Of a DNA stretch of 64,000 nt, positions 1-64,000 are shown in pieces. The DNA comes from Arcobacter vandammei (GTDB lineage Bacteria > Campylobacterota > Campylobacteria > Campylobacterales > Arcobacteraceae). How positions within the stretch are numbered: position 1 is the stretch's first letter; every line of letters begins with the position of its first letter. A program made the translations under genes and the position numbers. The notes beneath the pieces were generated by a model. It ran no database searches, had not been told where the DNA came from, and worked only from the letters and a program-made list of their open reading frames with translations. The DNA lies in the NCBI RefSeq assembly GCF_016106035.1, contig NZ_JADKPZ010000003.1, positions 1-64,000 of the forward strand, in the 5' to 3' direction.

Positions 1-1
1 A

Positions 2-76
2 TTACATCAAGGATTAGCTAAAAAAAGAAAGATAAAACTTATAGATGAATATCTAAGTAACTATAATAAAAAATGA
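2..76 (+). CDS. 3' end of an unidentified gene (partial)
   Basis: An open frame runs from the left edge to a TGA at 74-76 and encodes 24 residues ending in LSNYNKK. The fragment is basic and lysine-rich and too short to assign. It converges on the transporter gene that ends at 101, leaving only about 24 bases between the two stops. No other frame is open here. It could be a chance open frame, but its position flush against the neighbour's end fits a real gene tail. Confidence 0.4.
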   Translation, partial: LHQGLAKKRKIKLIDEYLSNYNKK

Positions 77-100
77 TAATTTAGCAACCCATTTTTTTCA

Positions 101-1639
101 TTAAGCCAAATTTTTTAAATAGATTCTTGACCCAAATACAAAGCCGTATAACTCTCCACCTAAACTATAAATATTGTTTGAAACATATCCATAATCTAAT
201 CCTAAATATGGAGAAATGATTAAACTATCTATTTGATACATTTGTGAAAGTTCGTTTCTTGTATAAAAGCCTTTATTCCCATACAAGCCCTCATCGTTAA
301 ATCCTCTAACACTATAAACCCCACCCATACTAATCTCTTCCGTTCCAAATAAATTGTTGTTTGAGTATTGACCTCTTAGATAAAAATTATATTTTAGATT
401 ATTTGCTGTATTAAAATATTTGTTAAATCCTAAATCAAATAGATATTTTGTAAAGTAAATATCTTGTTTAGAAATATCATCTTTATTTCCAGACAATCCT
501 TTTTTTACCATTAATTTACTATAGTAATCAAAGGTATCTGATTTATAATTATGTTTAAAACCTGCACTCAAAGATGAAATATTGTAACTTTGTAAGTCAA
601 GTTTTACATCATTTAAATAGTTTTTTGTGTATTTGTTTTCATAATTTAATAGTAACTCTATACTATGTTTATAAGAGTGAAAAAGTTTATATGAGCTATC
701 TATACCAAATGAGTAATTATTTCCATTTGATTGATAATTTGAGGAGAAATTATCTTTGTTTATCTGTTTATAGTTTGAGTAGTTATAGTAAATATCAAAT
801 AAAAATCTATCAACAGGAAAAGAGTAATTTATAGAAGTTCCAAGTGTTTTATCATTTGTTTTAAGTGCATGATTTGTAGAGTTTAAATTTAGGCTAAAAA
901 TATCACTTATGCCAAAAAGATTTTCATAGTTTAAGTTGCTATATATTTGGTATTTCCCTGTTTTGTCTTGACCAAAATTATTTATTCCAATATTTCCAAA
1001 AAGTTTATTTTCTAAGCTATGATTAAATATTTTTACTTCAGTATATCCTTCTTTCTGGCTTGGAATTAATTGTAAATCCAATTTTTGAGATTGTAATCTT
1101 TCTGCTTGTTTTACAATAGTTTCTAAATCTCTTAGATTTAAAACTTTATCTTTATGATTTATAAATAGATTTGAAATATTTATATTTTCACTCTCTATTT
1201 TTTCTATTTTTCCTTCAAGAATATATATATTTAGTTTTTTGGTTGTTAAATCCTCGGCTTTAAAATATGCTCTACTCGTAACATAGCCTTTATCTATATA
1301 TTTATTTGAAATTTTATCTCTTAAATTTGATAAGTTCTTTATCCCATTACACTTATTTAAATAAGGTTTTATTAAATCTTTAAAATCACTATTTTTAAAA
1401 ATAGTAGAACCTAAAATATTTATTTTATTAATTTCTATACAGTTTTCTTCTTTTTTATCTTGATCAATTTTAATTAGTTCATTGTCAAAATTTAAACTAT
1501 TTTTTTGTTGCTCATCAACTACTCTTTGCTCAAAAGCCTTTTTTTCCTCTAAATCTTTAATTTGTCTATTTATAATATCACTACTATTTTGTGCAAAAGA
1601 AGAGCTAAAAATAAAGATTAATAAAAGTATATATTTCAT
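101..1639 (-). CDS. TpsB-type outer-membrane transporter (ShlB/FhaC/HecB family)
   Basis: This 512-residue protein fits the two-partner-secretion transporters, which export a large TpsA adhesin or haemolysin across the outer membrane. Residues 1-16 form a signal peptide ending SSSFA. A charged helical segment follows (about 25-65), then a POTRA domain at about 67-150 containing the typical turn GYVTSRAYF, a second POTRA-like part to about 207, and a beta-barrel to the end. The family's conserved VRGF motif of the barrel-inserted loop is at 444-447. The chain ends IYLKNLA rather than with the usual terminal aromatic residue. No TpsA gene is visible in the window; one could lie beyond the left edge, downstream of this gene. 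Family assignment is firm, substrate unknown. Confidence 0.88.
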   Translation of the reverse strand: MKYILLLIFIFSSSFAQNSSDIINRQIKDLEEKKAFEQRVVDEQQKNSLNFDNELIKIDQDKKEENCIEINKINILGSTIFKNSDFKDLIKPYLNKCNGIKNLSNLRDKISNKYIDKGYVTSRAYFKAEDLTTKKLNIYILEGKIEKIESENINISNLFINHKDKVLNLRDLETIVKQAERLQSQKLDLQLIPSQKEGYTEVKIFNHSLENKLFGNIGINNFGQDKTGKYQIYSNLNYENLFGISDIFSLNLNSTNHALKTNDKTLGTSINYSFPVDRFLFDIYYNYSNYKQINKDNFSSNYQSNGNNYSFGIDSSYKLFHSYKHSIELLLNYENKYTKNYLNDVKLDLQSYNISSLSAGFKHNYKSDTFDYYSKLMVKKGLSGNKDDISKQDIYFTKYLFDLGFNKYFNTANNLKYNFYLRGQYSNNNLFGTEEISMGGVYSVRGFNDEGLYGNKGFYTRNELSQMYQIDSLIISPYLGLDYGYVSNNIYSLGGELYGFVFGSRIYLKNLA

Positions 1640-1753
1640 ATGTTCCCAATTGTTAATTTAATAATTTTGAATATTACTAAATAATTTATTATAATTTATT
1701 TAATTATTATAAATATGTTGAGTTTTTATACAATTATTCCACTATGTGTATGC

Positions 1754-1759
1754 TAAAAT
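1754..1759 (+). promoter_or_regulatory. Candidate -10 box for the OmpA-like lipoprotein gene
   Basis: TAAAAT lies 25 bases before the ATG at 1785, in an AT-rich gap between divergent genes. A purine-rich AAAAAGG follows just before the ATG. The promoter would fall inside the alternative GTG-initiated extension at 1746, which supports the ATG start. It is a single weak hexamer, so confidence is moderate. Confidence 0.35.
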
Positions 1760-1784
1760 CACAAAAATAACAAAAAGGCTTATT

Positions 1785-2531
1785 ATGAAAATATTAAATT
1801 TTAAAACAATTATTAGTATAGCACTTGCAGGAACACTATTTACAGGTTGTGCAACAGGTTCTGGAAATCAAAGTGGGCAAAATGAGGGCGGTTTTTTTAG
1901 TGATAACAAAGGTGCAATTATTGGAACAACAATTGGTGCAGTTGCTGGGACAATATTAGGAAATAATATTGGTAGTGGAAGTAAATCAAGAAACAAAGTA
2001 ATAGGTGGAGTTGCAGGAGCTGCTATTGGTGGAGCGATTGGATATAGTATTGATAAACAGGCAAAAGAAGTAGCTGAAAGTTTAAATACAGATGTAAATA
2101 ATAATCCAAATGCACAAATGGATCCAAATCAAGATTTAATAGTTTCAAATACTGATAAATATGTAAAAATAATGTTTAGAGATGATATGATGTTTGAAAC
2201 AAACTCTGCAAATCCAACATCTAGTGCAAGTCAAAAAATCACAAAGATAAATAGTGTATTAAAAAACTATCCAAATACTTTGGTTCAAGTTGTAGGGCAT
2301 ACTGATAATGCAGGAAAACATGCTTATAATCAAACTTTATCAGAAAAAAGAGCAAGTAATGTAGGAAATATTATATATGGAAATGGTGCAACAAATCAGA
2401 TATTTTCAAGAGGTTGTTCTTTTGATAAACCAGTTGTTGTAAATAGTTCAAAAGAGAATATGGCACTAAATAGAAGAGTTGAAGTTTATTTATATCCAAA
2501 TCAAGAGTCGGTTATTGATGTTTGTAAATAA
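1785..2531 (+). CDS. OmpA-family lipoprotein with glycine-zipper segment (YiaD-like)
   Basis: A 248-residue lipoprotein predicted to anchor in a membrane by lipid and bind peptidoglycan. Residues 1-22 form a lipoprotein signal ending in the lipobox LFTGC, with Cys22 as the acylation site. A Gly/Ala-rich glycine-zipper stretch follows at about 40-90 (repeats such as GAIIGTTIGAVAG and GGVAGAAIGGAIG). An OmpA C-terminal domain follows, with FETNSA, the peptidoglycan-binding VVGHTDNAG and the late NRRVEVYLYP. I chose the ATG at 1785 over an in-frame GTG at 1746, because only the ATG gives a proper signal peptide and has an AAGG ribosome site. The architecture is that of YiaD/glycine-zipper OmpA proteins; the exact role is unknown. 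Confidence 0.87.
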   Translation: MKILNFKTIISIALAGTLFTGCATGSGNQSGQNEGGFFSDNKGAIIGTTIGAVAGTILGNNIGSGSKSRNKVIGGVAGAAIGGAIGYSIDKQAKEVAESLNTDVNNNPNAQMDPNQDLIVSNTDKYVKIMFRDDMMFETNSANPTSSASQKITKINSVLKNYPNTLVQVVGHTDNAGKHAYNQTLSEKRASNVGNIIYGNGATNQIFSRGCSFDKPVVVNSSKENMALNRRVEVYLYPNQESVIDVCK

Positions 2532-2539
2532 GCTTTTGC

Positions 2540-2545
2540 TAAAAT
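2540..2545 (+). promoter_or_regulatory. -10 box predicting a leaderless midA-like transcript
   Basis: TAAAAT ends 6 bases before the ATG at 2552, so transcription from it would begin at or next to the start codon. There is no ribosome-binding sequence before that ATG. The box could also be chance, with the gene read by run-through from the lipoprotein gene 20 bases upstream. Confidence 0.4.
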
Positions 2546-2551
2546 CTTAGA

Positions 2552-3556
2552 ATGATAAGATTTAGCGAATATTTTAACTCTTGGCTATATGAAAAAGATG
2601 GCTACTACACAAACTACAAAAACATAGGTAAAGATGGAGATTTCTTTACCTCTGTTAGTGTTTCACAATTTTTTGGTGGAGCAATTGCTAAAAAAATTAT
2701 TTCAACAATTGAAGATGATTTTTTAGATAAGAACTCTACAATTTTAGAAATAGGTGCTGAAAAAGGCTATTTACTAGCTGATATTATTCAATTTATTTAT
2801 ACTTTAAAACCAGAATTACTTCAAACACTAAATTTTGCAATTTTAGAAAAATATGAGAATTTAAGAGATATTCAAAAAAAATATCTTTTTGACTCTTTTG
2901 GAGACTCTATAAATTTCAGACATTATGAAGATATTGAAGATATAAAACTTGATAGTGCTTTTATTGTTTCAAATGAAATTTTTGACTCTTTTTCTTGTGA
3001 TTTGGTATTTACAAAAGATGAGATTTTGCATCAAGCTTTTGTAGAAAATCATAAAGTAGAATTTTTACCTTGTAAAGATGAGAAGATTTTAGAGCATTGC
3101 GAAAAATATGGAATTAAAAATGGAGAAATATCGCTTTCATATTTTGATTTTATAACAAAGCTTTGTAAAAATATAAAAACTTTTGAATTTGTTACATTTG
3201 ATTATGGAGATAAATATTTTCGAGATGATTTTAGTTTAAGAATTTATCAAAATCATTTGGTTTTTCCTTTTTTTGAAGAGAATTTAGACTTAAAAGAGTT
3301 GTATAAAAAATCTGATATTACTTATGATGTACATTTTGATTATATAATTGATTGTTTTAGAGAAAATTTTGTAGATGATTTTTTGTTTCAAACTCAAGCA
3401 AAAGCCTTGATTGATTTTGGAATTTTGGATTTATTAGAGATTTTAAAAAGTAAAATAGATGAAAAAAATTATCAAATAGAGCTACAAAAGGTAAAGAAAT
3501 TGATAAATCCAAGTCAATTGGGCGAAAGATTTAAGTGCTTAAGCATAAGAAAATAG
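2552..3556 (+). CDS. MidA/NDUFAF7-like SAM-dependent methyltransferase (DUF185)
   Basis: A 334-residue class I methyltransferase of the DUF185 family, whose mitochondrial relative NDUFAF7 (MidA) methylates an arginine of a complex I subunit. The start matches the family: a YFNSWLYEKDGYY segment, then GDFFTSVSVSQFFGGAIA, then the SAM-binding loop ILEIGAEKGYLLADI at about 69-83. A later VTFDYGDKY segment is also typical. In bacteria the substrate is unproven. It follows the OmpA lipoprotein by 20 bases and precedes thiS. Translation begins without a recognisable ribosome site. Confidence 0.8.
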   Translation: MIRFSEYFNSWLYEKDGYYTNYKNIGKDGDFFTSVSVSQFFGGAIAKKIISTIEDDFLDKNSTILEIGAEKGYLLADIIQFIYTLKPELLQTLNFAILEKYENLRDIQKKYLFDSFGDSINFRHYEDIEDIKLDSAFIVSNEIFDSFSCDLVFTKDEILHQAFVENHKVEFLPCKDEKILEHCEKYGIKNGEISLSYFDFITKLCKNIKTFEFVTFDYGDKYFRDDFSLRIYQNHLVFPFFEENLDLKELYKKSDITYDVHFDYIIDCFRENFVDDFLFQTQAKALIDFGILDLLEILKSKIDEKNYQIELQKVKKLINPSQLGERFKCLSIRK

Positions 3557-3565
3557 CCCAAAAAG

Positions 3566-3571
3566 TATAAT
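3566..3571 (+). promoter_or_regulatory. -10 box for thiS-yraN
   Basis: A perfect TATAAT 29 bases before the GTG start of thiS, followed by the ribosome site AAGGA at 3591-3595. Spacing fits a short leader. I see no convincing -35 hexamer, which is usual for this bacterial group. Confidence 0.6.
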
Positions 3572-3600
3572 CATTTTTATTAAAAATATAAAGGAATTTT

Positions 3601-3801
3601 GTGAAAATTACTGTAAATGGTGAAATAATGAATTTTAAAGATAACTCAACACTTTTAGAGATAATAAAAGAGCTGAAAATTGAAGATAAAGTAATGGCAG
3701 CAGCTATTAATATGGATATTGTAAAAAAAGATATTTGGAATACTTATGAGCCAAAAGAGAATGATGTTTTAGAGCTTCTAAATTTTGTTGGTGGCGGGTA
3801 A
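3601..3801 (+). CDS. thiS: Sulfur-carrier protein ThiS
   Basis: A 66-residue ubiquitin-like protein ending in the diagnostic Gly-Gly-Gly tail (NFVGGG). In thiamine synthesis the terminal glycine is adenylated by ThiF and becomes a thiocarboxylate that donates sulfur to the thiazole ring made by ThiG. The opening KITVNGEIMNF and the central VMAAAINMDIVKK are typical. It starts with GTG behind AAGGA. Other thi genes are not adjacent. YraN follows 5 bases later, so the pair is probably co-transcribed. Confidence 0.88.
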   Translation: MKITVNGEIMNFKDNSTLLEIIKELKIEDKVMAAAINMDIVKKDIWNTYEPKENDVLELLNFVGGG

Positions 3802-3806
3802 ATAGT

Positions 3807-4139
3807 ATGAGTAGAGAAAAGGGAAATTTTGCTGAGAAAAGAGCAATTTCCTTTTTGGAAGATTTAGGTTTTCAAATAGTGGAGACAAATTTCTATGCAA
3901 AAAAATTAGGAGAGATTGATATTATTGCAAAAAAAGATGAGGTTTATCGTTTTTGCGAAGTAAAATCTGGTTTGGATTATGAAAGTGCAATTTCAAATTT
4001 GACTCCTAAAAAATTATCAAAAATTAAGAGAAGTGTAGAGTATTATTTACAAATAAAATCTCTGAATACTGCTTTTTGTATAGATGCTATTGTTGTAAGT
4101 GATGAAAATATTGAATTAATAGAAAATATTACAATGTGA
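3807..4139 (+). CDS. YraN/UPF0102 family nuclease-fold protein
   Basis: A 110-residue member of the YraN family, which has a Holliday-junction-resolvase-like restriction-endonuclease fold; its cellular role is not settled. The family signature is visible: GNFAEKRAISFLEDLGF, then GEIDIIAKKDEVYRFCEVKSG, giving the conserved E-x-D...E-x-K arrangement of a PD-(D/E)xK core. Length is normal. It starts 5 bases after thiS. Its stop codon lies inside the left arm of the small hairpin at 4138-4155. Confidence 0.85.
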   Translation: MSREKGNFAEKRAISFLEDLGFQIVETNFYAKKLGEIDIIAKKDEVYRFCEVKSGLDYESAISNLTPKKLSKIKRSVEYYLQIKSLNTAFCIDAIVVSDENIELIENITM

Positions 4140-4173
4140 CCTAAGGGTGAAGGTCGCAAAAAAACACCCTTAG
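4138..4173 (+). promoter_or_regulatory. Two mutually exclusive hairpins after yraN
   Basis: A 9-base arm at 4141-4149 (CTAAGGGTG) pairs perfectly with 4165-4173 (CACCCTTAG). A 5-base arm at 4138-4142 (GACCT) pairs with 4151-4155 (AGGTC). The two pairings share bases, so only one can form at a time. No T-run follows on the plus strand. It may simply be a terminator of the thiS-yraN transcript, or an attenuator-like switch before bioF. Confidence 0.45.
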
Positions 4174-4298
4174 TGACTTGTATACTTGTTTTTGTAGTAC
4201 AAAAGAATTATAATTTATCTTAATAGCAAAAAACTAGCATTTTATGTAAAATATTATAATTTTTGTAATTAACCTATTTAACATCACATTTTGGCTAT

Positions 4299-4304
4299 TA
4301 TAAT
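4299..4304 (+). promoter_or_regulatory. -10 box for the bioF-carbonic anhydrase operon
   Basis: A perfect TATAAT 21 bases before the TTG start of bioF. Two further TATAAT hexamers lie upstream at 4209-4214 and 4255-4260, each in the same ATTATAATTT context. This one is best placed relative to the ribosome site GGAGA near 4316-4320. Confidence 0.5.
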
Positions 4305-4324
4305 TTATTATTTATGGAGAAATT

Positions 4325-5428
4325 TTGTACGAAAAAGAGCTAGAAGCAATAAAAAAAGCAAACCGTTTTAGAAATAGAGTGGTTTTTGATAAAAATTTAC
4401 TTGACCTTGCATCAAATGATTATTTGGGTTTGGCTCAAAATAAAAAACTTTTTGAAAAGGCTTATAAAAGAGTTTTAAAAAATCACTATTTTTCACCAAA
4501 AGCCTCAATGTTAGTAAATGGTTACTCAAAAATTCATCAAAAATTTGAAAATTTACTTTGCAAAGCAAATGGCTTTGAAAAAGCTATTATTGTTGGAAGT
4601 GGATTTTTAGCAAATATCTCTTTGATTGAAAGTTTGGTGCGAAAAAATGATACTCTTTTTATTGATGAAGAGTATCATGCAAGTGGAATTTTGGCTTCAA
4701 AATTACTTGATTCTAAACAAGTAATAACTTTTTCTCATAATGATGAAAAAGATTTGGAAAATAAGCTTTTATCTTGTCAAAATAGTGGACGAAAGGTTAT
4801 AGCAATAGAGGGTGTTTACTCTATGAATGGAAATATTGCAAAAAAAGAGATATTTGATATAGCAAACAAATACAATGCTCTTTTAGTTGTTGATGAAGCC
4901 CATAGTTCTGGTGTAATTGGAGAAAATCTTTTAGGAATTTATGATTATTATAATATAAAAATAGAAGATAATCATATAAAAATGGGAACTTTAGGAAAAG
5001 CTTATGGCTCTTACGGAGCTTATATTTTGGCATCAAAAAATATAATAGAATTTTTACAAAATAGGGCAAAACCAATAATCTACTCAACCGCTCCATCGCT
5101 ATTTGATACAGCTTTAGGATATGAAAGTTTAAAATATATTCTAAATAATAAAAAAGCTTTAAAACAAAAAATTAAACAAAATTTAAATATAATCCAAAGC
5201 TATTTAGGAATAAATTCAAAATCACTAATTATTCCAATACTAGTAAATGATAATAAAAAGGTCTTAAAGATACAAAAAATCTTAAAAGAAAATGGCTTCT
5301 TAGTTGGTGCAATAAGACAACCAACGGTTAAAAAAGCGATTATTAGGCTTATAGCTAAGGTTGATATAAAACCTTATGAGTTGAAAAAAGCTTGTGATTT
5401 AATAAAGGATTTAAATGCAAATAAATGA
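4325..5428 (+). CDS. bioF: 8-amino-7-oxononanoate synthase-like PLP enzyme
   Basis: A 367-residue alpha-oxoamine synthase of fold type I. BioF condenses pimeloyl-ACP (or -CoA) with L-alanine in biotin synthesis. Visible motifs are NDYLGLA near the start, the PLP-stacking region DEEYHASG at 114-121, VVDEAHSSG at 188-196 (D190, H193) and the Schiff-base lysine in GTLGKAYG (K225). The start is TTG with GGAGA just upstream; no ATG is available before the conserved region. It is slightly shorter than E. coli BioF (about 384). Related enzymes (Kbl, HemA) share the fold, but the loops and length fit BioF best. The downstream gene overlaps its end by 14 bases. Confidence 0.83.
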   Translation: MYEKELEAIKKANRFRNRVVFDKNLLDLASNDYLGLAQNKKLFEKAYKRVLKNHYFSPKASMLVNGYSKIHQKFENLLCKANGFEKAIIVGSGFLANISLIESLVRKNDTLFIDEEYHASGILASKLLDSKQVITFSHNDEKDLENKLLSCQNSGRKVIAIEGVYSMNGNIAKKEIFDIANKYNALLVVDEAHSSGVIGENLLGIYDYYNIKIEDNHIKMGTLGKAYGSYGAYILASKNIIEFLQNRAKPIIYSTAPSLFDTALGYESLKYILNNKKALKQKIKQNLNIIQSYLGINSKSLIIPILVNDNKKVLKIQKILKENGFLVGAIRQPTVKKAIIRLIAKVDIKPYELKKACDLIKDLNANK

Positions 5429-6068
5429 TTTGATAAAAGGCAATAAAAAGTTTAGAGAAGCTAGATTTACAAAGTATGAGACAGATTTAAAACAACTTTC
5501 ACAAGATGGGCAAAACCCAGATATTCTTTTTATTGGTTGTAGCGATAGTAGGGTTACACCAGAGCTTGTTCTTGATACAAAACCAGGAGATATGTTTACT
5601 CTTAGAAATGTTGGAAATTTTGTACCACCATATAATCCAGACAATGATTATCACGGAAGTAGTGCGGTTATTGAATATGCTGTAAATGTACTTAATGTAA
5701 AGCATATTATTGTTTGTGGGCATTCACACTGTGGAGCTTGTAGAAGTCTATATAAAGATTTAGGTGATAGCCCCGAGCTTATAAATATTAAAAAATGGTT
5801 GGAACTTGGAAAAAAAGCAAAAGAGTACACACTTTTGGCAACACAAAATAAAGAAGATAAAGAGCAAATTTATCAAACAACTGAAAAAGTATCAATAGTT
5901 TATCAAATGGAAAATTTACTTACTTTTCCGTATATTGTAAAAAGAATTAAAGAAGGTTCGCTTCAAATTCATGGGTGGTATTATAGAATAGAAAATGGAG
6001 CAATTGAGTTTTATGATGGAGCTGATTGTACATTTAAACCAATAGAAGAGTTTAGAAATGAGTTATGA
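5415..6068 (+). CDS. Beta-class carbonic anhydrase
   Basis: A 217-residue cytoplasmic zinc enzyme that interconverts CO2 and bicarbonate, here presumably supplying bicarbonate to carboxylases in a capnophilic bacterium. Zinc ligands are C42, H103 and C106 (in GCSDSRV and CGHSHCGAC), with the catalytic dyad D44/R46. The segment RNVGNFVPP is also typical. No signal peptide is present. It overlaps bioF by 14 bases and the next small gene by 11, so the three form one transcription unit. Confidence 0.93.
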   Translation: MQINDLIKGNKKFREARFTKYETDLKQLSQDGQNPDILFIGCSDSRVTPELVLDTKPGDMFTLRNVGNFVPPYNPDNDYHGSSAVIEYAVNVLNVKHIIVCGHSHCGACRSLYKDLGDSPELINIKKWLELGKKAKEYTLLATQNKEDKEQIYQTTEKVSIVYQMENLLTFPYIVKRIKEGSLQIHGWYYRIENGAIEFYDGADCTFKPIEEFRNEL

Positions 6069-6375
6069 AACTAGAAAATTACCTAAAAAAACTGTAATTA
6101 CAATATCAATTTTAATTTTTTTAGGAATAGTTGTATATTTTTTTATAGAAACTATGAAAAATGAAAAATTTAAAGAAGTTTTAGCAGATTTAGGACATAA
6201 AGATATAAAAAATTTAAAAGTAATAAATAGAATAAATGTTGAAGATGTTGTAACTAAAAATAAAAGTTATGTCTATAAACTAGCTTTTTATGATAACAGT
6301 TTAAATAAAGAGTGTGTTGGTTTTGTTTACCGAGCAAAAGATAAAACTTATACAGAAGATTTAGATTGTAAATAA
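6058..6375 (+). CDS. Small single-pass membrane protein, unknown function
   Basis: A 105-residue protein not recognised. After a short basic N-terminus, residues about 15-33 form one membrane helix (ITISILIFLGIVVYFFIE). The remaining 70 residues are charged and contain two cysteines, one near the very end (LDCK). It overlaps the carbonic anhydrase gene by 11 bases and precedes mqnE by 10, so it is embedded in an operon. I infer an inner-membrane protein with a soluble tail, probably periplasmic. Confidence 0.7.
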   Translation: MSYETRKLPKKTVITISILIFLGIVVYFFIETMKNEKFKEVLADLGHKDIKNLKVINRINVEDVVTKNKSYVYKLAFYDNSLNKECVGFVYRAKDKTYTEDLDCK

Positions 6376-6385
6376 TGGGGATATA

Positions 6386-7447
6386 ATGACTTTAATTGAG
6401 AAATTAGAAAATAATATAAGATTAGATTATGAAGATGGAGTTAAACTTTTTGATTTAGATGTTATAACTTTGGGATATTATGCAAATAAAATAAGAGAAG
6501 AGAAACATCAAAAAAAAACATATTTTAATATAAATAGACATATAAATCCTACAAATATCTGTAAAGATGTTTGCCAGTTTTGTGCATATAGTGCAAGTAG
6601 AAAAAATCCAAATCAATATACTTTAAGTCATGAAGAGATTTTAGAAACTGTAAAAAACTCATCTAAAAATGGAATAAAAGAGGTGCATATAGTTTCAGCT
6701 CACAATCCTCATACAGGATTAGAGTGGTATATGGATATTTTTAGAAAAATTAAAAAAGAGTATCCAAATATTCATATAAAAGCTTTAACTGCTGCTGAAA
6801 TTCACTTTTTAAGCACACAATATAACCTAAGCTATGAAGATATTATAAATACTATGTGTGAAAGTGGTGTTGATTCAATGCCAGGTGGTGGAGCTGAGAT
6901 TTTTGATGAAAAGGTGCGAAAAAGAATTTGCGGTGGAAAAGTAACTTCAGAGCAATGGTTGGAAATTCACAAACTTTGGCATGAAAAAGGAAGAAAAAGT
7001 AATGCTACTATGCTTTTTGGACATATTGAAACAAGAGAACACAGAGTTGATCATATTTTAAGACTTAGAAATCTACAAGATATAACAGGTGGATTTAATG
7101 CCTTTATTCCTTTGGTTTTTCAAACTGAAAATAACTACTTAAAAGTAAAAGAGCCTGTAACTGCAAATGAAATCTTAAAGACTTACGCAGTTGCTAGAAT
7201 TTTACTTGATAATATTCCAAATATAAAAGCATATTGGGCAACTTCAACTGTAAAATTAGCACTTATCGCTCAAGAATTTGGGGCAAATGATGTAGATGGA
7301 ACTATTGAAAAAGAGTCAATTCAAAGTGCTGCTGGAGCAAAAAGTAGACATGGAATAGCACAAAATGAGTTTGTTGATTTGATAAAAAATTCTGGTTTTA
7401 TTCCAGTTGAGAGAGATAGTATTTATAATGAATTAAAAGTTTGGTAA
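6386..7447 (+). CDS. mqnE: Aminofutalosine synthase MqnE (radical SAM)
   Basis: A 353-residue radical SAM enzyme that joins 3-[(1-carboxyvinyl)oxy]benzoate to the adenosyl group of SAM, giving aminofutalosine in the futalosine route to menaquinone. The cluster motif CxxxCxxC is C59, C63, C66 (ICKDVCQFCAYSA). VDSMPGGGAEIFD and the late SRHGIAQ segment are typical of the MqnE/MqnC/CofG group. Overall resemblance is to MqnE rather than the cyclase MqnC, with a small chance of confusion between them. A GGGG ribosome site precedes the ATG. A run of nine A at 6510-6518 lies in the coding sequence. Confidence 0.85.
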   Translation: MTLIEKLENNIRLDYEDGVKLFDLDVITLGYYANKIREEKHQKKTYFNINRHINPTNICKDVCQFCAYSASRKNPNQYTLSHEEILETVKNSSKNGIKEVHIVSAHNPHTGLEWYMDIFRKIKKEYPNIHIKALTAAEIHFLSTQYNLSYEDIINTMCESGVDSMPGGGAEIFDEKVRKRICGGKVTSEQWLEIHKLWHEKGRKSNATMLFGHIETREHRVDHILRLRNLQDITGGFNAFIPLVFQTENNYLKVKEPVTANEILKTYAVARILLDNIPNIKAYWATSTVKLALIAQEFGANDVDGTIEKESIQSAAGAKSRHGIAQNEFVDLIKNSGFIPVERDSIYNELKVW

Positions 7448-7467
7448 AAATATTATATTTTTACCAA
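7441..7467. terminator. Bidirectional hairpin between mqnE and the fliT-like gene
   Basis: An 11-base perfect inverted repeat (TTGGTAAAAAT at 7441-7451 against 7457-7467) with a 5-base loop, in a 21-base gap between convergent genes. It overlaps the mqnE stop codon and nearly touches the stop of the minus-strand gene. The arms supply A- and T-runs for either direction. Confidence 0.6.
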
Positions 7468-7468
7468 A

Positions 7469-7738
7469 TTAATTTCTTAAAAATCTTTTCATTTTTTTAA
7501 GATTTTGTAACTCATTATTTGTATATTCTTTGTGAGTTTTTAGGAAATTTAGATTTTTATAAAATAGTTCTTCAAGTTGTTTTAAATCACTTAACTCTAA
7601 ATCAAAATCTTCAATCTTGAAATTATCTAAATAATCCTTACACCAAACAACTAAAGCATCAGCTTTTTCAAAAGAGTCAAGCGAATCAATATAATTTAAT
7701 TCGCCTAAAGCTTTTATAGACCAGTTTCGTCTTTCCAT
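7469..7738 (-). CDS. Small flagellar-cluster protein, FliT-like candidate
   Basis: An 89-residue helical protein. It overlaps the end of fliS by 25 bases and is the last gene of that unit. In many bacteria the gene after fliS is fliT, an export chaperone for the cap protein FliD; size, charge and position fit, but I cannot recognise the sequence. Two aromatic/acidic helices (VVWCKDYLDNFKIEDF and LKQLEELFYKNLNFLKTH) dominate. A FliT-like chaperone is inferred from context only. Confidence 0.6.
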   Translation of the reverse strand: MERRNWSIKALGELNYIDSLDSFEKADALVVWCKDYLDNFKIEDFDLELSDLKQLEELFYKNLNFLKTHKEYTNNELQNLKKMKRFLRN

Positions 7739-8070
7739 GCGTCTATTAATCCTTGTGTAACTTTCATAACTTGATTAACCGCATTGATATTATCATCAAT
7801 TCCAGCAGCAAATAGAGTTTCAATTTGGTATAGATACAAACCATCTAAATAGTAAGCAACTTCTCCACCATCAAAATCAAGAACATTTCTTAACTCATCA
7901 AAAATAGCAATTGTTTTATTTATATATGTGAATTTTTGTTCAACATTATTGTCATCCATTGCATTTTTAACAAAAGAGAGATATTTTATAACACCTTCAT
8001 ATAATTTTAAAACTAAAACATAAGGATCATCAGAAACCGCTATTTGCTGATTGTATGCTTCAATACCCAT
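7714..8070 (-). CDS. fliS: Flagellin export chaperone FliS
   Basis: A 118-residue cytoplasmic four-helix chaperone that binds the C-terminus of flagellin and prevents early polymerisation. Typical features are the start MGIEAYNQQ, the DPYVLVLKLYEGVIKYL helix and a late helix with VNQVMKVTQGLIDAWK. Length is normal. It has AGGAGA upstream and a TATACT -10 box at 8102-8107, so it seems to have its own promoter after the fliD hairpin. Confidence 0.9.
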   Translation of the reverse strand: MGIEAYNQQIAVSDDPYVLVLKLYEGVIKYLSFVKNAMDDNNVEQKFTYINKTIAIFDELRNVLDFDGGEVAYYLDGLYLYQIETLFAAGIDDNINAVNQVMKVTQGLIDAWKDETGL

Positions 8071-8101
8071 AAACTTTTCTCCTAGAATAATTTTGTGATT
8101 T

Positions 8102-8107
8102 AGTATA
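8102..8107 (-). promoter_or_regulatory. -10 box for fliS-fliT-like unit
   Basis: Read on the minus strand the sequence is TATACT, about 32 bases before the fliS ATG, with AGGAGA close to the start. It lies just beyond the hairpin at 8122-8153, so fliS can be transcribed separately from fliD. Confidence 0.45.
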
Positions 8108-8121
8108 TAATAATTTTTCTT

Positions 8122-8153
8122 AAATAGGAAATGAATTTAATCATTTCCTATTT
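8122..8153 (-). terminator. Hairpin between fliD and fliS
   Basis: A 13-base perfect inverted repeat (8122-8134 against 8141-8153) with a 6-base loop, starting 3 bases after the fliD stop. GC content is low and no clean U-run follows on the minus strand, so it may terminate only partly or protect the flgK-fliD mRNA end. Confidence 0.5.
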
Positions 8154-8155
8154 TA

Positions 8156-9469
8156 TTAGTTATTACTTGCAGTTGATTGTTGAATCATCATTTTTAAACC
8201 ATTAAAAGAAGCTTCCATTTGGTTTATAATTGCTCCATAAGATGCAAATTGTAAAGACATTTGTTGATATCTCAAATCAAGAGCTTTTTCAGCTGCTTCT
8301 TTATCTTTTTTCAATGTATTCTCTCTTGAAAGCATATTTAAATCATAATCAAGAAGTGTTTTTTTAACACCTGAAATTGATATAGCTTCATCTAAAACTG
8401 TCGCAATACCTGGTTTTTCAGCAACTCCAACGAATAGGTTTTGTAAACCTTGTTTATCTGTTTTTACTGCTTTTTCAAATGTTGCTGAATCAAATTTTAA
8501 ATCACCACTTGTTTCATTAAAAGAGAAACCATAACTAAAAATAGTTTGATCACCATTTCCTGTGCCAAAAAGATTATTTTTTAATTTACTCATAATATCT
8601 CTTAAAGCACTTTTATCAGCAACACTTGAATCTGTACCATAAAGCTCTTTATCAATAGTAGCATTTAACTCATTGTAAGCTTTTGCAAAAGCTTCCATTT
8701 GAGTTTTTAATTGACTATTGTCTTCTTCAATATTTATAGTTGAAGTTCCAACTTTTGTTGCAGAAATTTTTAAACCATCAACTACCATAGTATTTGATGA
8801 ACTTTGATAATCTACACCATCAAGTTTCATTTTCATATCTTTTGCTTCTAAAACATTATCAAACCCTAGTGTACTTCCAGAAATAGTTACTTTATTTGCT
8901 TCTCCTGTATTATCACTTTTTATTGATAATCTAAAACCACCACTTCCAATATCAGCCAAAGAAGCTGTAACCCCTGGTACTTCTTTATTTATCTCTTTTA
9001 CAAGTTCCTCATAAGTAAAATCTGCTGTATCAAAATCTTTACCATTTATAGTTAAAATACCTTTATCTATTTTTGTATCTTTTAAAGAGCTATCAATAGC
9101 AGCTCCACTTGTTTGCCAAACATCTTTTTGTGCTAATTGAGTAATTTCAACATTTGTAAACCCAGCTTTTAAAGCATTTACATCTTCTGCATCAAATACA
9201 ACGGCATCACCTGAAGTTGTAGCTGATTTACTATTAAAAGCATTTGTTCCTGTTGTTTGGTTTAAACTAAAAACTTTTACAGCTGCTAAAAGGTCATCAA
9301 CTTTTGAGCCTATATTGTTCATAACTTCTCTCTCAGAAGTAAACTTTTCTAATTTTGCTTCTATTGGATCAACTGATGCTTTTTTATCTGCTGCTTTTAA
9401 TTTTTCAATTAAGTCATTATTTAGTGTTGATGCTTGTCCTGAACCTAATCCTAAAACTGCATTTGCCAT
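8156..9469 (-). CDS. fliD: Flagellar filament cap protein FliD (HAP2)
   Basis: A 437-residue cap protein that sits at the filament tip and folds incoming flagellin. It is a typical type III export substrate with no signal peptide. The N-terminal region (LGSGQASTLNNDLIEKLKAADKK) and the C-terminal coiled helix (KALDLRYQQMSLQFASYGAIINQME) flank a Ser/Thr/Asp-rich variable middle. AAGGAGAA precedes the ATG. It lies 20 bases after flgK and shares its transcript. Function by family is firm. Confidence 0.9.
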   Translation of the reverse strand: MANAVLGLGSGQASTLNNDLIEKLKAADKKASVDPIEAKLEKFTSEREVMNNIGSKVDDLLAAVKVFSLNQTTGTNAFNSKSATTSGDAVVFDAEDVNALKAGFTNVEITQLAQKDVWQTSGAAIDSSLKDTKIDKGILTINGKDFDTADFTYEELVKEINKEVPGVTASLADIGSGGFRLSIKSDNTGEANKVTISGSTLGFDNVLEAKDMKMKLDGVDYQSSSNTMVVDGLKISATKVGTSTINIEEDNSQLKTQMEAFAKAYNELNATIDKELYGTDSSVADKSALRDIMSKLKNNLFGTGNGDQTIFSYGFSFNETSGDLKFDSATFEKAVKTDKQGLQNLFVGVAEKPGIATVLDEAISISGVKKTLLDYDLNMLSRENTLKKDKEAAEKALDLRYQQMSLQFASYGAIINQMEASFNGLKMMIQQSTASNN

Positions 9470-9489
9470 ATTGTTCTCCTTAAATTAAA

Positions 9490-11385
9490 TTATCTTCTCA
9501 TACCTAAAATTGTTTGAATCATCTCATTTATAGCTGTTATTATTTGTGCATTTGCTGTAAATGCAGCTTGAAACTTCATAAGATTTAACATCTCATCATC
9601 TGAATCAACTTTTACAAGATTGTTATAAGTATTTTCAAGTGAGTTATAAATCGCTTCTTGTGTTTCTTGTAAAAAATCATTACTCTCTTTATCAGCAGAA
9701 ACAGCAACTCTTATATCTCTAAAAAAGTCATTTAAAGAAGCTGTATTTTTGCTAGTTGAGTCTTGACCTTTTCCATCATAAGTTAAATCTATTTTCCATT
9801 GAATTGTTGCTAAATAATCTAGTTCACTTTGAGTTATAGTGTTTACAACTTTTGCATTAAACTCTAAAGTTTTTACACTACTTCCAGTAAATAATCCTAA
9901 GCTATTAATTATTTCACTATCATAATTATCACTAGCAGCACTTCCATAAATATATTCATCTTGCCCAATTTTGATATATTCATTTGAAATATCTCCAAAA
10001 GTCATAGCAAAAGCATCCAATTTATCTAAGTATTGTTGATATTTATTATTTGGAGAACTCGTGCTTAAATTTTCCATTTGAGCTTTCATAATTCCACTAC
10101 TTACATTTATTTCTCTCTCATAAATAGCAATTCCTATATCACTTTGAGGCTCTTTACTCTCTACCTCATTTTTATAAATAGACTCTCTAACATTACCAGT
10201 AGTTTCAAGTATTCCAGCTGTATCTCTTTTTTCTATACTAAATCTTGCATCAAAGCTATTTTCAACACCAGGTAAATTTGATTCTAGTCTAAGATAGTTA
10301 TCTTGGCTATTATTTGTAATTTTATTTCCATTCGCATCAAGAGAATAATCACCATTATAAGCTGTAACAACATCTTTTAGATTTGCATCGCTGTTTATTT
10401 TATAGGTCATAACTCTTGTAAGATTATTTATATCTACTGTTACTGATTGAAGACCTGCACCATCTCCTAAATCAGCCATAAGAGTCTCACCCATAGTTAC
10501 TGATACTGAGTGCTGATTGTTTAACTTAAATGTTATAATATCACCAGCATCAATATTTTTTGACGAATAATCATCATTGTATTTTAAAGAATCATATATT
10601 GTAAATGTATTATTTGCATGATATTCTATATGATTAAACTTATCAATTTGATTTGTTTTTACCTCAATTGCATTTATTGGTTGAACATTTGTATTATTAC
10701 TAATAACAGTTTGATTACCAATTTTTAACTCATAAAAATCACTATCTCTATTTACACTTATATCAACATATTGAGATAATTCAAGCTCTAATAAATCTCT
10801 TTTATCAAGTAAATCATTTGTTGCTGTTCCAAATTTTTGAATTTTATCATTTACTTTTGCAATATCACCCAGAAGGTTATTTACTCTCTCGATATTTGCA
10901 TTGAACTCTACTTTTTCATATTTCTGTTGATCTTGTATTGTTGTATATTTATTTTGTAAAGAATCAACTAAAATTTGACCATTTCTTTTTAGCTCATTTT
11001 TATATATTTCTGAACTAGGGTTTGTTCTTAGATTTTCTAGTGATTGATAATATCTATTTAAATCAGCTGAAAAACCACTTTCTGCTGTCTCTTTAAAAAC
11101 AGATTCAACTCCACCAATAAGATTTGACATTTTTGTATAGTAGTTGTTTTTTGAACTTTCACTAATCATTTTGTCATACATATATTGAGATGTAACTCTA
11201 GTAACACCATCAAAATATACTCCTCGACCAGTCATAATTCCATTTACTTGACCAATCTCACTAAGACCTACAACTCTTTTTTTATAGCCAGTTGTATTTG
11301 CATTAGCTTGATTATTACCAATGCTGTCAATAGCATATTTAGAAGCATTAAGACCCGTTTGTGAAACACTTAATGTACCTAGCAT
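9490..11385 (-). CDS. flgK: Flagellar hook-filament junction protein FlgK (HAP1)
   Basis: A 631-residue junction protein exported by the flagellar type III system. The N-terminal rod-type helix (SVSQTGLNASKYAIDSIGNN, with NTTGYKKR) and the C-terminal helix (NLMKFQAAFTANAQIITAINEM) are the conserved D0 parts that pack in the axial core; the middle is variable. AAGGAG precedes the ATG. It heads the flgK-fliD unit, with a TATAAT-type -10 box at 11412-11417. Confidence 0.92.
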   Translation of the reverse strand: MLGTLSVSQTGLNASKYAIDSIGNNQANANTTGYKKRVVGLSEIGQVNGIMTGRGVYFDGVTRVTSQYMYDKMISESSKNNYYTKMSNLIGGVESVFKETAESGFSADLNRYYQSLENLRTNPSSEIYKNELKRNGQILVDSLQNKYTTIQDQQKYEKVEFNANIERVNNLLGDIAKVNDKIQKFGTATNDLLDKRDLLELELSQYVDISVNRDSDFYELKIGNQTVISNNTNVQPINAIEVKTNQIDKFNHIEYHANNTFTIYDSLKYNDDYSSKNIDAGDIITFKLNNQHSVSVTMGETLMADLGDGAGLQSVTVDINNLTRVMTYKINSDANLKDVVTAYNGDYSLDANGNKITNNSQDNYLRLESNLPGVENSFDARFSIEKRDTAGILETTGNVRESIYKNEVESKEPQSDIGIAIYEREINVSSGIMKAQMENLSTSSPNNKYQQYLDKLDAFAMTFGDISNEYIKIGQDEYIYGSAASDNYDSEIINSLGLFTGSSVKTLEFNAKVVNTITQSELDYLATIQWKIDLTYDGKGQDSTSKNTASLNDFFRDIRVAVSADKESNDFLQETQEAIYNSLENTYNNLVKVDSDDEMLNLMKFQAAFTANAQIITAINEMIQTILGMRR

Positions 11386-11411
11386 CTCAACTCCTTTTCA
11401 TAACATATAAA

Positions 11412-11417
11412 ATTATA
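11412..11417 (-). promoter_or_regulatory. -10 box for flgK-fliD
   Basis: On the minus strand the sequence reads TATAAT, 27 bases before the flgK ATG. I found no sigma-54 (GG...GC) signature in this gap, so a housekeeping-type promoter is the simplest reading. Confidence 0.45.
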
Positions 11418-11440
11418 TAACTACATTTCTTAAAATTAGT

Positions 11441-12148
11441 TTAAAATGGCCATATCTTTCTTAATAGCCTTGTTCCCCAAGGAGTATCTAAAATATCAGC
11501 TTCAGCCCCATCTTTTTCATATAGTATTTTTAAATCAGCCATTTGTGAAGAGTTTATAGCATTGTCAGATGTTATATCATAAGGTCTTATAATTCCACTA
11601 ATAATAATTGTCTGTTTTTGTGCATCAAGTAAAACTTCTTTTTTACCTTTGATAAAGTAGTTTCCATTTTGATAAGTCTCTTCAATAATAGCTGAAATTG
11701 TTGTTTGGAATTTTTCAGATACTTGAGTTTTTACCTTTCCTTTATCTGAAGTTGAACTTTGAGTATTAAAACTAACACCCAAATTTTTATTTAAAGTTTT
11801 TGTTGTACTTCCAACAATTCCACCTAATTCATCTCCTCCAATTGAGGCAAAAGCCCCTCCACCTAAGTTATTGTCTCTATTACTTGTTAATTCTCTTTTA
11901 CTATCGGTTTTTGATGTTAAATCTTCATTGATTATTATTTGAATAATATCACCCATTTGTAAATCTTTTTTATCAGCAAATAGTGATGTTCCTTGAACTG
12001 AATATAAAGAGCCTTTATTCTTTCTAGGCTCTGGTTGTTGTTTTGGAGTTTGAATTTCAGGTTTTTCAAACTCTAAAGTTGGTTTTGATAAAGAGCTACA
12101 AGCTGTAAAAATAAAAGCTAAAAGAGCCAAAAGAATACTATTTTTCAT
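11441..12148 (-). CDS. flgH: Flagellar L-ring lipoprotein FlgH
   Basis: A 235-residue outer-membrane lipoprotein that forms the L-ring bushing. The lipobox FTAC places the acylated cysteine at C17. The conserved SLFADKKDLQMGDIIQIIINEDL and the GIIRPYDIT segment near the C-terminus are diagnostic. The C-terminus RLLRKIWPF is also typical. Its start overlaps the preceding small membrane-protein gene by 11 bases, so it belongs to the long flagellar operon beginning at 15523. Confidence 0.93.
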   Translation of the reverse strand: MKNSILLALLAFIFTACSSLSKPTLEFEKPEIQTPKQQPEPRKNKGSLYSVQGTSLFADKKDLQMGDIIQIIINEDLTSKTDSKRELTSNRDNNLGGGAFASIGGDELGGIVGSTTKTLNKNLGVSFNTQSSTSDKGKVKTQVSEKFQTTISAIIEETYQNGNYFIKGKKEVLLDAQKQTIIISGIIRPYDITSDNAINSSQMADLKILYEKDGAEADILDTPWGTRLLRKIWPF

Positions 12149-12566
12149 ATAAACTACTTTTTAAAATAAAATTAATATCAACAGCAATAACAGTTTCATT
12201 TAGTGTTTTTTTCACCATAGCCATTGCACCATATCTTACAAATAGAGCTTCAAGATTTGCATTTGGTTCGCATACTATTACTATTTTATTATCAATAATC
12301 TTTACCGTTCTTATATGCTCTTGACCAACAAGCTCAACTGCTTTTTCAACTTCTACTAAAATAGCTTTTTCAATATCTATTTTATCTTGCTCTTTTTTAT
12401 TGGCTTCGATTGTTAATATCTCTTGTTTTTCATTTGCAAGTTTTATTTTTTCTTGATTTGTTTGGTATTTTGAATAGCTAAAAAATAGAATTATTGCTAC
12501 AAAAATAGCACCAAGTACTACTTTTATAAGGTTTGTGTTTTTGTTTCTTTTAACTGCTACTATCAT
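12138..12566 (-). CDS. Unknown single-pass membrane protein in the flagellar operon
   Basis: A 142-residue protein not recognised. A basic N-terminus is followed by one membrane helix at about 14-31 (LIKVVLGAIFVAIILFFSY), then a Lys/Glu-rich coiled-coil stretch (about 35-70) and a small folded C-terminal part with KIIDNKIVIVCEPN. The topology suggests a protein anchored in the inner membrane facing the periplasm. It abuts fliL and overlaps flgH by 11 bases, so a flagellar role is inferred from position only. Confidence 0.65.
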   Translation of the reverse strand: MIVAVKRNKNTNLIKVVLGAIFVAIILFFSYSKYQTNQEKIKLANEKQEILTIEANKKEQDKIDIEKAILVEVEKAVELVGQEHIRTVKIIDNKIVIVCEPNANLEALFVRYGAMAMVKKTLNETVIAVDINFILKSSLYEK

Positions 12567-13096
12567 TATTTAATAACAAAGGTTGTAAATAAAATTGTTT
12601 TTACACTATCTCTTGCTACTTTTTTATCAGCAGGAATAGAGTTTAAAACACCATTTATATCATTTACAAGTTCATCTTTTAGAAGATTTTTCCCTCCAAC
12701 AGTCAAAAGCTCTTCAGAACTTCTAGCTCCAATTTGTGATATTACAACATCAATAATTTCAGCTTTATAATTTTCTACAACAGCTGCAATAGTAGGGTCT
12801 GTACTTTTTATAGAAAAAGAGAGTTTCATAAGTTTTTCTCTTCCTCTTGAATCAGTAAGATTTAAAACAAGCTCATTTATATCAGCTTTGAAATTACCAG
12901 CTTCAGCTGAAGGTGCAGCTGCTTGTTGCTCAACTTGCCCCTGATTTTGGTTATTGCTTAAGTTTGAAGTTTGATTGTAAAGAAAGTAAAAACCTCCAGC
13001 AACTGCAATAATTAATATAAATATTAATGCAATTAAAACTATCATTAAGCCTTTCCCACTACTTTGGCTTTTTACTTCTGCATTATCTTCTGCCAT
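12566..13096 (-). CDS. fliL: Flagellar basal-body protein FliL
   Basis: A 176-residue single-pass protein with its membrane helix at about 17-40. Residues 48-65 form a Gln/Ala-rich linker, followed by the periplasmic stomatin-like domain (FKADINELVLNLTDSRGREKLMKLSFSIK at about 68-96, given here only as a landmark region). FliL rings surround the MotAB stator and support torque. It lies between a MotE-like gene and an unknown membrane protein gene that begins at its last base. Confidence 0.87.
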   Translation of the reverse strand: MAEDNAEVKSQSSGKGLMIVLIALIFILIIAVAGGFYFLYNQTSNLSNNQNQGQVEQQAAAPSAEAGNFKADINELVLNLTDSRGREKLMKLSFSIKSTDPTIAAVVENYKAEIIDVVISQIGARSSEELLTVGGKNLLKDELVNDINGVLNSIPADKKVARDSVKTILFTTFVIK

Positions 13097-13108
13097 ATCT
13101 ATCCTTTT

Positions 13109-13591
13109 TTACTTATTTCTATTTTTATAATCTTCTAGTAAATGTGTAATAATAGAAGAGTGTGAAATATCCATAAATTTCAGTATTTGTGTTACATTGT
13201 TCTCTTTTAATCTTAAGATTATAGCAAAAACATCATCAATTTTACCCTCACTAATCATATTATCAAAAATCTCTGCGGCATTTTTTGCTTTCATTGCATT
13301 ATAAATTTTTGCAATTTTACTATCAACTTCTAACTTTATCTCTTTTAAAACCTCTTCATTTCTATCGTGAAGTGTTTTTATCTCATTTTTCTCTTTTTCG
13401 ATTTGAGCTAAAATATCTTCTAGTTCTTTTTTGTTTTCTTGATACTCTTTTTCTTTCTCTTCATAAAAGTTATTTAGCTCTTTTTTTAGTTCTAAAACTT
13501 CTAATTTTTGTCTAGTAAGAGAGCTACTTGTCTCTTGAGCATTTAAAAAAATAACAAAAAAAATGGCAAAAATAATAATTATTTTATTCAA
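13109..13591 (-). CDS. MotE-like periplasmic coiled-coil protein (stator chaperone candidate)
   Basis: A 160-residue secreted protein. Residues 1-18 form a signal peptide (ending FLNAQ). Residues about 25-100 are a long Glu/Lys coiled coil. The C-terminal 60 residues (YNAMKAKNAAEIFDNM...IILRLKENNVTQILKFMD) are a small helical domain of the MgtE-N/MotE kind. MotE and the Campylobacterota FlgX protein chaperone stator components, and the neighbour fliL is also stator-linked. Fold assignment is good; function is inferred from family and context. Confidence 0.7.
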   Translation of the reverse strand: MNKIIIIFAIFFVIFLNAQETSSSLTRQKLEVLELKKELNNFYEEKEKEYQENKKELEDILAQIEKEKNEIKTLHDRNEEVLKEIKLEVDSKIAKIYNAMKAKNAAEIFDNMISEGKIDDVFAIILRLKENNVTQILKFMDISHSSIITHLLEDYKNRNK

Positions 13592-13601
13592 AAAACTTCC
13601 T

Positions 13602-14018
13602 TTATCTTCTTATATATTTACTTTGAATAAACTCTTCAGTTGTCTCTTGTTCAAGTTTTAAAGCCATAGCTCTTGCTTCAATTTTTTGCTCTTCTAATAT
13701 ATATTTAAATTGTTCAGCTTGTTTTTGTAGCTCTACAATTTCATTTACTATATTTTTAAGCTCTTCAGCTAATTTCATTTTCTCTCTTTCTAACTTTTTT
13801 ATATGCAATTTCATTGTATCTTTGTGCATAGTTAGGATTACAAAATCAGAAATTGCTCCATTTTTTTGTACAGTCGCACTTGTTATACTGTTTTTTGTAA
13901 GTAAAATTTCTGCTTCTATTTGCTCTATTCTTGAATCAATTTGTGATTTTACTATTAGCATTTGGTCTGTTTGATTTTTTTTAAGGTTATATAATTTATT
14001 TATCAAACTATTCACCAA
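13602..14018 (-). CDS. FliJ-like coiled-coil flagellar protein
   Basis: A 138-residue protein that is helical and charged almost throughout, without a signal peptide. Size, composition and its place after fliQ suggest FliJ, the stalk-like export ATPase component that escorts chaperones. There is no motif that proves it. Its start overlaps the end of fliQ by 11 bases and the MotE-like gene follows after 10. Confidence 0.6.
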   Translation of the reverse strand: MVNSLINKLYNLKKNQTDQMLIVKSQIDSRIEQIEAEILLTKNSITSATVQKNGAISDFVILTMHKDTMKLHIKKLEREKMKLAEELKNIVNEIVELQKQAEQFKYILEEQKIEARAMALKLEQETTEEFIQSKYIRR

Positions 14019-14268
14019 AAATTAAAATATTGTTCCATAAATCAGTTGCATAAGTACCTATATGTTCTCCAACCCAAGGAAGTGTTATTAAAATGAATAT
14101 AGAAACGATTATCATTTTTGGAACGAAGCTTAAAGATGCATCATTTACTTGAGTTACTGCTGAAAATATAGATATCACAAGTCCTATAATCATACTTACT
14201 ATAAGTGATGGTAATCCTAAAATTAAGATTATTTTTACAGTACTTTGAGCGATACCAATTAAATCCAT
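14008..14268 (-). CDS. fliQ: Flagellar export gate protein FliQ
   Basis: An 86-residue inner-membrane protein with two long hydrophobic helices (VKIILILGLPSLIVSMIIGL and MIIVSIFILITLPWVGEHI), the standard FliQ layout. Between them lies SIFSAVTQVNDASLSFVPK, a conserved loop of the FliP-FliQ-FliR export gate. It begins 1 base after the unknown acidic gene and overlaps the FliJ-like gene by 11. Confidence 0.93.
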   Translation of the reverse strand: MDLIGIAQSTVKIILILGLPSLIVSMIIGLVISIFSAVTQVNDASLSFVPKMIIVSIFILITLPWVGEHIGTYATDLWNNILIFGE

Positions 14269-14269
14269 A

Positions 14270-15523
14270 TTAATCTTTTATTTTTATTGTAATTTCTAAA
14301 GTTTTGTTATTCAAAATTTTAGAGAAAAGTTTTGCCAAATCATCTATATTTGAACTAGAAATATTTACAACTTCATTATTACTTGAATGATTTAAAACTT
14401 CAACACTATTTTGTGTTGTTTGTGTAGATGGGCTTTGTTCTAAATTTAAAGCATCTAATAAATCTTTTTCATTTATTAAATCAAGTTCTGAAAAATCATC
14501 AGTTGCCATTTTGTCTCCTTTTATAGGTTCTGTTGTTTGTTTTGTCTCTTCTATTTTGTTTAAAAGTTCTGTTAATTCAGGTTCTTTTACAATATCGTTA
14601 TTTTCTTCAACATTTTTTATTTCAATATTTGGAACTTCTTCTTTATTTAAGTTTTTATTTTTATCTTCACTTAAAATCATATCAAGAAAATCAATATCTT
14701 CAAAACTCTCTTCAACATTATTTTCAAAAGTTTCTTCTATATCATCAACTTGACTACTCATTAAACTTTTTAGTAATTCTTCATCATCTAAACTAGAGCT
14801 TGTATCATTTATAATTGTGCTATCGTCATAGTCAAATGATATATTATTTAATCCAAAATTATCATTAAAATCAACAATATTTGTATCATAAACACTTCCT
14901 ATTTTATCATCATCTACAAAAAGATTTTCAAGTTCAGCAATGCTATTATCAAGTTCTTCATTTTTCTCTATTTCATTACTATTTGGGGTTTTTACCAAAA
15001 GATTTGCTAGTTCGTCATCTAGTGAATTATGTTCTTCATTTTCCTGCGAATTTTCAGAATTCTCTTCTAAGTTCATCGAAAAATTATCATTATCTAGGAT
15101 AATTTCTTGTTTTTTTATAATATCTTCATCATAACTTTCATTATTTTCTTGCTCTATTTGTATATTTATATCTTCAATCGCTTGTTCTTGCTCATATTTT
15201 TTTAATATATATTTAGGAATTTCTTCTAAAGAATCTACTGATAAATCGGCAATTCCACTATTTAATAGAAATTCTTCTTCAATTGCATCTTTTGGAGTAA
15301 GGAATTTTACTTTTTTTGCAAATGAATTTTTTTTGATTATTTTTGAGTCATCAATGAGAAAAATCTCTTTTGAGTTTTCTGATATTATCTCTTTTAAAGC
15401 AGTGAGGCTTTCAATCTCTTTTATTAGGTTGTTTGCACCCAATTTTAATTTTATATTTGAATCTATTAAGGTTTTATGAATCTCTTTTTTAAAGCTTGGT
15501 GTTCCATATATATAAATATTCAA
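14270..15523 (-). CDS. Large acidic protein of unknown function heading the flagellar operon
   Basis: A 417-residue protein not recognised. Residues 1-110 look like a compact alpha/beta domain (MNIYIYGTPSFKKEI, EIFLIDDSKII, KVKFLTPKDAIEEEF, GIADLSVDSLEEIPKYI), in outline like a receiver or pseudo-receiver domain. Residues 115-370 are extremely Asp/Glu/Asn/Ser-rich and probably disordered, with repeated short acidic-leucine motifs (DDELANLL, DDEELLKSLM, EKDLLDALNLEQ). The last 40 residues regain order (IDDLAKLFSKILNNKTLEITIKIKD). It is the first gene of the operon leading into fliQ, divergent from flgI. A role as a flagellar scaffold or regulator is a guess. Confidence 0.7.
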   Translation of the reverse strand: MNIYIYGTPSFKKEIHKTLIDSNIKLKLGANNLIKEIESLTALKEIISENSKEIFLIDDSKIIKKNSFAKKVKFLTPKDAIEEEFLLNSGIADLSVDSLEEIPKYILKKYEQEQAIEDINIQIEQENNESYDEDIIKKQEIILDNDNFSMNLEENSENSQENEEHNSLDDELANLLVKTPNSNEIEKNEELDNSIAELENLFVDDDKIGSVYDTNIVDFNDNFGLNNISFDYDDSTIINDTSSSLDDEELLKSLMSSQVDDIEETFENNVEESFEDIDFLDMILSEDKNKNLNKEEVPNIEIKNVEENNDIVKEPELTELLNKIEETKQTTEPIKGDKMATDDFSELDLINEKDLLDALNLEQSPSTQTTQNSVEVLNHSSNNEVVNISSSNIDDLAKLFSKILNNKTLEITIKIKD

Positions 15524-15558
15524 TATTCTAGCCCTACAAATAATAGTTTATTAGCTTA

Positions 15559-15564
15559 GATTAT
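15559..15564 (-). promoter_or_regulatory. -10 box for the minus-strand flagellar operon
   Basis: TATAAT on the minus strand, 35 bases before the start of the acidic protein gene, in the 98-base gap shared with flgI. Confidence 0.5.
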
Positions 15565-15587
15565 ACCTTTTTTTATTAAATTTTTGA

Positions 15588-15593
15588 TAAAAT
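15588..15593 (+). promoter_or_regulatory. -10 box for flgI-fliM
   Basis: TAAAAT in the context TTTTGATAAAATG. It overlaps an in-frame ATG at 15592, which therefore cannot be the start if this promoter is used. The TTG at 15622 lies a normal distance downstream. Confidence 0.5.
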
Positions 15594-15621
15594 GAAATTT
15601 ATTCTATTTTGGAGATTAATT

Positions 15622-16671
15622 TTGAGATATATTTTTATAGTTATTTGTCTTGTTTCAACTCTTTTTTCTCAAACTATCAAAGATATTTCAAATGTAATAG
15701 GAATAAGAGATAATCAGCTAATTGGTTATGGACTTATTGTTGGACTTGCAGGAACAGGTGATAAATCTAAGTTTACAATGCAAAGTTTACAAAATCTTTT
15801 AAGAAACTCATATATAAAAATTCCAGCAGGTTCAATTAACTCAAAAAATATTGCTGCTGTTATGGTAACTGCTGATTTACCAGCTTTCTCAAGACAAGGT
15901 GATAAAATTAAAGTAAAAGTTTCAACTATTGGAGATGCAAAATCTATTGATAATGGAGAGCTTTTAATAACACAATTAAAAGGTGTAGATGGAAATGTTT
16001 ATGCTCTTGCTCAAGGTACAATTATAGCAAATGAAGCAAATAAAACAACAGGTTTTATCTATGATGGAGCAACTGTTGAAAATGAAATAGATTATGATTT
16101 CCAAAGCGAAACATCAATTCAGCTAAGTTTGCTTAAAAGTTCAGCAACAAATGCTGATTTAATAGAGACAAAAATCAATGAGAAATTTGGTAAAAGACTT
16201 GCAACTGCCATTGATACAAGAACTATCGAGGTTGAGAAACCAGCAAATATAAATATTGTAAAGTTTATAGCAATGGTTCAAAATATTGAACTTGATTCTA
16301 CATTTAAGAAAAAACTTATTATTGATATAAATAGAGAATCAGTTATAACTGGTGGGGATGTTGTAATTGATCCAGTTACAATTGCAAGAGGAAGCTTCAC
16401 AATTAGAATTAGCAAAACTCCTTTAAAGCCTGAAGAGTGGGATGATATGAGAAAAAATCCTGGAATGAACATAGGTGATAATGTAAAAATTGCTGATAAG
16501 GCTATTGTAAATATTGATAATGCTATGATAAATACAAAAAGTAATCCTACTGTTTCTGATTTAGTAAGATCTATGAAAGTTATGAAGTTACCAATGAGTG
16601 AAATTATTGATACTTTAAAGCTCATAAAAGAGATGGGTGCTATGGATGTTGATATAGAAGTAAGAGGATAA
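15622..16671 (+). CDS. flgI: Flagellar P-ring protein FlgI
   Basis: A 349-residue periplasmic protein forming the P-ring around the rod. I use the TTG at 15622 because it has GGAG at 15611-15614, gives a clean signal peptide (RYIFIVICLVSTLFSQ), and the ATG 30 bases upstream lies in the probable -10 box. The mature start TIKDISNVIGIRDNQLIGYGLIVGLAGTGDK carries the family signature (region at about 18-50), and the protein ends LIKEMGAMDVDIEVRG. fliM begins one base after its stop. Confidence 0.92.
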   Translation: MRYIFIVICLVSTLFSQTIKDISNVIGIRDNQLIGYGLIVGLAGTGDKSKFTMQSLQNLLRNSYIKIPAGSINSKNIAAVMVTADLPAFSRQGDKIKVKVSTIGDAKSIDNGELLITQLKGVDGNVYALAQGTIIANEANKTTGFIYDGATVENEIDYDFQSETSIQLSLLKSSATNADLIETKINEKFGKRLATAIDTRTIEVEKPANINIVKFIAMVQNIELDSTFKKKLIIDINRESVITGGDVVIDPVTIARGSFTIRISKTPLKPEEWDDMRKNPGMNIGDNVKIADKAIVNIDNAMINTKSNPTVSDLVRSMKVMKLPMSEIIDTLKLIKEMGAMDVDIEVRG

Positions 16672-16672
16672 A

Positions 16673-17767
16673 ATGGCTGAATTTTTAAGTCAAGATGAAA
16701 TAGATGCTCTTTTAGATATAGCCGAACAAGGTGAAGATTTTGATGGTATAAGCCCACTTGATAAAGTTGTATCAAAAGAGAAAAACTACTCAATTTATGA
16801 TTTTAAAAAACCAAATAGAATTACTCCAGATCAGCTCAAAGCTTTCTCAACTATGCACGATAAAATGTTAAGAGATTTTATAAATGAACTCTCTTCAATG
16901 CTTAGAAAACTTGTAGATGTAAAGCTAACTTCAATAGAGCAGATGACTTATGGTGAGTTCTTATTATCAATTCCTCAAGTAACTTCACTAAATACTTTGT
17001 CATTTAAACCACTAGATGGAAGATTGGTTGTAGAGTGTAATCCTGGAATTTCGCATAAGATAATTGCTGATTTACTTGGAAGTGGGGCGGTTAATACTTC
17101 TGATAATATAGATAGAGAATTAACAGAGATAGAAGTTGAGATTTTAGAGCATTTTTATAAAATGTTTATAAAAATTTTACATAAAACTTGGGGTGAAGTT
17201 ACAAGCTTAAATTTTAAAATTGAGTCAAAAGATACAAATGCAAATGCTATTCAGATAGTTTCAGATCACGAAGTTGTATTGCTTGTAGTTTTAGAGATAA
17301 TTATAGATGAAGACTCAGGATTTTTCTCTATTTGTTATCCTGTTTCATATTTTGAATCTTTACTAGATAAAGTTGTGGAAAAGATATTTACAGAAAATAG
17401 TAGTAGAAAATCAAGTAGAAAAAGAGATATAAAAACTTTGATTGCTGGTGCTAAAATGGAAGTTGAAGCTATTATGGCAGAAACAGAACTTAGTGCAAAG
17501 GAGATATTAAATTTAAAAGAGAATGATGTAATAGTATTTTCAAAAAATGCAACTTCTTCATCTTCTACAATTTATATAAATAAAAAAGAGAAATTCTCTG
17601 CTGTTTGTGGTCTTTCAAATAATAGAAAAGCTATTCAAATAAGAGCAAATTTAGATAGAGAAAAACAAGAAACACTTGATAATTTAAGAGCTATGAGAGA
17701 AGAAAGAGAAGAGAAAGCAAAAGAACAAGCTGAAAATATAAGAAGGCTTTTAGCTAAAAAAGTTTAA
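16673..17767 (+). CDS. fliM: Flagellar motor switch protein FliM
   Basis: A 364-residue C-ring protein that sets rotation direction. The N-terminal peptide EFLSQDEIDALLD (3-15) binds phospho-CheY. The middle CheC-like domain carries LSSMLRKLVDVKL, NPGISHKIIADLLGSGA and KMFIKILHKTWGEV. The C-terminal SpoA/FliN-like domain spans about 257-330. A 25-residue charged tail (REEREEKAKEQAEN) extends past it. It is co-transcribed with flgI and ends at a strong terminator. Confidence 0.94.
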   Translation: MAEFLSQDEIDALLDIAEQGEDFDGISPLDKVVSKEKNYSIYDFKKPNRITPDQLKAFSTMHDKMLRDFINELSSMLRKLVDVKLTSIEQMTYGEFLLSIPQVTSLNTLSFKPLDGRLVVECNPGISHKIIADLLGSGAVNTSDNIDRELTEIEVEILEHFYKMFIKILHKTWGEVTSLNFKIESKDTNANAIQIVSDHEVVLLVVLEIIIDEDSGFFSICYPVSYFESLLDKVVEKIFTENSSRKSSRKRDIKTLIAGAKMEVEAIMAETELSAKEILNLKENDVIVFSKNATSSSSTIYINKKEKFSAVCGLSNNRKAIQIRANLDREKQETLDNLRAMREEREEKAKEQAENIRRLLAKKV

Positions 17768-17789
17768 ATTTAAAAGTTTTTAAATATAA

Positions 17790-17823
17790 AAAAAGGCTAG
17801 AAGATTAATCTTCTAGCCTTTTT
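17790..17823. terminator. Strong bidirectional terminator between fliM and rpsR
   Basis: A perfect 34-base palindrome (centre GATTAATC; arms with AAAAAGGCTAGAA and its complement), ending in five T in either direction. It sits between the convergent fliM and rpsR genes. Confidence 0.9.
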
Positions 17824-17842
17824 ACCTTTTATAAATTAAATA

Positions 17843-18109
17843 TTATAAAAATGTTCTAGCATATGCTGTATCAGAAACATTTTGAGTATCAACAACATAA
17901 GGAACTAATGCCATATGTCTAGCTCTTTTAATTGCTTTTTCTACCATTTCTTGAGCATTTTTAGAATTTCCTGTAAGTCTTCTAGGCATAATTTTACCTC
18001 TTTCACTCATAGAAATTTTTAATAACTCAGTGTTTTTATAATCAATAAAATCTACTTTCATTTCAGTATATTTACAAGATTTTTTTCCGTATTTTCTTCT
18101 TTCTGCCAT
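17843..18109 (-). CDS. rpsR: 30S ribosomal protein S18
   Basis: An 88-residue basic ribosomal protein that contacts S6 on the small-subunit platform. The core [30 protein letters not shown] region and the HMALVPYV tail are standard. It closes the conserved rpsF-ssb-rpsR operon, 15 bases after ssb. Confidence 0.96.
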
Positions 18110-18124
18110 TTTTTATCCTTTTTT

Positions 18125-18637
18125 CTAAAACGGTATTTCGTCGTCTTCGATATTGATATCAGGTACTTTTTGCTCATATTTTTGTTTTTGTGAACTTGTA
18201 CCACCAAAATTATCATAAGAATTTTGATTGTTATATTGATTTTGTGGAGCTTGATTGTAGTTTTGATTATATCCTTGATTAGGATTATAACTATTTCCAC
18301 CCTCACTAGCACCTTTAGAATCTAACATTTTCATCTCATCAACTCTTAAAGAGTGTCTGTTTCTTGTTGTTCCATCTTGTGCTGTCCACTGTTCAAAAAC
18401 AAGTCTTCCTTCTACTAAAACTTTAGAACCTTTTTTTAAGTATTGATTAGCAATTTCAGCTGATCTTCCAAAAAAGTTTATATCCAAAAAGCAAACTTCT
18501 TCTTTTTGTTCACCAGTTTGAGATTTATACTTATATGAAGTAGCAATCGCACTTTTTGAAACAGCTGTTCCAGAAGGTAAATATCTTAACTCTATATCTC
18601 TTGTTAAGTTTCCAACCATAACTACTTTATTATACAT
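18125..18637 (-). CDS. ssb: Single-stranded DNA-binding protein
   Basis: A 170-residue SSB. The OB-fold spans residues 1 to about 108 (start YNKVVMVGNLTRDIELRY; EGRLVFEQW). An Asn/Gln/Tyr-rich flexible linker follows (about 115-155). The acidic tip DDEIPF binds repair and replication partners. AAGGA precedes the ATG. It lies between rpsF and rpsR as in most bacteria. Confidence 0.96.
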   Translation of the reverse strand: MYNKVVMVGNLTRDIELRYLPSGTAVSKSAIATSYKYKSQTGEQKEEVCFLDINFFGRSAEIANQYLKKGSKVLVEGRLVFEQWTAQDGTTRNRHSLRVDEMKMLDSKGASEGGNSYNPNQGYNQNYNQAPQNQYNNQNSYDNFGGTSSQKQKYEQKVPDINIEDDEIPF

Positions 18638-18656
18638 AATAAGGTCCTTTGTTTAA

Positions 18657-19013
18657 TTATTTAGAAGCTTTTTTTGTAGCCTCTTCGCTCATTTTTGTCC
18701 AAGAAGCAATCTCTTTTCTTGATTCAAACTTAATGAAAATAAATCTAATTAGATTTTCATTATTTCTATAATTTCTTTCAATTTCTGCAATAGCAGCTGC
18801 AGGAGCTTTGAAATATGCTACAAAATAGTAACCTCTTTTTTGTTTTTCAATTTCGTAAGCTAATTCTTTGATACCGATATTATCAGAAGCAACGATTTCT
18901 GCACCATTTTTTTCAAATAGAGCTTTAATTCCTTCTAGTTGTGCTACAGTTTCTTCTTCAGTTAATGTAGGCTTTAAGATAAACATTGTTTCATAATGTT
19001 TTAATTTTGACAT
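18657..19013 (-). CDS. rpsF: 30S ribosomal protein S6
   Basis: A 118-residue ribosomal protein. The start KLKHYETMFILKPTLTEEE and KELAYEIEKQKRGYYFVAYF are diagnostic. AAGGAG lies before the ATG. It is the first gene of the rpsF-ssb-rpsR operon. The C-terminal extension is Lys/Ala-rich. Confidence 0.96.
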   Translation of the reverse strand: MSKLKHYETMFILKPTLTEEETVAQLEGIKALFEKNGAEIVASDNIGIKELAYEIEKQKRGYYFVAYFKAPAAAIAEIERNYRNNENLIRFIFIKFESRKEIASWTKMSEEATKKASK

Positions 19014-19096
19014 ATATTCTCCTTATAGATTGTGCCGATTTTCTTTACATTTCCTATTTCATCAGCAAGGATTTATTTTTTGTAAAGTGCGAGATT

Positions 19097-20077
19097 TTAT
19101 CTAAATAAAACTGTAAATTTTCTTAGACTTGCTTGTAAATATAAATTTATATTATCTATTTTTCCTATTTTTAATTCTAATTCTAAAGATAAAATATAGT
19201 TTAAAATCTCTTCAAAATCCTGTGGTTTTCTGTTTATTGCTAATTTAGATTTTTTTTCCCAAATATTTTTTGGTGGAATATATCCTAAAATCTCTTTTGG
19301 ATTTACTTGTCCAAAGGCTCTAGCATAAGAGCTAATCATAAAGAGTTGTTGAACAAAAGAGCTTATTTGATTTAGTATAAAAATCTCATTTGAACCCTCT
19401 TCTAAGATTAGAGCTAAATCATCTGCTATATCTTTACCGCTTAGTAAATCATGTAAAAAATCCTCAAAATTAACACTAGCCATACCAAAACAGTTTGCAT
19501 CAACAACATTTATAGTAATTAGTTCATTTAAAACTGCTAGTTTTTTTAAATCATTTACACAAAGTGCTAAATCCATTTTGTGCATAAAATATAGGTGGCT
19601 TAAGGCATTTAATTCATATTTCATAGCCAAATTTTTTGCTTCAAACTCCAAAAAATTGATAGCTTCATTATCACTTGCTTGGAAAAATCTAACAAAAACA
19701 CTATTTGTTTTTTCATTAAAACTACTCTCCATTGTTTTAAAATCACTATCTCCTAAACAAGCAATTATAAGGTAGCTATTTGGGTTTGTGTTACAAGCCT
19801 CTATTAATGAGTCTAACTCTTTTTTTGGAATTTTTTTATCTGTTTTTATAAGTAAAATATTATTATTTGAAAAAAGTGAAGATTGTAAAAGTTTATTTTT
19901 TGCAATTTTAAAATCATATTCTTCAAAATATAACTTTTCTATATCATCTCCATTTGCTAAAATTCTAGCAATATCCAAAGAGTATCTTTCAATTAAATAG
20001 ATACTTTGACCATAAAACATATAAGATTTGTAAATTTTGTTTTGTCTAAGACAATTATCGAATTCATTTTTATACAT
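19097..20077 (-). CDS. holA: DNA polymerase III delta subunit HolA
   Basis: A 326-residue clamp-loader subunit that opens the beta clamp. The start is the ATG at 20077 (MYKNEFDNCL), with AGGAT upstream; an in-frame extension to 20224 would run through the promoter and into the divergent fliW gene. KSYMFYGQSIYLIERY and FFQASDNEAINFLEFEAKNL match the delta AAA-like region; the C-terminal collar helices contain ILNQISSFVQQLFMI. Length is near the family norm. Confidence 0.85.
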   Translation of the reverse strand: MYKNEFDNCLRQNKIYKSYMFYGQSIYLIERYSLDIARILANGDDIEKLYFEEYDFKIAKNKLLQSSLFSNNNILLIKTDKKIPKKELDSLIEACNTNPNSYLIIACLGDSDFKTMESSFNEKTNSVFVRFFQASDNEAINFLEFEAKNLAMKYELNALSHLYFMHKMDLALCVNDLKKLAVLNELITINVVDANCFGMASVNFEDFLHDLLSGKDIADDLALILEEGSNEIFILNQISSFVQQLFMISSYARAFGQVNPKEILGYIPPKNIWEKKSKLAINRKPQDFEEILNYILSLELELKIGKIDNINLYLQASLRKFTVLFR

Positions 20078-20105
20078 AACAAAATAATATCCTAAGTTTA
20101 CTTTT

Positions 20106-20113
20106 ATTATAAT
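20106..20113. promoter_or_regulatory. Overlapping divergent -10 boxes (holA and fliW)
   Basis: The octamer ATTATAAT contains TATAAT on both strands: 20108-20113 for fliW (plus) and 20106-20111 for holA (minus). It lies in the 65-base gap between the two starts, so polymerase should be able to bind in only one direction at a time. Confidence 0.5.
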
Positions 20114-20142
20114 TTTTAACTTTAACAAAAAAAGGGGTTTAT

Positions 20143-20520
20143 ATGTATAAAATTGCTTTACCAATTTTAGGTTTTGAAGGTGCTTCAAATCTGTCAATAG
20201 AGAAAATTGATGAGTTTTTCTCATTTTTAGTATTAGAAGATAAAACTAAAATAACAGTTGTAAACATAAATGTTTTAAATAAAGTAACTTTTGATTTTGA
20301 AATAGATCAAAAAACTTTAGAAGCATTAAAAATTAAATCAAAAGATGATTTCGAGACTTATTTTGCTGTTGTATCTCAAGATCCAGTTGAATACTCAATT
20401 ATAAACTTAGTTGCACCAATTTTTATAAACGAAAAAGAGAAATTAATTGGTCAATATGTAACAAATGAAAAAGTAGAACCATACTTTGCTACAATTGATA
20501 AGTGTTCTACAATAAAGTAG
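20143..20520 (+). CDS. fliW: Flagellar assembly factor FliW
   Basis: A 125-residue protein that binds flagellin and the translational regulator CsrA, linking flagellin mRNA translation to filament export. Typical features are the opening YKIALPILGFEGA, DPVEYSIINLVAPIFIN and the C-terminal QYVTN segment. A GGGG ribosome site precedes the ATG. It stands apart from the main flagellar cluster. Its last 14 bases overlap the convergent ribonuclease gene. Confidence 0.85.
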   Translation: MYKIALPILGFEGASNLSIEKIDEFFSFLVLEDKTKITVVNINVLNKVTFDFEIDQKTLEALKIKSKDDFETYFAVVSQDPVEYSIINLVAPIFINEKEKLIGQYVTNEKVEPYFATIDKCSTIK

Positions 20521-22360
20521 CCACTATCAATTTTGTTGCTAGGCAACTAGAAACTATTTTCACTCTATATTTTGAAAATAGTTTCTGCCCTTTATAATTT
20601 TCAATTACAACTTTCAAACCAACAATTTTGTCATAGCAAATAGCTCTTCCTTTTTCCATATCTACTATTTTTACATTTATAATAGTTCCAATATTATTTT
20701 TTGCCCATCTAGCATAAGTTCTATCTTCAAAATCCCAAACAAGCTTATCTATTTTTCTCTCTTGCTCTGAAATATGTGTGCAAATTTCATCAATATCTTT
20801 TGGTAATTTTTTACTTTTTAAAATTCTATGTAAAACCAAATCAGAGTATCTTCTTATAGGACTTGTAAAATGTGAGTATGAAGCAAAACCTAAACCAAAG
20901 TGTCCTAGATTTTTTGAAGAGTATTTTGCTTGTGTTAAGCTTTGAATAACAAGTTCATCAACTTCATCTCTTAAAAGCAGTTTATCTGCCTCTTCTTGAA
21001 TATGAGTTATAGTTTGATGAACATTATCTTGAAGTTTTGCTTTTACTCCTAAAATATTTACATCATCAATTAGTTTTGATAAAGCTTTAAAACTTGGCTC
21101 TTCGTGAATTCTAAAAATTCCTAAAATTCCAACTTTTTTACTAGCTTCAATATTTGCTAGAAGCATACACTCTTCAATTAGTTGGTGAGAAGCTGTTGAT
21201 TTTTCAACTTCAATATTTTCTAATAGATTGTTTTTTAACTTTAATCTATTCTCTTGGCTTCTAAAATCGTAACCTTTTTTTAGTCTTTTTTCTCTAAGTT
21301 TTTTTGTAAGAGTGTAAAGTGGAAGTAAATAGTCAAAAATCTCTTTTTCTATATTGTTGTATTGGTCAAGTTTTCCATCTAAAACTCTATCAATTCTTCC
21401 ATAAGAGAAATTTCTATGATTTTTTATTATTGCAGAGAAAAGTTCGCTTTTTTGTACAGTTAAATTTTTTAAATCTAGTTTTAGTTTAAAAACATAGGCA
21501 AATCTATCTTCATTTTCTTTTAATGAACATAGATTTTCACTTAAAATACTTGGAAGCATTGGCAAAGTTCTTGTAGGTAAATATATTGTTGAAGATTTTT
21601 TAAAAGCTAAAATATCAAGTTCGCTATTTTCTTTTACAAAATGCGAAACATCAGCAATTGCTACAAAAAGAGTGCTATTTTCTTCATCAAAATATATCGC
21701 ATCATCGTGGTCTTTTGCACTATTTGGATCAATTGTACAAAATGGCAAATCTCTTAAATCTACTCTATTTTCATCTTTTTCATTTTTATCTGCTTCTTCA
21801 TAAATAGCAGGTTTTTCATCTCTATAAAGTTCTTCATAAATATATAAAGATATAAACTCATCTATTTTTGGCTCATCTAAATTTCCAATAAATTTAATCT
21901 CTTTAAACTCTTTGTTGTCAATTATTAAAACATCATTTTCTTTGTAGTTTTTAGAAACTTTTGCATTTAATACAATATTCTCTTTCATGGTTACAAAAAA
22001 ATTATCTTTTACATAAACTAAAATTTCAGCTTTTTTTCCATCAAGCACTTTTATAACTTTTGCTTTTATTTTACTTCGTGGGTTAAAAACTCTTTTTGCA
22101 AGTACTAAATCTCCATTAAAAGCACCATTTAAATGCTCTAATTCAAGTTTTATATTTTTTATAGGATTTATCAAATCTTCTAAAATAGCAAAGTTCTTTT
22201 CTATTTTTAAAGTACCTATTTTATACTTTGAATTTATCTCATAAAAATCACCATTTTGTATGATAATTTCATCTTTTATATATGTATTTACTATGTTTTT
22301 TTCTTCTTGTGAAAAATTAAAATCTTCTTCTAAAATACTTTTAAATAATTTTTTTAACAC
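20507..22360 (-). CDS. rnr: RNase R/VacB-family 3'-5' exoribonuclease
   Basis: A 617-residue RNB-family exonuclease. The catalytic signature with its metal-binding aspartates is clear (DPNSAKDHDDAIYFD), with GLGFASYSHFTSPIRRYSDL later in the RNB domain. The N-terminal cold-shock-like region is reduced and only a short S1-like tail follows RNB, so it is shorter than E. coli RNase R (about 813), as in other Campylobacterota. The final residues ATKLIVATLL lie antisense to the end of fliW, with a 14-base overlap. Confidence 0.87.
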   Translation of the reverse strand: MLKKLFKSILEEDFNFSQEEKNIVNTYIKDEIIIQNGDFYEINSKYKIGTLKIEKNFAILEDLINPIKNIKLELEHLNGAFNGDLVLAKRVFNPRSKIKAKVIKVLDGKKAEILVYVKDNFFVTMKENIVLNAKVSKNYKENDVLIIDNKEFKEIKFIGNLDEPKIDEFISLYIYEELYRDEKPAIYEEADKNEKDENRVDLRDLPFCTIDPNSAKDHDDAIYFDEENSTLFVAIADVSHFVKENSELDILAFKKSSTIYLPTRTLPMLPSILSENLCSLKENEDRFAYVFKLKLDLKNLTVQKSELFSAIIKNHRNFSYGRIDRVLDGKLDQYNNIEKEIFDYLLPLYTLTKKLREKRLKKGYDFRSQENRLKLKNNLLENIEVEKSTASHQLIEECMLLANIEASKKVGILGIFRIHEEPSFKALSKLIDDVNILGVKAKLQDNVHQTITHIQEEADKLLLRDEVDELVIQSLTQAKYSSKNLGHFGLGFASYSHFTSPIRRYSDLVLHRILKSKKLPKDIDEICTHISEQERKIDKLVWDFEDRTYARWAKNNIGTIINVKIVDMEKGRAICYDKIVGLKVVIENYKGQKLFSKYRVKIVSSCLATKLIVATLL

Positions 22361-22383
22361 TTTTATCCTTATTAATTTGCTCT

Positions 22384-22389
22384 ATTATA
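22384..22389 (-). promoter_or_regulatory. -10 box for the rnr gene
   Basis: TATAAT on the minus strand, 24 bases before the ribonuclease start, in the gap divergent from ilvC. Confidence 0.45.
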
Positions 22390-22428
22390 TAACTTTTACT
22401 TTAAATCTAATATTTAGTTTAGCTTTTG

Positions 22429-22434
22429 TATAAT
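22429..22434 (+). promoter_or_regulatory. -10 box for ilvC
   Basis: TATAAT in the extended context TTTTGTATAAT, with AT-periodic upstream sequence, 35 bases before the ilvC ATG. A GAGGG ribosome site follows. I see no leader peptide or attenuator. Confidence 0.6.
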
Positions 22435-22468
22435 CTTGCTAAATTTTTAAAAAATAGAGGGTAGATAA

Positions 22469-23491
<1,023 letters not shown>

Positions 23492-23492
23492 T

Positions 23493-23524
23493 TATATTTT
23501 AAGAGCTTTTGCTCTTAAAATATA
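23493..23524 (+). terminator. Hairpin after ilvC
   Basis: A 14-base perfect stem (23493-23506 against 23511-23524, core AAGAGC) with a TTTT loop, immediately after the ilvC stop. No T-run follows on the plus strand; the A/T-rich stem base may serve instead. Confidence 0.55.
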
Positions 23525-23534
23525 AAAAATTCTT

Positions 23535-24773
23535 ATGGCAAAAAAAAGATCAAAACTAAAAACTAAAATACGACAAACACGAAGAAAAATATCAAAACAA
23601 AAATTATCAAAAGTATTTTTACTTCTTCTAGCTTCCATATTATTTATCTCAATAGGATTATATTTTATATTTTCAAATGATAATCAAGAAATAGAAACAA
23701 AAATTGTTGAGATAGAAAAAACACCATCTTTATATAAAGAAAAACAAGCATTAAATGAGAAAAGAATTTTGAGTGAACTAAATATTTTTGACGATAAGAG
23801 TATCGAGGAAAATATAATAAAAGATAATATTGCTCAAAAAGAAGAGCATTTTGAAGAGACAAATTTTGAATTAGAAAAAAGTTATATTGAAGAGAATAAA
23901 GATAGTATAAATGAAAAGATTGTTCAAAAAATTGAAGATATAAAAAAAATAAATGATGAAAAAATAGTTAAAGAAAAAAATATAGAAATTAAAGAACCTG
24001 AGAAGAAAAAAGAGAATATAAAAGAGCAAATAACAAAAAAAGAAGAGAAAAAAGAAGAAAAAAAATATGATGAGAAATCTATCATAACTTCAAAAGATAA
24101 ATATATACATAATCCAAAAATAAAACCAAAACTTGTAATTATAATAGATGATGTTAGTACACAAAAACAAAAAGAGAGTATTTTAAATATTGGTTATCCT
24201 GTTACTATGGCATTTTTACCACCTACAAAAGGACATCCAAACTCTGCACAAATTGCGCAAAGTGTACCTTTTCATATGATACATTTTCCTATGCAAGCTT
24301 CAAGTGCATTTAAAGGGGCTGAAATTGATACTTTGAAAGTAAGCGATACTTATGAGCAAATTGAGGCAAGAGTTAAGAAGCTACGAGAGTGGTATCCAAA
24401 AGCAAAATATACAAATAATCATACAGGTTCAGTTTTTACAGAAAATGATGAAGCAATGGCAAAATTGTATAAAGCCTTGGATAAATATAATTTTATTTTT
24501 GTAGATAGCAGAACAAGTGCAAAATCTGTAGCAAAAAAATACTCTGCTAAATACAATATGCCATATATTGTTAGAAATACTTTTTTAGATAATACAAAAG
24601 ATTTTACAGCTATTCAAAATCAATTAAAAGATGCTATAAAAATAGCAAAAAAACAAGGATATTCAATTGCTATTGGGCATCCTTATGATATTACAATAAA
24701 AGTTTTAAAAGAGTCAAAACATCTTTTAAATGAAGTAGAACCAGTTTTACTAAATAAACTTCCATATTTATAA
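23535..24773 (+). CDS. Divergent polysaccharide deacetylase-family protein (YibQ/DUF610)
   Basis: A 412-residue envelope protein. A very basic N-terminus (KKRSKLKTKIRQTRRK) precedes one membrane helix at about 27-46. Residues 50-185 are a Lys/Glu-rich, probably extended periplasmic spacer. From about 195 comes the divergent polysaccharide deacetylase domain: LVIIIDDVSTQKQ, MIHFPMQASS, YTNNHTGSVFT, FVDSRTSAKS and AIGHPYDIT keep the family's metal/catalytic positions. Relatives act on envelope glycans, but substrate is unknown. It lies 43 bases after ilvC, probably in a separate unit. Confidence 0.82.
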   Translation: MAKKRSKLKTKIRQTRRKISKQKLSKVFLLLLASILFISIGLYFIFSNDNQEIETKIVEIEKTPSLYKEKQALNEKRILSELNIFDDKSIEENIIKDNIAQKEEHFEETNFELEKSYIEENKDSINEKIVQKIEDIKKINDEKIVKEKNIEIKEPEKKKENIKEQITKKEEKKEEKKYDEKSIITSKDKYIHNPKIKPKLVIIIDDVSTQKQKESILNIGYPVTMAFLPPTKGHPNSAQIAQSVPFHMIHFPMQASSAFKGAEIDTLKVSDTYEQIEARVKKLREWYPKAKYTNNHTGSVFTENDEAMAKLYKALDKYNFIFVDSRTSAKSVAKKYSAKYNMPYIVRNTFLDNTKDFTAIQNQLKDAIKIAKKQGYSIAIGHPYDITIKVLKESKHLLNEVEPVLLNKLPYL

Positions 24774-24782
24774 AAAACTTAG

Positions 24783-24788
24783 TATAAT
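24783..24788 (+). promoter_or_regulatory. -10 box for dprA
   Basis: TATAAT 29 bases before the dprA ATG, in the 43-base gap. The surrounding ATAATAATTTTTATTATTAT can also fold on itself, so it might double as a weak terminator of the upstream gene. Confidence 0.4.
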
Positions 24789-24816
24789 AATTTTTATTAT
24801 TATATTAGGTTTTTAA

Positions 24817-25593
24817 ATGATTAAAAAAATTAATTTTGAAATTCCAGAATTAAAGAATATGAAAAAATATCCAAGTGAACTTTTTTATATTGGAAACTTA
24901 GAACTTTTAAAAAGAAAAAAAATCTCAATAGTAGGAACTAGACGACCAAATTCTTATACAAAAGAGTTTACATATAAACTTGCTACTAAGTTAGCTCAAA
25001 ATGGAGTTTGTATAGTTAGTGGTGCTGCTATGGGGGTTGATGCTATTGCACATAGTAGTGCAGGATTTGCAAATACAATTGCAGTTGTAGGAAATGGTTT
25101 GGATATTAGGTATCCTAGTGTAAATTTGAATTTGATAAAAGATATTGAAAAACAAGGACTTATGCTATCTAACTTTAAACTAGGTGAGAAAGCTAGAAAC
25201 TACACCTTTGTTTTAAGAAATGAACTAGTTGTAAGTTTGGGTGAAAAACTTATAGTTTGTGAAGCTGATTTGAATTCTGGAAGTTTAACTTCTGTTGAGT
25301 TTGCACTAAAACAAAATAAAGAGATTTTTGTCTTACCACATAGATTAAATGAGAGTTTAGGCACAAATGAACTACTAAAAAAAGGAATGGCTACAGCTAT
25401 TTATGATATTGATGAGTTTGTAGAAAGTATAGTAGGAGTTGGGCTTTTTAAAGAGATTTTTGATGAAGTTTTGGAGTATTGCAAAACTTCACCATTTTAT
25501 GATGAAGCTATACTAAAATATCCAAATCAGATTTTAGAGTACGAATTGGATAATAAAATTAAAATAGAAAATGGGAAAATTTTTGTAATTTAA
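24817..25593 (+). CDS. dprA: DNA-processing protein DprA
   Basis: A 258-residue DprA/Smf protein that loads RecA on incoming single strands during natural transformation. The Rossmann-like core shows SIVGTRRPNSY, SGAAMGVDAIAHSSAG, VVGNGLDIRYPSVN and the late ALKQNKEIFVLPHRLN. It lacks the N-terminal SAM domain of longer forms but keeps a short C-terminal part (from about 205) that may be a reduced winged helix. It is a single gene followed by convergent murC. Confidence 0.9.
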   Translation: MIKKINFEIPELKNMKKYPSELFYIGNLELLKRKKISIVGTRRPNSYTKEFTYKLATKLAQNGVCIVSGAAMGVDAIAHSSAGFANTIAVVGNGLDIRYPSVNLNLIKDIEKQGLMLSNFKLGEKARNYTFVLRNELVVSLGEKLIVCEADLNSGSLTSVEFALKQNKEIFVLPHRLNESLGTNELLKKGMATAIYDIDEFVESIVGVGLFKEIFDEVLEYCKTSPFYDEAILKYPNQILEYELDNKIKIENGKIFVI

Positions 25594-25620
25594 CAAAAAC
25601 TTTTTTTAAATATCTAAAAT

Positions 25621-26925
25621 TTAATATCTCAACTGATAAGTAATATCTCCAGCTCCAACACCTAAAAATATTCCCTCATCATAAGTTTTTATAATCTTAT
25701 CATCTTTTATAAGCTCTATTTTTCCCTCATAAGCTACAACTCTATCTGCAAAAATAGGATTATATCTTTCAAACTCTTTTGCAAAATCTATTTCTATTTT
25801 TTTCTCTCCTGCAACAGTCCAAATAGGCAAGATTATAAGCTCATCACATCTTTTAAAACACTCTTTAAAACCTTCCAAATTATCAGCAGTTCGTGAGTAT
25901 TTATGTGGTTGCCAAAGAACTATTCTATTGTTAAAATTTGTAAGATTATCATATAGCTCAACAGATTTCATAGTTGCTGCTATCTCTGTTGGATGATGTG
26001 CATAGTCATCAATTACCACAAATTTTTCATTTGCTTGAACTATATCAAATCGTTTTTTTATTCCTTTGTAGTTTAGAAGATTTTTTCTAATAGTTTCAAT
26101 ATCTAGCTCATTTAAAGCAGCCAAGATAGCCAAAGAGGCATTTGAAGCTATATGAAAACCAAAGCCCCAAACTTCAAAAGTCCCATAATCTTTTAAATCA
26201 AATTTTGTGCAAGGTTGCCCATCTTTTATAGTGTAGCAAAGATTTTTTATATCTTTTGATGGGTATAAATATGTTGCATCTTCAATTTTTAGTTTAGCTA
26301 TATCTTTATCTTCACCATTTACAACTCTTTTTTTTGCCAAAGATAAAAAAGTTTCATATGACTCATAAAATTTATCATAATCATAGTGATAATATTCCAT
26401 ATGTTCAGGCTCTGCATTTGTTACAACTGCACAATATGGATTTGAAAGCAAAAATGAAGCATCGCTCTCATCTGCTTCAAAAGCTAAAGTTTTATCAATA
26501 TATCTAAAATTACTTCCAAACTCTTTTGAAATTGCCCCAATTAAAGCACTACTTTGCAAAATAGTTGCCAAAATTGCCGTTGTAGTTGATTTTCCGTGAG
26601 CCCCTGCTACACAGTAGTTTCTCTTATCTCCCAAAATTATAGGCAAAGCTTCTTTTCTTGATAAAGTTCTTATTTGTTTAAGTCTAGCTTCGATTAATTC
26701 AGGGTTTTCATCTGTAACAGCAGCTGAATAAATAACTAAATCTAAATCAGGGCTAATATTTTTTGAAGCTTGTGGGCAAGATACTTTTATTCCCTCAATT
26801 TCTAGCTCTTTTGTGATACTTGAGCTTTTCATATCACTTCCACTTACACTGTGTCCATCAAAATTTAGCATTCTTGCTAGTGCTGATAATCCAATTCCAC
26901 CGATTCCTATAAAATGAACTCTCAC
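25621..26925 (-). CDS. murC: UDP-N-acetylmuramate--L-alanine ligase MurC
   Basis: A 434-residue cytoplasmic ligase that adds the first residue of the peptidoglycan stem peptide, using ATP. The N-terminal UDP-binding loop is IGIGGIGLSALARML; the ATP loop is VAGAHGKSTTTAILATIL; EADESDASFL and IDDYAHHPTEI are also characteristic. It starts with GTG overlapping the TAG stop of the preceding gene, with GGAGAG upstream, so the two are translationally coupled. It lies outside any mur cluster. Confidence 0.96.
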   Translation of the reverse strand: MRVHFIGIGGIGLSALARMLNFDGHSVSGSDMKSSSITKELEIEGIKVSCPQASKNISPDLDLVIYSAAVTDENPELIEARLKQIRTLSRKEALPIILGDKRNYCVAGAHGKSTTTAILATILQSSALIGAISKEFGSNFRYIDKTLAFEADESDASFLLSNPYCAVVTNAEPEHMEYYHYDYDKFYESYETFLSLAKKRVVNGEDKDIAKLKIEDATYLYPSKDIKNLCYTIKDGQPCTKFDLKDYGTFEVWGFGFHIASNASLAILAALNELDIETIRKNLLNYKGIKKRFDIVQANEKFVVIDDYAHHPTEIAATMKSVELYDNLTNFNNRIVLWQPHKYSRTADNLEGFKECFKRCDELIILPIWTVAGEKKIEIDFAKEFERYNPIFADRVVAYEGKIELIKDDKIIKTYDEGIFLGVGAGDITYQLRY

Positions 26926-27512
26926 TATTTTCTCTCCATTATTAGATGTTGTAAATTTTTATATTCAGTTTCTAAAATATCTTGATTCTCTTTTAGAAAA
27001 TCATCTATTTTGAAATTGAAATTTATTAAAAAATAACCATATTTTTCATCATTATTAATAGCATCTAAATCTACATATTCATCATAAAATTCATCAAAAT
27101 TAATATTTTTATTTAGAGAAATAATCATACAATTTATTGCATTTTTTAGGATTTCATCATCAATTATATTTGCTATTACAAATAAAAGCTCTTTTGCTCC
27201 AGAGATATTTTCATTTGTCCACTTTTCGATTGCATGTTCATATAAAGCTCTTATATAAAAGATATTTGGCTCATTTAAATCTAGCTTATCGCCTTTATTT
27301 AAAAGTTTTTCAACACTTAAAAATGATAATTTTAAAATCTCTTCATATAAAGAGTTTATTTTCTCTTCATCTAAATCTAAAACTAGCATAGAATCAAGAG
27401 TTTCATACATCAAAGCTATGTTTTTTGATTTGATAGAATTTTCTCTTGCTTCTTCTAAATATTTTAAAAATTCAGGATTAGTCCTTGCTTCATTTAGTTC
27501 ATTTTGCGTCAT
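26925..27512 (-). CDS. Conserved-looking helical protein upstream of murC, unknown
   Basis: A 195-residue acidic cytoplasmic protein, helical, with no signal or membrane segment. It could be a TPR-like helical repeat (segments such as LSVEKLLNKGDKLDLNEPNIFYIRALYEH, about 70-98). I cannot name it. Its last base overlaps the first base of murC, and the TrkA-like gene lies 15 bases upstream, so all three are one unit. Confidence 0.75.
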   Translation of the reverse strand: MTQNELNEARTNPEFLKYLEEARENSIKSKNIALMYETLDSMLVLDLDEEKINSLYEEILKLSFLSVEKLLNKGDKLDLNEPNIFYIRALYEHAIEKWTNENISGAKELLFVIANIIDDEILKNAINCMIISLNKNINFDEFYDEYVDLDAINNDEKYGYFLINFNFKIDDFLKENQDILETEYKNLQHLIMERK

Positions 27513-27527
27513 TTGTTTCCTTTTTTA

Positions 27528-28952
27528 CTATTCAGATACTGGAATTAAAATTTGATTAAATTTATTTATATCAAAAGAGATTAAGTCGCTATTTGTATAG
27601 AAAAATTTAATAAAAAATCTTTTTCTAAACATTTTTTCTTTTAGAGGTAAGATTTGTAAAATATCTTTCTGTTTTCTAAGCTCTCTTATTGGATTTTCTT
27701 GTCCTTGAATAATCTCTATTTTTTCATTAAAGATTTTCGCTAAACTCTCAAAATGGTCAAGTAATCTTATTTGATTATCTTTCTCGCCAATTGGGTCAAA
27801 ATCAAATATTTTTGTTTTTATTTTAAGTTGAGTTGCAACATCAAAAACTATTGGAGAAATTTGTTCATAAGAACCGCTTTCATTTAAAACAACACCAACA
27901 TTTTTTACAGCTTTTAAACTCTCTTTGCCAAATTTAAATATAGGTATTTTAAGGTCCAAAATATGTTTGATAGCTTCTTTATCTTTAAACATAGATAAAG
28001 TTAGCATTAACAAACCTATATTATATTTTCTACTATCTTCTTTTAATATCTCTTTGAAGCCTTTGTTTGCATAATCCATTTGTAAAATTATTGTAGGAAA
28101 ATGTTTAACTTCATCTTTTATCATCTCCATTATTTTGACTGTTGTTGGTCTTGTTACTTTGATAATTAGAAGGGAATTTTTTAACTTATTATTTAGAAAT
28201 TTTGCTTCATCTATAGCTTTTTTTACACTCTCTTCATTCTCTAAATATAGATCTAAATATAGATATATTTTACTTCCAAATGGCATAGGAAATTGACCTT
28301 GAGTTTTTCCTATAACATTATAAATATTCATTAAAACTGTTGGTTTTCCAATAACTAAAATAATATCATTTGGTTTTAAAACTAAAGTAGGAGATAAATC
28401 AAGCATTTTTTGGTTTCTATAAATTCCAAAAATTCTCCACTGTTTTTGCTCAATTGAAGCAATTGATCTATAAGCATAAGAGCTTCCAAACGGAACTCTT
28501 ATCTCCATAATCTCACCTTGTTTTAAACCAATATTTTGTGCTAAAACTGGTACATTTGGTAATCTTTCAACCATACCATTTGCTAAGACTTCAATACCTT
28601 TGTAAATATTTAGAAATTGGTCTTTTATATTTATTCCCCAATAATCTAAAATAGTAATTTGAAGATTTTTTTTGTATTCTCTTATATTTTTAATAACACT
28701 TAACATCTCATCTTTTGAGTTTAATGCCATTAGAACTTCGCTATGTATATTTTTATCTAAAACCATAGAGAGTTTAGAATTTGAAGTTGGATCAAACTTA
28801 TAAAAAGTAAAGTTTGAAGGTTTTTGAATAGGTAAAATTACATCGTTTAAATATACAACATCATAGTTATTATCGCCTGTATTTGACTCAACTATTCTTT
28901 GTAATAACTTCTTTGCAACTATTCCATCTAGTATAATTAATATTTTTTTCAT
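27528..28952 (-). CDS. TrkA-C domain nucleotide-binding protein (COG3400-like)
   Basis: A 474-residue protein. The N-terminus KKILIILDGIVAKKLLQRIV looks like a TrkA-N-type Rossmann start. A RCK/TrkA-C domain follows at about 145-215 (IMEIRVPFGSSYAYRSI, LKPNDIILVIGKP). Two further nucleotide-binding-like regions complete it. It has no ion channel, so it may be a regulatory subunit of potassium transport; this is inferred from family. I prefer the ATG at 28952 to the TTG at 28958, because the probable -10 box puts the transcript start at about 28953. Confidence 0.72.
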   Translation of the reverse strand: MKKILIILDGIVAKKLLQRIVESNTGDNNYDVVYLNDVILPIQKPSNFTFYKFDPTSNSKLSMVLDKNIHSEVLMALNSKDEMLSVIKNIREYKKNLQITILDYWGINIKDQFLNIYKGIEVLANGMVERLPNVPVLAQNIGLKQGEIMEIRVPFGSSYAYRSIASIEQKQWRIFGIYRNQKMLDLSPTLVLKPNDIILVIGKPTVLMNIYNVIGKTQGQFPMPFGSKIYLYLDLYLENEESVKKAIDEAKFLNNKLKNSLLIIKVTRPTTVKIMEMIKDEVKHFPTIILQMDYANKGFKEILKEDSRKYNIGLLMLTLSMFKDKEAIKHILDLKIPIFKFGKESLKAVKNVGVVLNESGSYEQISPIVFDVATQLKIKTKIFDFDPIGEKDNQIRLLDHFESLAKIFNEKIEIIQGQENPIRELRKQKDILQILPLKEKMFRKRFFIKFFYTNSDLISFDINKFNQILIPVSE

Positions 28953-28959
28953 GGGCAAA

Positions 28960-28965
28960 ATTATA
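28960..28965 (-). promoter_or_regulatory. -10 box predicting a nearly leaderless transcript
   Basis: TATAAT on the minus strand in context AGATATAATTTTGCCC. Transcription would start about one base before the ATG at 28952. No ribosome site is visible. Confidence 0.45.
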
Positions 28966-29055
28966 TCTTAAAAAGTTTAATAGTAGATTTTAGATAAGAT
29001 GATAACTTTAATACTCTTAGACTAAACTCTAAGTTCTCAAAGGTTTATAAAATTT

Positions 29056-30177
29056 ATGAAATTTCAAATTGACAAAACTTCAAATGGTGCTAGAGCCTGT
29101 ACTATAGAAACAGCTCATAGTACTATTTTAACTCCAGTTTTTATGCCAGTTGGTACTCAAGGAACTGTAAAAGCTCTTGATGCAAACGATATGTTAGAAA
29201 TGGGTGCAAAAATTATTTTAGGAAATACTTATCATTTGTATTTAAGACCTACAAGTAAGCTAATTAAAAAATTTGGTGGACTTCACGGTTTTTCAAAATT
29301 TCCAAACTCTTTTTTAACTGATAGTGGAGGTTTTCAAGCATTTTCACTAAGTGATAATTCAAAACCAGATGAAAATGGAATAATGTTTAAATCACATATA
29401 GACGGAAGCAAACACTACTTCACACCACAAAGTGTTTTGGATACTCAATATGAACTAAATAGCGATATTATGATGATACTAGATGATTTAGTTGCTCTTC
29501 CAAACACAAATGAGAGAATAAAAAAATCAATAGAAAGAACAACAAAATGGGCAAAAGAAGCTATTGAGTATCATATGGAGCAAAAAGCAAAAGGAGTTGG
29601 AGTTCATCAAAATATTTTTGCAATTATTCAAGGGGGAACTAGCAAAGAGTTTAGAAAACTTAGTGCTACACAACTTTGTGCTTTGAGTGATTTTGATGGT
29701 TTTGCTATTGGTGGACTTAGTGTTGGAGAACCAAACCAAGATATGTATGACACAGTAGAGTGGACTACACAATTTATGCCAGAGAATAAACCAAGATACT
29801 TAATGGGAGTAGGAACACCTGAAGATTTGATAGAAAATATCGAAAGAGGTGTTGATATGTTTGATTGTGTTATGCCAACAAGAAATGCAAGAAATGGTAC
29901 ACTTTTTACTAGTTTTGGAAGATTAAATATCAAAAAAGCGGAATTTAAAGAAGATATAAAACCAATAGACGAGAGTTGTGGATGTTACACTTGTAAAAAT
30001 TTCACAAGAGCATATTTAAATCACCTTTTAAGAGCTGGAGAAATAACATATTTTAGGTTAGCATCTTTACACAATATTTATTATTATTTGGATTTGATGA
30101 GAGAAGCTAGAAGTGCAATTTTAAATGATAATTGGGTTGAATTTAAAAAAGAGTTTTATGCTAAAAGAGGCAAATAA
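29056..30177 (+). CDS. tgt: tRNA-guanine transglycosylase Tgt
   Basis: A 373-residue enzyme that exchanges guanine for preQ1 at position 34 of GUN-anticodon tRNAs in queuosine synthesis. [10 protein letters not shown] and IGGLSVGEP form the base pocket. [12 protein letters not shown] contains the nucleophile region, and the zinc site is CGCYTC with a later histidine (YLNHLL). AAAGG precedes the ATG. Length is normal. Confidence 0.97.
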
Positions 30178-30190
30178 ATCTTTTTTTTGA

Positions 30191-30196
30191 TAAAAT
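30191..30196 (+). promoter_or_regulatory. -10 box for gatC
   Basis: TAAAAT in the context TTGATAAAATAAAAG, about 30 bases before the gatC ATG at 30227. It falls at the edge of an upstream in-frame TTG extension, which supports the ATG. Confidence 0.4.
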
Positions 30197-30226
30197 AAAA
30201 GTTTGAAAAATTATAAAGGTACAGAA

Positions 30227-30526
30227 ATGAGTGAAATTATTGTAGATGATAAATTAATAGCAAAATTAGAAAAGCTTTCAAGTTTAAAAGTAAGAGAAGA
30301 AAATAAAGAAAAAATCAAAAGTGACATTTCTCAAATGTTGGAATTTGTAAATAACTTAAATGAAGTTGATGTTTCAAATGTAGAAGCGATTTCAAGCACT
30401 ATTGGTGGTGGAACTCCTTTTAGAGAAGATATTGCAGTTTCAAGCAAAGAGATTTCAGATGATATTTTAAAAAATGCTCCAAAAAGTGAAGATAACTACT
30501 TTGTAGTTCCAAAGATTATAGAGTAA
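30227..30526 (+). CDS. gatC: Asp/Glu-tRNA amidotransferase subunit GatC
   Basis: A 99-residue subunit of GatCAB, which converts misacylated Glu-tRNA(Gln) and Asp-tRNA(Asn). Typical features are LIAKLEKLSSLKV, MLEFVNNLNEVDVSNVE, the PFREDIA segment and the VVPKIIE end. The ATG at 30227 has AAAGG upstream; an in-frame TTG at 30203 is less likely. The ArsC-like gene follows 3 bases after its stop. gatA and gatB are elsewhere. Confidence 0.9.
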   Translation: MSEIIVDDKLIAKLEKLSSLKVREENKEKIKSDISQMLEFVNNLNEVDVSNVEAISSTIGGGTPFREDIAVSSKEISDDILKNAPKSEDNYFVVPKIIE

Positions 30527-30529
30527 GCT

Positions 30530-30871
30530 ATGATAAAAGTTTATGGTATAAAAACTTGCGGAAGTGTAAGAAATGCTTTGAAATTTTTCAAAGACCAAAA
30601 TACTGAAGTTGAGTTTGTAGATTTCAAAACTTACACTCCAAATAAAGAACAATTAGAAGATTGGACAAAAAAAGTTGATATAAATATACTTTTTAATAGC
30701 AAAGGTACAAAATACAAAACTCTTGGATTAAAAGAGTTAAACTTAGATGAAAATGGAAAAAAAGAGTGGTTAATAAAAGAGCCAATGCTTTATAAAAGAC
30801 CTGTTATTGAATATGGTAACAAAGTGATTGTTGCTTGGGATGAAGAAGAGTATAAGAAGATTTTTTTATAG
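30530..30871 (+). CDS. ArsC/Spx-family thioredoxin-fold protein
   Basis: A 113-residue protein of the ArsC/YffB/Spx group. The start VYGIKTCGSVRNALKFF keeps the single active-site cysteine (C10), and KRPVIEYGNKVIVAWDEEEYKKIF is the typical C-terminal strand-helix region. It has no CxxC pair, so it resembles YffB/MgsR-like proteins more than a thioredoxin. Arsenate reduction is unproven; there are no ars genes nearby. It is co-transcribed with gatC. Confidence 0.8.
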   Translation: MIKVYGIKTCGSVRNALKFFKDQNTEVEFVDFKTYTPNKEQLEDWTKKVDINILFNSKGTKYKTLGLKELNLDENGKKEWLIKEPMLYKRPVIEYGNKVIVAWDEEEYKKIFL

Positions 30872-30884
30872 ATTTTCTTTCTAT

Positions 30885-30935
30885 TTTTCAATCTATTGAA
30901 AAAAATGTGATATAATCTTTTCAATAGATTGAAAA
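30885..30935 (+). promoter_or_regulatory. Promoter with two mirror-image palindromic operators
   Basis: Box 1 (30885-30902, TTTTCAATCTATTGAAAA) and box 2 (30918-30935, TTTTCAATAGATTGAAAA) are exact reverse complements of each other. Each is itself a dyad of TTTTCAAT and ATTGAAAA around two central bases. A perfect TATAAT -10 lies between them at 30911-30916. Box centres are 33 bases apart, about three DNA turns. Box 1 covers the -35 region and box 2 the expected start point, so a bound dimer pair should block transcription. Confidence 0.75.
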
Positions 30936-30943
30936 GGAATATT

Positions 30944-32128
30944 ATGAATTTAGATAAACTATTTGAGTTATCAAATCTTTTTTTCTCACTTCCCACACCA
31001 AAACACAAAAGATATTTATTTGAAAAGATAGATAAAAACTCCAAACATATTGCAATTTTAGGTCAAAGAGGAGTAGGAAAAACTACTCTTTTAAGACAAA
31101 TTGCAAATGAATACAACTATTTACAAACTCAAATTTTATATATAAGTGCTGATAGTGTTGCAGATTCCCTTTTTGAACTTGCAAAAGAGTTTAGTCTTTT
31201 TGGTGGAAAATTATTAATAATTGATGAAATTCACAAAGCTAGTAATTTTGCACAAGAAATAAAAATGATTTATGATTTTTTAGATATAAAACTTATATTT
31301 TCTGGTTCATCTGCTTTAGAGATTGAAAATAGTAAAGTAGATTTAAGTAGAAGAGTGCTTTTCTATAGATTAAATTCTTTGTCTTTTAGAGAGTTTTTGG
31401 CTATAAAATTTGATTTTGATTTTAAGCCTTTAAGTCTTGAAGAGCTACTTAATAATCACCAAAATATAGCTATGGAGCTTAAAAAATCTTTTAATCCTTT
31501 GGAATATTTCAAACTTTATAAAGAGTTTGGTTCTTATCCATTTTTTACAGAAGGTGAAATGGCTTATAATTTAAGATTAAATGAGATTTTAAATATTATC
31601 CTTGATAGTGAAGTTGCAACTATTTACAATGTAGAAAGTGAAAAAATAAATACAATAAGAAAACTTTTGCACCTACTTTGTAGTAGTGTTCCTATGGAGT
31701 TAAATATCCAAAATTTAGCTAACAATGCACAAATTAGTAGAAATACTATGTATTCATACTTTTATTATCTTCAAAAAGCAGATTTAATAGAGATAATTGG
31801 TGGAGATTTTTCAAATAAAAAATTGTTAAATAAACCAGATAAAATATATCTTGAGAATATAAATCTATACAATATTCTATGTTCAAACAAAAATAGTGGA
31901 AATCAAAGAGAGAGTTTTTTTGTATCTCAAGTGAAAATTTATAACAATTTAAAATATGCAAAAATGGGTGATTTTGTAGTAAATGATAAATATATCTTTG
32001 AAATTGGTGGAAAAAACAAAGATTTTTCTCAAATCAAAGATTTAGAAAATAGCTTTTTGGCTCTTGATGATATTGAAATTGGGTTTAAAAATAAAATCCC
32101 ACTTTGGTTATTTGGGTTTTTGTATTGA
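30944..32128 (+). CDS. AAA-type ATPase with winged helix and DUF4143-like C-terminus
   Basis: A 395-residue protein. Walker A is GQRGVGKTT (40-48), Walker B LLIIDE (90-95), with a sensor-like FSGSSALEIE (119-128). A helix-turn-helix region spans about 250-285 (NIQNLANNAQISRNTMYSYF). The C-terminal part has a possible PD-(D/E)xK-like nuclease remnant (GDFVVNDKYIFEIGGKN, 342-358). Family members are common but functionally unassigned. The ATG at 30944 has AAGGA upstream; an in-frame extension to 30929 would begin inside the operator. It appears monocistronic and tightly controlled. Confidence 0.8.
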   Translation: MNLDKLFELSNLFFSLPTPKHKRYLFEKIDKNSKHIAILGQRGVGKTTLLRQIANEYNYLQTQILYISADSVADSLFELAKEFSLFGGKLLIIDEIHKASNFAQEIKMIYDFLDIKLIFSGSSALEIENSKVDLSRRVLFYRLNSLSFREFLAIKFDFDFKPLSLEELLNNHQNIAMELKKSFNPLEYFKLYKEFGSYPFFTEGEMAYNLRLNEILNIILDSEVATIYNVESEKINTIRKLLHLLCSSVPMELNIQNLANNAQISRNTMYSYFYYLQKADLIEIIGGDFSNKKLLNKPDKIYLENINLYNILCSNKNSGNQRESFFVSQVKIYNNLKYAKMGDFVVNDKYIFEIGGKNKDFSQIKDLENSFLALDDIEIGFKNKIPLWLFGFLY

Positions 32129-32135
32129 TTTTTGA

Positions 32136-32158
32136 GTTGTCAAGTAAAACTTGACAAC
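32136..32158. terminator. Hairpin between convergent AAA ATPase and cysS genes
   Basis: A 9-base perfect stem (GTTGTCAAG against CTTGACAAC) with a 5-base loop, in the 46-base gap. T-runs flank it on the minus strand only loosely. Confidence 0.55.
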
Positions 32159-32174
32159 AATCTAAAAATAAAAA

Positions 32175-33578
32175 CTATCTATACTCCCAAACAACTCCCG
32201 AAGCCGTATCCATAATTGAAATATCCATAGAGTTTAACTCATCTCTGATACTATCTGCTTTTGCAAAATCTTTATCTTTTTTTGCTTCATTTCTTTGTGA
32301 AATTAAGTTTTCAATTTTCTCTTTAGTTTTCTCATCTATTCCAAATTGAAAATAAGAGTAAGCATCGCTTCCACCAAAACCTAAAATATTTTCTATAAAC
32401 TCAAGATTTGAAACTATCTCTTGTTTTAAGTTTTTATCTTTTGGATTTTTATCTAAATTCTCATTTGAATTATTTATAAATTCATCGATAATTGAAAGAG
32501 CTAAAGATGTGTTTAAATCATCATTTAAAGCTTCTAAAATATCACTTTTAAACTTCTCATCTACTTTTGAACCAGATATTCCATAAACTCTTTTTTTAAC
32601 TCTATAAAGTTTATCAAGTCGTTTTTTACTAGCGATTAAATCTTCTTCATTGAAATTGATATTTGCTCTATATGAAGTGCTTAAAAGATAAAATCTTACA
32701 ACTTCTCCACTATACGATTTTAAAACATCTTTTAGGAAAAATGAGTTACCCAAAGATTTACTCATTTTTTCACCATTTATATTGACAAAACCATTGTGTA
32801 GCCAATATTTTGCAAGATTTTGTCCACTTGCACATCTTGTTTGACTAGCTTCATTTTCGTGGTGTGGAAAAAGTAAGTCTGCACCTCCACAATGAATATC
32901 AATTTGATAAGACTCATCTTTGTAGGCTAAATGTTTATCAATCATAGCACTACACTCAATATGCCATCCAGGGCGACCTTTACCAAAATTTGAAGCAAAA
33001 CTTACATCATCTGCTTTTTCAAATTTCCATAGAGCAAAATCTGAGCTATTTCTTTTTTCTTTGTTTATTTCAACTCTTGCAAGTGAGTTTTCATCACTAG
33101 CTTGATGCGATAAAGAGCCATAAAACTTATCTTTTGAAACATCAAAATATACACTATCAAGAGTTTTATATGCTATATCTTTTGAAAGTAAATTTTCAAT
33201 CATCTCTTTCATAGCTTCAAGATTAGCTGTTGCTTTTGGCTCAAAAGAGTTTGGTAAAATATTTAAAGAGTTCATATCATTTTTATAGGCATTTATATAA
33301 AAACTTGTAATCTCTTCAAGAGATTTTCCACTCTCATTCATCTTTTTGATAATCTTATCATCAATATCTGTAAAATTTTTTGCCATAAAAACTTCATAGC
33401 CATTTGCTTTTAAAACTCTATGAAGCAGATCAAAAGCAATAGCACTTCTTGCATGTCCTAAATGTGAATTATCATAAACAGTTGGTCCACAAACATAGAT
33501 TTTTACAATATCTTTTTTTAAAGATATAAACTCTACTTTTGATTTTTTTGATGAGTCGTAAAAATATATCTTTTTCAT
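32175..33578 (-). CDS. cysS: Cysteinyl-tRNA synthetase
   Basis: A 467-residue class I synthetase. The CGPTVYDNSHLGHARSAIAFD region contains a zinc cysteine and the HIGH-type motif HLGH; the KMSKS loop is intact (EKMSKSLGNS). GWHIECSAM and HCGGADLLFPHHENE carry the other zinc ligands. The C-terminal helical part binds the tRNA anticodon. It starts 1 base after the nusA stop, so the two are co-transcribed. Confidence 0.97.
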   Translation of the reverse strand: MKKIYFYDSSKKSKVEFISLKKDIVKIYVCGPTVYDNSHLGHARSAIAFDLLHRVLKANGYEVFMAKNFTDIDDKIIKKMNESGKSLEEITSFYINAYKNDMNSLNILPNSFEPKATANLEAMKEMIENLLSKDIAYKTLDSVYFDVSKDKFYGSLSHQASDENSLARVEINKEKRNSSDFALWKFEKADDVSFASNFGKGRPGWHIECSAMIDKHLAYKDESYQIDIHCGGADLLFPHHENEASQTRCASGQNLAKYWLHNGFVNINGEKMSKSLGNSFFLKDVLKSYSGEVVRFYLLSTSYRANINFNEEDLIASKKRLDKLYRVKKRVYGISGSKVDEKFKSDILEALNDDLNTSLALSIIDEFINNSNENLDKNPKDKNLKQEIVSNLEFIENILGFGGSDAYSYFQFGIDEKTKEKIENLISQRNEAKKDKDFAKADSIRDELNSMDISIMDTASGVVWEYR

Positions 33579-33579
33579 A

Positions 33580-34758
33580 CTATTTAAATAGTGCCTCTAG
33601 GCTTGATGTATCAGTTGTTTTCTCTTCATTTTCACTTGTTGTTTGAGTTGAAGAATTAATACTTGTAGTTGATGCAACTTCAACTAGCTCAATATCATAT
33701 TTTGTAAGCATTGAAGCTAATCTAATATTTAAACCATCTTTTCCTATAGCTTTTGATTTTTGATCACTATTTATTGTAACAATAGCTTTACCTTTTTCAC
33801 CATTTTTTGGCTCAAGTTCTATTTTTACACTATTTACAAGTGCAGGACTTAAAGCTCTTGCTACAAACATTTCAGGAACAGTTGAATACTCAACACAATC
33901 TATACTCTCTTTACTTAATTGTGAAGAAACAGCATTTATTCTAACACCTTTTACTCCAACAATTGCTCCTATTGGATCTATTTGTTCACTTGTTGTGCTT
34001 AAAGCAATTTTAGACCTAGTTCCTGGAATTCTAGCACTTGCTTCGATTGTTATTTTTCCATCTTTAAGTTCAGGAACTTCTAAAGCTAAAAGACTCTCTA
34101 AGAATTTTGGACTTGTTCTTGAAAGTTCAACTATAAGTCCTAAATTTTTATCAATATTTACACCTCTTACAACTGCTTTTAAAGTATCTCCTACTTTAAA
34201 TTTTTCACCTTTTATTCTATTTTTTCTTAATAAAACACCTTTAATCTCACCAATTTCAATAAAAGTACTCTCATTTTTATCGACTCTTGAAACAACTCCA
34301 ATTACAGTTTTTCCAATTTTTTCTTTATATTTTGAAAGAATATTTTCTTCTACAAATCTTTGAAGTCTATATTCAAAATTGCTTGAAAGAATTGTTGCTG
34401 CATTTCTTCCCATATTTTCAAACTCTAATTCATAACTTAGAAAATCTCCAATTTCTAAATCTGAATTTATATCTTTTGCAGCTTCAATACTAATATAGTT
34501 TTCACTATTTATATTATTTCCTTCTTCATCTTTTGCATCACCAAAAAGTCTTCTATCTTCATCCGCAATTACTTCTATTTTTTGAAGAAGCACTAATTTT
34601 TTATTTGTTCTATCAATTTTTGCATCAAAAACCAAAGTATGATCTACCATTTTTTGAGCTGTTTTGATTAGAGCTTCTTTTAAAGCATTTTCAACATCAT
34701 CAATTTTTAAACCTTTTTCATATGCTATAGAATCTAAAATATCTATTATTTTATCCAT
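33580..34758 (-). CDS. nusA: Transcription termination/antitermination factor NusA
   Basis: A 392-residue RNA polymerase-binding factor. Order: N-terminal polymerase-binding domain (1 to about 130), S1 domain (about 140-205), then two KH domains (landmarks GARSKIAL-like ARIPGTRSKIALST, GAIVGVKGVRINAVSSQL, AIGKDGLNIRLAS). A Ser/Thr-rich tail ends the protein. The ATG at 34758 has AAGGAT upstream; an in-frame start at 34782 would fall in the leader hairpin. Its leader contains an 8-base-stem hairpin. Confidence 0.95.
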   Translation of the reverse strand: MDKIIDILDSIAYEKGLKIDDVENALKEALIKTAQKMVDHTLVFDAKIDRTNKKLVLLQKIEVIADEDRRLFGDAKDEEGNNINSENYISIEAAKDINSDLEIGDFLSYELEFENMGRNAATILSSNFEYRLQRFVEENILSKYKEKIGKTVIGVVSRVDKNESTFIEIGEIKGVLLRKNRIKGEKFKVGDTLKAVVRGVNIDKNLGLIVELSRTSPKFLESLLALEVPELKDGKITIEASARIPGTRSKIALSTTSEQIDPIGAIVGVKGVRINAVSSQLSKESIDCVEYSTVPEMFVARALSPALVNSVKIELEPKNGEKGKAIVTINSDQKSKAIGKDGLNIRLASMLTKYDIELVEVASTTSINSSTQTTSENEEKTTDTSSLEALFK

Positions 34759-34779
34759 GATTATCCTTAGTTTTTTTGA

Positions 34780-34809
34780 CATTGAAATGTAAAATTATGA
34801 TTTTCAATG
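34780..34809 (-). promoter_or_regulatory. Hairpin in the nusA leader
   Basis: CATTGAAA (34780-34787) pairs with TTTCAATG (34802-34809), an 8-base perfect stem with a 14-base loop. It ends about 20 bases before the nusA start and just ahead of its ribosome site AAGGAT. No T-run follows on the minus strand, so an mRNA-stability or translation role is more likely than termination. Confidence 0.4.
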
Positions 34810-34824
34810 TGAGTGTAGATAGGG

Positions 34825-34830
34825 ATTTTA
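34825..34830 (-). promoter_or_regulatory. -10 box for nusA-cysS
   Basis: TAAAAT on the minus strand in the context TTTAGATAAAATCCC. It predicts a leader of about 60 bases that includes the hairpin at 34780-34809. Confidence 0.45.
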
Positions 34831-34909
34831 TCTAAATTAGCCTTTTATAGAAATTAAAGTAATTTTTAACTAAAATATATGACTAATTATCAAAAAAAAG
34901 GTTTAATAA

Positions 34910-35152
34910 ATGGAATTATTATTTGCAAGAAAAGAGTTAAATGAAAAGCCAAAAAAGGCTCAATTAGAAAAAATTAAAGAAGAGTTAGCAAAAGATAAAC
35001 AAAAAATCTTCTATTTCGATAGAGATAACTCTCATAAAGATATGATGGCTTTAGTTGATGCTTTAGAAAAAGATGGTTTTAATGTATATTTTAGAGAGAT
35101 AAAATATGGTTTAGCTGATGATGAGTATATGTATGAGGTTCATGCACTTTAA
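34910..35152 (+). CDS. HP0268-family small protein (putative nicking nuclease)
   Basis: An 80-residue protein matching the Helicobacter pylori HP0268 type in length and layout (ELLFARKELNEKP, then KIFYFDRDNSHKDMMALVDALEKDG, then DDEYMYEVHAL). HP0268 has been reported to have nicking endonuclease activity. It directly precedes miaB here, as HP0268 precedes HP0269 (miaB) in H. pylori, which supports the assignment. AAAAAAGG lies before the ATG. Confidence 0.8.
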   Translation: MELLFARKELNEKPKKAQLEKIKEELAKDKQKIFYFDRDNSHKDMMALVDALEKDGFNVYFREIKYGLADDEYMYEVHAL

Positions 35153-35173
35153 TATTCAAGTGTTATAAAGTTT

Positions 35174-36481
35174 ATGAGTAAAAAATTATTTATACAAACA
35201 TTAGGGTGTCAAATGAATGACACTGATAGTAAGCATATTCAAGCAGAGCTAGAAAAACACAAAGGTTATACAGCTACACAAAATATTGAAGATGCTGATT
35301 TGATTATTATTAATACTTGTTCTGTAAGAGAAAAGCCAGTTCAAAAGCTTTTTTCAGAAATAGGACAATTTAATAAAAAGAAAAAAGAGGGTGCAAAAAT
35401 TGGAGTTTGTGGATGTACAGCTTCACATTTAGGAAAAGATATTATAAAAAGAGCTCCTTATGTAGATTTCGTTTTAGGTGCTAGAAATATCTCTAAAATA
35501 AAAGATGTAGTTGATGTTAAAGGCTCTGTTGAAGTATCTATTTCAAATGATGACTCACAATATGAGTTTGCTATTGCAAAAAATAATAGTTTTAGAACAA
35601 GTGTAAATATATCTGTTGGTTGTGACAAAGAGTGTACATATTGTATAGTTCCAAGTACTAGAGGAGATGAAATATCAATTCCACCAGAAATGATAGTTTC
35701 TCAAATACAAAAAGCTGTTGATAATGGTGCTGTTGAAGTTGCACTTTTGGGACAAAATGTAAACTCTTATGGGAAAAGATTTAGCGATAAAAGAGAAAAA
35801 TATAGCTTTACAAAACTTTTGCAAGATGTTTCAAAAATAGAAGGTTTAAAAAGAATAAGATTTACTTCTCCGCACCCACTTCATATGGATGATGAGTTTA
35901 TTGAAGAGTTTGCAAGAAACCCAAAAATCTCAAAATGTATTCATATGCCACTTCAAAGTGGATCAACTTCTATTTTAAAAGCTATGAAAAGAGGATATAC
36001 AAAAGAGTGGTTTTTAAATAGAGCTTCAAAAATGAGAGATTTAATTCCAGATTTAAGAATTACAACTGATATTATTGTTGCTTTTCCTGGGGAAACACAC
36101 GAAGATTTTTTAGATACTTTAGATGTTGTAAATCAAGTTAAATTTGATCAAATTTTCAACTTTAAATATTCACCAAGACCTGGAACAAAAGCTCTTGAAT
36201 TAAAAGAGCAAGAGATTGCTGATGAGATTGGAAGTGCAAGACTTGAAGAGTTGATTGAACTTCATAAGAGATATTTAGAAAAAAGTATGCCAGATATGCT
36301 TGGAAAAACTGTAAATGTATTAGTTGAGAGTTTAAAACCAAATGGTGAAGTAAGTGGATATACGGATAACTATTTTCTTGTATTTACAAAAGGAAGTGAT
36401 GAGTTACTTGGAAAATTTGTAGATGTAAAAATAACTGAAGTTACAAGAACTTCTTTAAAAGGTGAAGTGGTAAATATCTAA
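35174..36481 (+). CDS. miaB: tRNA-2-methylthio-N6-dimethylallyladenosine synthase MiaB
   Basis: A 435-residue methylthiotransferase that modifies A37 of tRNA. The N-terminal UPF0004 domain binds one [4Fe-4S] cluster ([29 protein letters not shown]). The radical SAM motif CxxxCxxC is in [19 protein letters not shown]-terminal TRAM domain (about 370-435) binds RNA. The acyltransferase gene begins at its last base. Confidence 0.97.
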
Positions 36482-37092
36482 TGTGGAAAAAATTCAAAAG
36501 AAATTTTGCACCATATTTATTATATTTTGTTGTAAAATTTATATATATGACAAATAAAAAAGTTTATCATCATCCAAAAGATGACAAAGAGTCATTTATT
36601 GTTTGTATGTGGCACGGAGATTTATTAGGACAAATATTTAACTATCAAGCTTTTAGAAAAACTGGAACAGTAAAAGCTATGATTAGCGAAAATAGAGATG
36701 GAGAGACAATTACAAAATTAGCTTCTATGTTTAAGATTTGGGCAATTAGGGGTTCTAGTTCTAAAGGTGGAGCAAAAGTATTAATAAATGCTCTAAAAGA
36801 GTTAAAAGCTGGAAATGATATAGCAATTACACCTGATGGTCCAAGAGGTCCTAGATATAGTGTAGCAGATGGTGTTGTAGTAATTTCACAAAAAAGTGGA
36901 AGAAAAATTAGATGTTTTAATTCTATCCCAACAAAATATTGGCAATTTAAATCATGGGATAAGTTTGTACTTCCAAAGCCTTTTGGAAGAATAGATTTTT
37001 ATATAGGTGAAGCCTTTAGTGTGCAAAATATGGAACTAGATGAGGCAAAAACTTTGATAAAAGAGAAGATGTTAGTTCACTCAATAAAGTAG
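36481..37092 (+). CDS. Lysophospholipid acyltransferase-family protein (DUF374)
   Basis: A 203-residue protein of the DUF374 branch of the acyltransferase superfamily. The MWHGDLLGQIF segment is the H-x4-D-like active site, followed by ISENRDGETI, IRGSSSKGG and AITPDGPRGPRYSVADG, the family hallmarks. It probably acts at the inner membrane on lipid A or phospholipid, but the substrate is not known. H. pylori has a related gene after its miaB. It overlaps miaB by 1 base. Confidence 0.85.
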   Translation: MWKKFKRNFAPYLLYFVVKFIYMTNKKVYHHPKDDKESFIVCMWHGDLLGQIFNYQAFRKTGTVKAMISENRDGETITKLASMFKIWAIRGSSSKGGAKVLINALKELKAGNDIAITPDGPRGPRYSVADGVVVISQKSGRKIRCFNSIPTKYWQFKSWDKFVLPKPFGRIDFYIGEAFSVQNMELDEAKTLIKEKMLVHSIK

Positions 37093-37097
37093 GAAAA

Positions 37098-38672
37098 ATG
37101 TTTAAAAAAGAGTCTTTATATATAAATGTTTTAAAAGATGATGCTCAAGTAAAATTAGAGTATAGAAAATTTAGTAATAATCTAATTTTAGAGACAAATA
37201 ACTCAAATTTCTTGTGCAAAGATGATATTTTACCTACAGATATTGCTCAAAAATTAAATAGCTCTCAAGAAGAGATAGATTTTACATATATTTCAACTTT
37301 GTTATTGAGTGATACAACTTCTTTAGTTCCAAAAGAGCTATCTAGTAAGATAAAAGATTGTGAAATAGCAAAATTCAATATGGAATATGATATTGCAGTT
37401 TTAAAAACAACACTTTTTGAAACAAAAAACTTTTTTGTAAAAACAGGAATAGATTTCATATATTCAGCTTTTCATATAATGAATTTGTATATTGAAAAAA
37501 ATATTTGTAGAAACGAATTTTTAGCTTTAATTTATAATGATAAAGCATATATTTTAATTTTAAATAGTGCAGGAATTATTGTAGATAATAAAATTTTAGA
37601 TTTACCAACTTACCAATCTGTAAAAAGTACACACTTTTATGATGATGATTTAGAGGCTCAAAAGCTATTTAATGAAATATACTATTTTGAGTTAAATACA
37701 ATAATTCAAAATAGTTTAGGCGAATTTTACTCTAAGCACTCAAATACTTTTGTTGAAAAAGTAACTCTTTTATATAGTCAAAAGCAACTTGATAATAGTG
37801 ATATTGAGAAGTTATCTACTGAACTTTTTTTAAAAGTAGATTATCTTCCTATTAGTATCGATGAAGAGATTTTTGAGTTAGCAAAAGATAATAGAAATCA
37901 AAAAAGTTTTGTACTTCCTAGAAAAAAAAGAGTTAAAAGAGATTTTAAATATCTATATTTTGTGATATTTTTGGCTGTTATTTTTGCTGGTCTTTATAAA
38001 TTTTATACACTTTTAGATTTTGAAATGCTAAAAGAGAGATTTTCACCAAAACAAGAGGAGTTTATAGCAACAAATAGCTCTTTAAGACTTCCTGATCATG
38101 TAAATTTCAATGATAGAATTGAAAAAGAGATAAGAGCAATTTTTAATACAATAGCAGATGGAATCTCTATTGATAGTTTAAAATTAAATAAAAACAGCCT
38201 TGAAATGGAACTATTCTCAAAAGATGAAGAAAATCTTGCATTAATGCGACCTTTATTAATTTCAATATTTGAAAATAGTAAAGTTGAGAGCCTTGAGAAA
38301 GGGAAAAAACAAGACTTTAAAGCTTTAGTTGTAGCAAAAGATTTTAAAGATTTTAATACAAGTTATAAAAATTTTGATAAAGAGTATTTAATAGATGAAC
38401 AGATGTCAAATGAGAGAGTTTTGGAGCAACTTAAGATATTTTTACCTGAAAATGCTCTTATAAGATATATTGGAGAAAATAAGAAAGAGTATTTAAAATA
38501 TAGCTATATTATAAATATTTTAGTAAAAGAGCCAAAAGATTTCTTTACTTTAATCGATAATTTAAATAATGAACTTTACTCAATAAATGTAAATTACCCT
38601 ATCAATATGGTTAAAAAAGGGAATATAATTGAAATTGAGTTTAATTTAGATTTTAATCAAGAATTAAATTGA
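37098..38672 (+). CDS. Large bitopic membrane protein, unknown (PilM/PilN-like layout)
   Basis: A 524-residue protein that I do not recognise. Residues 1-280 are a soluble, probably cytoplasmic domain, acidic and strand-rich. A basic patch (PRKKRVKRDFK) precedes one membrane helix at about 293-312 (YLYFVIFLAVIFAGLYKFY). Residues 330-524 are soluble, probably periplasmic, with two ferredoxin-like repeats suggested by SIDSLKLNKNSLEMELFS and NMVKKGNIIEIEFNLDF. The layout resembles fused PilM (actin-like) and PilN modules, but this is inference. It follows the acyltransferase gene by 5 bases, so it is in the miaB operon. Confidence 0.75.
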   Translation: MFKKESLYINVLKDDAQVKLEYRKFSNNLILETNNSNFLCKDDILPTDIAQKLNSSQEEIDFTYISTLLLSDTTSLVPKELSSKIKDCEIAKFNMEYDIAVLKTTLFETKNFFVKTGIDFIYSAFHIMNLYIEKNICRNEFLALIYNDKAYILILNSAGIIVDNKILDLPTYQSVKSTHFYDDDLEAQKLFNEIYYFELNTIIQNSLGEFYSKHSNTFVEKVTLLYSQKQLDNSDIEKLSTELFLKVDYLPISIDEEIFELAKDNRNQKSFVLPRKKRVKRDFKYLYFVIFLAVIFAGLYKFYTLLDFEMLKERFSPKQEEFIATNSSLRLPDHVNFNDRIEKEIRAIFNTIADGISIDSLKLNKNSLEMELFSKDEENLALMRPLLISIFENSKVESLEKGKKQDFKALVVAKDFKDFNTSYKNFDKEYLIDEQMSNERVLEQLKIFLPENALIRYIGENKKEYLKYSYIINILVKEPKDFFTLIDNLNNELYSINVNYPINMVKKGNIIEIEFNLDFNQELN

Positions 38673-38740
38673 AAATAAATTATTAAATAATATTAATTCT
38701 ATTTATGTTATAGTTTAAGAATTTTAAAAAGGAGATTTGA

Positions 38741-39142
38741 ATGGGTTTATTAGATGGAATAGCAGGACAAGTTTTAGGAAAAGTATTAAACAACACATCA
38801 GGTGATGGATTAGGTTCAATTGTAAATATGGTTCATACTTTAATAGATAATAGCGGTGGATTATCAGGACTGCTTCAAAAACTTCAAAGTGCAGGACTAA
38901 GTGAACAAGTTGCTTCTTGGCTTGGAAATGGTACAAATCTTCCTATAAATGCAAATCAACTAATTTCAGCTTTAGGTGAAAATACATTTTCAAATTTAGC
39001 TAGTAAATTTGGTGTGAATGAAAGCGAAGTAAGTTCAGGAATTGCTAGTATGCTTCCAAAAGTTGTAGATATGCTTACAAATGATGGAAAAGTGGAAGAA
39101 AGCTCTTTTTCTTTAGATAAATTGGTATCTTTATTAAAATAG
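38741..39142 (+). CDS. YidB-family protein (DUF937)
   Basis: A 133-residue Gly/Ser-rich protein. The LLDGIAGQVLGKVLNN start, the GLLQKLQSAGLSEQVASWLGNG core and the ISALGENTFSNLASKFGVNESEVS segment define the YidB/DUF937 family. The family's function is unknown. AAGGAG precedes the ATG, and a TATAGT box lies upstream near 38710. It is a single gene ended by a clear terminator. Confidence 0.85.
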   Translation: MGLLDGIAGQVLGKVLNNTSGDGLGSIVNMVHTLIDNSGGLSGLLQKLQSAGLSEQVASWLGNGTNLPINANQLISALGENTFSNLASKFGVNESEVSSGIASMLPKVVDMLTNDGKVEESSFSLDKLVSLLK

Positions 39143-39144
39143 TA

Positions 39145-39172
39145 AAAGCTTGAAGTTAATCTTCAAGTTTTT
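39145..39172 (+). terminator. Intrinsic terminator after the yidB-like gene
   Basis: CTTGAAG (39149-39155) pairs with CTTCAAG (39161-39167), flanked by AAAAG and TTTTTC. With the flanking A/T pairs it serves both this gene and the convergent ribD. Confidence 0.75.
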
Positions 39173-39179
39173 CAATTTT

Positions 39180-40190
39180 TTATCTCTTAACTCTTTTTAG
39201 AAAAACTATTTTTTCATCTCCTAAAAAGTTTTCATGCAATATTTCAAAATCAATATCTAAACTATTTAAAGCATTTATTCCAGCTCTAATTTTTGGAGAT
39301 ACTATTAGTATAAAGAAATCAATTTTATCTTTTAATATATCAAGAAGATTATAAACACCTTCAACCATTACAAATTTATAATCAAGAACTTTAAATAAAT
39401 CATCACTAATAATAACTTTTCTATTTGGAATTGAAAATAGAGGTATATTTTGACTGAATACCTTACTTTTACTGTAGATAAAAATATCAGGTTCTTTTCC
39501 TTTTACATATCTAGTATCAAGTATTGGCTTATCTGTTCTTACAGTATTTCCACCAATAAGCAATAAATCTATCTTATCTCTTAGCATATGTACATAAAGT
39601 TTAGCTCTATGAGATGAGATTGCTCCATCAATTGAACCATTTAAAGTTTGTGCCATTTTAAAAAATATACAAGTTTTATTTTGCCAAGATTTGAAAGGAA
39701 AAAGAAGATTATCACAATCTTTTTCTAAAACTTTTGTTGTAACTTCTATATTTGTATTTTTTAAAGTTTCTATTCCACCACTTGCAATTTTATTTGTATC
39801 AATTGAGCCAATAATTACTCTTTTAGGTTTTAAAATTGATAGAAGATTTGCACAAGATGGAGTTTTACCTATATGATTACAAGGCTCTAAAGTCGTATAT
39901 ATTTCACAATCTTCAAAAAATCCATTGTGATTTTTTATCAAATAATCATGTATCTCAGAACTGCTATTTTTAATTTTTAAAACAGAATTTGGTTCAGAAG
40001 TCAAAAATGCAGTTTTTAAAGCATTTATCTCTGCATGAGGAAGACCTGCTTCTTTATGTGCTTCAATAGCTAGTAGTTTCCCAGCTTTTACAATCACACA
40101 TCCAACAGCAGGATTTGGATAGCTTAGGAGTTGATATTTCCAAGCCTCATCAATGGCTAATTTCATATAGAAATTATCATCAATTTTCAT
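39180..40190 (-). CDS. ribD: Bifunctional riboflavin deaminase/reductase RibD
   Basis: A 336-residue enzyme for two steps of riboflavin synthesis. The N-terminal deaminase has the zinc motif PHAEINAL and TLEPCNHIGKTPSC. The C-terminal reductase (from about 150) has KMAQTLNGSIDG and LLIGGNTVRTDKP. The reductase is shorter and more divergent towards its end than in E. coli, but the key segments are present. It closes the long operon, 9 bases after rimP. Confidence 0.92.
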   Translation of the reverse strand: MKIDDNFYMKLAIDEAWKYQLLSYPNPAVGCVIVKAGKLLAIEAHKEAGLPHAEINALKTAFLTSEPNSVLKIKNSSSEIHDYLIKNHNGFFEDCEIYTTLEPCNHIGKTPSCANLLSILKPKRVIIGSIDTNKIASGGIETLKNTNIEVTTKVLEKDCDNLLFPFKSWQNKTCIFFKMAQTLNGSIDGAISSHRAKLYVHMLRDKIDLLLIGGNTVRTDKPILDTRYVKGKEPDIFIYSKSKVFSQNIPLFSIPNRKVIISDDLFKVLDYKFVMVEGVYNLLDILKDKIDFFILIVSPKIRAGINALNSLDIDFEILHENFLGDEKIVFLKRVKR

Positions 40191-40199
40191 TTTTATTTT

Positions 40200-40628
40200 T
40201 TACCACTCAAAATAAGTTGCAGCACTTAGAATATTGTCATAAGCAATATCTTCTTCTCCAAACTCAGTTTTTATAATTATTTTTTCATCATCTGCAAGAA
40301 TTAACTCACCTTTGTAAGTTTCTGTTGCATAATTTTTTACTTTTACAAGCTCACCAATACTTGCTATAAAATGCTCTTTTTTCTTTAATTTTCTCTCAAT
40401 TCCAGGAGAGCTAACCTCAAGATTATAAACTCCACCCATTGGTTCTTCAATATCTAAAAGTGGTGAAATAAGTCTTGAAACTTCAGCACATTTATCAAGG
40501 TTTACCCCATCTTTTGAAGTTACAACTACTCTAAAAATATTTCTTTCATGCTCTTTTGTTGTAACAATATCATAAAGATTTAAACCACTATTTTCAACTA
40601 TTAGTTTAATTTGTTCTTCTAAATTCAT
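40200..40628 (-). CDS. rimP: Ribosome maturation factor RimP
   Basis: A 142-residue protein needed for 30S maturation. [26 protein letters not shown] and the conserved [15 protein letters not shown] are diagnostic; the C-terminal SH3-like part follows. Its start overlaps the rbfA stop by 4 bases. Confidence 0.92.
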
Positions 40629-40987
40629 TCTTCTTCGCTCTTTTTGTCTTTTTTAATTTTTGCAAATAAATCTTCTATATGTTTTGATTTTTCTAGGCTA
40701 GTATCTACTTCAAATTTAAAATTTGGACATTTATACCAACCTGTACTTGCTAGAACATCACTTTTTATTCTTCCATTTGCTTTAATTAAGGCTTGTATTA
40801 CACCTTTTATCTCATTCTTATCAAAATCACTTCCGTCAAAGTAAACTATGGCATCATATTTTCCATTTTTACAGTTTACTCCTGTAATTGGTAAAGAGTT
40901 AATTCTATTATCAGCCAACTGTGATAATGCTTGAGGAATTAACTCCATAAGTAGAGATTCTGTTCTTTGTAAATTGATACTTTTCAT
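40625..40987 (-). CDS. rbfA: Ribosome-binding factor A RbfA
   Basis: A 120-residue KH-like protein that helps 16S rRNA 5'-end processing. Landmarks are [40 protein letters not shown], and [14 protein letters not shown]. Its ATG overlaps the infB stop (TAATG), which suggests coupled translation. The Lys/Glu-rich tail is longer than the core. Confidence 0.88.
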
Positions 40988-43626
40988 TAGTCGTCTATTG
41001 ATACTTTTTCTTCAATTTGAATAAATGTTTCAATAAAATCTCCAACTTTTATATCATTGAATTTTTCAAACATAATTCCACACTCATAACCATTTGCAAC
41101 CTCTTTAACATCATCTTTAAATCGTTTTAATGATGATATTTTTCCTGTATAAGTTACAACTCCATCTCTAATAATTCTTGCATGTCCACCTCTGATTACT
41201 TTTCCATCAGTTACTAAACATCCAGCAACAGTTCCTACTTTTGGAACAACAAAAGTATCTCTTACTTCTGCCTGACCTGTATTTTCTTCTCTTATTACTG
41301 CACTCATCATACCTGAAAGTGCATCTTTAACATCATCAAGTAAATCATAGATAATTGAATAAGTATTAATCTCAACACCATCAGCTTTTGCTTTTGCTTT
41401 AACAACACCAGTTGGTCTTACATTAAATCCTAAAATAATACAACCTTCACTAGCACTTGCAAGAACTATATCACTTTCAGTAATTCCACCAACAGCCGCA
41501 TGAATAACTTTTACTTTTACTTCATCATTTGCAATTTTTTCTAATGAACCTTTAATAGCTTCTAATGAACCACCAACATCAGCTTTGATAATAACTGGAA
41601 GTTGTTTGATTTTTCCTTCAGCAATAAGTCCACTCATCTCTTCAAGAGAAACTTTTGTAGATTTTGATAACTCTTTAGCACGAGCATGTTCAGCTCTTGT
41701 ATTTGCAATTTCTCTTACTTCTTTTTCACTATCCATAGCAATTAAGCTAGAACCTGTTGTTGGAACTTCATTAAGACCTAAAACAGTTCCTGTTTCACTT
41801 AATCCTAACTCTTTTACAATTTCACCCATATCATTTGTAATAGCTTTTACTCTTCCAAATGTTGTATCACAAACTATATTATCACCAACTCTTAAAGTTC
41901 CATTTTGAACGATAATATTTGCAACTGGACCTCTTCCTTTTTCCAAACTTGCTTCAATTACAGTTGCTTTTGCTTTTGCAGTAGGATCAGCTTTTAACTC
42001 TAGTAATTCCGCTTGAATTAAGATATTTTCAAGTAAATCTTCAATTCCATCTCCAGTTCTTGCTGATACTCCAATAAATTCAATATCTCCACCCCAATCA
42101 ACAGGAGTTAGATTTTTTTCAGCCATTTGAGCTTTTACCATATCGGGATTTGCTGATTCTTTATCCATTTTATTCATAGCTACAATAATTGGGCAACCAC
42201 TAGCTTTTGCATGAGAGATTACCTCTTCAGTTTGAGCTTTTACTCCATCATCAGCCGCAACAACAATGATAATAATATCTGTAACATTTGCTCCTCTTGT
42301 TCTCATAGCAGAAAAAGCTTCGTGACCTGGAGTATCCACAAATGTGATTTTTTGATTATTTTTTACAATCGTATAAGAGTTTATATGTTGAGTAATTCCA
42401 CCAGCTTCACCACTTGCAACTTTTGAGCTTCTAATTCTATCTAAAAGAGAAGTTTTACCATGATCAACATGTCCCATAATTGTAACAACAGGAGGTCTTG
42501 TTACAAATGAGCTTGTATCAACTTCTTCATCATAACTCTCTTCATAGTTTACCTCTTCAAGAGCATCTTTTACAGTTACTTCAATTCCAAACTCATCGCC
42601 TAGAATTTCTAACTCATCTTGTTTTAAAAAGTCATTTTTTGTAACTAACATACCCAAGCTAAATAGAACTTTTATAACTTCAGCAGGAGATTTTCCACAA
42701 GCCTCTGCAAATTCATAAACTCTAATATCTTCAGGAATAGTAACTGAAGATATTTCAGCTTTTTCTTGAACTCTAACAACTCTTTTCTTTCTTTTTCCTC
42801 TTTGAAGACCAGTTGGAACATTTCCAAAAGCGGCTGGTTTTGAACTTCTTGAGTGATTTGTAGTATTTACAGGTTTTGGTTCATCAAAAATTTTGAAGTT
42901 ATCTTGTAAATCCATATCAAGAAGAACAACTTCATCTCCTAATAAAGAGTCATCACTACTTCTAAAATCATCATCACCTTTTACAACTTCGATTTTTTTA
43001 CCATGTTCTTGAGCTTTTACAGGATTTTTCTTTTTCTCTTTTTTTACTTTTGGAGCAAAAATTTCACTAGCTGGTTTGTGTTTTACTGGTTCAGAATTAG
43101 AGTCATCTGGTCCAAAAATATCACTTAAAGATTTTGTAGGTTTTTTTTCTTGATTATTTTCAAAATTATTTGAGACAACACTCTCTTCTTTAGGTGTTTT
43201 CTTTTTAATAATAACTAAACCTTTTCTTTTAGGAACAATTTTATTTTGTTCTTCATTTATTTCTAGGTTGTTATCTTTCGTATTTGAAATAGGAGCTTTT
43301 TGTATAGGTTTTGAAATTGCAACTTTTTTAACTTCAGGTTTTTTTACTTCAACATCAATAGCTTCTTTTTTAGCAACAGGTTTTTCAATCTCTTTTTCAA
43401 CTTCTTGTGGTTTTTCCACTTTTTTTGGTTTTGCAGGAACACTCTCTTTTATTCTCTTACTTTTTCCTGTAAGAATATAGTTTGTAATCTCTTCTGCATC
43501 CTCGTATGAAACTGCTGTTTGTGCTGATTTTAAATCTATTCCTAAATCTTTTGCCTTAGTAATTACATCTTGGCTACTAGCACCTGCTTCTTCTGCAATT
43601 TCATAAACTCTTACTGTATCTGACAT
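40987..43626 (-). CDS. infB: Translation initiation factor IF-2
   Basis: An 879-residue GTPase that brings initiator tRNA to the 30S subunit. Residues 1-50 are an IF2-N module (VRVYEIAEEAG). About 55-270 is a Lys/Glu/Pro-rich linker with basic repeats, and a second IF2-N lies at about 300-350 (DIRVYEFAEACG). The G domain has GHVDHGKTSLLD, DTPGHEAF and NKMDKE, followed by the four C-terminal domains. It overlaps ylxR by 26 bases. Confidence 0.97.
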   Translation of the reverse strand: MSDTVRVYEIAEEAGASSQDVITKAKDLGIDLKSAQTAVSYEDAEEITNYILTGKSKRIKESVPAKPKKVEKPQEVEKEIEKPVAKKEAIDVEVKKPEVKKVAISKPIQKAPISNTKDNNLEINEEQNKIVPKRKGLVIIKKKTPKEESVVSNNFENNQEKKPTKSLSDIFGPDDSNSEPVKHKPASEIFAPKVKKEKKKNPVKAQEHGKKIEVVKGDDDFRSSDDSLLGDEVVLLDMDLQDNFKIFDEPKPVNTTNHSRSSKPAAFGNVPTGLQRGKRKKRVVRVQEKAEISSVTIPEDIRVYEFAEACGKSPAEVIKVLFSLGMLVTKNDFLKQDELEILGDEFGIEVTVKDALEEVNYEESYDEEVDTSSFVTRPPVVTIMGHVDHGKTSLLDRIRSSKVASGEAGGITQHINSYTIVKNNQKITFVDTPGHEAFSAMRTRGANVTDIIIIVVAADDGVKAQTEEVISHAKASGCPIIVAMNKMDKESANPDMVKAQMAEKNLTPVDWGGDIEFIGVSARTGDGIEDLLENILIQAELLELKADPTAKAKATVIEASLEKGRGPVANIIVQNGTLRVGDNIVCDTTFGRVKAITNDMGEIVKELGLSETGTVLGLNEVPTTGSSLIAMDSEKEVREIANTRAEHARAKELSKSTKVSLEEMSGLIAEGKIKQLPVIIKADVGGSLEAIKGSLEKIANDEVKVKVIHAAVGGITESDIVLASASEGCIILGFNVRPTGVVKAKAKADGVEINTYSIIYDLLDDVKDALSGMMSAVIREENTGQAEVRDTFVVPKVGTVAGCLVTDGKVIRGGHARIIRDGVVTYTGKISSLKRFKDDVKEVANGYECGIMFEKFNDIKVGDFIETFIQIEEKVSIDD

Positions 43627-43891
43627 CTGTTAGAATCTCCTTAAGTTGTATAACGTATTTATCGTTATTTTTACACTCTCTACAGAGTGCTTTTTCATAT
43701 TTTTTATAAGTTTTTTCATTTGTATTCTCGTTTAGTGTGGAAAGACATGAGTTACAAATATAAAAGCTTCTTCCAAAATTATCATAAATTGACAACTTTT
43801 TCTCGAAGCATTTTAATCTAAGTAGTACTTTTTGTTCATATTTTCCTCTACAAAAAATACAAGTTCTTAGGATTATTTTTAAACTAGGCAA
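43601..43891 (-). CDS. YlxR-family protein (DUF448)
   Basis: A 96-residue protein with the YlxR start RTCIFCRGKYEQKVLLRL and a second pair of cysteines in FYICNSCLS, so four cysteines may bind metal. YlxR commonly lies directly before infB, as here. The only start codon available before the first CxxC is the TTG at 43891. The C-terminus overlaps infB by 26 bases. A TATAAT on the minus strand at 43894-43899 overlaps the start region and may drive infB instead. Confidence 0.8.
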   Translation of the reverse strand: MPSLKIILRTCIFCRGKYEQKVLLRLKCFEKKLSIYDNFGRSFYICNSCLSTLNENTNEKTYKKYEKALCRECKNNDKYVIQLKEILTDVRYSKSL

Positions 43892-43929
43892 ACATTATAC
43901 CTAAATTTTTCTTAATAGCAAAGCTTTTA

Positions 43930-44811
43930 TCAAAGTTCAATTTTAACACCTTGGTTGTCAAAATCTATTGTAAAAACTCTAAAATGAGGAAACTTATTTT
44001 TTAAAGCTTGTTCAAGTTTGTTTGCATCTTGGTTATAAGCTATAGAAAATTGTGTTGAACCTGAACCTGATAATGTACTCATTAAAGCACCATTTTTTAA
44101 AGCAGTTTTTTGTACATCAAAAAGTTCTGGCATATGTTTCATTCTATATTTTTGGTGAACCATATCTTGTGAAGCATATTTTAACATCTCCCAATTTTCA
44201 CTCATAAATGCTGCTGTTAAAAGTGAAGAGTGAGAAATATTAAAAATTGTATCTTCTTTTGAGTACTTAAATGGTAAAGTTTTTCTTGAAAGAGCTGTAG
44301 AAATAGGTCTATTTGGTACAACAATTACAGCTTTTAAAGATTTTGGCATAGTTTTATTTATATATTTTACTTCATTATCTTGAACAGTTGCCACATTAAA
44401 ACCACCCATAACAGCTGGTGTTATATTATCTGGATGACTTTCATATGCTAAAGCTAAATTTAAAAGTTTATCTCTTTCAAGTTCTATTCCCTCAATTGCA
44501 TAAGCACTAGCAATTGCTGAAACAATAACTGCTGATGAACTTCCTAATCCTCTTGAAAGAGGAATTTCATTAAAAAACTCAAATCTAAAAAATCTTTTTT
44601 TATTTGATAAATTGTGATAAAAATCATTAAAAATTGAGATAAACATATTGTTATCTTTTAGAGCTGGGTTATTTGCTCCTTCACCCTTTAATGAAACACT
44701 ATGAAATTTTGATGGTTTTATTATTACTTGATTTTTAAGACTTACGGCAAGACCTAAACAATCAAATCCAGGACCTAAATTGGCACTTGTAGCTGGAACA
44801 CTTATTCTCAA
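43930..44811 (-). CDS. thrB: Homoserine kinase ThrB
   Basis: A 293-residue GHMP kinase of threonine synthesis. The start [24 protein letters not shown], the ATP loop [17 protein letters not shown] and [15 protein letters not shown] are the three family motifs. AAAGGAG precedes the ATG. It lies in the long operon, 59 bases after tsaB. Confidence 0.96.
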
Positions 44812-44870
44812 ATATTCTCCTTTTTAAATTGTTCCCTTCAAATAAGGAAACACTATCTTTTATAACTATT

Positions 44871-45323
44871 TTATACAGCTGGTAAATTATATATCGGAAG
44901 AGTCTCTTTTGAAAATTGTATATTTTCTAAACTCTCTGGTAATTCAAAATCTTGGATTTTACAAAATTCTGGCAAAAAATCTACTTTAATAACTCCATTT
45001 TCATTTATAAAGTATTTTTTCCCCAAAGCCTTTATTGGTGAATTTTGATTAAAAGTAAAACCATCTACTGCTAAAAACTCTATATTTTTAATTTGTGTAA
45101 GAGTTTTTAGAAAAATATATGCTATTTTTATAGACATAAAAGAACCAGGTGTATTTACATAAGAGATTGTTTTTATATCGAACTCTTTTAGTAAATTTTC
45201 AAATAAAAGAGGTAGTTTATCAGATGTAAGTCCATCTAATTTTATCTCTTTTAATAGTTTTTTATTTTTATAAATACCAATTAATAAAGGGTTTGAAATA
45301 GTTATTACTAAAATTTCAATCAA
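44871..45323 (-). CDS. tsaB: TsaB-like tRNA t6A accessory protein (short form)
   Basis: A 150-residue protein matching the N-terminal lobe of TsaB, which scaffolds TsaD in threonylcarbamoyladenosine synthesis. DKLPLLFENLLKEF and YVNTPGSFMSIKIAYIFLKTL correspond to the family's G-PGSFTG-R helix region. E. coli TsaB has about 231 residues, so the second lobe is largely missing. The neighbours on both sides (lpxC, thrB) match the C. jejuni order, where a short protein occupies this slot. The ORF is intact, so a natural short form is likelier than decay. Confidence 0.72.
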   Translation of the reverse strand: MIEILVITISNPLLIGIYKNKKLLKEIKLDGLTSDKLPLLFENLLKEFDIKTISYVNTPGSFMSIKIAYIFLKTLTQIKNIEFLAVDGFTFNQNSPIKALGKKYFINENGVIKVDFLPEFCKIQDFELPESLENIQFSKETLPIYNLPAV

Positions 45324-45326
45324 CTT

Positions 45327-46235
45327 TTACTCGCTTAGTTGTTTTGCAAAAGCTAATTCAAATACTTCAGCTTCTTTTTTAGCCTCTTCTAAATCAACAA
45401 TCTCGTAATTTTCTTTATCTTCATAAAGTTTTTTTGTTAATAGATGATTTAAGTGGTGGCTTCCAGCAACTGCATCATATTCACCTATCATTGTATATTC
45501 TAAAAGTGCCATATCCCCAATCGCATCTAAAATTTTATGTCTTACAAACTCATCATCATATCTAAGCCCTTCAGGATTTAGAATTTTTGATTCATCTAAA
45601 ACTATTGCATTTTCCATAGACCCACCAAGAGCTAAACCTATACTTCTTAAGTATTGAACTTCATGTAGAAAACCAAAAGTTCTAGCTTTTGCAATACTCT
45701 CTTTGTACTCTTCAATAGAGTAATCAAAATGATATTTTTGGCTTCCAATTGCTGGATGGTTAAATTTGATTTCAAAGTCATAAATAATTCTATTAGATGG
45801 TTTTAAACTAACTCTTTTCCCATCTTCTGTTGATACAGATACCTCTTTTTTTATTTTTATAACTTTTTTGCTCTCTTCTTGCTCTTTAATTCCTGCTTCT
45901 TCTATTAGCATACAATATCCTGAAGCACTTCCATCAAGAATAGGAATTTCATCATTATCTAAAATAATTCTTAAATTATCAATTCCATAGGCATAAATAG
46001 CAGATAAAAGATGTTCAATAGTTGAAACTATAACTCCATCTTTCCCCAAAACTGTTGCCATTTTTGTATCTACAACAAACTCTTTTTTAAGTGGAATTGT
46101 AACAGCTGCATCACTTCTATAAATAATAATCCCACTATTTTCTGGAAGTGGCTCTAGCCTCATTTTTACGGGAACTCCTTTATGAAGCCCAACTCCTACA
46201 ATTTCAACACTTTTATTTAATGTTCTTTGTTTCAT
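45327..46235 (-). CDS. lpxC: UDP-3-O-acyl-GlcNAc deacetylase LpxC
   Basis: A 302-residue zinc enzyme that makes the committed step of lipid A synthesis. The start [20 protein letters not shown] is standard, as are [18 protein letters not shown] (zinc His), [14 protein letters not shown] (zinc His and Asp) and GSHHLNHLL (catalytic His). The ATG at 46235 is chosen over one 12 bases earlier because it aligns with the family and has GGAAA at proper spacing. It overlaps the M23 gene by 23 bases. Confidence 0.95.
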
Positions 46236-47649
46236 TTTTGTTTCCATCCATAATTTTTATTGCACTATTTATAGTATTTGTAAGATTTAATTTTATCCAA
46301 TTATAATCTAGCCATTCATTTGGATTTGCTTCAATTCCTTGAATTAAAATTCCAAAATGTAAGTGATCTCCAAAAACTGCACCTGTTGATCCAGTATTTG
46401 CAATATGTGCACCAGCATTTACAAAATCTCCAACTTCAACATTTTGGCTACTTGTATGAGCATATAAAGATGAAACACCATATCCATGGTCAATAATAAT
46501 ACTATTTCCATAAATTCCTAAATAATCTTTAAATATAACTTTACCAGCATTTGTTGTATATATATTTGCTTGTTTTGTACTTGCCCAATCCATTCCTAAA
46601 TGCCAAGCTTCATCTATTTTTTCATCATTATAAAAATAGTGTCTTCTCTCACCAAACATAGCAAAAGTTGCTGCATTTGTCATTCTTACAAAAGTTTTTA
46701 GCTCAAAAGGAATTTCACTAGAATTTACAAAGTTTTTTCTTGTTACATCTTTCATAGTTTTAAGATTTTTTGCTCTTAAATCTTTATTTGTTTTTACAAA
46801 AGCTTCAGAAATAGAGTCAGGAACACTCTCATTACTTAGTTCTAAAACATTCTTACTTACACTATTTACAAAGTCATCACTAATTTTTAGATTATCAATT
46901 TTTGGTTTGAAACTTTGAATATAAAAAGGAACTCTCATACTTGATCTATTTCCTGCACTATCTTTTGCAATAATATTTACACCTTTAAACTCATTTATAT
47001 CTATTGGCCAAGTTATAATTGAGATGAAATAGTTGTTTTTTCTAAAAGGAAACATCTCAAAAATCTCTTGGTCATTAAAAGATACATAATAATCTTTTAG
47101 GTTTTCATCTTGAATTTCAGCAATTAAAATTCCACTTCCGCCTTGTTTTATCATATATGAATTTGAAATTACATTTATAATTGGGCTTCTTCTATCAACA
47201 ATTAAATTTGTATTTTTTAGGGTTTTATTTCCACTAAAAAAATTCCATTGACTATTATCATAAACTTCAAGGCTAATAGTTCCCTCTTTTGCCTTGATTT
47301 GTTCAGTCATTTTTGGTGCTTTTAATTCAACACTATAAATTCCTTTTTCTAAATCTTCAGCTTCAATTTTGCTATCTAACTCTATATTTGTAGTTCCATC
47401 ATTAAATGTAGCTTTAAATGATTTTATTCCACTTTTTTCTGCAATTAAAACTTTTATTGGAGTTTTTAAATTCCAATAAATCTCTTTTCCTTCTATCTCA
47501 TTTTCAAACTTTACAATAGGTTTTTCTCTTTCAAAAGTTGGAGAGAAAAATATAAAAGCAGCTACTACTAAAACAATAATTAATGCCGCATAAATTGCTA
47601 ATTCATTTAGGCTAAATCTATTTAAATTAATTTTATTTGTAAATTTCAA
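46213..47649 (-). CDS. M23-family peptidoglycan metallopeptidase
   Basis: A 478-residue envelope protein. A membrane helix at about 15-34 ([19 protein letters not shown]) anchors it. Residues 40-330 contain Ig-like strands ([21 protein letters not shown]). The LytM/M23 domain at about 335-460 is intact: [25 protein letters not shown] and GDHLHFGI supply the zinc ligands and active site. It is a likely DD-endopeptidase or shape protein, by family; the order matches the C. jejuni Cj0131-lpxC block. It overlaps the genes on both sides. Confidence 0.9.
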
Positions 47650-48619
47650 GAATTTCCTTTAATACTAAATTTTTTGCTTCTAAAACATCTTTTATTTCAA
47701 TTGTACAACCAGCAGCATTAAAATGCCCACCACCACCAAAAATAGAAGCTATTTTTGATACATTTACACCATCTTTGCTTCGTAAAGATACTCTACAAGC
47801 ATCATTTGTATATCTAACAAAAAAAGCAATTTTTACTATTGCCATACTCATAATCATATCCAAAGCATCTTCACAATCTCTACTATGTGCTCCTGTACTT
47901 TTAAACCACTCTGGTAAAGCATATATTGTTGCAACTTCTCCATCTTTATAAAGTTCAAGACTCTCTAAAACTTTTGGAATTATTCTATATTTTGCCAAAG
48001 AGTCTCTTCTTAATAGCTTATTTGCAATAAAAGCTGGATTTGCACCATATTCAACTAAAAAATTAACCTTTTTAAAAGTCTCTTCATCACAACGACCTAA
48101 AGAAAAGGCTAAAGTATCATCATAAATTCCAGTATATAAAGCAGTTGCACTATTTTTTGTAATATATAAACCATTATGCTTAAAAAATTCAAAAACTATT
48201 TCAGCTGTACTACTTTTATATGGATCAACTAAATTTATAGTTCCAAAGTTTTCATTTGAAGCATGGTGGTCAAAATTTATAAGTGGAATATCTTTAGGTA
48301 CTTCAAAACCCAATCTTTTGTAAGTTCCACAATCTACACTAATTGCTAAATCATAAAAAGGTGGTAAAATATTTGTAATTTTCTCAAATCTATTTATAAA
48401 ATCAAGATTTTTTGGTAAATCACTACTTATATTAAAAACTTTATGTTTAATCTTATTTTCTGCAAATAAATTTGATAAAGCTAAAGCTCCTCCAATAGAA
48501 TCAGGATCAGGGTTTATATGAGTGATTATTAAAATATATCTACTTTTCTCTATTAATTCTAAAGCCTTTGAGTACAAGCTCATATCTATTTTATTATTTA
48601 AGATAAAATCTTTTTTCAA
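47633..48619 (-). CDS. DHH/DHHA1 phosphoesterase (NrnA-like)
   Basis: A 328-residue phosphoesterase with the DHH motifs THINPDPDSIGGALAL, SVDCGTYKR, NFDHHASNENFG, and the DHHA1 loop FGGGGHFNAAGC. NrnA-type enzymes degrade nano-RNAs, pAp or cyclic-dinucleotide products; which of these applies cannot be decided from sequence. It starts 2 bases after nadC and overlaps the M23 gene by 17. Confidence 0.87.
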   Translation of the reverse strand: MKKDFILNNKIDMSLYSKALELIEKSRYILIITHINPDPDSIGGALALSNLFAENKIKHKVFNISSDLPKNLDFINRFEKITNILPPFYDLAISVDCGTYKRLGFEVPKDIPLINFDHHASNENFGTINLVDPYKSSTAEIVFEFFKHNGLYITKNSATALYTGIYDDTLAFSLGRCDEETFKKVNFLVEYGANPAFIANKLLRRDSLAKYRIIPKVLESLELYKDGEVATIYALPEWFKSTGAHSRDCEDALDMIMSMAIVKIAFFVRYTNDACRVSLRSKDGVNVSKIASIFGGGGHFNAAGCTIEIKDVLEAKNLVLKEILEIYK

Positions 48620-48621
48620 AA

Positions 48622-49443
48622 TTAATCAACTCTCATTGAAAAATCAAGCCAAGTTGCTTGATGAATAATACTTCCACTTGAAACTGCATCAACACCTGTA
48701 AGTGCATATTCTCTAATCGTTTTTAAACTTACATTTCCACTAGCTTCAAGCATAATATATGGATAGTTCTTGTTTCTAAATTCAACAACTTCTTTTATTT
48801 GTGTTGGAGTCATATTATCACACATAATAATATCTGCTCCTGCATCCATAGCTGTTTTAACTTGTTCAAAAGTTTCACACTCTATTTCTATTTTTGTAAC
48901 CCAAGATATTCTTTTTCTAGCTTTTTTTACAAACTCTTTTAAGTTATCTATTGTTCTTAAGTGAGTATCTTTTAACATCAAACAATCATCAAGCCCAAGT
49001 CTATGATTTATTGCTCCACCAATTCTTGAAGCATATTTTTCAAAATCTCTTAAATGTGGTCTTGTTTTTCTAGTATCAAGTAAAACTACATTTAAATCTT
49101 CTATTTGACTTGAAAATTTATTTGCCATTGTTGCTATTCCACTTGCATGTTGAAGCATATTTAAAAAACTTCTCTCTGTTGAAAGTAGTTTTGAAGCTCT
49201 ACCTTCAAGTTTTGCCAAAATATCCCCAGCTTTTATTTTATCTCCATCTTTTTTTAGAAACTCAACTTTTAGTTTTTCTGTTCGTGCAAGAATATCAGCA
49301 TACATAACACCTGCTAAAATACCTTCACTTTTAGAGATAACTTTAGCTGTAAAATTCCCCTCAGGAGCAATATCATAAAATAGATCTCCTCTTCCATTAT
49401 CTTCAGTAATTGCTTGTTTTACAAACCTTTTTATATGTATCAT
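48622..49443 (-). CDS. nadC: Nicotinate-nucleotide pyrophosphorylase NadC
   Basis: A 273-residue enzyme that turns quinolinate and PRPP into nicotinate mononucleotide. EDNGRGDLFYDIAP, FLNMLQHASGIAT, LLDTRKTRPHLRDFEKYA and IGGAINHRLGLDDCLMLKDTH are the substrate-binding segments, and LEASGNVSL-x-TIREYALTGVD lies near the end. It overlaps the nadA stop by 4 bases. Confidence 0.96.
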   Translation of the reverse strand: MIHIKRFVKQAITEDNGRGDLFYDIAPEGNFTAKVISKSEGILAGVMYADILARTEKLKVEFLKKDGDKIKAGDILAKLEGRASKLLSTERSFLNMLQHASGIATMANKFSSQIEDLNVVLLDTRKTRPHLRDFEKYASRIGGAINHRLGLDDCLMLKDTHLRTIDNLKEFVKKARKRISWVTKIEIECETFEQVKTAMDAGADIIMCDNMTPTQIKEVVEFRNKNYPYIMLEASGNVSLKTIREYALTGVDAVSSGSIIHQATWLDFSMRVD

Positions 49444-50429
49444 ATTTCAAACATCCTTTCAAGTGCTATTTTTGCCCAATGTCTAGTTTTTTCATCTACT
49501 TTAATCTCTGTTAATTCGCTTATTTTATTATCTTTTATAGATTTTAAAGTTGTATAAACATGCTCTAAAGTTGTCTCATTCATAGTTGGACACTCTGGTT
49601 TTGTCGAACTTAAAATATATGTATTTTTCTCTCTTAATCTATTTACCATATTAAACTCTGTTCCAACAACAACTTTTTGCTCAATTGGAAGTTCTTTTAT
49701 ATACTTAATTAATTGAGAAGTTGAGCCAACAAAATCAGCTTTATCACAAACAGCAGGATCACATTCAGGATGAACAGCTACAAGTATTCCAGGGTATTTT
49801 TCTCTATAAAAATCTATATCATCAATATTAAACTGCTGATGAACAGAGCAAAAACCATTGTAACAGATAATATCAGCCTCTTTTAAATTTGTTCCATCTC
49901 CAATAACTGCCGATTTTAGCCCTAAACTTTTTGCAAAGTTTTGCCCTAAACAACGATCAGGAACAAAAAAGATTTTTTTGCCAGATTTTAAACCTTTTTC
50001 AATAATTTTATAAGCATTTGAAGATGTACAAACCATTCCACCCATCTCTCCAACTCTTGCTTTTACACTTGCACTTGAGTTGATATATGTAATTGGTAAA
50101 ATATCATCATTTGATATTCCAGCTTCATTCATTTTTTTTAGATTTTCTAAGAAATATGATTCATCTATCATTCTAGCCATTGCACAACAGGCAATTCTTG
50201 GCATTAAAACTCTTTTTTGTGGATTTAAAATTTTTGCACTCTCACCCATAAATCCTACACCACAAAATACAACAAACTCTTTTGGGCTTTCCATTACTTT
50301 TTTTGCTAATTCTAAACTATCGCCCGTAATATCAGCTAGTTCAAAGACTTCATCTCTTTGATAAAAGTGTGCTACAAGTACAACATCTAGCTCTTTTTTT
50401 AGTTTTAAAATCTCTTCTTTATAATTCAA
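49440..50429 (-). CDS. nadA: Quinolinate synthase NadA
   Basis: A 329-residue [4Fe-4S] enzyme that condenses iminoaspartate with dihydroxyacetone phosphate. VAHFYQRDEVFELADITGDSLELAK, VFCGVGFMGESAKIL, GMVCTSSNA, AVHPECDPAVCDKAD and TEFNMVNRL give the substrate and cluster cysteine segments. The start codon is TTG with AAAGG upstream. It is the first gene of the 12-gene run. nadB is not adjacent. Confidence 0.95.
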   Translation of the reverse strand: MNYKEEILKLKKELDVVLVAHFYQRDEVFELADITGDSLELAKKVMESPKEFVVFCGVGFMGESAKILNPQKRVLMPRIACCAMARMIDESYFLENLKKMNEAGISNDDILPITYINSSASVKARVGEMGGMVCTSSNAYKIIEKGLKSGKKIFFVPDRCLGQNFAKSLGLKSAVIGDGTNLKEADIICYNGFCSVHQQFNIDDIDFYREKYPGILVAVHPECDPAVCDKADFVGSTSQLIKYIKELPIEQKVVVGTEFNMVNRLREKNTYILSSTKPECPTMNETTLEHVYTTLKSIKDNKISELTEIKVDEKTRHWAKIALERMFEI

Positions 50430-50462
50430 TAATAGTACCTTTATATATTTTTATTAAGTGGG

Positions 50463-50468
50463 AATATA
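50463..50468 (-). promoter_or_regulatory. Candidate -10 box for the nadA operon
   Basis: TATATT on the minus strand, 34 bases before the nadA TTG, in the short gap divergent from plsY. Confidence 0.35.
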
Positions 50469-50481
50469 GCAAAATTTTGGT

Positions 50482-50487
50482 TATAAT
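50482..50487 (+). promoter_or_regulatory. -10 box for plsY-folB-argD
   Basis: TATAAT in the context TGGTTATAATCCC, 35 bases before the plsY ATG at 50522. It places the transcript start downstream of any upstream in-frame start codon. Confidence 0.5.
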
Positions 50488-50521
50488 CCCATTTAATTTT
50501 AATAAACAACAAAGGTTATTG

Positions 50522-51148
50522 ATGGATTTTTTAACAAATCAAAATATAATTTTTTATCTTTTGGCATATTTAATTGGTTCAATTCCATTTGGACTTATTT
50601 TGGCGAAAGTTTTCGCAAAAGTTGATATAAAAACTCAAGGAAGTGGAAGTATTGGGGCTACAAATGTTTTAAGAGTAGTAAAACAAACAAATCCAGCTTT
50701 GGCAAAAAAATTGGGAATAGCAACTGTTATTTTGGATGCTTTAAAAGGAACAGTTTTGATTCTAATTGCTAAGTATATTTTTGACTTAAGTGATGAAACT
50801 CTTTGGGGAATGGCAGTTTTAAGTGTTTTAGGACATTGTTATTCAATATATTTAGGACTTGAAGGTGGGAAAGGAGTTGCTACTGGGCTAGGTGTTTATA
50901 TTGCTCTTATTCCTATTCCAACTTTAATTGGAGCAGTTGTTTGGCTTGTATTTGCAAAAGTTTTAAAAATATCTTCACTTTCAAGCCTTTTGGGACTTAT
51001 TGCAGTTGTTATAAGTGCAATTTTGATAAATGATGGTTTAAATGTAGGTTCGAATGCTCCTATGTACATAATAGCCTTTATAATTTTATACAAGCACATT
51101 CCAAATATTATAAGGCTTGTAAAAGGTGAAGAGAAAAAAGTAATATGA
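50522..51148 (+). CDS. plsY: Acyl-phosphate glycerol-3-phosphate acyltransferase PlsY
   Basis: A 208-residue polytopic inner-membrane enzyme making lysophosphatidate. The three catalytic loops are present: GSIPFGLILAK, GSGSIGATNVLRVV and GHCYSIYLGLEGGKGVATGLG. Five or so membrane helices are visible. The ATG at 50522 has AAGG upstream; a long in-frame extension back to 50369 would overlap the nadA start and is rejected. It overlaps folB by 4 bases. Confidence 0.95.
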   Translation: MDFLTNQNIIFYLLAYLIGSIPFGLILAKVFAKVDIKTQGSGSIGATNVLRVVKQTNPALAKKLGIATVILDALKGTVLILIAKYIFDLSDETLWGMAVLSVLGHCYSIYLGLEGGKGVATGLGVYIALIPIPTLIGAVVWLVFAKVLKISSLSSLLGLIAVVISAILINDGLNVGSNAPMYIIAFIILYKHIPNIIRLVKGEEKKVI

Positions 51149-51456
51149 CAATATATATTGAAGATTTAACTTTTAAATGTATTATTGGAATACTTGATTT
51201 TGAAAGAAAAAAAAAGCAAAGAGTTATTGTAAATCTAAGTTTTGATTATGAGTTTAAAGATGGCTCATTTATTGATTATTCAGAAGTTAGCCAACTTATA
51301 AAAGAGACAATGAAAGAGCGAAAATTTGAGCTTTTAGAAGATGCTGTTAAAACTGTAGCAAAACTGATACAAAAAAATTATGAGATAAGAAATTTAAAAT
51401 TAAAAATTTCTAAACCAGATATTTTAAAAGATTGTATAGTAAGTCTTAGTTTATGA
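51145..51456 (+). CDS. folB: Dihydroneopterin aldolase FolB
   Basis: A 103-residue tunnelling-fold enzyme of folate synthesis. The start IYIEDLTFKCIIGILDFERKKKQRV and LLEDAVKTVAKLIQKNY match the family, and the late LKLKISKPD segment is standard. It is translationally coupled to plsY by a 4-base overlap. Confidence 0.85.
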   Translation: MTIYIEDLTFKCIIGILDFERKKKQRVIVNLSFDYEFKDGSFIDYSEVSQLIKETMKERKFELLEDAVKTVAKLIQKNYEIRNLKLKISKPDILKDCIVSLSL

Positions 51457-51485
51457 TATATTTTATATAAAGTTAGGAAAAAATT

Positions 51486-52676
51486 ATGAAAGAGATAGAA
51501 AAATTAGATAAAGATTATGTTCTTCATACATATGCTAGAAATTATGTAAATTTCAAAAAAGGTCTGAATGCAACACTATATGATGATTCAAACAGAGATT
51601 ATATTGATTTTACTTCAGGAATTGGAGTAACAAGTGTTGGGCATGGAAATCCTAGAGTTGCGAAAAGAATTTTTGAACAAGCTTCAAATTTACTTCACAC
51701 TTCAAATCTTTATGCAATAGAGCCTCAAGCACTTTTAGCAAAAAAGATAAATGAATTAAGTGGATATGATATTAGAACTTTTTTTGCAAATAGTGGAGCT
51801 GAAGCAAATGAAGGAGCTATAAAAATAGCTAGAACTTACGGAAAAACAAAGTTTGAGAAAAAAAGATTTAAAATCATAACTTTAGAGAACTCATTTCACG
51901 GAAGAACAATAACAACGGTAAAAGCAACAGGGCAAAGCTCTTTTCATCAAGATAAGTTTGCACCATATCCAGATGGTTTTTCTTTTAATGCAATAGATGA
52001 TGTTTATAATGCAATAGATGATGAAACAGTTGCAGTTATGATTGAGCTTGTGCAAGGTGAAGGTGGAGTTTTTCCATTTCCAAAAGATAAAATTCAAGAA
52101 CTTGCAAAGTTTTTAAAACAAAATGATATTTTATTAATTGTAGATGAAGTTCAAACGGGAGTTTTTAGAACTGGTGAGTTTTTAGCTTCAAATTTATATG
52201 AGATTGAACCTGATATTATAACTTTAGCAAAAGGGCTAGGTGGTGGAGTTCCAATTGGTGCAGTTCTAACTAAACACAAAGATATTTGGGGTGCTGGAGA
52301 TCATGGAAGTACTTTTGGTGGAAACTATCTTGTAACTGCAACAGGGCTTGAAGTTTTAGATATTTTAGAAGATTTAAAAGATAGTGGAAAATTAGATGAA
52401 ACTGTTATTTATTTCTCAAAAAAACTAAATGATATTTTTGAAGCAAACAAAGATATATTTTTATCTCATGTTGGTCTTGGACTAATGAGAGGTTTAAGAG
52501 TAAAAGATGCAGATACTTTAGGAAATATAATCAAAGCTGCATTTGAGCAAGGTTTAATGGTGCTAAAATCTGGAAATAATACTTTAAGATTTTTACCAGC
52601 ATTAACTATCTCAAAATCTGAAATTGATGAAGGTTTTATAAGACTTCAAAAAGCAATTAATAAAATTAAAGCCTAA
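51486..52676 (+). CDS. argD: Acetylornithine aminotransferase ArgD
   Basis: A 396-residue class III PLP aminotransferase of arginine synthesis (some also act as succinyldiaminopimelate aminotransferase). FANSGAEANEGAIKIAR, FHGRTITTVKATG, LIVDEVQTGVFRTG and the lysine in ITLAKGLGGGVPIGA are typical. A TAGGA ribosome site precedes the ATG. It is 29 bases after folB and ends at a terminator. Confidence 0.93.
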   Translation: MKEIEKLDKDYVLHTYARNYVNFKKGLNATLYDDSNRDYIDFTSGIGVTSVGHGNPRVAKRIFEQASNLLHTSNLYAIEPQALLAKKINELSGYDIRTFFANSGAEANEGAIKIARTYGKTKFEKKRFKIITLENSFHGRTITTVKATGQSSFHQDKFAPYPDGFSFNAIDDVYNAIDDETVAVMIELVQGEGGVFPFPKDKIQELAKFLKQNDILLIVDEVQTGVFRTGEFLASNLYEIEPDIITLAKGLGGGVPIGAVLTKHKDIWGAGDHGSTFGGNYLVTATGLEVLDILEDLKDSGKLDETVIYFSKKLNDIFEANKDIFLSHVGLGLMRGLRVKDADTLGNIIKAAFEQGLMVLKSGNNTLRFLPALTISKSEIDEGFIRLQKAINKIKA

Positions 52677-52687
52677 AGGTAAAAGAT

Positions 52688-52719
52688 AAAAATTTAAGAG
52701 AATAATCTCTTAAATTTTT
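52688..52719 (+). terminator. Intrinsic terminator after argD
   Basis: A 14-base perfect stem (AAAAATTTAAGAGA against TCTCTTAAATTTTT) with a 4-base loop, ending in five T. Confidence 0.8.
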
Positions 52720-52730
52720 GAATTTAAAAT

Positions 52731-52750
52731 TATTTGTCAAATGACAAATA
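52731..52750. terminator. 20-base palindrome in the argD/thioredoxin-like gap
   Basis: TATTTGTCA (52731-52739) and TGACAAATA (52742-52750) are perfect reverse complements with two A between. It lies between convergent genes, so a terminator for the minus-strand gene is likely, though its compact dyad also resembles a repressor site. Confidence 0.45.
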
Positions 52751-52801
52751 AATTCTACACAAATCTAGTATCAATTTGGTAACAAAATGAAAAAAATCAT
52801 T

Positions 52802-53818
52802 TTATTCACCAACATTTATTGTTTCACCGCTTTTAATAAGTTCATCTTGTCTTACTCTTAAATAGTCTAAATAGCTATTTGGATACTGTATATAGTTTTT
52901 CCCACTAACATATCTTAGCACTTCTTTAAAGTGAAATGGAAAAAGTAAAGCATCTATAGTAGAAATTAATTTATTATTATCATAAAGTAAAATCCCTGGT
53001 CTATAATCAAGATTTATTTTTGCTATTAACTCTTTTGGAGTTGTTTTTATACCATCTGGAGTGATTAGCTCTTTTGAACTAGAAGCATCAACTCTTACAA
53101 CTGTAAATTTAGAAAATTCATCTTTTACATCTTTATTTGTAAGAATTTTTGAGTGAAAATGCTCACATTGAGTACAAGATCCATCTTCAAAAATAATAGC
53201 CACAGGAGTTTTGATTTTTGATAAATCATTTATATCTTTAAACATTTTATTTGCTTGAAGTTTATAAATTTCTTTTTTCTCAACTTTATTTAAATATGTA
53301 GCTAAATCTGTAGTTTCATATTTTTTTGTTTGAACAAAATCTAAAATATATTGAAAATCAACAGGGTTTCTATAACCATTTACTCTTGCTATTATCTCTT
53401 TATTTGGAGAGAAAAATAGAACAGTTGGACTATATTGGATTTTTAATTTTTGTGTTAAACCTTTTTCAGTTACAACATCACCATCAACCCAAGTTATCTC
53501 TTTACTTCCTTTTACATTTAGCTCAATTACATCAAAATTTGCTTTTATAAACTGACTTGTTTTATTGTCATCTTCAAAGTTTTCTTTTAACATTTTAGAA
53601 CAATATGGACAACCCTCAAAATCTAAAAATATCATAAAGTGTCTATTTTTTGCACTTGCTTCTTCAATATCTTCAGCAATATCCAAAAAACTATCTTTAA
53701 ACCAGCTAGGAACTGAGTGATTTGAAGCACCAATTACTTTTCCCTCTTTTGCACTTAAACTTGTCACTAATAATAATGAAGCAAAAAGTGCTATTAAGTT
53801 TTTAAATATAAAATTCAT
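52802..53818 (-). CDS. Secreted double-thioredoxin-fold protein (SoxW-like)
   Basis: A 338-residue periplasmic protein. Residues 1-23 form a signal peptide (ALFASLLLVTSLSAKEG). The first thioredoxin-like domain (about 45-155) has the redox pair GCPYCSKML. The second (about 205-310) has GSCTQCEHFHSK and a similar HHH-like layout, so two tandem CxxC domains are present. Relatives act in periplasmic disulfide exchange, for example cytochrome c assembly. It is divergent from ccoG. The substrate is unknown. Confidence 0.83.
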   Translation of the reverse strand: MNFIFKNLIALFASLLLVTSLSAKEGKVIGASNHSVPSWFKDSFLDIAEDIEEASAKNRHFMIFLDFEGCPYCSKMLKENFEDDNKTSQFIKANFDVIELNVKGSKEITWVDGDVVTEKGLTQKLKIQYSPTVLFFSPNKEIIARVNGYRNPVDFQYILDFVQTKKYETTDLATYLNKVEKKEIYKLQANKMFKDINDLSKIKTPVAIIFEDGSCTQCEHFHSKILTNKDVKDEFSKFTVVRVDASSSKELITPDGIKTTPKELIAKINLDYRPGILLYDNNKLISTIDALLFPFHFKEVLRYVSGKNYIQYPNSYLDYLRVRQDELIKSGETINVGE

Positions 53819-53836
53819 AACCTTTCCTTATTTGAA

Positions 53837-53852
53837 ATAGAATCTATTCTAT
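53837..53852. promoter_or_regulatory. Palindrome upstream of the double-thioredoxin gene
   Basis: ATAGAAT and ATTCTAT flank two central bases, 19 bases before the ATG of the minus-strand gene. The core AATCTATT is the same as in box 1 at 30885-30902. It may be an operator; in AT-rich DNA chance is possible. The rest of the 269-base gap to ccoG holds only AT-rich sequence with several TATAAT-like boxes. Confidence 0.3.
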
Positions 53853-54087
53853 AAAATATTTGGTTAATTATTATATAAAAAATATAATTTTATATAAATT
53901 GAATTAATTATATTTCTTTTAGCAACAGTTTTTGTAAAAATAAATAATTTTAGACATTAAATGATATTATTTCTATATAAAATTAAAAGTAATAAAGATT
54001 TAATTATAACTAAAACTTATGAATATTTATGCAAATAATAAGCTTTATTTATATAAAATCTCAATATATTATAAAAAGGTTTACAAA

Positions 54088-55473
54088 ATGAGTAAAGAAC
54101 AAGAATATACAAAACAGACTCCTTATCGTAAAAAACGGTATCTCGCTTATGTTATTGCTACAATATTTTCACTGTCGTTACCATTTATTCAAATAAATGG
54201 AAATCAAATTTTCTTACTATCTTTCGATAAAATGCAGTTTCACTTAATGGGGACAGCTTTTGATATGCAAGAGTTATACCTTATGCCATTTTTATTAATG
54301 CTTCTATTTTTGGGTATTTTTGCAGTTACTTCTATTGGTGGAAGAGCTTGGTGTGGATGGACATGTCCACAAACAATTTTTAGGGTAATTTATAGAGATT
54401 TAATTGAATCAACACTTTTAGGTCTTAGAAGAATTAAAAATAAACAAAAAGATCCAGATTTATCTAAAAATGAGAATAAAATTAAGAAATCTGTTGGTGT
54501 TGTTTTATGGTCTATTTTATCTTTAATTGCAGCTTCAAACTTTATGTGGTTTTTTGTACCACCTCAAGACTTTTTTGCTTACTTACAAGAACCAACAGAA
54601 CATATGTTTTTAATTGGGATTGTTCTATGTATCGCTGCATTTTTAATTTATGATGTAATTATTTTAAAAGAAGATTTCTGTGTTTATATCTGTCCATACT
54701 CAAGAGTTCAAAGTGTGTTATATGATAATAATACTTATCAAGCTATCTACTCTACAAAAAGAGGCGGAAATATCTATAATGATAAAAAAGAGAAAGTTGT
54801 TTGGAAAATAAAAGATTTACCAAATCCAGAAAATGAGTGTACAGCCTGTGAAGCCTGTGTTACAGTTTGTCCAACACATATTGATATTAGAAAAGGTTTA
54901 CAACTTGAGTGTATAAACTGTTTAGAGTGTGTAGATGCCTGTACACAAGTTATGGGGAAATTGGGAAAACCTTCACTTGTTCAATGGTCTAGTACAAATA
55001 TAACTGTAAATAATGAACCTACAAAGATGATTAGAAAAAATACTATTATGTATTTTGTGGCTCTAGCTCTTACAATAGGACTTATGTTTGTAATGAGCGG
55101 TGAAAAAGAGTATATGCTTTTAAATGTAAATAAAGATACAGAACTTTATAAGGTAAAAGAGGGGAATATTGTAACAAATAACTATTTACTACTTTTCCAA
55201 AATACTGAGTCAAAACCTCTTACTTATGAACTTGAAATTGTAGATAATCCAGATATAAAAATAACTAGATTTGAACCATTTACTTTAAGTCCTGGAAAGA
55301 TGGCTAAAAAAGTTGTAATACTTGAAACATCAAAACTTTTAGTAGATAATAATTTAAAAGATACACCAATTACTATTACATTAAAAGCCTATGCAAAAGA
55401 AGACCCAGAGAAAATAAAAGTATTTAGAAATGCTACTTTCTTCTTCCCAAGAGCTGATAAACTACAAAAATAA
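54088..55473 (+). CDS. ccoG: Cytochrome c oxidase accessory protein CcoG (FixG/RdxA)
   Basis: A 461-residue inner-membrane iron-sulfur protein that reduces copper during cbb3-oxidase assembly. Several membrane helices (landmarks IATIFSLSLPFIQI, LYLMPFLLMLLFLGIFA) precede two [4Fe-4S] motifs in CTACEACVTVCPTHID and CINCLECVDACTQVM. The early GGRAWCGWTCPQ and YICPYSRVQSV are also hallmarks. A FixG-type Ig-like domain ends it. The ATG at 54088 has AAGG upstream; an in-frame start at 54019 adds a non-conserved segment. Confidence 0.95.
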   Translation: MSKEQEYTKQTPYRKKRYLAYVIATIFSLSLPFIQINGNQIFLLSFDKMQFHLMGTAFDMQELYLMPFLLMLLFLGIFAVTSIGGRAWCGWTCPQTIFRVIYRDLIESTLLGLRRIKNKQKDPDLSKNENKIKKSVGVVLWSILSLIAASNFMWFFVPPQDFFAYLQEPTEHMFLIGIVLCIAAFLIYDVIILKEDFCVYICPYSRVQSVLYDNNTYQAIYSTKRGGNIYNDKKEKVVWKIKDLPNPENECTACEACVTVCPTHIDIRKGLQLECINCLECVDACTQVMGKLGKPSLVQWSSTNITVNNEPTKMIRKNTIMYFVALALTIGLMFVMSGEKEYMLLNVNKDTELYKVKEGNIVTNNYLLLFQNTESKPLTYELEIVDNPDIKITRFEPFTLSPGKMAKKVVILETSKLLVDNNLKDTPITITLKAYAKEDPEKIKVFRNATFFFPRADKLQK

Positions 55474-55503
55474 GATAAAGTGCCAATGGCACTCTATCTT
55501 TTT
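55472..55503 (+). terminator. Intrinsic terminator after ccoG
   Basis: AAGATAAAGTGCC pairs with GGCACTCTATCTT across a 3-base loop, a 13-base stem with one mismatch, and is followed by TTTTT. The stem begins within the ccoG stop codon. Confidence 0.8.
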
Positions 55504-55528
55504 AAATTGCTTATTATAAACTTTTAGA

Positions 55529-55534
55529 TAAAAT
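55529..55534 (+). promoter_or_regulatory. -10 box for pyrG-recJ
   Basis: TAAAAT in the context TTAGATAAAATCAC, with a leader of about 42 bases to the pyrG ATG and TGGAG near the start. Confidence 0.5.
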
Positions 55535-55582
55535 CACAGCTTATATATTTTACAAATTTAATAATTTTTATGGAGTATTTTT

Positions 55583-57199
55583 ATGACAAAATTCATTTTT
55601 GTAACGGGTGGAGTTTTAAGTTCTTTGGGGAAAGGAATAACTTCTGCTTCAATTGCTACAATATTAAAACAATCGGGCTTCAAAGTAAGTATGTTAAAAA
55701 TAGATCCATATTTAAATGTGGATCCAGGAACTATGAGTCCTCTTGAACACGGAGAAGTTTTTGTAACTGCTGATGGTGCTGAAACAGACCTTGACTTAGG
55801 AAACTATGAGAGATTTATTGATAAAACTTTAACAAAAATAAATAGTTTTACAACAGGACAAGTTTATCAAAGTGTAATTAAAAGAGAGAGAGAAGGTGGA
55901 TATTTAGGGAAAACTATCCAAGTAATTCCTCATGTTGTTGATGAGATTAAAGATAGAATTTATAGAGCATCAGATGGAAATGAATTTTTAATTATTGAAA
56001 TTGGTGGAACAGTTGGAGATATTGAAAGCTTACCATTTTTAGAAGCCATTAGATCAATCAGACACGAATTACCAAAATCAAATACTATGAATATTCATGT
56101 AAGTTTAGTTCCATTTATAAAAGCAGCAGGTGAGCTTAAAACAAAACCAACTCAACACTCTGTTCAAGAGTTAAGAAGAATTGGGATAACTCCTCATATG
56201 CTTGTATGTAGAACAGAGCAAGAGCTACCAAAAGCACTAAAAGATAAACTTGCACTTTCATGTGATATTGATAGAAATGCAGTTATTGAAGCTGGAGATG
56301 CAAAATCAATTTATCAAGTACCCCTTCACTTTATAAAAGAGGGAATTTTAACTCCATTATCTGATCATTTTAATATTAAAATTAAACCAAATATGGAGAA
56401 ATGGGATACTTTAGTTAAAAATATTTTAGTTCCACAAGATGAAGTTACTATTGCTTTTGTTGGGAAATATTTAGGACTTAAAGAGTCTTATAAATCTTTA
56501 ATTGAGGCTTTAATTCACGCAGGAGCTCACCTAAATACTAAAATAAATATTCACTGGTGTGATAGTGAAAGAATAGAAGATTTAGGTGCTTATGAAGTAA
56601 TTGGAAATGTTGATGCTATTTTAGTTGCTGGTGGATTTGGTGCAAGAGGAGTTGAAGGAAAATTAAAAGCTATTCAGTATGCAAGAGAAAATAATATAAC
56701 TTTCTTAGGAATTTGCTTAGGTATGCAGTTAAGTATAATTGAATTTGCAAGAAATGTTTTAGGTCTTGAAGATGCAAACTCTATTGAATTTAACGAAGAG
56801 ACAACAAATCCAATGATATATTTAATAGATGAATTTATGGATCAAAGTGGAAATAAACAATTAAGAACTCAAAAATCTCCAATGGGTGGGACAATGAGAT
56901 TGGGAGAGTATCCATTTACTCCACTAAAAGGTTCAAAACTTCAAAAAGCTTATGGGACTAATGATGAATATTTTGAAAGACATAGACATAGATATGAAGC
57001 AAATCCAAAATATAAAGAAGTTTTAGAAAATGCAGGAATGCTTATAAGTGGTGAGTCAAATGGACTTATTGAAGCAGTTGAGTTAAAAGATCACCCTTGG
57101 TTTGTAGGAGTTCAGTTCCATCCTGAGTTTACTTCACATTTGGAAACTCCAAATCCAATTATTTTAGAGTTTGTAAAACAGGCAAATAGCCCTAAATAA
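55583..57199 (+). CDS. pyrG: CTP synthase PyrG
   Basis: A 538-residue enzyme that makes CTP from UTP and glutamine. The synthetase domain has [20 protein letters not shown] and [20 protein letters not shown]. The glutaminase domain has [11 protein letters not shown], the nucleophile cysteine in LGICLGMQL, and FHPEFTSHL with the catalytic His and Glu. Length is standard. recJ begins at its last base. Confidence 0.97.
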
Positions 57200-58764
57200 T
57201 GTCGAAAATAACAAAAGAAAAGCTTTTTTCTATTCTAAATGCAAGGCATTTGAATAATCCTTATTCAAAACTTGCATCTATTCCAACTCCAAATAACTTT
57301 AAAGATATAGATATTGCATCAAAAAGAGTGAAACAAGCTATAGAAACTGGTGAAAAAATAACTATTGTTGGAGATTATGATGTTGATGGTGTTGTATCAA
57401 CAACTATAATGCTTGAATTCTTTGAAAGTTTGGGAGTGAAAGTAGATTATATTATTCCAAATAGATTTAATCATGGATATGGTTTATCTACTAAAATTGC
57501 AAATACAATAGATAGTGGACTTGTAATAACTGTTGATAATGGAATTAGTGCTTATGAATCTTCTTTAATTTTAAAAGAGAAAAATGTAGATTTAATTATT
57601 ACAGATCATCACACTGTTGGAGAAAAAGTTCCTCTTGCACTTGCTATTATAAATCCAAAACAAGAAGATTGTGGTTTTGAGTTTAAAGAGATTTGTGGTG
57701 CTCAAGTTGCTTGGTACTTTTGTGCTGCTATTAAAAAAGAGTTAAATGCAAATGTTGATTTAAGCTCATATCTTGACCTTTTAACTTTGGCTATTATTGC
57801 AGATATTATGCCTATGACAAGCCTTAATCACACAATGGTAAAACAAGGATTAAAAAAAATAAAAAACTCAAAAAGAGAAGCTTTTAAGTTATTAAATCAA
57901 CACTTGCAAAAAGAGATTTTAGTATCTGATGATGTAGGATTTACTATTGCTCCAAAAATAAATAGTGCAGGAAGAATGGAAGATGCCTCTTTGGCTTTGG
58001 AATTTCTACTTTCAAAGTGCCAAAATAGTGCATATGAAAGTTTGGCTGTTTTAGATGAATTAAATAATTATAGAAAAACACTTCAAGAAGATATAGCTTT
58101 AAAAGCTCAACAACAGATAAAATCTGATGATAAAGCTGTTGTTGTTTGGGGAGAAAATTGGCATGAAGGTGTTATTGGAATTGTTGCTTCAAAACTATCT
58201 AATAAGTTTAAAAGACCAGCCTTTATCTTTTCAATTACAAATGGAATAGCAAAAGGAAGTGCAAGAGCAAATTCACAAATAAGTTTATATGATTTAATCT
58301 CAAAAGCATCTTCTTTGCTTATTGGTTTTGGTGGACATAAAAATGCAGCTGGTTTAACTATGAATGCTTCCAATTTGGAAGAGTTCAAAAGTATAATAAA
58401 TAAAGAGTTAGAGCAAGTAAATGATAGCCTACACAATGAGTATATAACTTTGGGTGAATTAGATGTTTCAAGTGTAGATTTAGATTTTATATCTATTATT
58501 GAAGAGTTTGAACCTTATGGTTTAGAAAACGAAAGACCAATTTTTAGTGTTTCAAATGCAAAATTAGTTAAAACTGAACTTATAGGAAAAGACAAAAATC
58601 ATCTAAAACTTACTTTAAATAGCGATGGTTTTGTTTTTGAAGCTTTAAAGTTTTATGATAGCAACACAAAATTAAATGATAGTTTGAATTTAATAATATC
58701 TATTTCTAAAAATGAGTTTAGGGGAGTGGTTACCCCATCTTTTTTAATTCAAGAGATTTTATAA
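57199..58764 (+). CDS. recJ: Single-strand-specific exonuclease RecJ
   Basis: A 521-residue DHH exonuclease for recombination and mismatch repair. VGDYDVDGVVSTTIM, VDNGISAYE, TDHHTVGE, INPKQEDC and the DHHA1 loop GFGGHKNAAGL are intact; ARANSQISLYDLI is also typical. It ends without the longer C-terminal domain of some RecJ proteins. It overlaps pyrG by 1 base and converges on a FlgO-like gene with a 6-base overlap. Confidence 0.95.
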   Translation: MSKITKEKLFSILNARHLNNPYSKLASIPTPNNFKDIDIASKRVKQAIETGEKITIVGDYDVDGVVSTTIMLEFFESLGVKVDYIIPNRFNHGYGLSTKIANTIDSGLVITVDNGISAYESSLILKEKNVDLIITDHHTVGEKVPLALAIINPKQEDCGFEFKEICGAQVAWYFCAAIKKELNANVDLSSYLDLLTLAIIADIMPMTSLNHTMVKQGLKKIKNSKREAFKLLNQHLQKEILVSDDVGFTIAPKINSAGRMEDASLALEFLLSKCQNSAYESLAVLDELNNYRKTLQEDIALKAQQQIKSDDKAVVVWGENWHEGVIGIVASKLSNKFKRPAFIFSITNGIAKGSARANSQISLYDLISKASSLLIGFGGHKNAAGLTMNASNLEEFKSIINKELEQVNDSLHNEYITLGELDVSSVDLDFISIIEEFEPYGLENERPIFSVSNAKLVKTELIGKDKNHLKLTLNSDGFVFEALKFYDSNTKLNDSLNLIISISKNEFRGVVTPSFLIQEIL

Positions 58765-59346
58765 AACTAAATGAGGTCTAGTTGAAGGTGTGGTTTTTCT
58801 TTCCAAATTCCCTTCAAGACCTAAAATCTCATCATCTATATTTGTTCTTCCATAAGATGAACTTAAAATATTTCCTGTATTAACATCTATTAATCTTATA
58901 AAAACATTTAAAGTTTTACTAGTAATTGAGTAAGTTCCAACAGCCGCATATCTTGATTGGACTTTATTTGATAAAATTTTATTTTGCTCTCTTGTAAGAA
59001 GATTAAATCCAGTTTTTCCAATTTCAAACTCTTTTCCTAGTTCTATCTCTTTTACTATTATATTTAACGATGATAATTTATCTTTTAACATACTTGAGAG
59101 TAAAAAACCTAATTGAGATTTATTTTTTAATTTATCAAGATTTACAAAATCTGAAACCAAAACAACTTCGCCAGAACCAACATGTCTTTTGATTTTTTGA
59201 CTAGATTCATCAACCATAGCAGAGATTAAAGCATGAAAATTATTTGAACCATTTAAAGGATATTTGTAAGCACAAGAGTTGAAGCTTAAAGATAAAAGTA
59301 GTAAAACAAATATCTGTTTTACTACTTTTAAGTAGGGTTTATTCAT
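58759..59346 (-). CDS. FlgO-domain lipoprotein (second of a pair)
   Basis: A 195-residue lipoprotein. The signal ends LSFNSC, with the acylation cysteine at about C25. The FlgO-type domain follows (ALISAMVDESSQKI, VLVSDFVNLDKLKNKSQLGFLLSSMLKDKL, AAVGTYSITSKTLNVFIRLID, GNILSSSYGRT). FlgO proteins belong to the outer-membrane H-ring system of polar flagella. It is downstream of a longer paralogue with which it overlaps by 1 base. Its stop codon lies next to the recJ stop. Confidence 0.8.
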   Translation of the reverse strand: MNKPYLKVVKQIFVLLLLSLSFNSCAYKYPLNGSNNFHALISAMVDESSQKIKRHVGSGEVVLVSDFVNLDKLKNKSQLGFLLSSMLKDKLSSLNIIVKEIELGKEFEIGKTGFNLLTREQNKILSNKVQSRYAAVGTYSITSKTLNVFIRLIDVNTGNILSSSYGRTNIDDEILGLEGNLERKTTPSTRPHLVL

Positions 59347-60020
59347 TATTTCTCTCTAACTATATTTATAGTTCTTGCAGGTGGGCAATCTTTAAAAAGT
59401 GTACAATCATTTGCTAAATTGTGAAGATATGTTGATCTTGCACTTGTTATGATTTTTCCACTAATATTATCAATAATTCTAGCATTTAAAATAACTTTTC
59501 CTGCTTGTCTTGAATATGTTCCAACAACTACATAAGTATTTGGAGCTGAACTTTTTATTTCATGAGGTTTTCTTGATATAAAGTATTCACCTTTTTCATT
59601 TATAGAAACAGCCATTTGACCTCTATATTCAATTACATTAAATCCTCTATTTGATAAATCATTTATCAAACTCTCTCCTAAAACTCTTCCAAATTCTGAA
59701 GTCTCTTTTAACTGGTCTAGTCTTACAAAAGATGTAATAAGTACAGGTTTATCAGTATTAATCTTTTGATTTTGCATCAATTGAGTTGAAAGTGATGCAA
59801 TAGTTGCTTCAAGAGTTGTTTGGCTTGTTACATATTTATTCATATCATCAGCCAAATCAAGATGATTTCTTGCATCTATTACTTTGTTATACTCTTTGTT
59901 TAAGTTGCTATTACTTGTAGCATCTACCATATTTGCACTTCTATACTTGTATGAACAACCAGTAAGAATTAAAGCAACTAAAGTTGATAAAATAGCGATT
60001 TTAGAAATATTTCTAAACAT
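59346..60020 (-). CDS. FlgO-domain lipoprotein (first of a pair)
   Basis: A 224-residue lipoprotein with the lipobox LTGC at about C22. After a polar linker the FlgO-like domain has VLITSFVRLDQLKETSEFGRVLGESLINDLSNRG (about 95-128), YVVVGTYSRQAGKVILNARIID and GKIITSARST. The same three blocks occur in the downstream protein, so the genes are paralogues from a duplication. AGGGG precedes the ATG. A flagellar outer-membrane role is inferred from family. Confidence 0.82.
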   Translation of the reverse strand: MFRNISKIAILSTLVALILTGCSYKYRSANMVDATSNSNLNKEYNKVIDARNHLDLADDMNKYVTSQTTLEATIASLSTQLMQNQKINTDKPVLITSFVRLDQLKETSEFGRVLGESLINDLSNRGFNVIEYRGQMAVSINEKGEYFISRKPHEIKSSAPNTYVVVGTYSRQAGKVILNARIIDNISGKIITSARSTYLHNLANDCTLFKDCPPARTINIVREK

Positions 60021-60112
60021 TGAAAAACCCCTTTTATAAATTGTTAAGATTTTATAAAAAACTTACTTATATATCCTTGAACTAAATTTAAACATAATTT
60101 AATATAATCCAT

Positions 60113-60118
60113 AAAACG
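60113..60118 (+). promoter_or_regulatory. -10 box for the DJ-1 family gene
   Basis: TATAAT in the context TTAATATAATCC, 19 bases before the ATG at 60137, with AAGGAG between. The predicted leader is very short. Confidence 0.5.
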
Positions 60119-60136
60119 AATAAAAAAGGAGATATT

Positions 60137-60679
60137 ATGTCAAAAATTTTAGTTCCAGTAGCAAATGGTTTTGAAGAGATAGAGGCAATTTCAATTATTG
60201 ATATTTGCCGCCGTGCAGGAATAGAAGTAGTTAGTGCAGGAGTTGAAGATAAGGTTTTAACAGGTTCTCACGGTATTAAAATAGAGATGGATAAAAAAAT
60301 CACTGAAGTATCTAGTGATGATTTTAACCTGATAGCACTTCCAGGTGGTCTTCCAAATGCTTTTACACTAGCAGAAAATAGTGATGTACAAAGACTTTTA
60401 AAAGAGTTCAAAGCAAAGAATAAAAAAATAGGTGCAATTTGTGCAGCTCCTTATGCACTTCATACAGCTGATGTATTGAGTGAAAACTACACTTGTTATC
60501 CAAGTTTTGAAGAAAAAATTAAAGATGATGGATATTTCTCAAATCAAAATGTTGTTATAGATGAAAATGTAATAACTTCAAGAGGACCAGCAACAGCTAT
60601 GGAATTTGCACTTGAGATTGTAAAAGTTTTAAAAGGTGAAGAAGTTTATCAAGCTGTAAAGAGTGGACTTTTGGCTTAA
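60137..60679 (+). CDS. DJ-1/PfpI family protein (YajL-like)
   Basis: A 180-residue DJ-1 superfamily protein. The nucleophile elbow IGAICAAPYAL carries the reactive cysteine, with a partner glutamate in the opening ANGFEEIEAI. ALPGGLPNAFTLAEN and SRGPATAMEFALEIVKVL are standard. Relatives respond to oxidative or carbonyl stress, possibly as deglycases or chaperones, which is disputed. It is a single gene with AAGGAG before the ATG. Confidence 0.9.
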   Translation: MSKILVPVANGFEEIEAISIIDICRRAGIEVVSAGVEDKVLTGSHGIKIEMDKKITEVSSDDFNLIALPGGLPNAFTLAENSDVQRLLKEFKAKNKKIGAICAAPYALHTADVLSENYTCYPSFEEKIKDDGYFSNQNVVIDENVITSRGPATAMEFALEIVKVLKGEEVYQAVKSGLLA

Positions 60680-60719
60680 AATATATGAATAAGAGATAAA
60701 AGCTTCTAATAAATATCTT

Positions 60720-60935
60720 TTAAAGCTTTTCTCTTTCTATATCTTTTTTTGTATCTCTTAACTCTTCAAGAGTTGGAAAATCTCTCCAGCTACCACTTAA
60801 AGATTTTATCTCATTTACACACTTTGAGCTTAGATTTTGTTCCAAGTTCGGTCGTTTTGCACTTTGTAAATCTATATATTCTATTATATTTTCGCCATAA
60901 TCAAAAAGTTTTTCTATATCTTTAGTTTTTTTCAT
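60720..60935 (-). CDS. Small protein resembling an antitoxin tail, unknown
   Basis: A 71-residue acidic protein. The last third, SGSWRDFPTLEELRDTKKDIEREKL (about 46-71, read as a landmark), resembles the toxin-binding tails of antitoxins that pair with PIN-domain toxins (pattern W-x-DFP-x-LEE-x-R). No toxin gene lies on either side. AAGGAG precedes the ATG. An orphan antitoxin is only a suggestion. Confidence 0.55.
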   Translation of the reverse strand: MKKTKDIEKLFDYGENIIEYIDLQSAKRPNLEQNLSSKCVNEIKSLSGSWRDFPTLEELRDTKKDIEREKL

Positions 60936-60990
60936 AAATATAACTCCTTTTTAAATTTCAGAAGTATAAAGAAAAATCACTTTATTAAAA

Positions 60991-61080
60991 TTAAAACTCT
61001 TTAAAAAACTCTGAAATCTCTATTTGCAAAACATCGGAAATTTTATAAATATATTTTAAATTAGAATATAATATTACTAA
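60991..61080 (-). pseudogene. Relic of an XRE-family regulator (C-terminal end only)
   Basis: The minus strand encodes about 29 residues ending in NLKYIYKISDVLQIEISEFF-KEF and a stop at 60991-60993. This is the characteristic last helix pair of an XRE helix-turn-helix domain. The frame is closed by a stop immediately upstream (61081-61083 on the minus strand), there is no start codon and the DNA-binding half is missing. It most likely represents a decayed controller gene next to the restriction-modification cluster. Confidence 0.5.
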
Positions 61081-61185
61081 TTACTTTATTTATAAATACT
61101 TCTATAAAAGATGAAGAAGTTGAATTATGATAGTATTACGATTCAAAAAATAGTAATTTAATTTATATAAGGATATTTATAATTA

Positions 61186-62139
61186 ATGAAGAAAATAAAA
61201 GTTTTTGAAGGATTTGCTGGTTATGGTGGAGCTTCATTTGGATTAAAAAGAGCAAAAATACCTCACGAAATAATTGGTTTTTCAGAAATTGATAAATTTG
61301 CAATTGAATTATATAGTAAAAATTTTCCGAATATAAAAAGTTATGGAGATATTACACAAATCAAACCAGAAGAATTGCCTGATTTTGATTTATTTACGGG
61401 TGGTTTTCCATGTCAACCTTTTTCTCAAGTTGGATTAGGTAAAGGAGAAGAAGATACAAGAGGTACATTATTTCATAATATTTTAGAAATTTGTACAATA
61501 AAAAGACCGAAGCATGTTTTACTTGAAAATGTGAAAGGTTTAATAACAAAAAGGCATGAAAAAACTTTAAATACAATTATCAAAAAATTAGAACAATTAG
61601 GTTATCAAGTAACTTATAAACTCTTAAATTCAAAAGATTATGGAATCCCACAGAATAGAGAAAGAGTTTGGATTTATGCATTTCATGGAAAACTTGATTC
61701 AAACTTTAAATTAGAACCTAAAAAAGAAGAATTAACAACTTTTTTTAAAGATTTATTATGTCAAAATCCACCAAATCAATTATTTAAAACCCCTGAACAA
61801 ATTAAAAGACTTAAAGAATTATACAATCTTGATTTTATAGTAGAAGAATCTAGTTGTGCAGATCTTTACAATAAGAAAATAAGAACTGATGGAATAAGTA
61901 TAACTATATTAGAACCCCATCATAATAAAATGAGAGTAGTTCATCCCCCTATCAATGGAAAACTTCAAGTTAGAAATTATTCTATTCCTGAACATTACAG
62001 ACTAATGGGGTTCAAAGATGGTGAAATTGATTTTGCAAATCAGTCATATCAACAACTTTGCAAAAGAGCAGCTAATGGCTGGGATATTAACTTGGTTAGT
62101 AAACTTTTTAAAATAATATTTAAAGGTAGTCAATTATGA
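61186..62139 (+). CDS. DNA (cytosine-5)-methyltransferase
   Basis: A 317-residue C5-cytosine methyltransferase. Motif I is FEGFAGYGGASFGL (8-20); the catalytic cysteine is C76 in GGFPCQPFSQVG; motif VI is LLENVKGL (113-119, with E114); motif VIII is YGIPQNRERV (152-161). The target-recognition region (about 175-255) is short. Motif IX is present (RLMGFKDGE), while motif X reads RAANGWDINLV rather than the common GNSV form. The protein would protect DNA from the nuclease genes that follow, with a 4-base overlap to the next gene. Confidence 0.92.
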   Translation: MKKIKVFEGFAGYGGASFGLKRAKIPHEIIGFSEIDKFAIELYSKNFPNIKSYGDITQIKPEELPDFDLFTGGFPCQPFSQVGLGKGEEDTRGTLFHNILEICTIKRPKHVLLENVKGLITKRHEKTLNTIIKKLEQLGYQVTYKLLNSKDYGIPQNRERVWIYAFHGKLDSNFKLEPKKEELTTFFKDLLCQNPPNQLFKTPEQIKRLKELYNLDFIVEESSCADLYNKKIRTDGISITILEPHHNKMRVVHPPINGKLQVRNYSIPEHYRLMGFKDGEIDFANQSYQQLCKRAANGWDINLVSKLFKIIFKGSQL

Positions 62140-63761
62140 GATTGAAAAGAAACTGCATTTTTTTTAATGCTAAAATTGAAGGATCTGCAACCGTAGATTG
62201 GGGTCATGAATTAGGACAAAGTAGTGCTAATGGTTATTTAATGAAGATAGAGGGTTGTTCTGAAATAATTAACGGTTTAGTATTTAATCAAGTAAAAGAT
62301 ATCAATAATTTTTTATATGGTCGTGGTAATACTGAAAATAAGGATATTGAAGTAGTTTCAATATTTTATAATGTAGTAATTAGAATCTATGATGTTGAAG
62401 AAGATACTCATACAGAACATACCATAAGTAAGCCATTGATATTAATTATTGCAAAGGAAACTAGTGGTAGTCATTTTGGTAGAAGAACATTAAAAATGAA
62501 TATAGGTTTTACTTATAACGAGATTAAAAATCAAGAATTTTACAATGAAATTGTTAATATTATACCAAATCCATGTTTTGCATATAGTTTAGATTATGAC
62601 AATGTAAATACTGGAATATTAACACTAACTATAATTAAAGCTCCACAACCAGAACCTATTAAAAATAAACCTAATCTTGTTTATGAGTCTTTAGATGAAA
62701 GAAATAAGATTTGGGATGCTCTAGAACATAACTATTCTGAAAAATATGCTAGTTTAAATAAATTATCTGTACTTAAATCTTCTTATTCAACTACTAACAA
62801 AAAAGCTTCAAATATAATATATTTTGGTTCACCTGGAACTGGAAAATCTTTTGTAGCAGATGGGAAAACTGGTGCGAATATAGAGGGACAAAAAGAATTT
62901 GTTGAAAAAACTACTTTTCATCCAGAATATGATTATAACTCTTTTGTTGGTGGTTATAAGCCAGTAATGGTTAAAAAAGATGAAGAAAATAAAATTGAAT
63001 ACAAGTTTGTTCCCCAAATATTTACAAATATCTATGTAAAAGCTTGGAATAATTTAAATAACCATTATTTCTTACAAATTGAAGAAATTAACAGAGGAAA
63101 TTGTGCAGAAATTTTTGGAGATTTATTTCAACTTTTAGATAGAGATGAAAATGGAAAAAGTAAGTATGAAACAACAGCTACTGAAGATTTAAAAATTTAC
63201 TTAGAAGAGAATTTAAAAGAAAATGGATTAGATGGAATCAAAGGTGGTAAGTTAAGATTACCTTCTAATTTATCAATTATTGCTACAATGAATACTTCAG
63301 ACCAATCTTTATTCCCTATGGATAGTGCCTTTAAAAGAAGATGGGATTGGGAATATGTTCCAATTGAATACGATTCAGAAAAAAGTGATTCTGACTTCAT
63401 TATTAGATTAACTTCAGGGTCTAAATATAAATGGTTAGACTTTTTAAAAGAAGTTAATAAAAGAATTTTAGATGCGACACACAGTCAAGATAAACAAGTT
63501 GGTAATTGGTTTGTTAATGCTAAAAATACAGATAATATCATTGATGAAAAAACTTTTATTAACAAAGTGATATTTTATCTATGGAATGATGTTTTTAAGG
63601 ATGAAGATGAAACTATTTTTATAAAAGGTGAAGAATTATTAACTTATGAGCATTTCTTTACAAATAACATTAATTCTGAATTAATTGAGTATATTTTTGT
63701 TAATAATTTAAATCTTATAAAAATAGAAAATGAAGTAAGTTCTGAACCAAAAGAAGCATAA
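62136..63761 (+). CDS. McrB-like AAA+ NTPase of a restriction system
   Basis: A 541-residue protein. Residues 1-220 are an unrecognised N-terminal region, probably target recognition (landmarks ATVDWGHELGQSS, GRRTLKMNIGF). The AAA+ motor of McrB type follows: Walker A GSPGTGKS (231-238), Walker B FLQIEEINRG (312-321), the McrB signature MNTSD (385-389) and arginine-finger RRWD (401-404). McrB-type motors use GTP or ATP to translocate DNA for a partner nuclease. It overlaps the methyltransferase gene by 4 bases and the next gene by 1. Confidence 0.9.
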   Translation: MRLKRNCIFFNAKIEGSATVDWGHELGQSSANGYLMKIEGCSEIINGLVFNQVKDINNFLYGRGNTENKDIEVVSIFYNVVIRIYDVEEDTHTEHTISKPLILIIAKETSGSHFGRRTLKMNIGFTYNEIKNQEFYNEIVNIIPNPCFAYSLDYDNVNTGILTLTIIKAPQPEPIKNKPNLVYESLDERNKIWDALEHNYSEKYASLNKLSVLKSSYSTTNKKASNIIYFGSPGTGKSFVADGKTGANIEGQKEFVEKTTFHPEYDYNSFVGGYKPVMVKKDEENKIEYKFVPQIFTNIYVKAWNNLNNHYFLQIEEINRGNCAEIFGDLFQLLDRDENGKSKYETTATEDLKIYLEENLKENGLDGIKGGKLRLPSNLSIIATMNTSDQSLFPMDSAFKRRWDWEYVPIEYDSEKSDSDFIIRLTSGSKYKWLDFLKEVNKRILDATHSQDKQVGNWFVNAKNTDNIIDEKTFINKVIFYLWNDVFKDEDETIFIKGEELLTYEHFFTNNINSELIEYIFVNNLNLIKIENEVSSEPKEA

Positions 63762-64000
63762 TGAAAATTTTAATTGAAGGTGAGAAGTATAATACATCTG
63801 ATATAAAAGACATTATAGATTCTAGATTTTATAAAGAGAATGGGACTAAATCAATTATCGATTATGTTGGATATTACTATTCTTTTAAAAATAAAGAAGT
63901 TGTATATATACTTCCAAAAGTTTTTATTGATGAAAATAAAAAAGTTTTATTTGAATACGATAAACTTGATTTAATCAAACCTGAATTTGAAGAAAATATA
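63761..64000 (+). CDS. Partial partner subunit of the McrB-like NTPase (LlaJI R2/McrC-like)
   Basis: The ATG at 63761 overlaps the stop of the McrB-like gene (TAATG), and 80 codons run open to the right edge. The translation starts KILIEGEKYNTSDIKD and contains YYYSFKNKEVVYILPKVF. No nuclease motif is reached in the window. Position implies the nuclease or adaptor partner of the motor. With a C5 methyltransferase next door, an LlaJI-type R2 subunit is more likely than McrC, but this cannot be decided here. Confidence 0.6.
   Translation, partial: MKILIEGEKYNTSDIKDIIDSRFYKENGTKSIIDYVGYYYSFKNKEVVYILPKVFIDENKKVLFEYDKLDLIKPEFEENI

What the first reader, a model, noticed from the sequence alone, without database searches (positions are those of the whole stretch)
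30885..30935. Two mirror-image 18-base palindromic operators bracketing a -10 box
The two boxes are exact reverse complements, each internally dyadic (TTTTCAAT/ATTGAAAA), with TATAAT placed between them and centres 33 bases apart, near three helical turns. This is far from random even in AT-rich DNA. It is what a dimeric repressor that binds cooperatively to the same face would need, and it covers both the -35 region and the start point of a single ATPase gene.
Basis: seen in the sequence. Interest (0 to 1): 0.68.

Follow-up and report, generated by a model that had tools for sequence, protein, structure and literature searches.

The report
Self-operators of a mobile ATPase gene
The two mirror-image DNA boxes are real, and they appear to be the sites at which a widespread, horizontally moving ATPase of unknown function shuts off its own gene: across several bacterial phyla each family member carries its own version of the paired boxes, usually 33 bases apart, and the boxes change together with the DNA-reading helix of the protein.

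Summary
They serve one gene, 30944-32128: an AAA_14/STAND-like ATPase with a winged helix and a PD-(D/E)XK-like tail, sitting as a single-gene insertion in an Aliarcobacter-type genome. The boxes are conserved in ten 72-75% identical orthologues in unrelated neighbourhoods, so they travel with the gene. Homologues in Campylobacterota, Bacteroidota, Desulfobacterota and others carry a different box sequence in the same layout: among 96 representatives, 38 of the 42 significant pairs are spaced 32-34 bp (expected about 3). Box sequence tracks the winged helix (residues 253-277; permutation p = 0.0002), not the ATPase domain. Helix motif SRP goes with TGTAA-N8-TTACA, NRN with TGCTT-N8-AAGCA. Best explanation: each ATPase represses its own promoter through its private operator pair. 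Binding, repression and cooperativity are inferred, not shown. The family resembles the untested defence candidate PDC-S01.

The parts
30885..30902 (.). distal operator, TTTTCAATCTATTGAAAA
   Evidence: sequence; unique in genome; conserved in degenerate form in ten orthologues
30908..30916 (+). extended -10 promoter element TGATATAAT
   Evidence: sequence; TATGnTATAAT-like spacer conserved in orthologues
30918..30935 (.). proximal operator, TTTTCAATAGATTGAAAA, covering the predicted start point (about 30923, inferred from the -10 box)
   Evidence: sequence; nearly invariant in ten orthologues
30944..32128 (+). AAA_14 / STAND-like ATPase, 394 aa (in-frame TTG also at 30929), proposed to bind its own two operators
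   Evidence: ORF; Pfam AAA_14 E 5e-24; predicted structure pLDDT 90.4
31637..31850 (+). winged-helix region, residues about 232-302 (recognition helix 266-278, codons about 31739-31777)
   Evidence: secondary structure of the model; HTH_11, TrmB and HTH_45 matches in family members; operator covariation peak at residues 253-277
31967..32125 (+). C-terminal PD-(D/E)XK-like region with invariant D343, E353, K359, Q363 and G355 in place of the canonical lysine
   Evidence: alignment of 48 members; nuclease assignment by analogy with PDC-S01 as described in PMC12988326

Best explanation
The two boxes are the private operators of the gene they precede. The ATPase carries a winged-helix DNA-binding module between its P-loop domain and its nuclease-like tail. 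Dimers (or a dimer pair in a higher oligomer) bind both 18-bp dyads, roughly three helical turns apart and so nearly on one face, which blocks the extended -10 promoter and the start point and holds the protein at a low set level (negative autoregulation). Because each mobile copy brings its own operator pair and a matching recognition helix, it is self-contained on arrival in a new host and largely blind to the promoters of unlike paralogues. Shown: the paired layout, its fixed spacing, its conservation, its genomic uniqueness, its travel with the gene, and its covariation with the HTH of the encoded protein. Inferred: actual binding, repression rather than activation, cooperativity, nucleotide control of binding, and the biological role (probably a defence or mobile-element function).
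For: (1) Only two exact sites in the genome, both here; in nine other genomes with a 72-75% orthologue, sites exist only at that gene's promoter, apart from one extra pair just behind the gene in G239. (2) Orthologues lie in unrelated neighbourhoods, and four same-genus genomes have arsC-like and cysS directly adjacent without the gene, so gene and boxes moved together and the only shared candidate regulator is the ATPase. (3) Family-wide layout: 42 of 96 representatives at 70% identity have a significant dyad pair against 7 of 74 control promoters (the controls probably contain some unremoved family copies), and 38 of those 42 are spaced 32-34 bp when spacings 20-60 were allowed, p = 6e-39; outside Campylobacterota 21 of 44 are significant, again mostly at 32-33 bp. 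(4) Box similarity correlates with identity in residues 253-277 after correcting for the rest of the protein (r = 0.236, maximum-statistic permutation p = 0.0002; AAA region p = 0.81). (5) Recognition-helix motifs go with half-sites: SRP 12/14 vs 7/102 (p = 6e-10; outside Campylobacterota 6/6 vs 4/31), NRN 11/13 vs 7/103 (p = 3e-9); DRT 6/6 vs 0/110, SRVK/SRAK 5/5 vs 2/111, [ST]K-T 7/11 vs 1/105. (6) The model has a winged helix at 232-303, and ten of 48 members match Pfam HTH_11.
Against: No binding or expression data. About half of the representatives show no significant pair by the shuffle test, often because the distal box is degenerate. A first, cruder covariation test was not significant; the significant one uses symmetrised boxes called with a spacing prior. 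Motif-helix pairs were chosen after looking at the data, and related members are not independent. The C-terminal region also shows a weak correlation (p = 0.024). The distant homologue L053 (29% identical) has no such pair.
Confidence: 0.85

Rival explanations
1. The boxes bind a separate host regulator (a dedicated repressor encoded elsewhere), and the ATPase is simply its target.
For: Defence genes can be controlled by separate small repressors, for example RptR binding repeats in a defence-island promoter (PMC12255303).
Against: The same boxes occur with the same gene in genera of different families with no shared neighbour and nowhere else in those genomes; boxes covary with the HTH of the encoded protein and differ between paralogues of one genome.
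Confidence: 0.07
2. The protein binds the boxes but as an activator, or to mark its own locus (for example as a loading site for the ATPase/nuclease), not to repress.
For: The distal box sits near -29, covering the -35 region, and at least one member has a third box further upstream.
Against: The proximal and best conserved box covers the predicted start point, a repressing position; the -10 is an extended consensus that should not need an activator.
Confidence: 0.12
3. The dyads act in RNA or as DNA cruciforms or terminators rather than as protein sites.
For: Each box is an inverted repeat.
Against: The predicted start lies inside the proximal box, so the transcript holds only part of it; the loops are only 2 nt; spacing is fixed near whole helical turns and box sequence tracks a protein helix.
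Confidence: 0.02
4. Chance in AT-rich DNA.
For: At 3 mismatches the dyad is about as frequent as in shuffles.
Against: Unique exact pair in the genome, conservation across families, fixed spacing.
Confidence: 0.01

Closest known systems
RepA of repABC plasmids (ParA-type ATPase, autorepressor; PMC4492784)
   Same: An ATPase that binds imperfect palindromes in its own promoter, each plasmid's RepA specific to its own operator; binding depends on the nucleotide state (abstract).
   Different: Different ATPase class, an operon for plasmid partition and replication; here a single gene with a nuclease-like tail and no shared neighbours.
Controller-restriction endonuclease fusions and C proteins of restriction-modification systems (PMC3850674)
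   Same: A regulatory protein and a nuclease in one polypeptide controlling a mobile gene (title and abstract).
   Different: No methyltransferase partner noticed in the neighbourhoods listed; the HTH is a winged helix inside an ATPase; operator pair spaced 33 bp.
PDC-S01 (PADLOC candidate single-gene defence, ATPase plus PD-(D/E)XK; PMC12988326)
   Same: Best PADLOC profile matches, E 3e-28 over residues 24-323; same overall domain plan.
   Different: PDC-S01 is unvalidated and no promoter rule appears in the passages read; the canonical E-x-K lysine is an invariant glycine here.
Lambdoid CI repressors and immunity groups (own knowledge)
   Same: Co-diversified repressor-operator pairs, several operators per control region, insulation between groups.
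   Different: CI is a dedicated repressor of a prophage; here the regulated product and the regulator are the same ATPase.
SSO1545 (2fna) and PABY2304 (2qen) archaeal ATPases
   Same: Best structural matches, Z about 15 over 257 residues, spanning the winged helix.
   Different: Archaeal proteins, 15-18% identity; whether they bind their own promoters was not examined.

Membership tests
Pfam AAA_14 | profile match above gathering score; Walker A and B | tested here: met
   85.2 bits vs 27; invariant G40, G43, G45, K46, T48, D94, E95 in 48 members
Pfam DUF4143 | match above gathering score | tested here: inconclusive
   window protein 27.9 vs 28.1 bits, just below; 35 of 48 family members match at E <= 1e-3
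PDC-S01 candidate defence | PADLOC profile match | tested here: inconclusive
   E 3e-28, 1e-24, 2e-19 to three of its models, but PADLOC's own cut-offs were not available
PDC-S01 candidate defence | anti-phage activity | not testable with these tools
   no experiment; PMC12988326 calls validation pending
PD-(D/E)XK nucleases | D...(D/E)-x-K active site | tested here: not met
   D343 and E353 invariant, but the position of the canonical lysine is invariant G355; K359 is a possible substitute
self-regulating HTH repressors | DNA-binding HTH in the product | tested here: met
   winged helix in the model; HTH_11, TrmB, HTH_45 matches in family members
self-regulating HTH repressors | specific operators at own promoter that follow the recognition helix | tested here: met
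self-regulating HTH repressors | direct binding and repression | not testable with these tools
   needs bench work
STAND NTPases | P-loop plus winged helix in STAND arrangement | tested here: inconclusive
   top Z to 2qen, 2fna, CED-4, plant NLRs, Avs5; nSTAND profiles below cut-off
C-protein restriction-modification systems | adjacent methyltransferase and endonuclease genes | tested here: inconclusive
   ORF lists around ten copies read by eye show nothing shared beside the ATPase; neighbours were not searched against profiles

The most novel reading that the evidence does not exclude
The family forms specificity groups like prophage immunity groups: a resident ATPase represses any incoming copy with the same operators, so that only copies of a new specificity can establish, and this drives the diversification of recognition helix and operator together. 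Loss or capture of the ATPase by an invader would relieve repression, coupling attack to induction of a nuclease-like defence protein.
Probability: 0.2. Interest if true: 0.85.

Novelty: new variant of a known kind. Interest (0 to 1): 0.72.

Why it matters
It gives a first testable biochemical property (self-repression through a private operator) to a large, patchily distributed ATPase family close to one of the most common uncharacterised defence candidates. It also supplies a natural set of dozens of recognition helices with their operators, a resource for learning a winged-helix DNA code, and suggests how mobile single-gene systems can be carried in many copies by one genome without interfering with one another.

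Tried and rejected
Crude covariation score on all dyadic windows: not significant, replaced by symmetrised box profiles. Test of whether one genome avoids two copies of like helix: 2 vs 6.6 expected at 70% helix identity (p = 0.03), not significant at the other thresholds; inconclusive, and copies per genome are undercounted because one search scored at most four. SW-x-T with TAAA..TTTA (too AT-rich to discriminate) and DR[DE]T with a wrongly set gap gave nothing; with the gap corrected DR[DE]T gave 2/5 vs 0/111. A lone one-mismatch site of the C15-copy type at C15:18205 has no partner and no gene starting from it. The first version of the orthologue conservation profile anchored two sequences on the wrong box and was redone. 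Literature searches for the AAA_14/DUF4143 family found nothing on regulation.

Full report
OBSERVATION. Loose matches (3 mismatches) are no more frequent than chance, but in the whole 2.2-Mb assembly the exact pattern occurs only at these two places.

THE GENE. The boxes precede a single gene, 30944-32128, a 394-residue AAA_14 ATPase. Its model (pLDDT 90.4) has a P-loop domain, a winged helix (helices 232-247, 255-262, 266-278, strands 282-285 and 300-303) and a C-terminal alpha/beta domain. Across 48 aligned members D343, E353, K359 and Q363 are invariant and the lysine of the usual E-x-K motif is an invariant glycine. The nearest solved folds are STAND-type ATPases: 2qen, 2fna, CED-4, NLRs, Avs5. 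The closest defence profile is PDC-S01, described as an ATPase fused to a PD-(D/E)XK domain, common and unvalidated (PMC12988326).

IT IS A MOBILE SINGLE GENE. In four genomes of the same genus the flanking arsC-like and cysS genes are directly adjacent, with about 30-55 bp between them. Orthologues of 72-75% identity lie in other families, each in a different neighbourhood. Other copies sit on Arcobacter and Aliarcobacter plasmids; the match coordinates and length of one (Aliarcobacter cryaerophilus ATCC 43158) equal those of a same-genus genome in the search (G015 C2), which is why I take the window to be Aliarcobacter-type. The window's genome has three more full copies and one decayed remnant.

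THE BOXES TRAVEL WITH THE GENE. In the ten orthologues the proximal box is nearly invariant, the distal box is conserved in a looser form, and flanking DNA is unrelated (major-base frequency 0.94, 0.83, 0.44). Within the window's genome and nine genomes with an orthologue the pattern occurs nowhere but at that promoter (two of them lack an exact match), except for one extra pair behind the gene in G239.

EVERY CLADE HAS ITS OWN PAIR. Reading the promoters of 131 homologues showed paired dyads around the -10 box with a different sequence in each clade. Among 96 representatives (70% identity, several phyla), 42 have a pair significant against dinucleotide shuffles, versus 7 of 74 control promoters, some of which are probably family copies my filter missed; with spacings of 20-60 bp allowed, 38 of the 42 fall at 32-34 bp (p = 6e-39), and 65 of all 96 best pairs do. 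One clade (SRVK helix) uses mostly 41-44 bp, about four turns. The rule holds outside Campylobacterota (21 of 44 significant).

THE BOXES FOLLOW THE PROTEIN'S OWN HELIX. Among 46 representatives, box similarity was correlated with identity in sliding 13-residue windows, correcting for identity in the rest of the protein. The top five windows all lie in residues 253-277, the HTH; maximum-statistic permutation p = 0.0002. The AAA region shows nothing (p = 0.81), the C-terminus little (p = 0.024). A cruder version was not significant, so the strength of this result depends on how boxes are called. Discrete associations agree: SRP with TGTAA-N8-TTACA (12/14 vs 7/102; 6/6 vs 4/31 outside Campylobacterota), NRN with TGCTT-N8-AAGCA (11/13 vs 7/103), DRT with TATGTA-N6-TACATA (6/6 vs 0/110), SRVK/SRAK with GTAAA-N12-TTTAC (5/5 vs 2/111), and the window's SRN-TLYSYLYYL with TTCAAT-N2-ATTGAA (2/2 vs 0/114). 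These pairs were picked after seeing the data and members are related, so the p-values are guides.

MECHANISM. The simplest account is negative autoregulation: the ATPase binds two operators roughly three turns apart, one over the -35 region, one over the start point. Shown: layout, spacing, conservation, uniqueness, co-transfer, covariation. Inferred: binding, repression, cooperativity, a role for ATP or ADP (as in RepA, PMC4492784), and the purpose. Unlike paralogues in one genome mostly have distinct helices, for example nine in G058, each of its own type, which fits insulation, but avoidance of like copies could not be shown.

STANDING. Autorepressing ATPases, fused controller-nucleases (PMC3850674) and separate defence-island repressors (PMC12255303) are known. 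I found no report of a STAND-like ATPase family in which mobile members carry a private operator pair matched to their own winged helix (open-access library only, few searches).

Noticed in passing
G239 C18:2683-2733 (L206): A second pair of boxes of the same kind, 33 bp apart, lies behind the orthologue with no -10 box and no clear gene; perhaps the relic of a lost copy or a decoy.
   Followed up: partly
L198 (window genome, contig 12, 60000-74000): A paralogue lies a few kb from genes that look like Cas1, Cas2 and a large Cas protein; identified by eye only.
   Followed up: no
L037, window genome C2:89516-89601: This paralogue has three boxes at successive 34-bp steps instead of two.
   Followed up: partly
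L203 (G248 contig 66): Three different copies of the ATPase lie within 6.5 kb, each with different promoter boxes.
   Followed up: partly
window genome C2:41576-41821 (L039): A decayed C-terminal remnant of another copy with four stop codons, a sign of gain and loss.
   Followed up: no
window 31967-32035 (residues 343-363 of the ATPase): E-x-G-G-x-x-K replaces the canonical E-x-K in the aligned members, with an invariant Q363; a possibly rearranged or lost nuclease site.
   Followed up: partly
L287, L288, L289: Three relatives of the ATPase occur in IMG/VR viral contigs, two of them with paired boxes at 32-33 bp (p = 0.005 and 0.05).
   Followed up: partly
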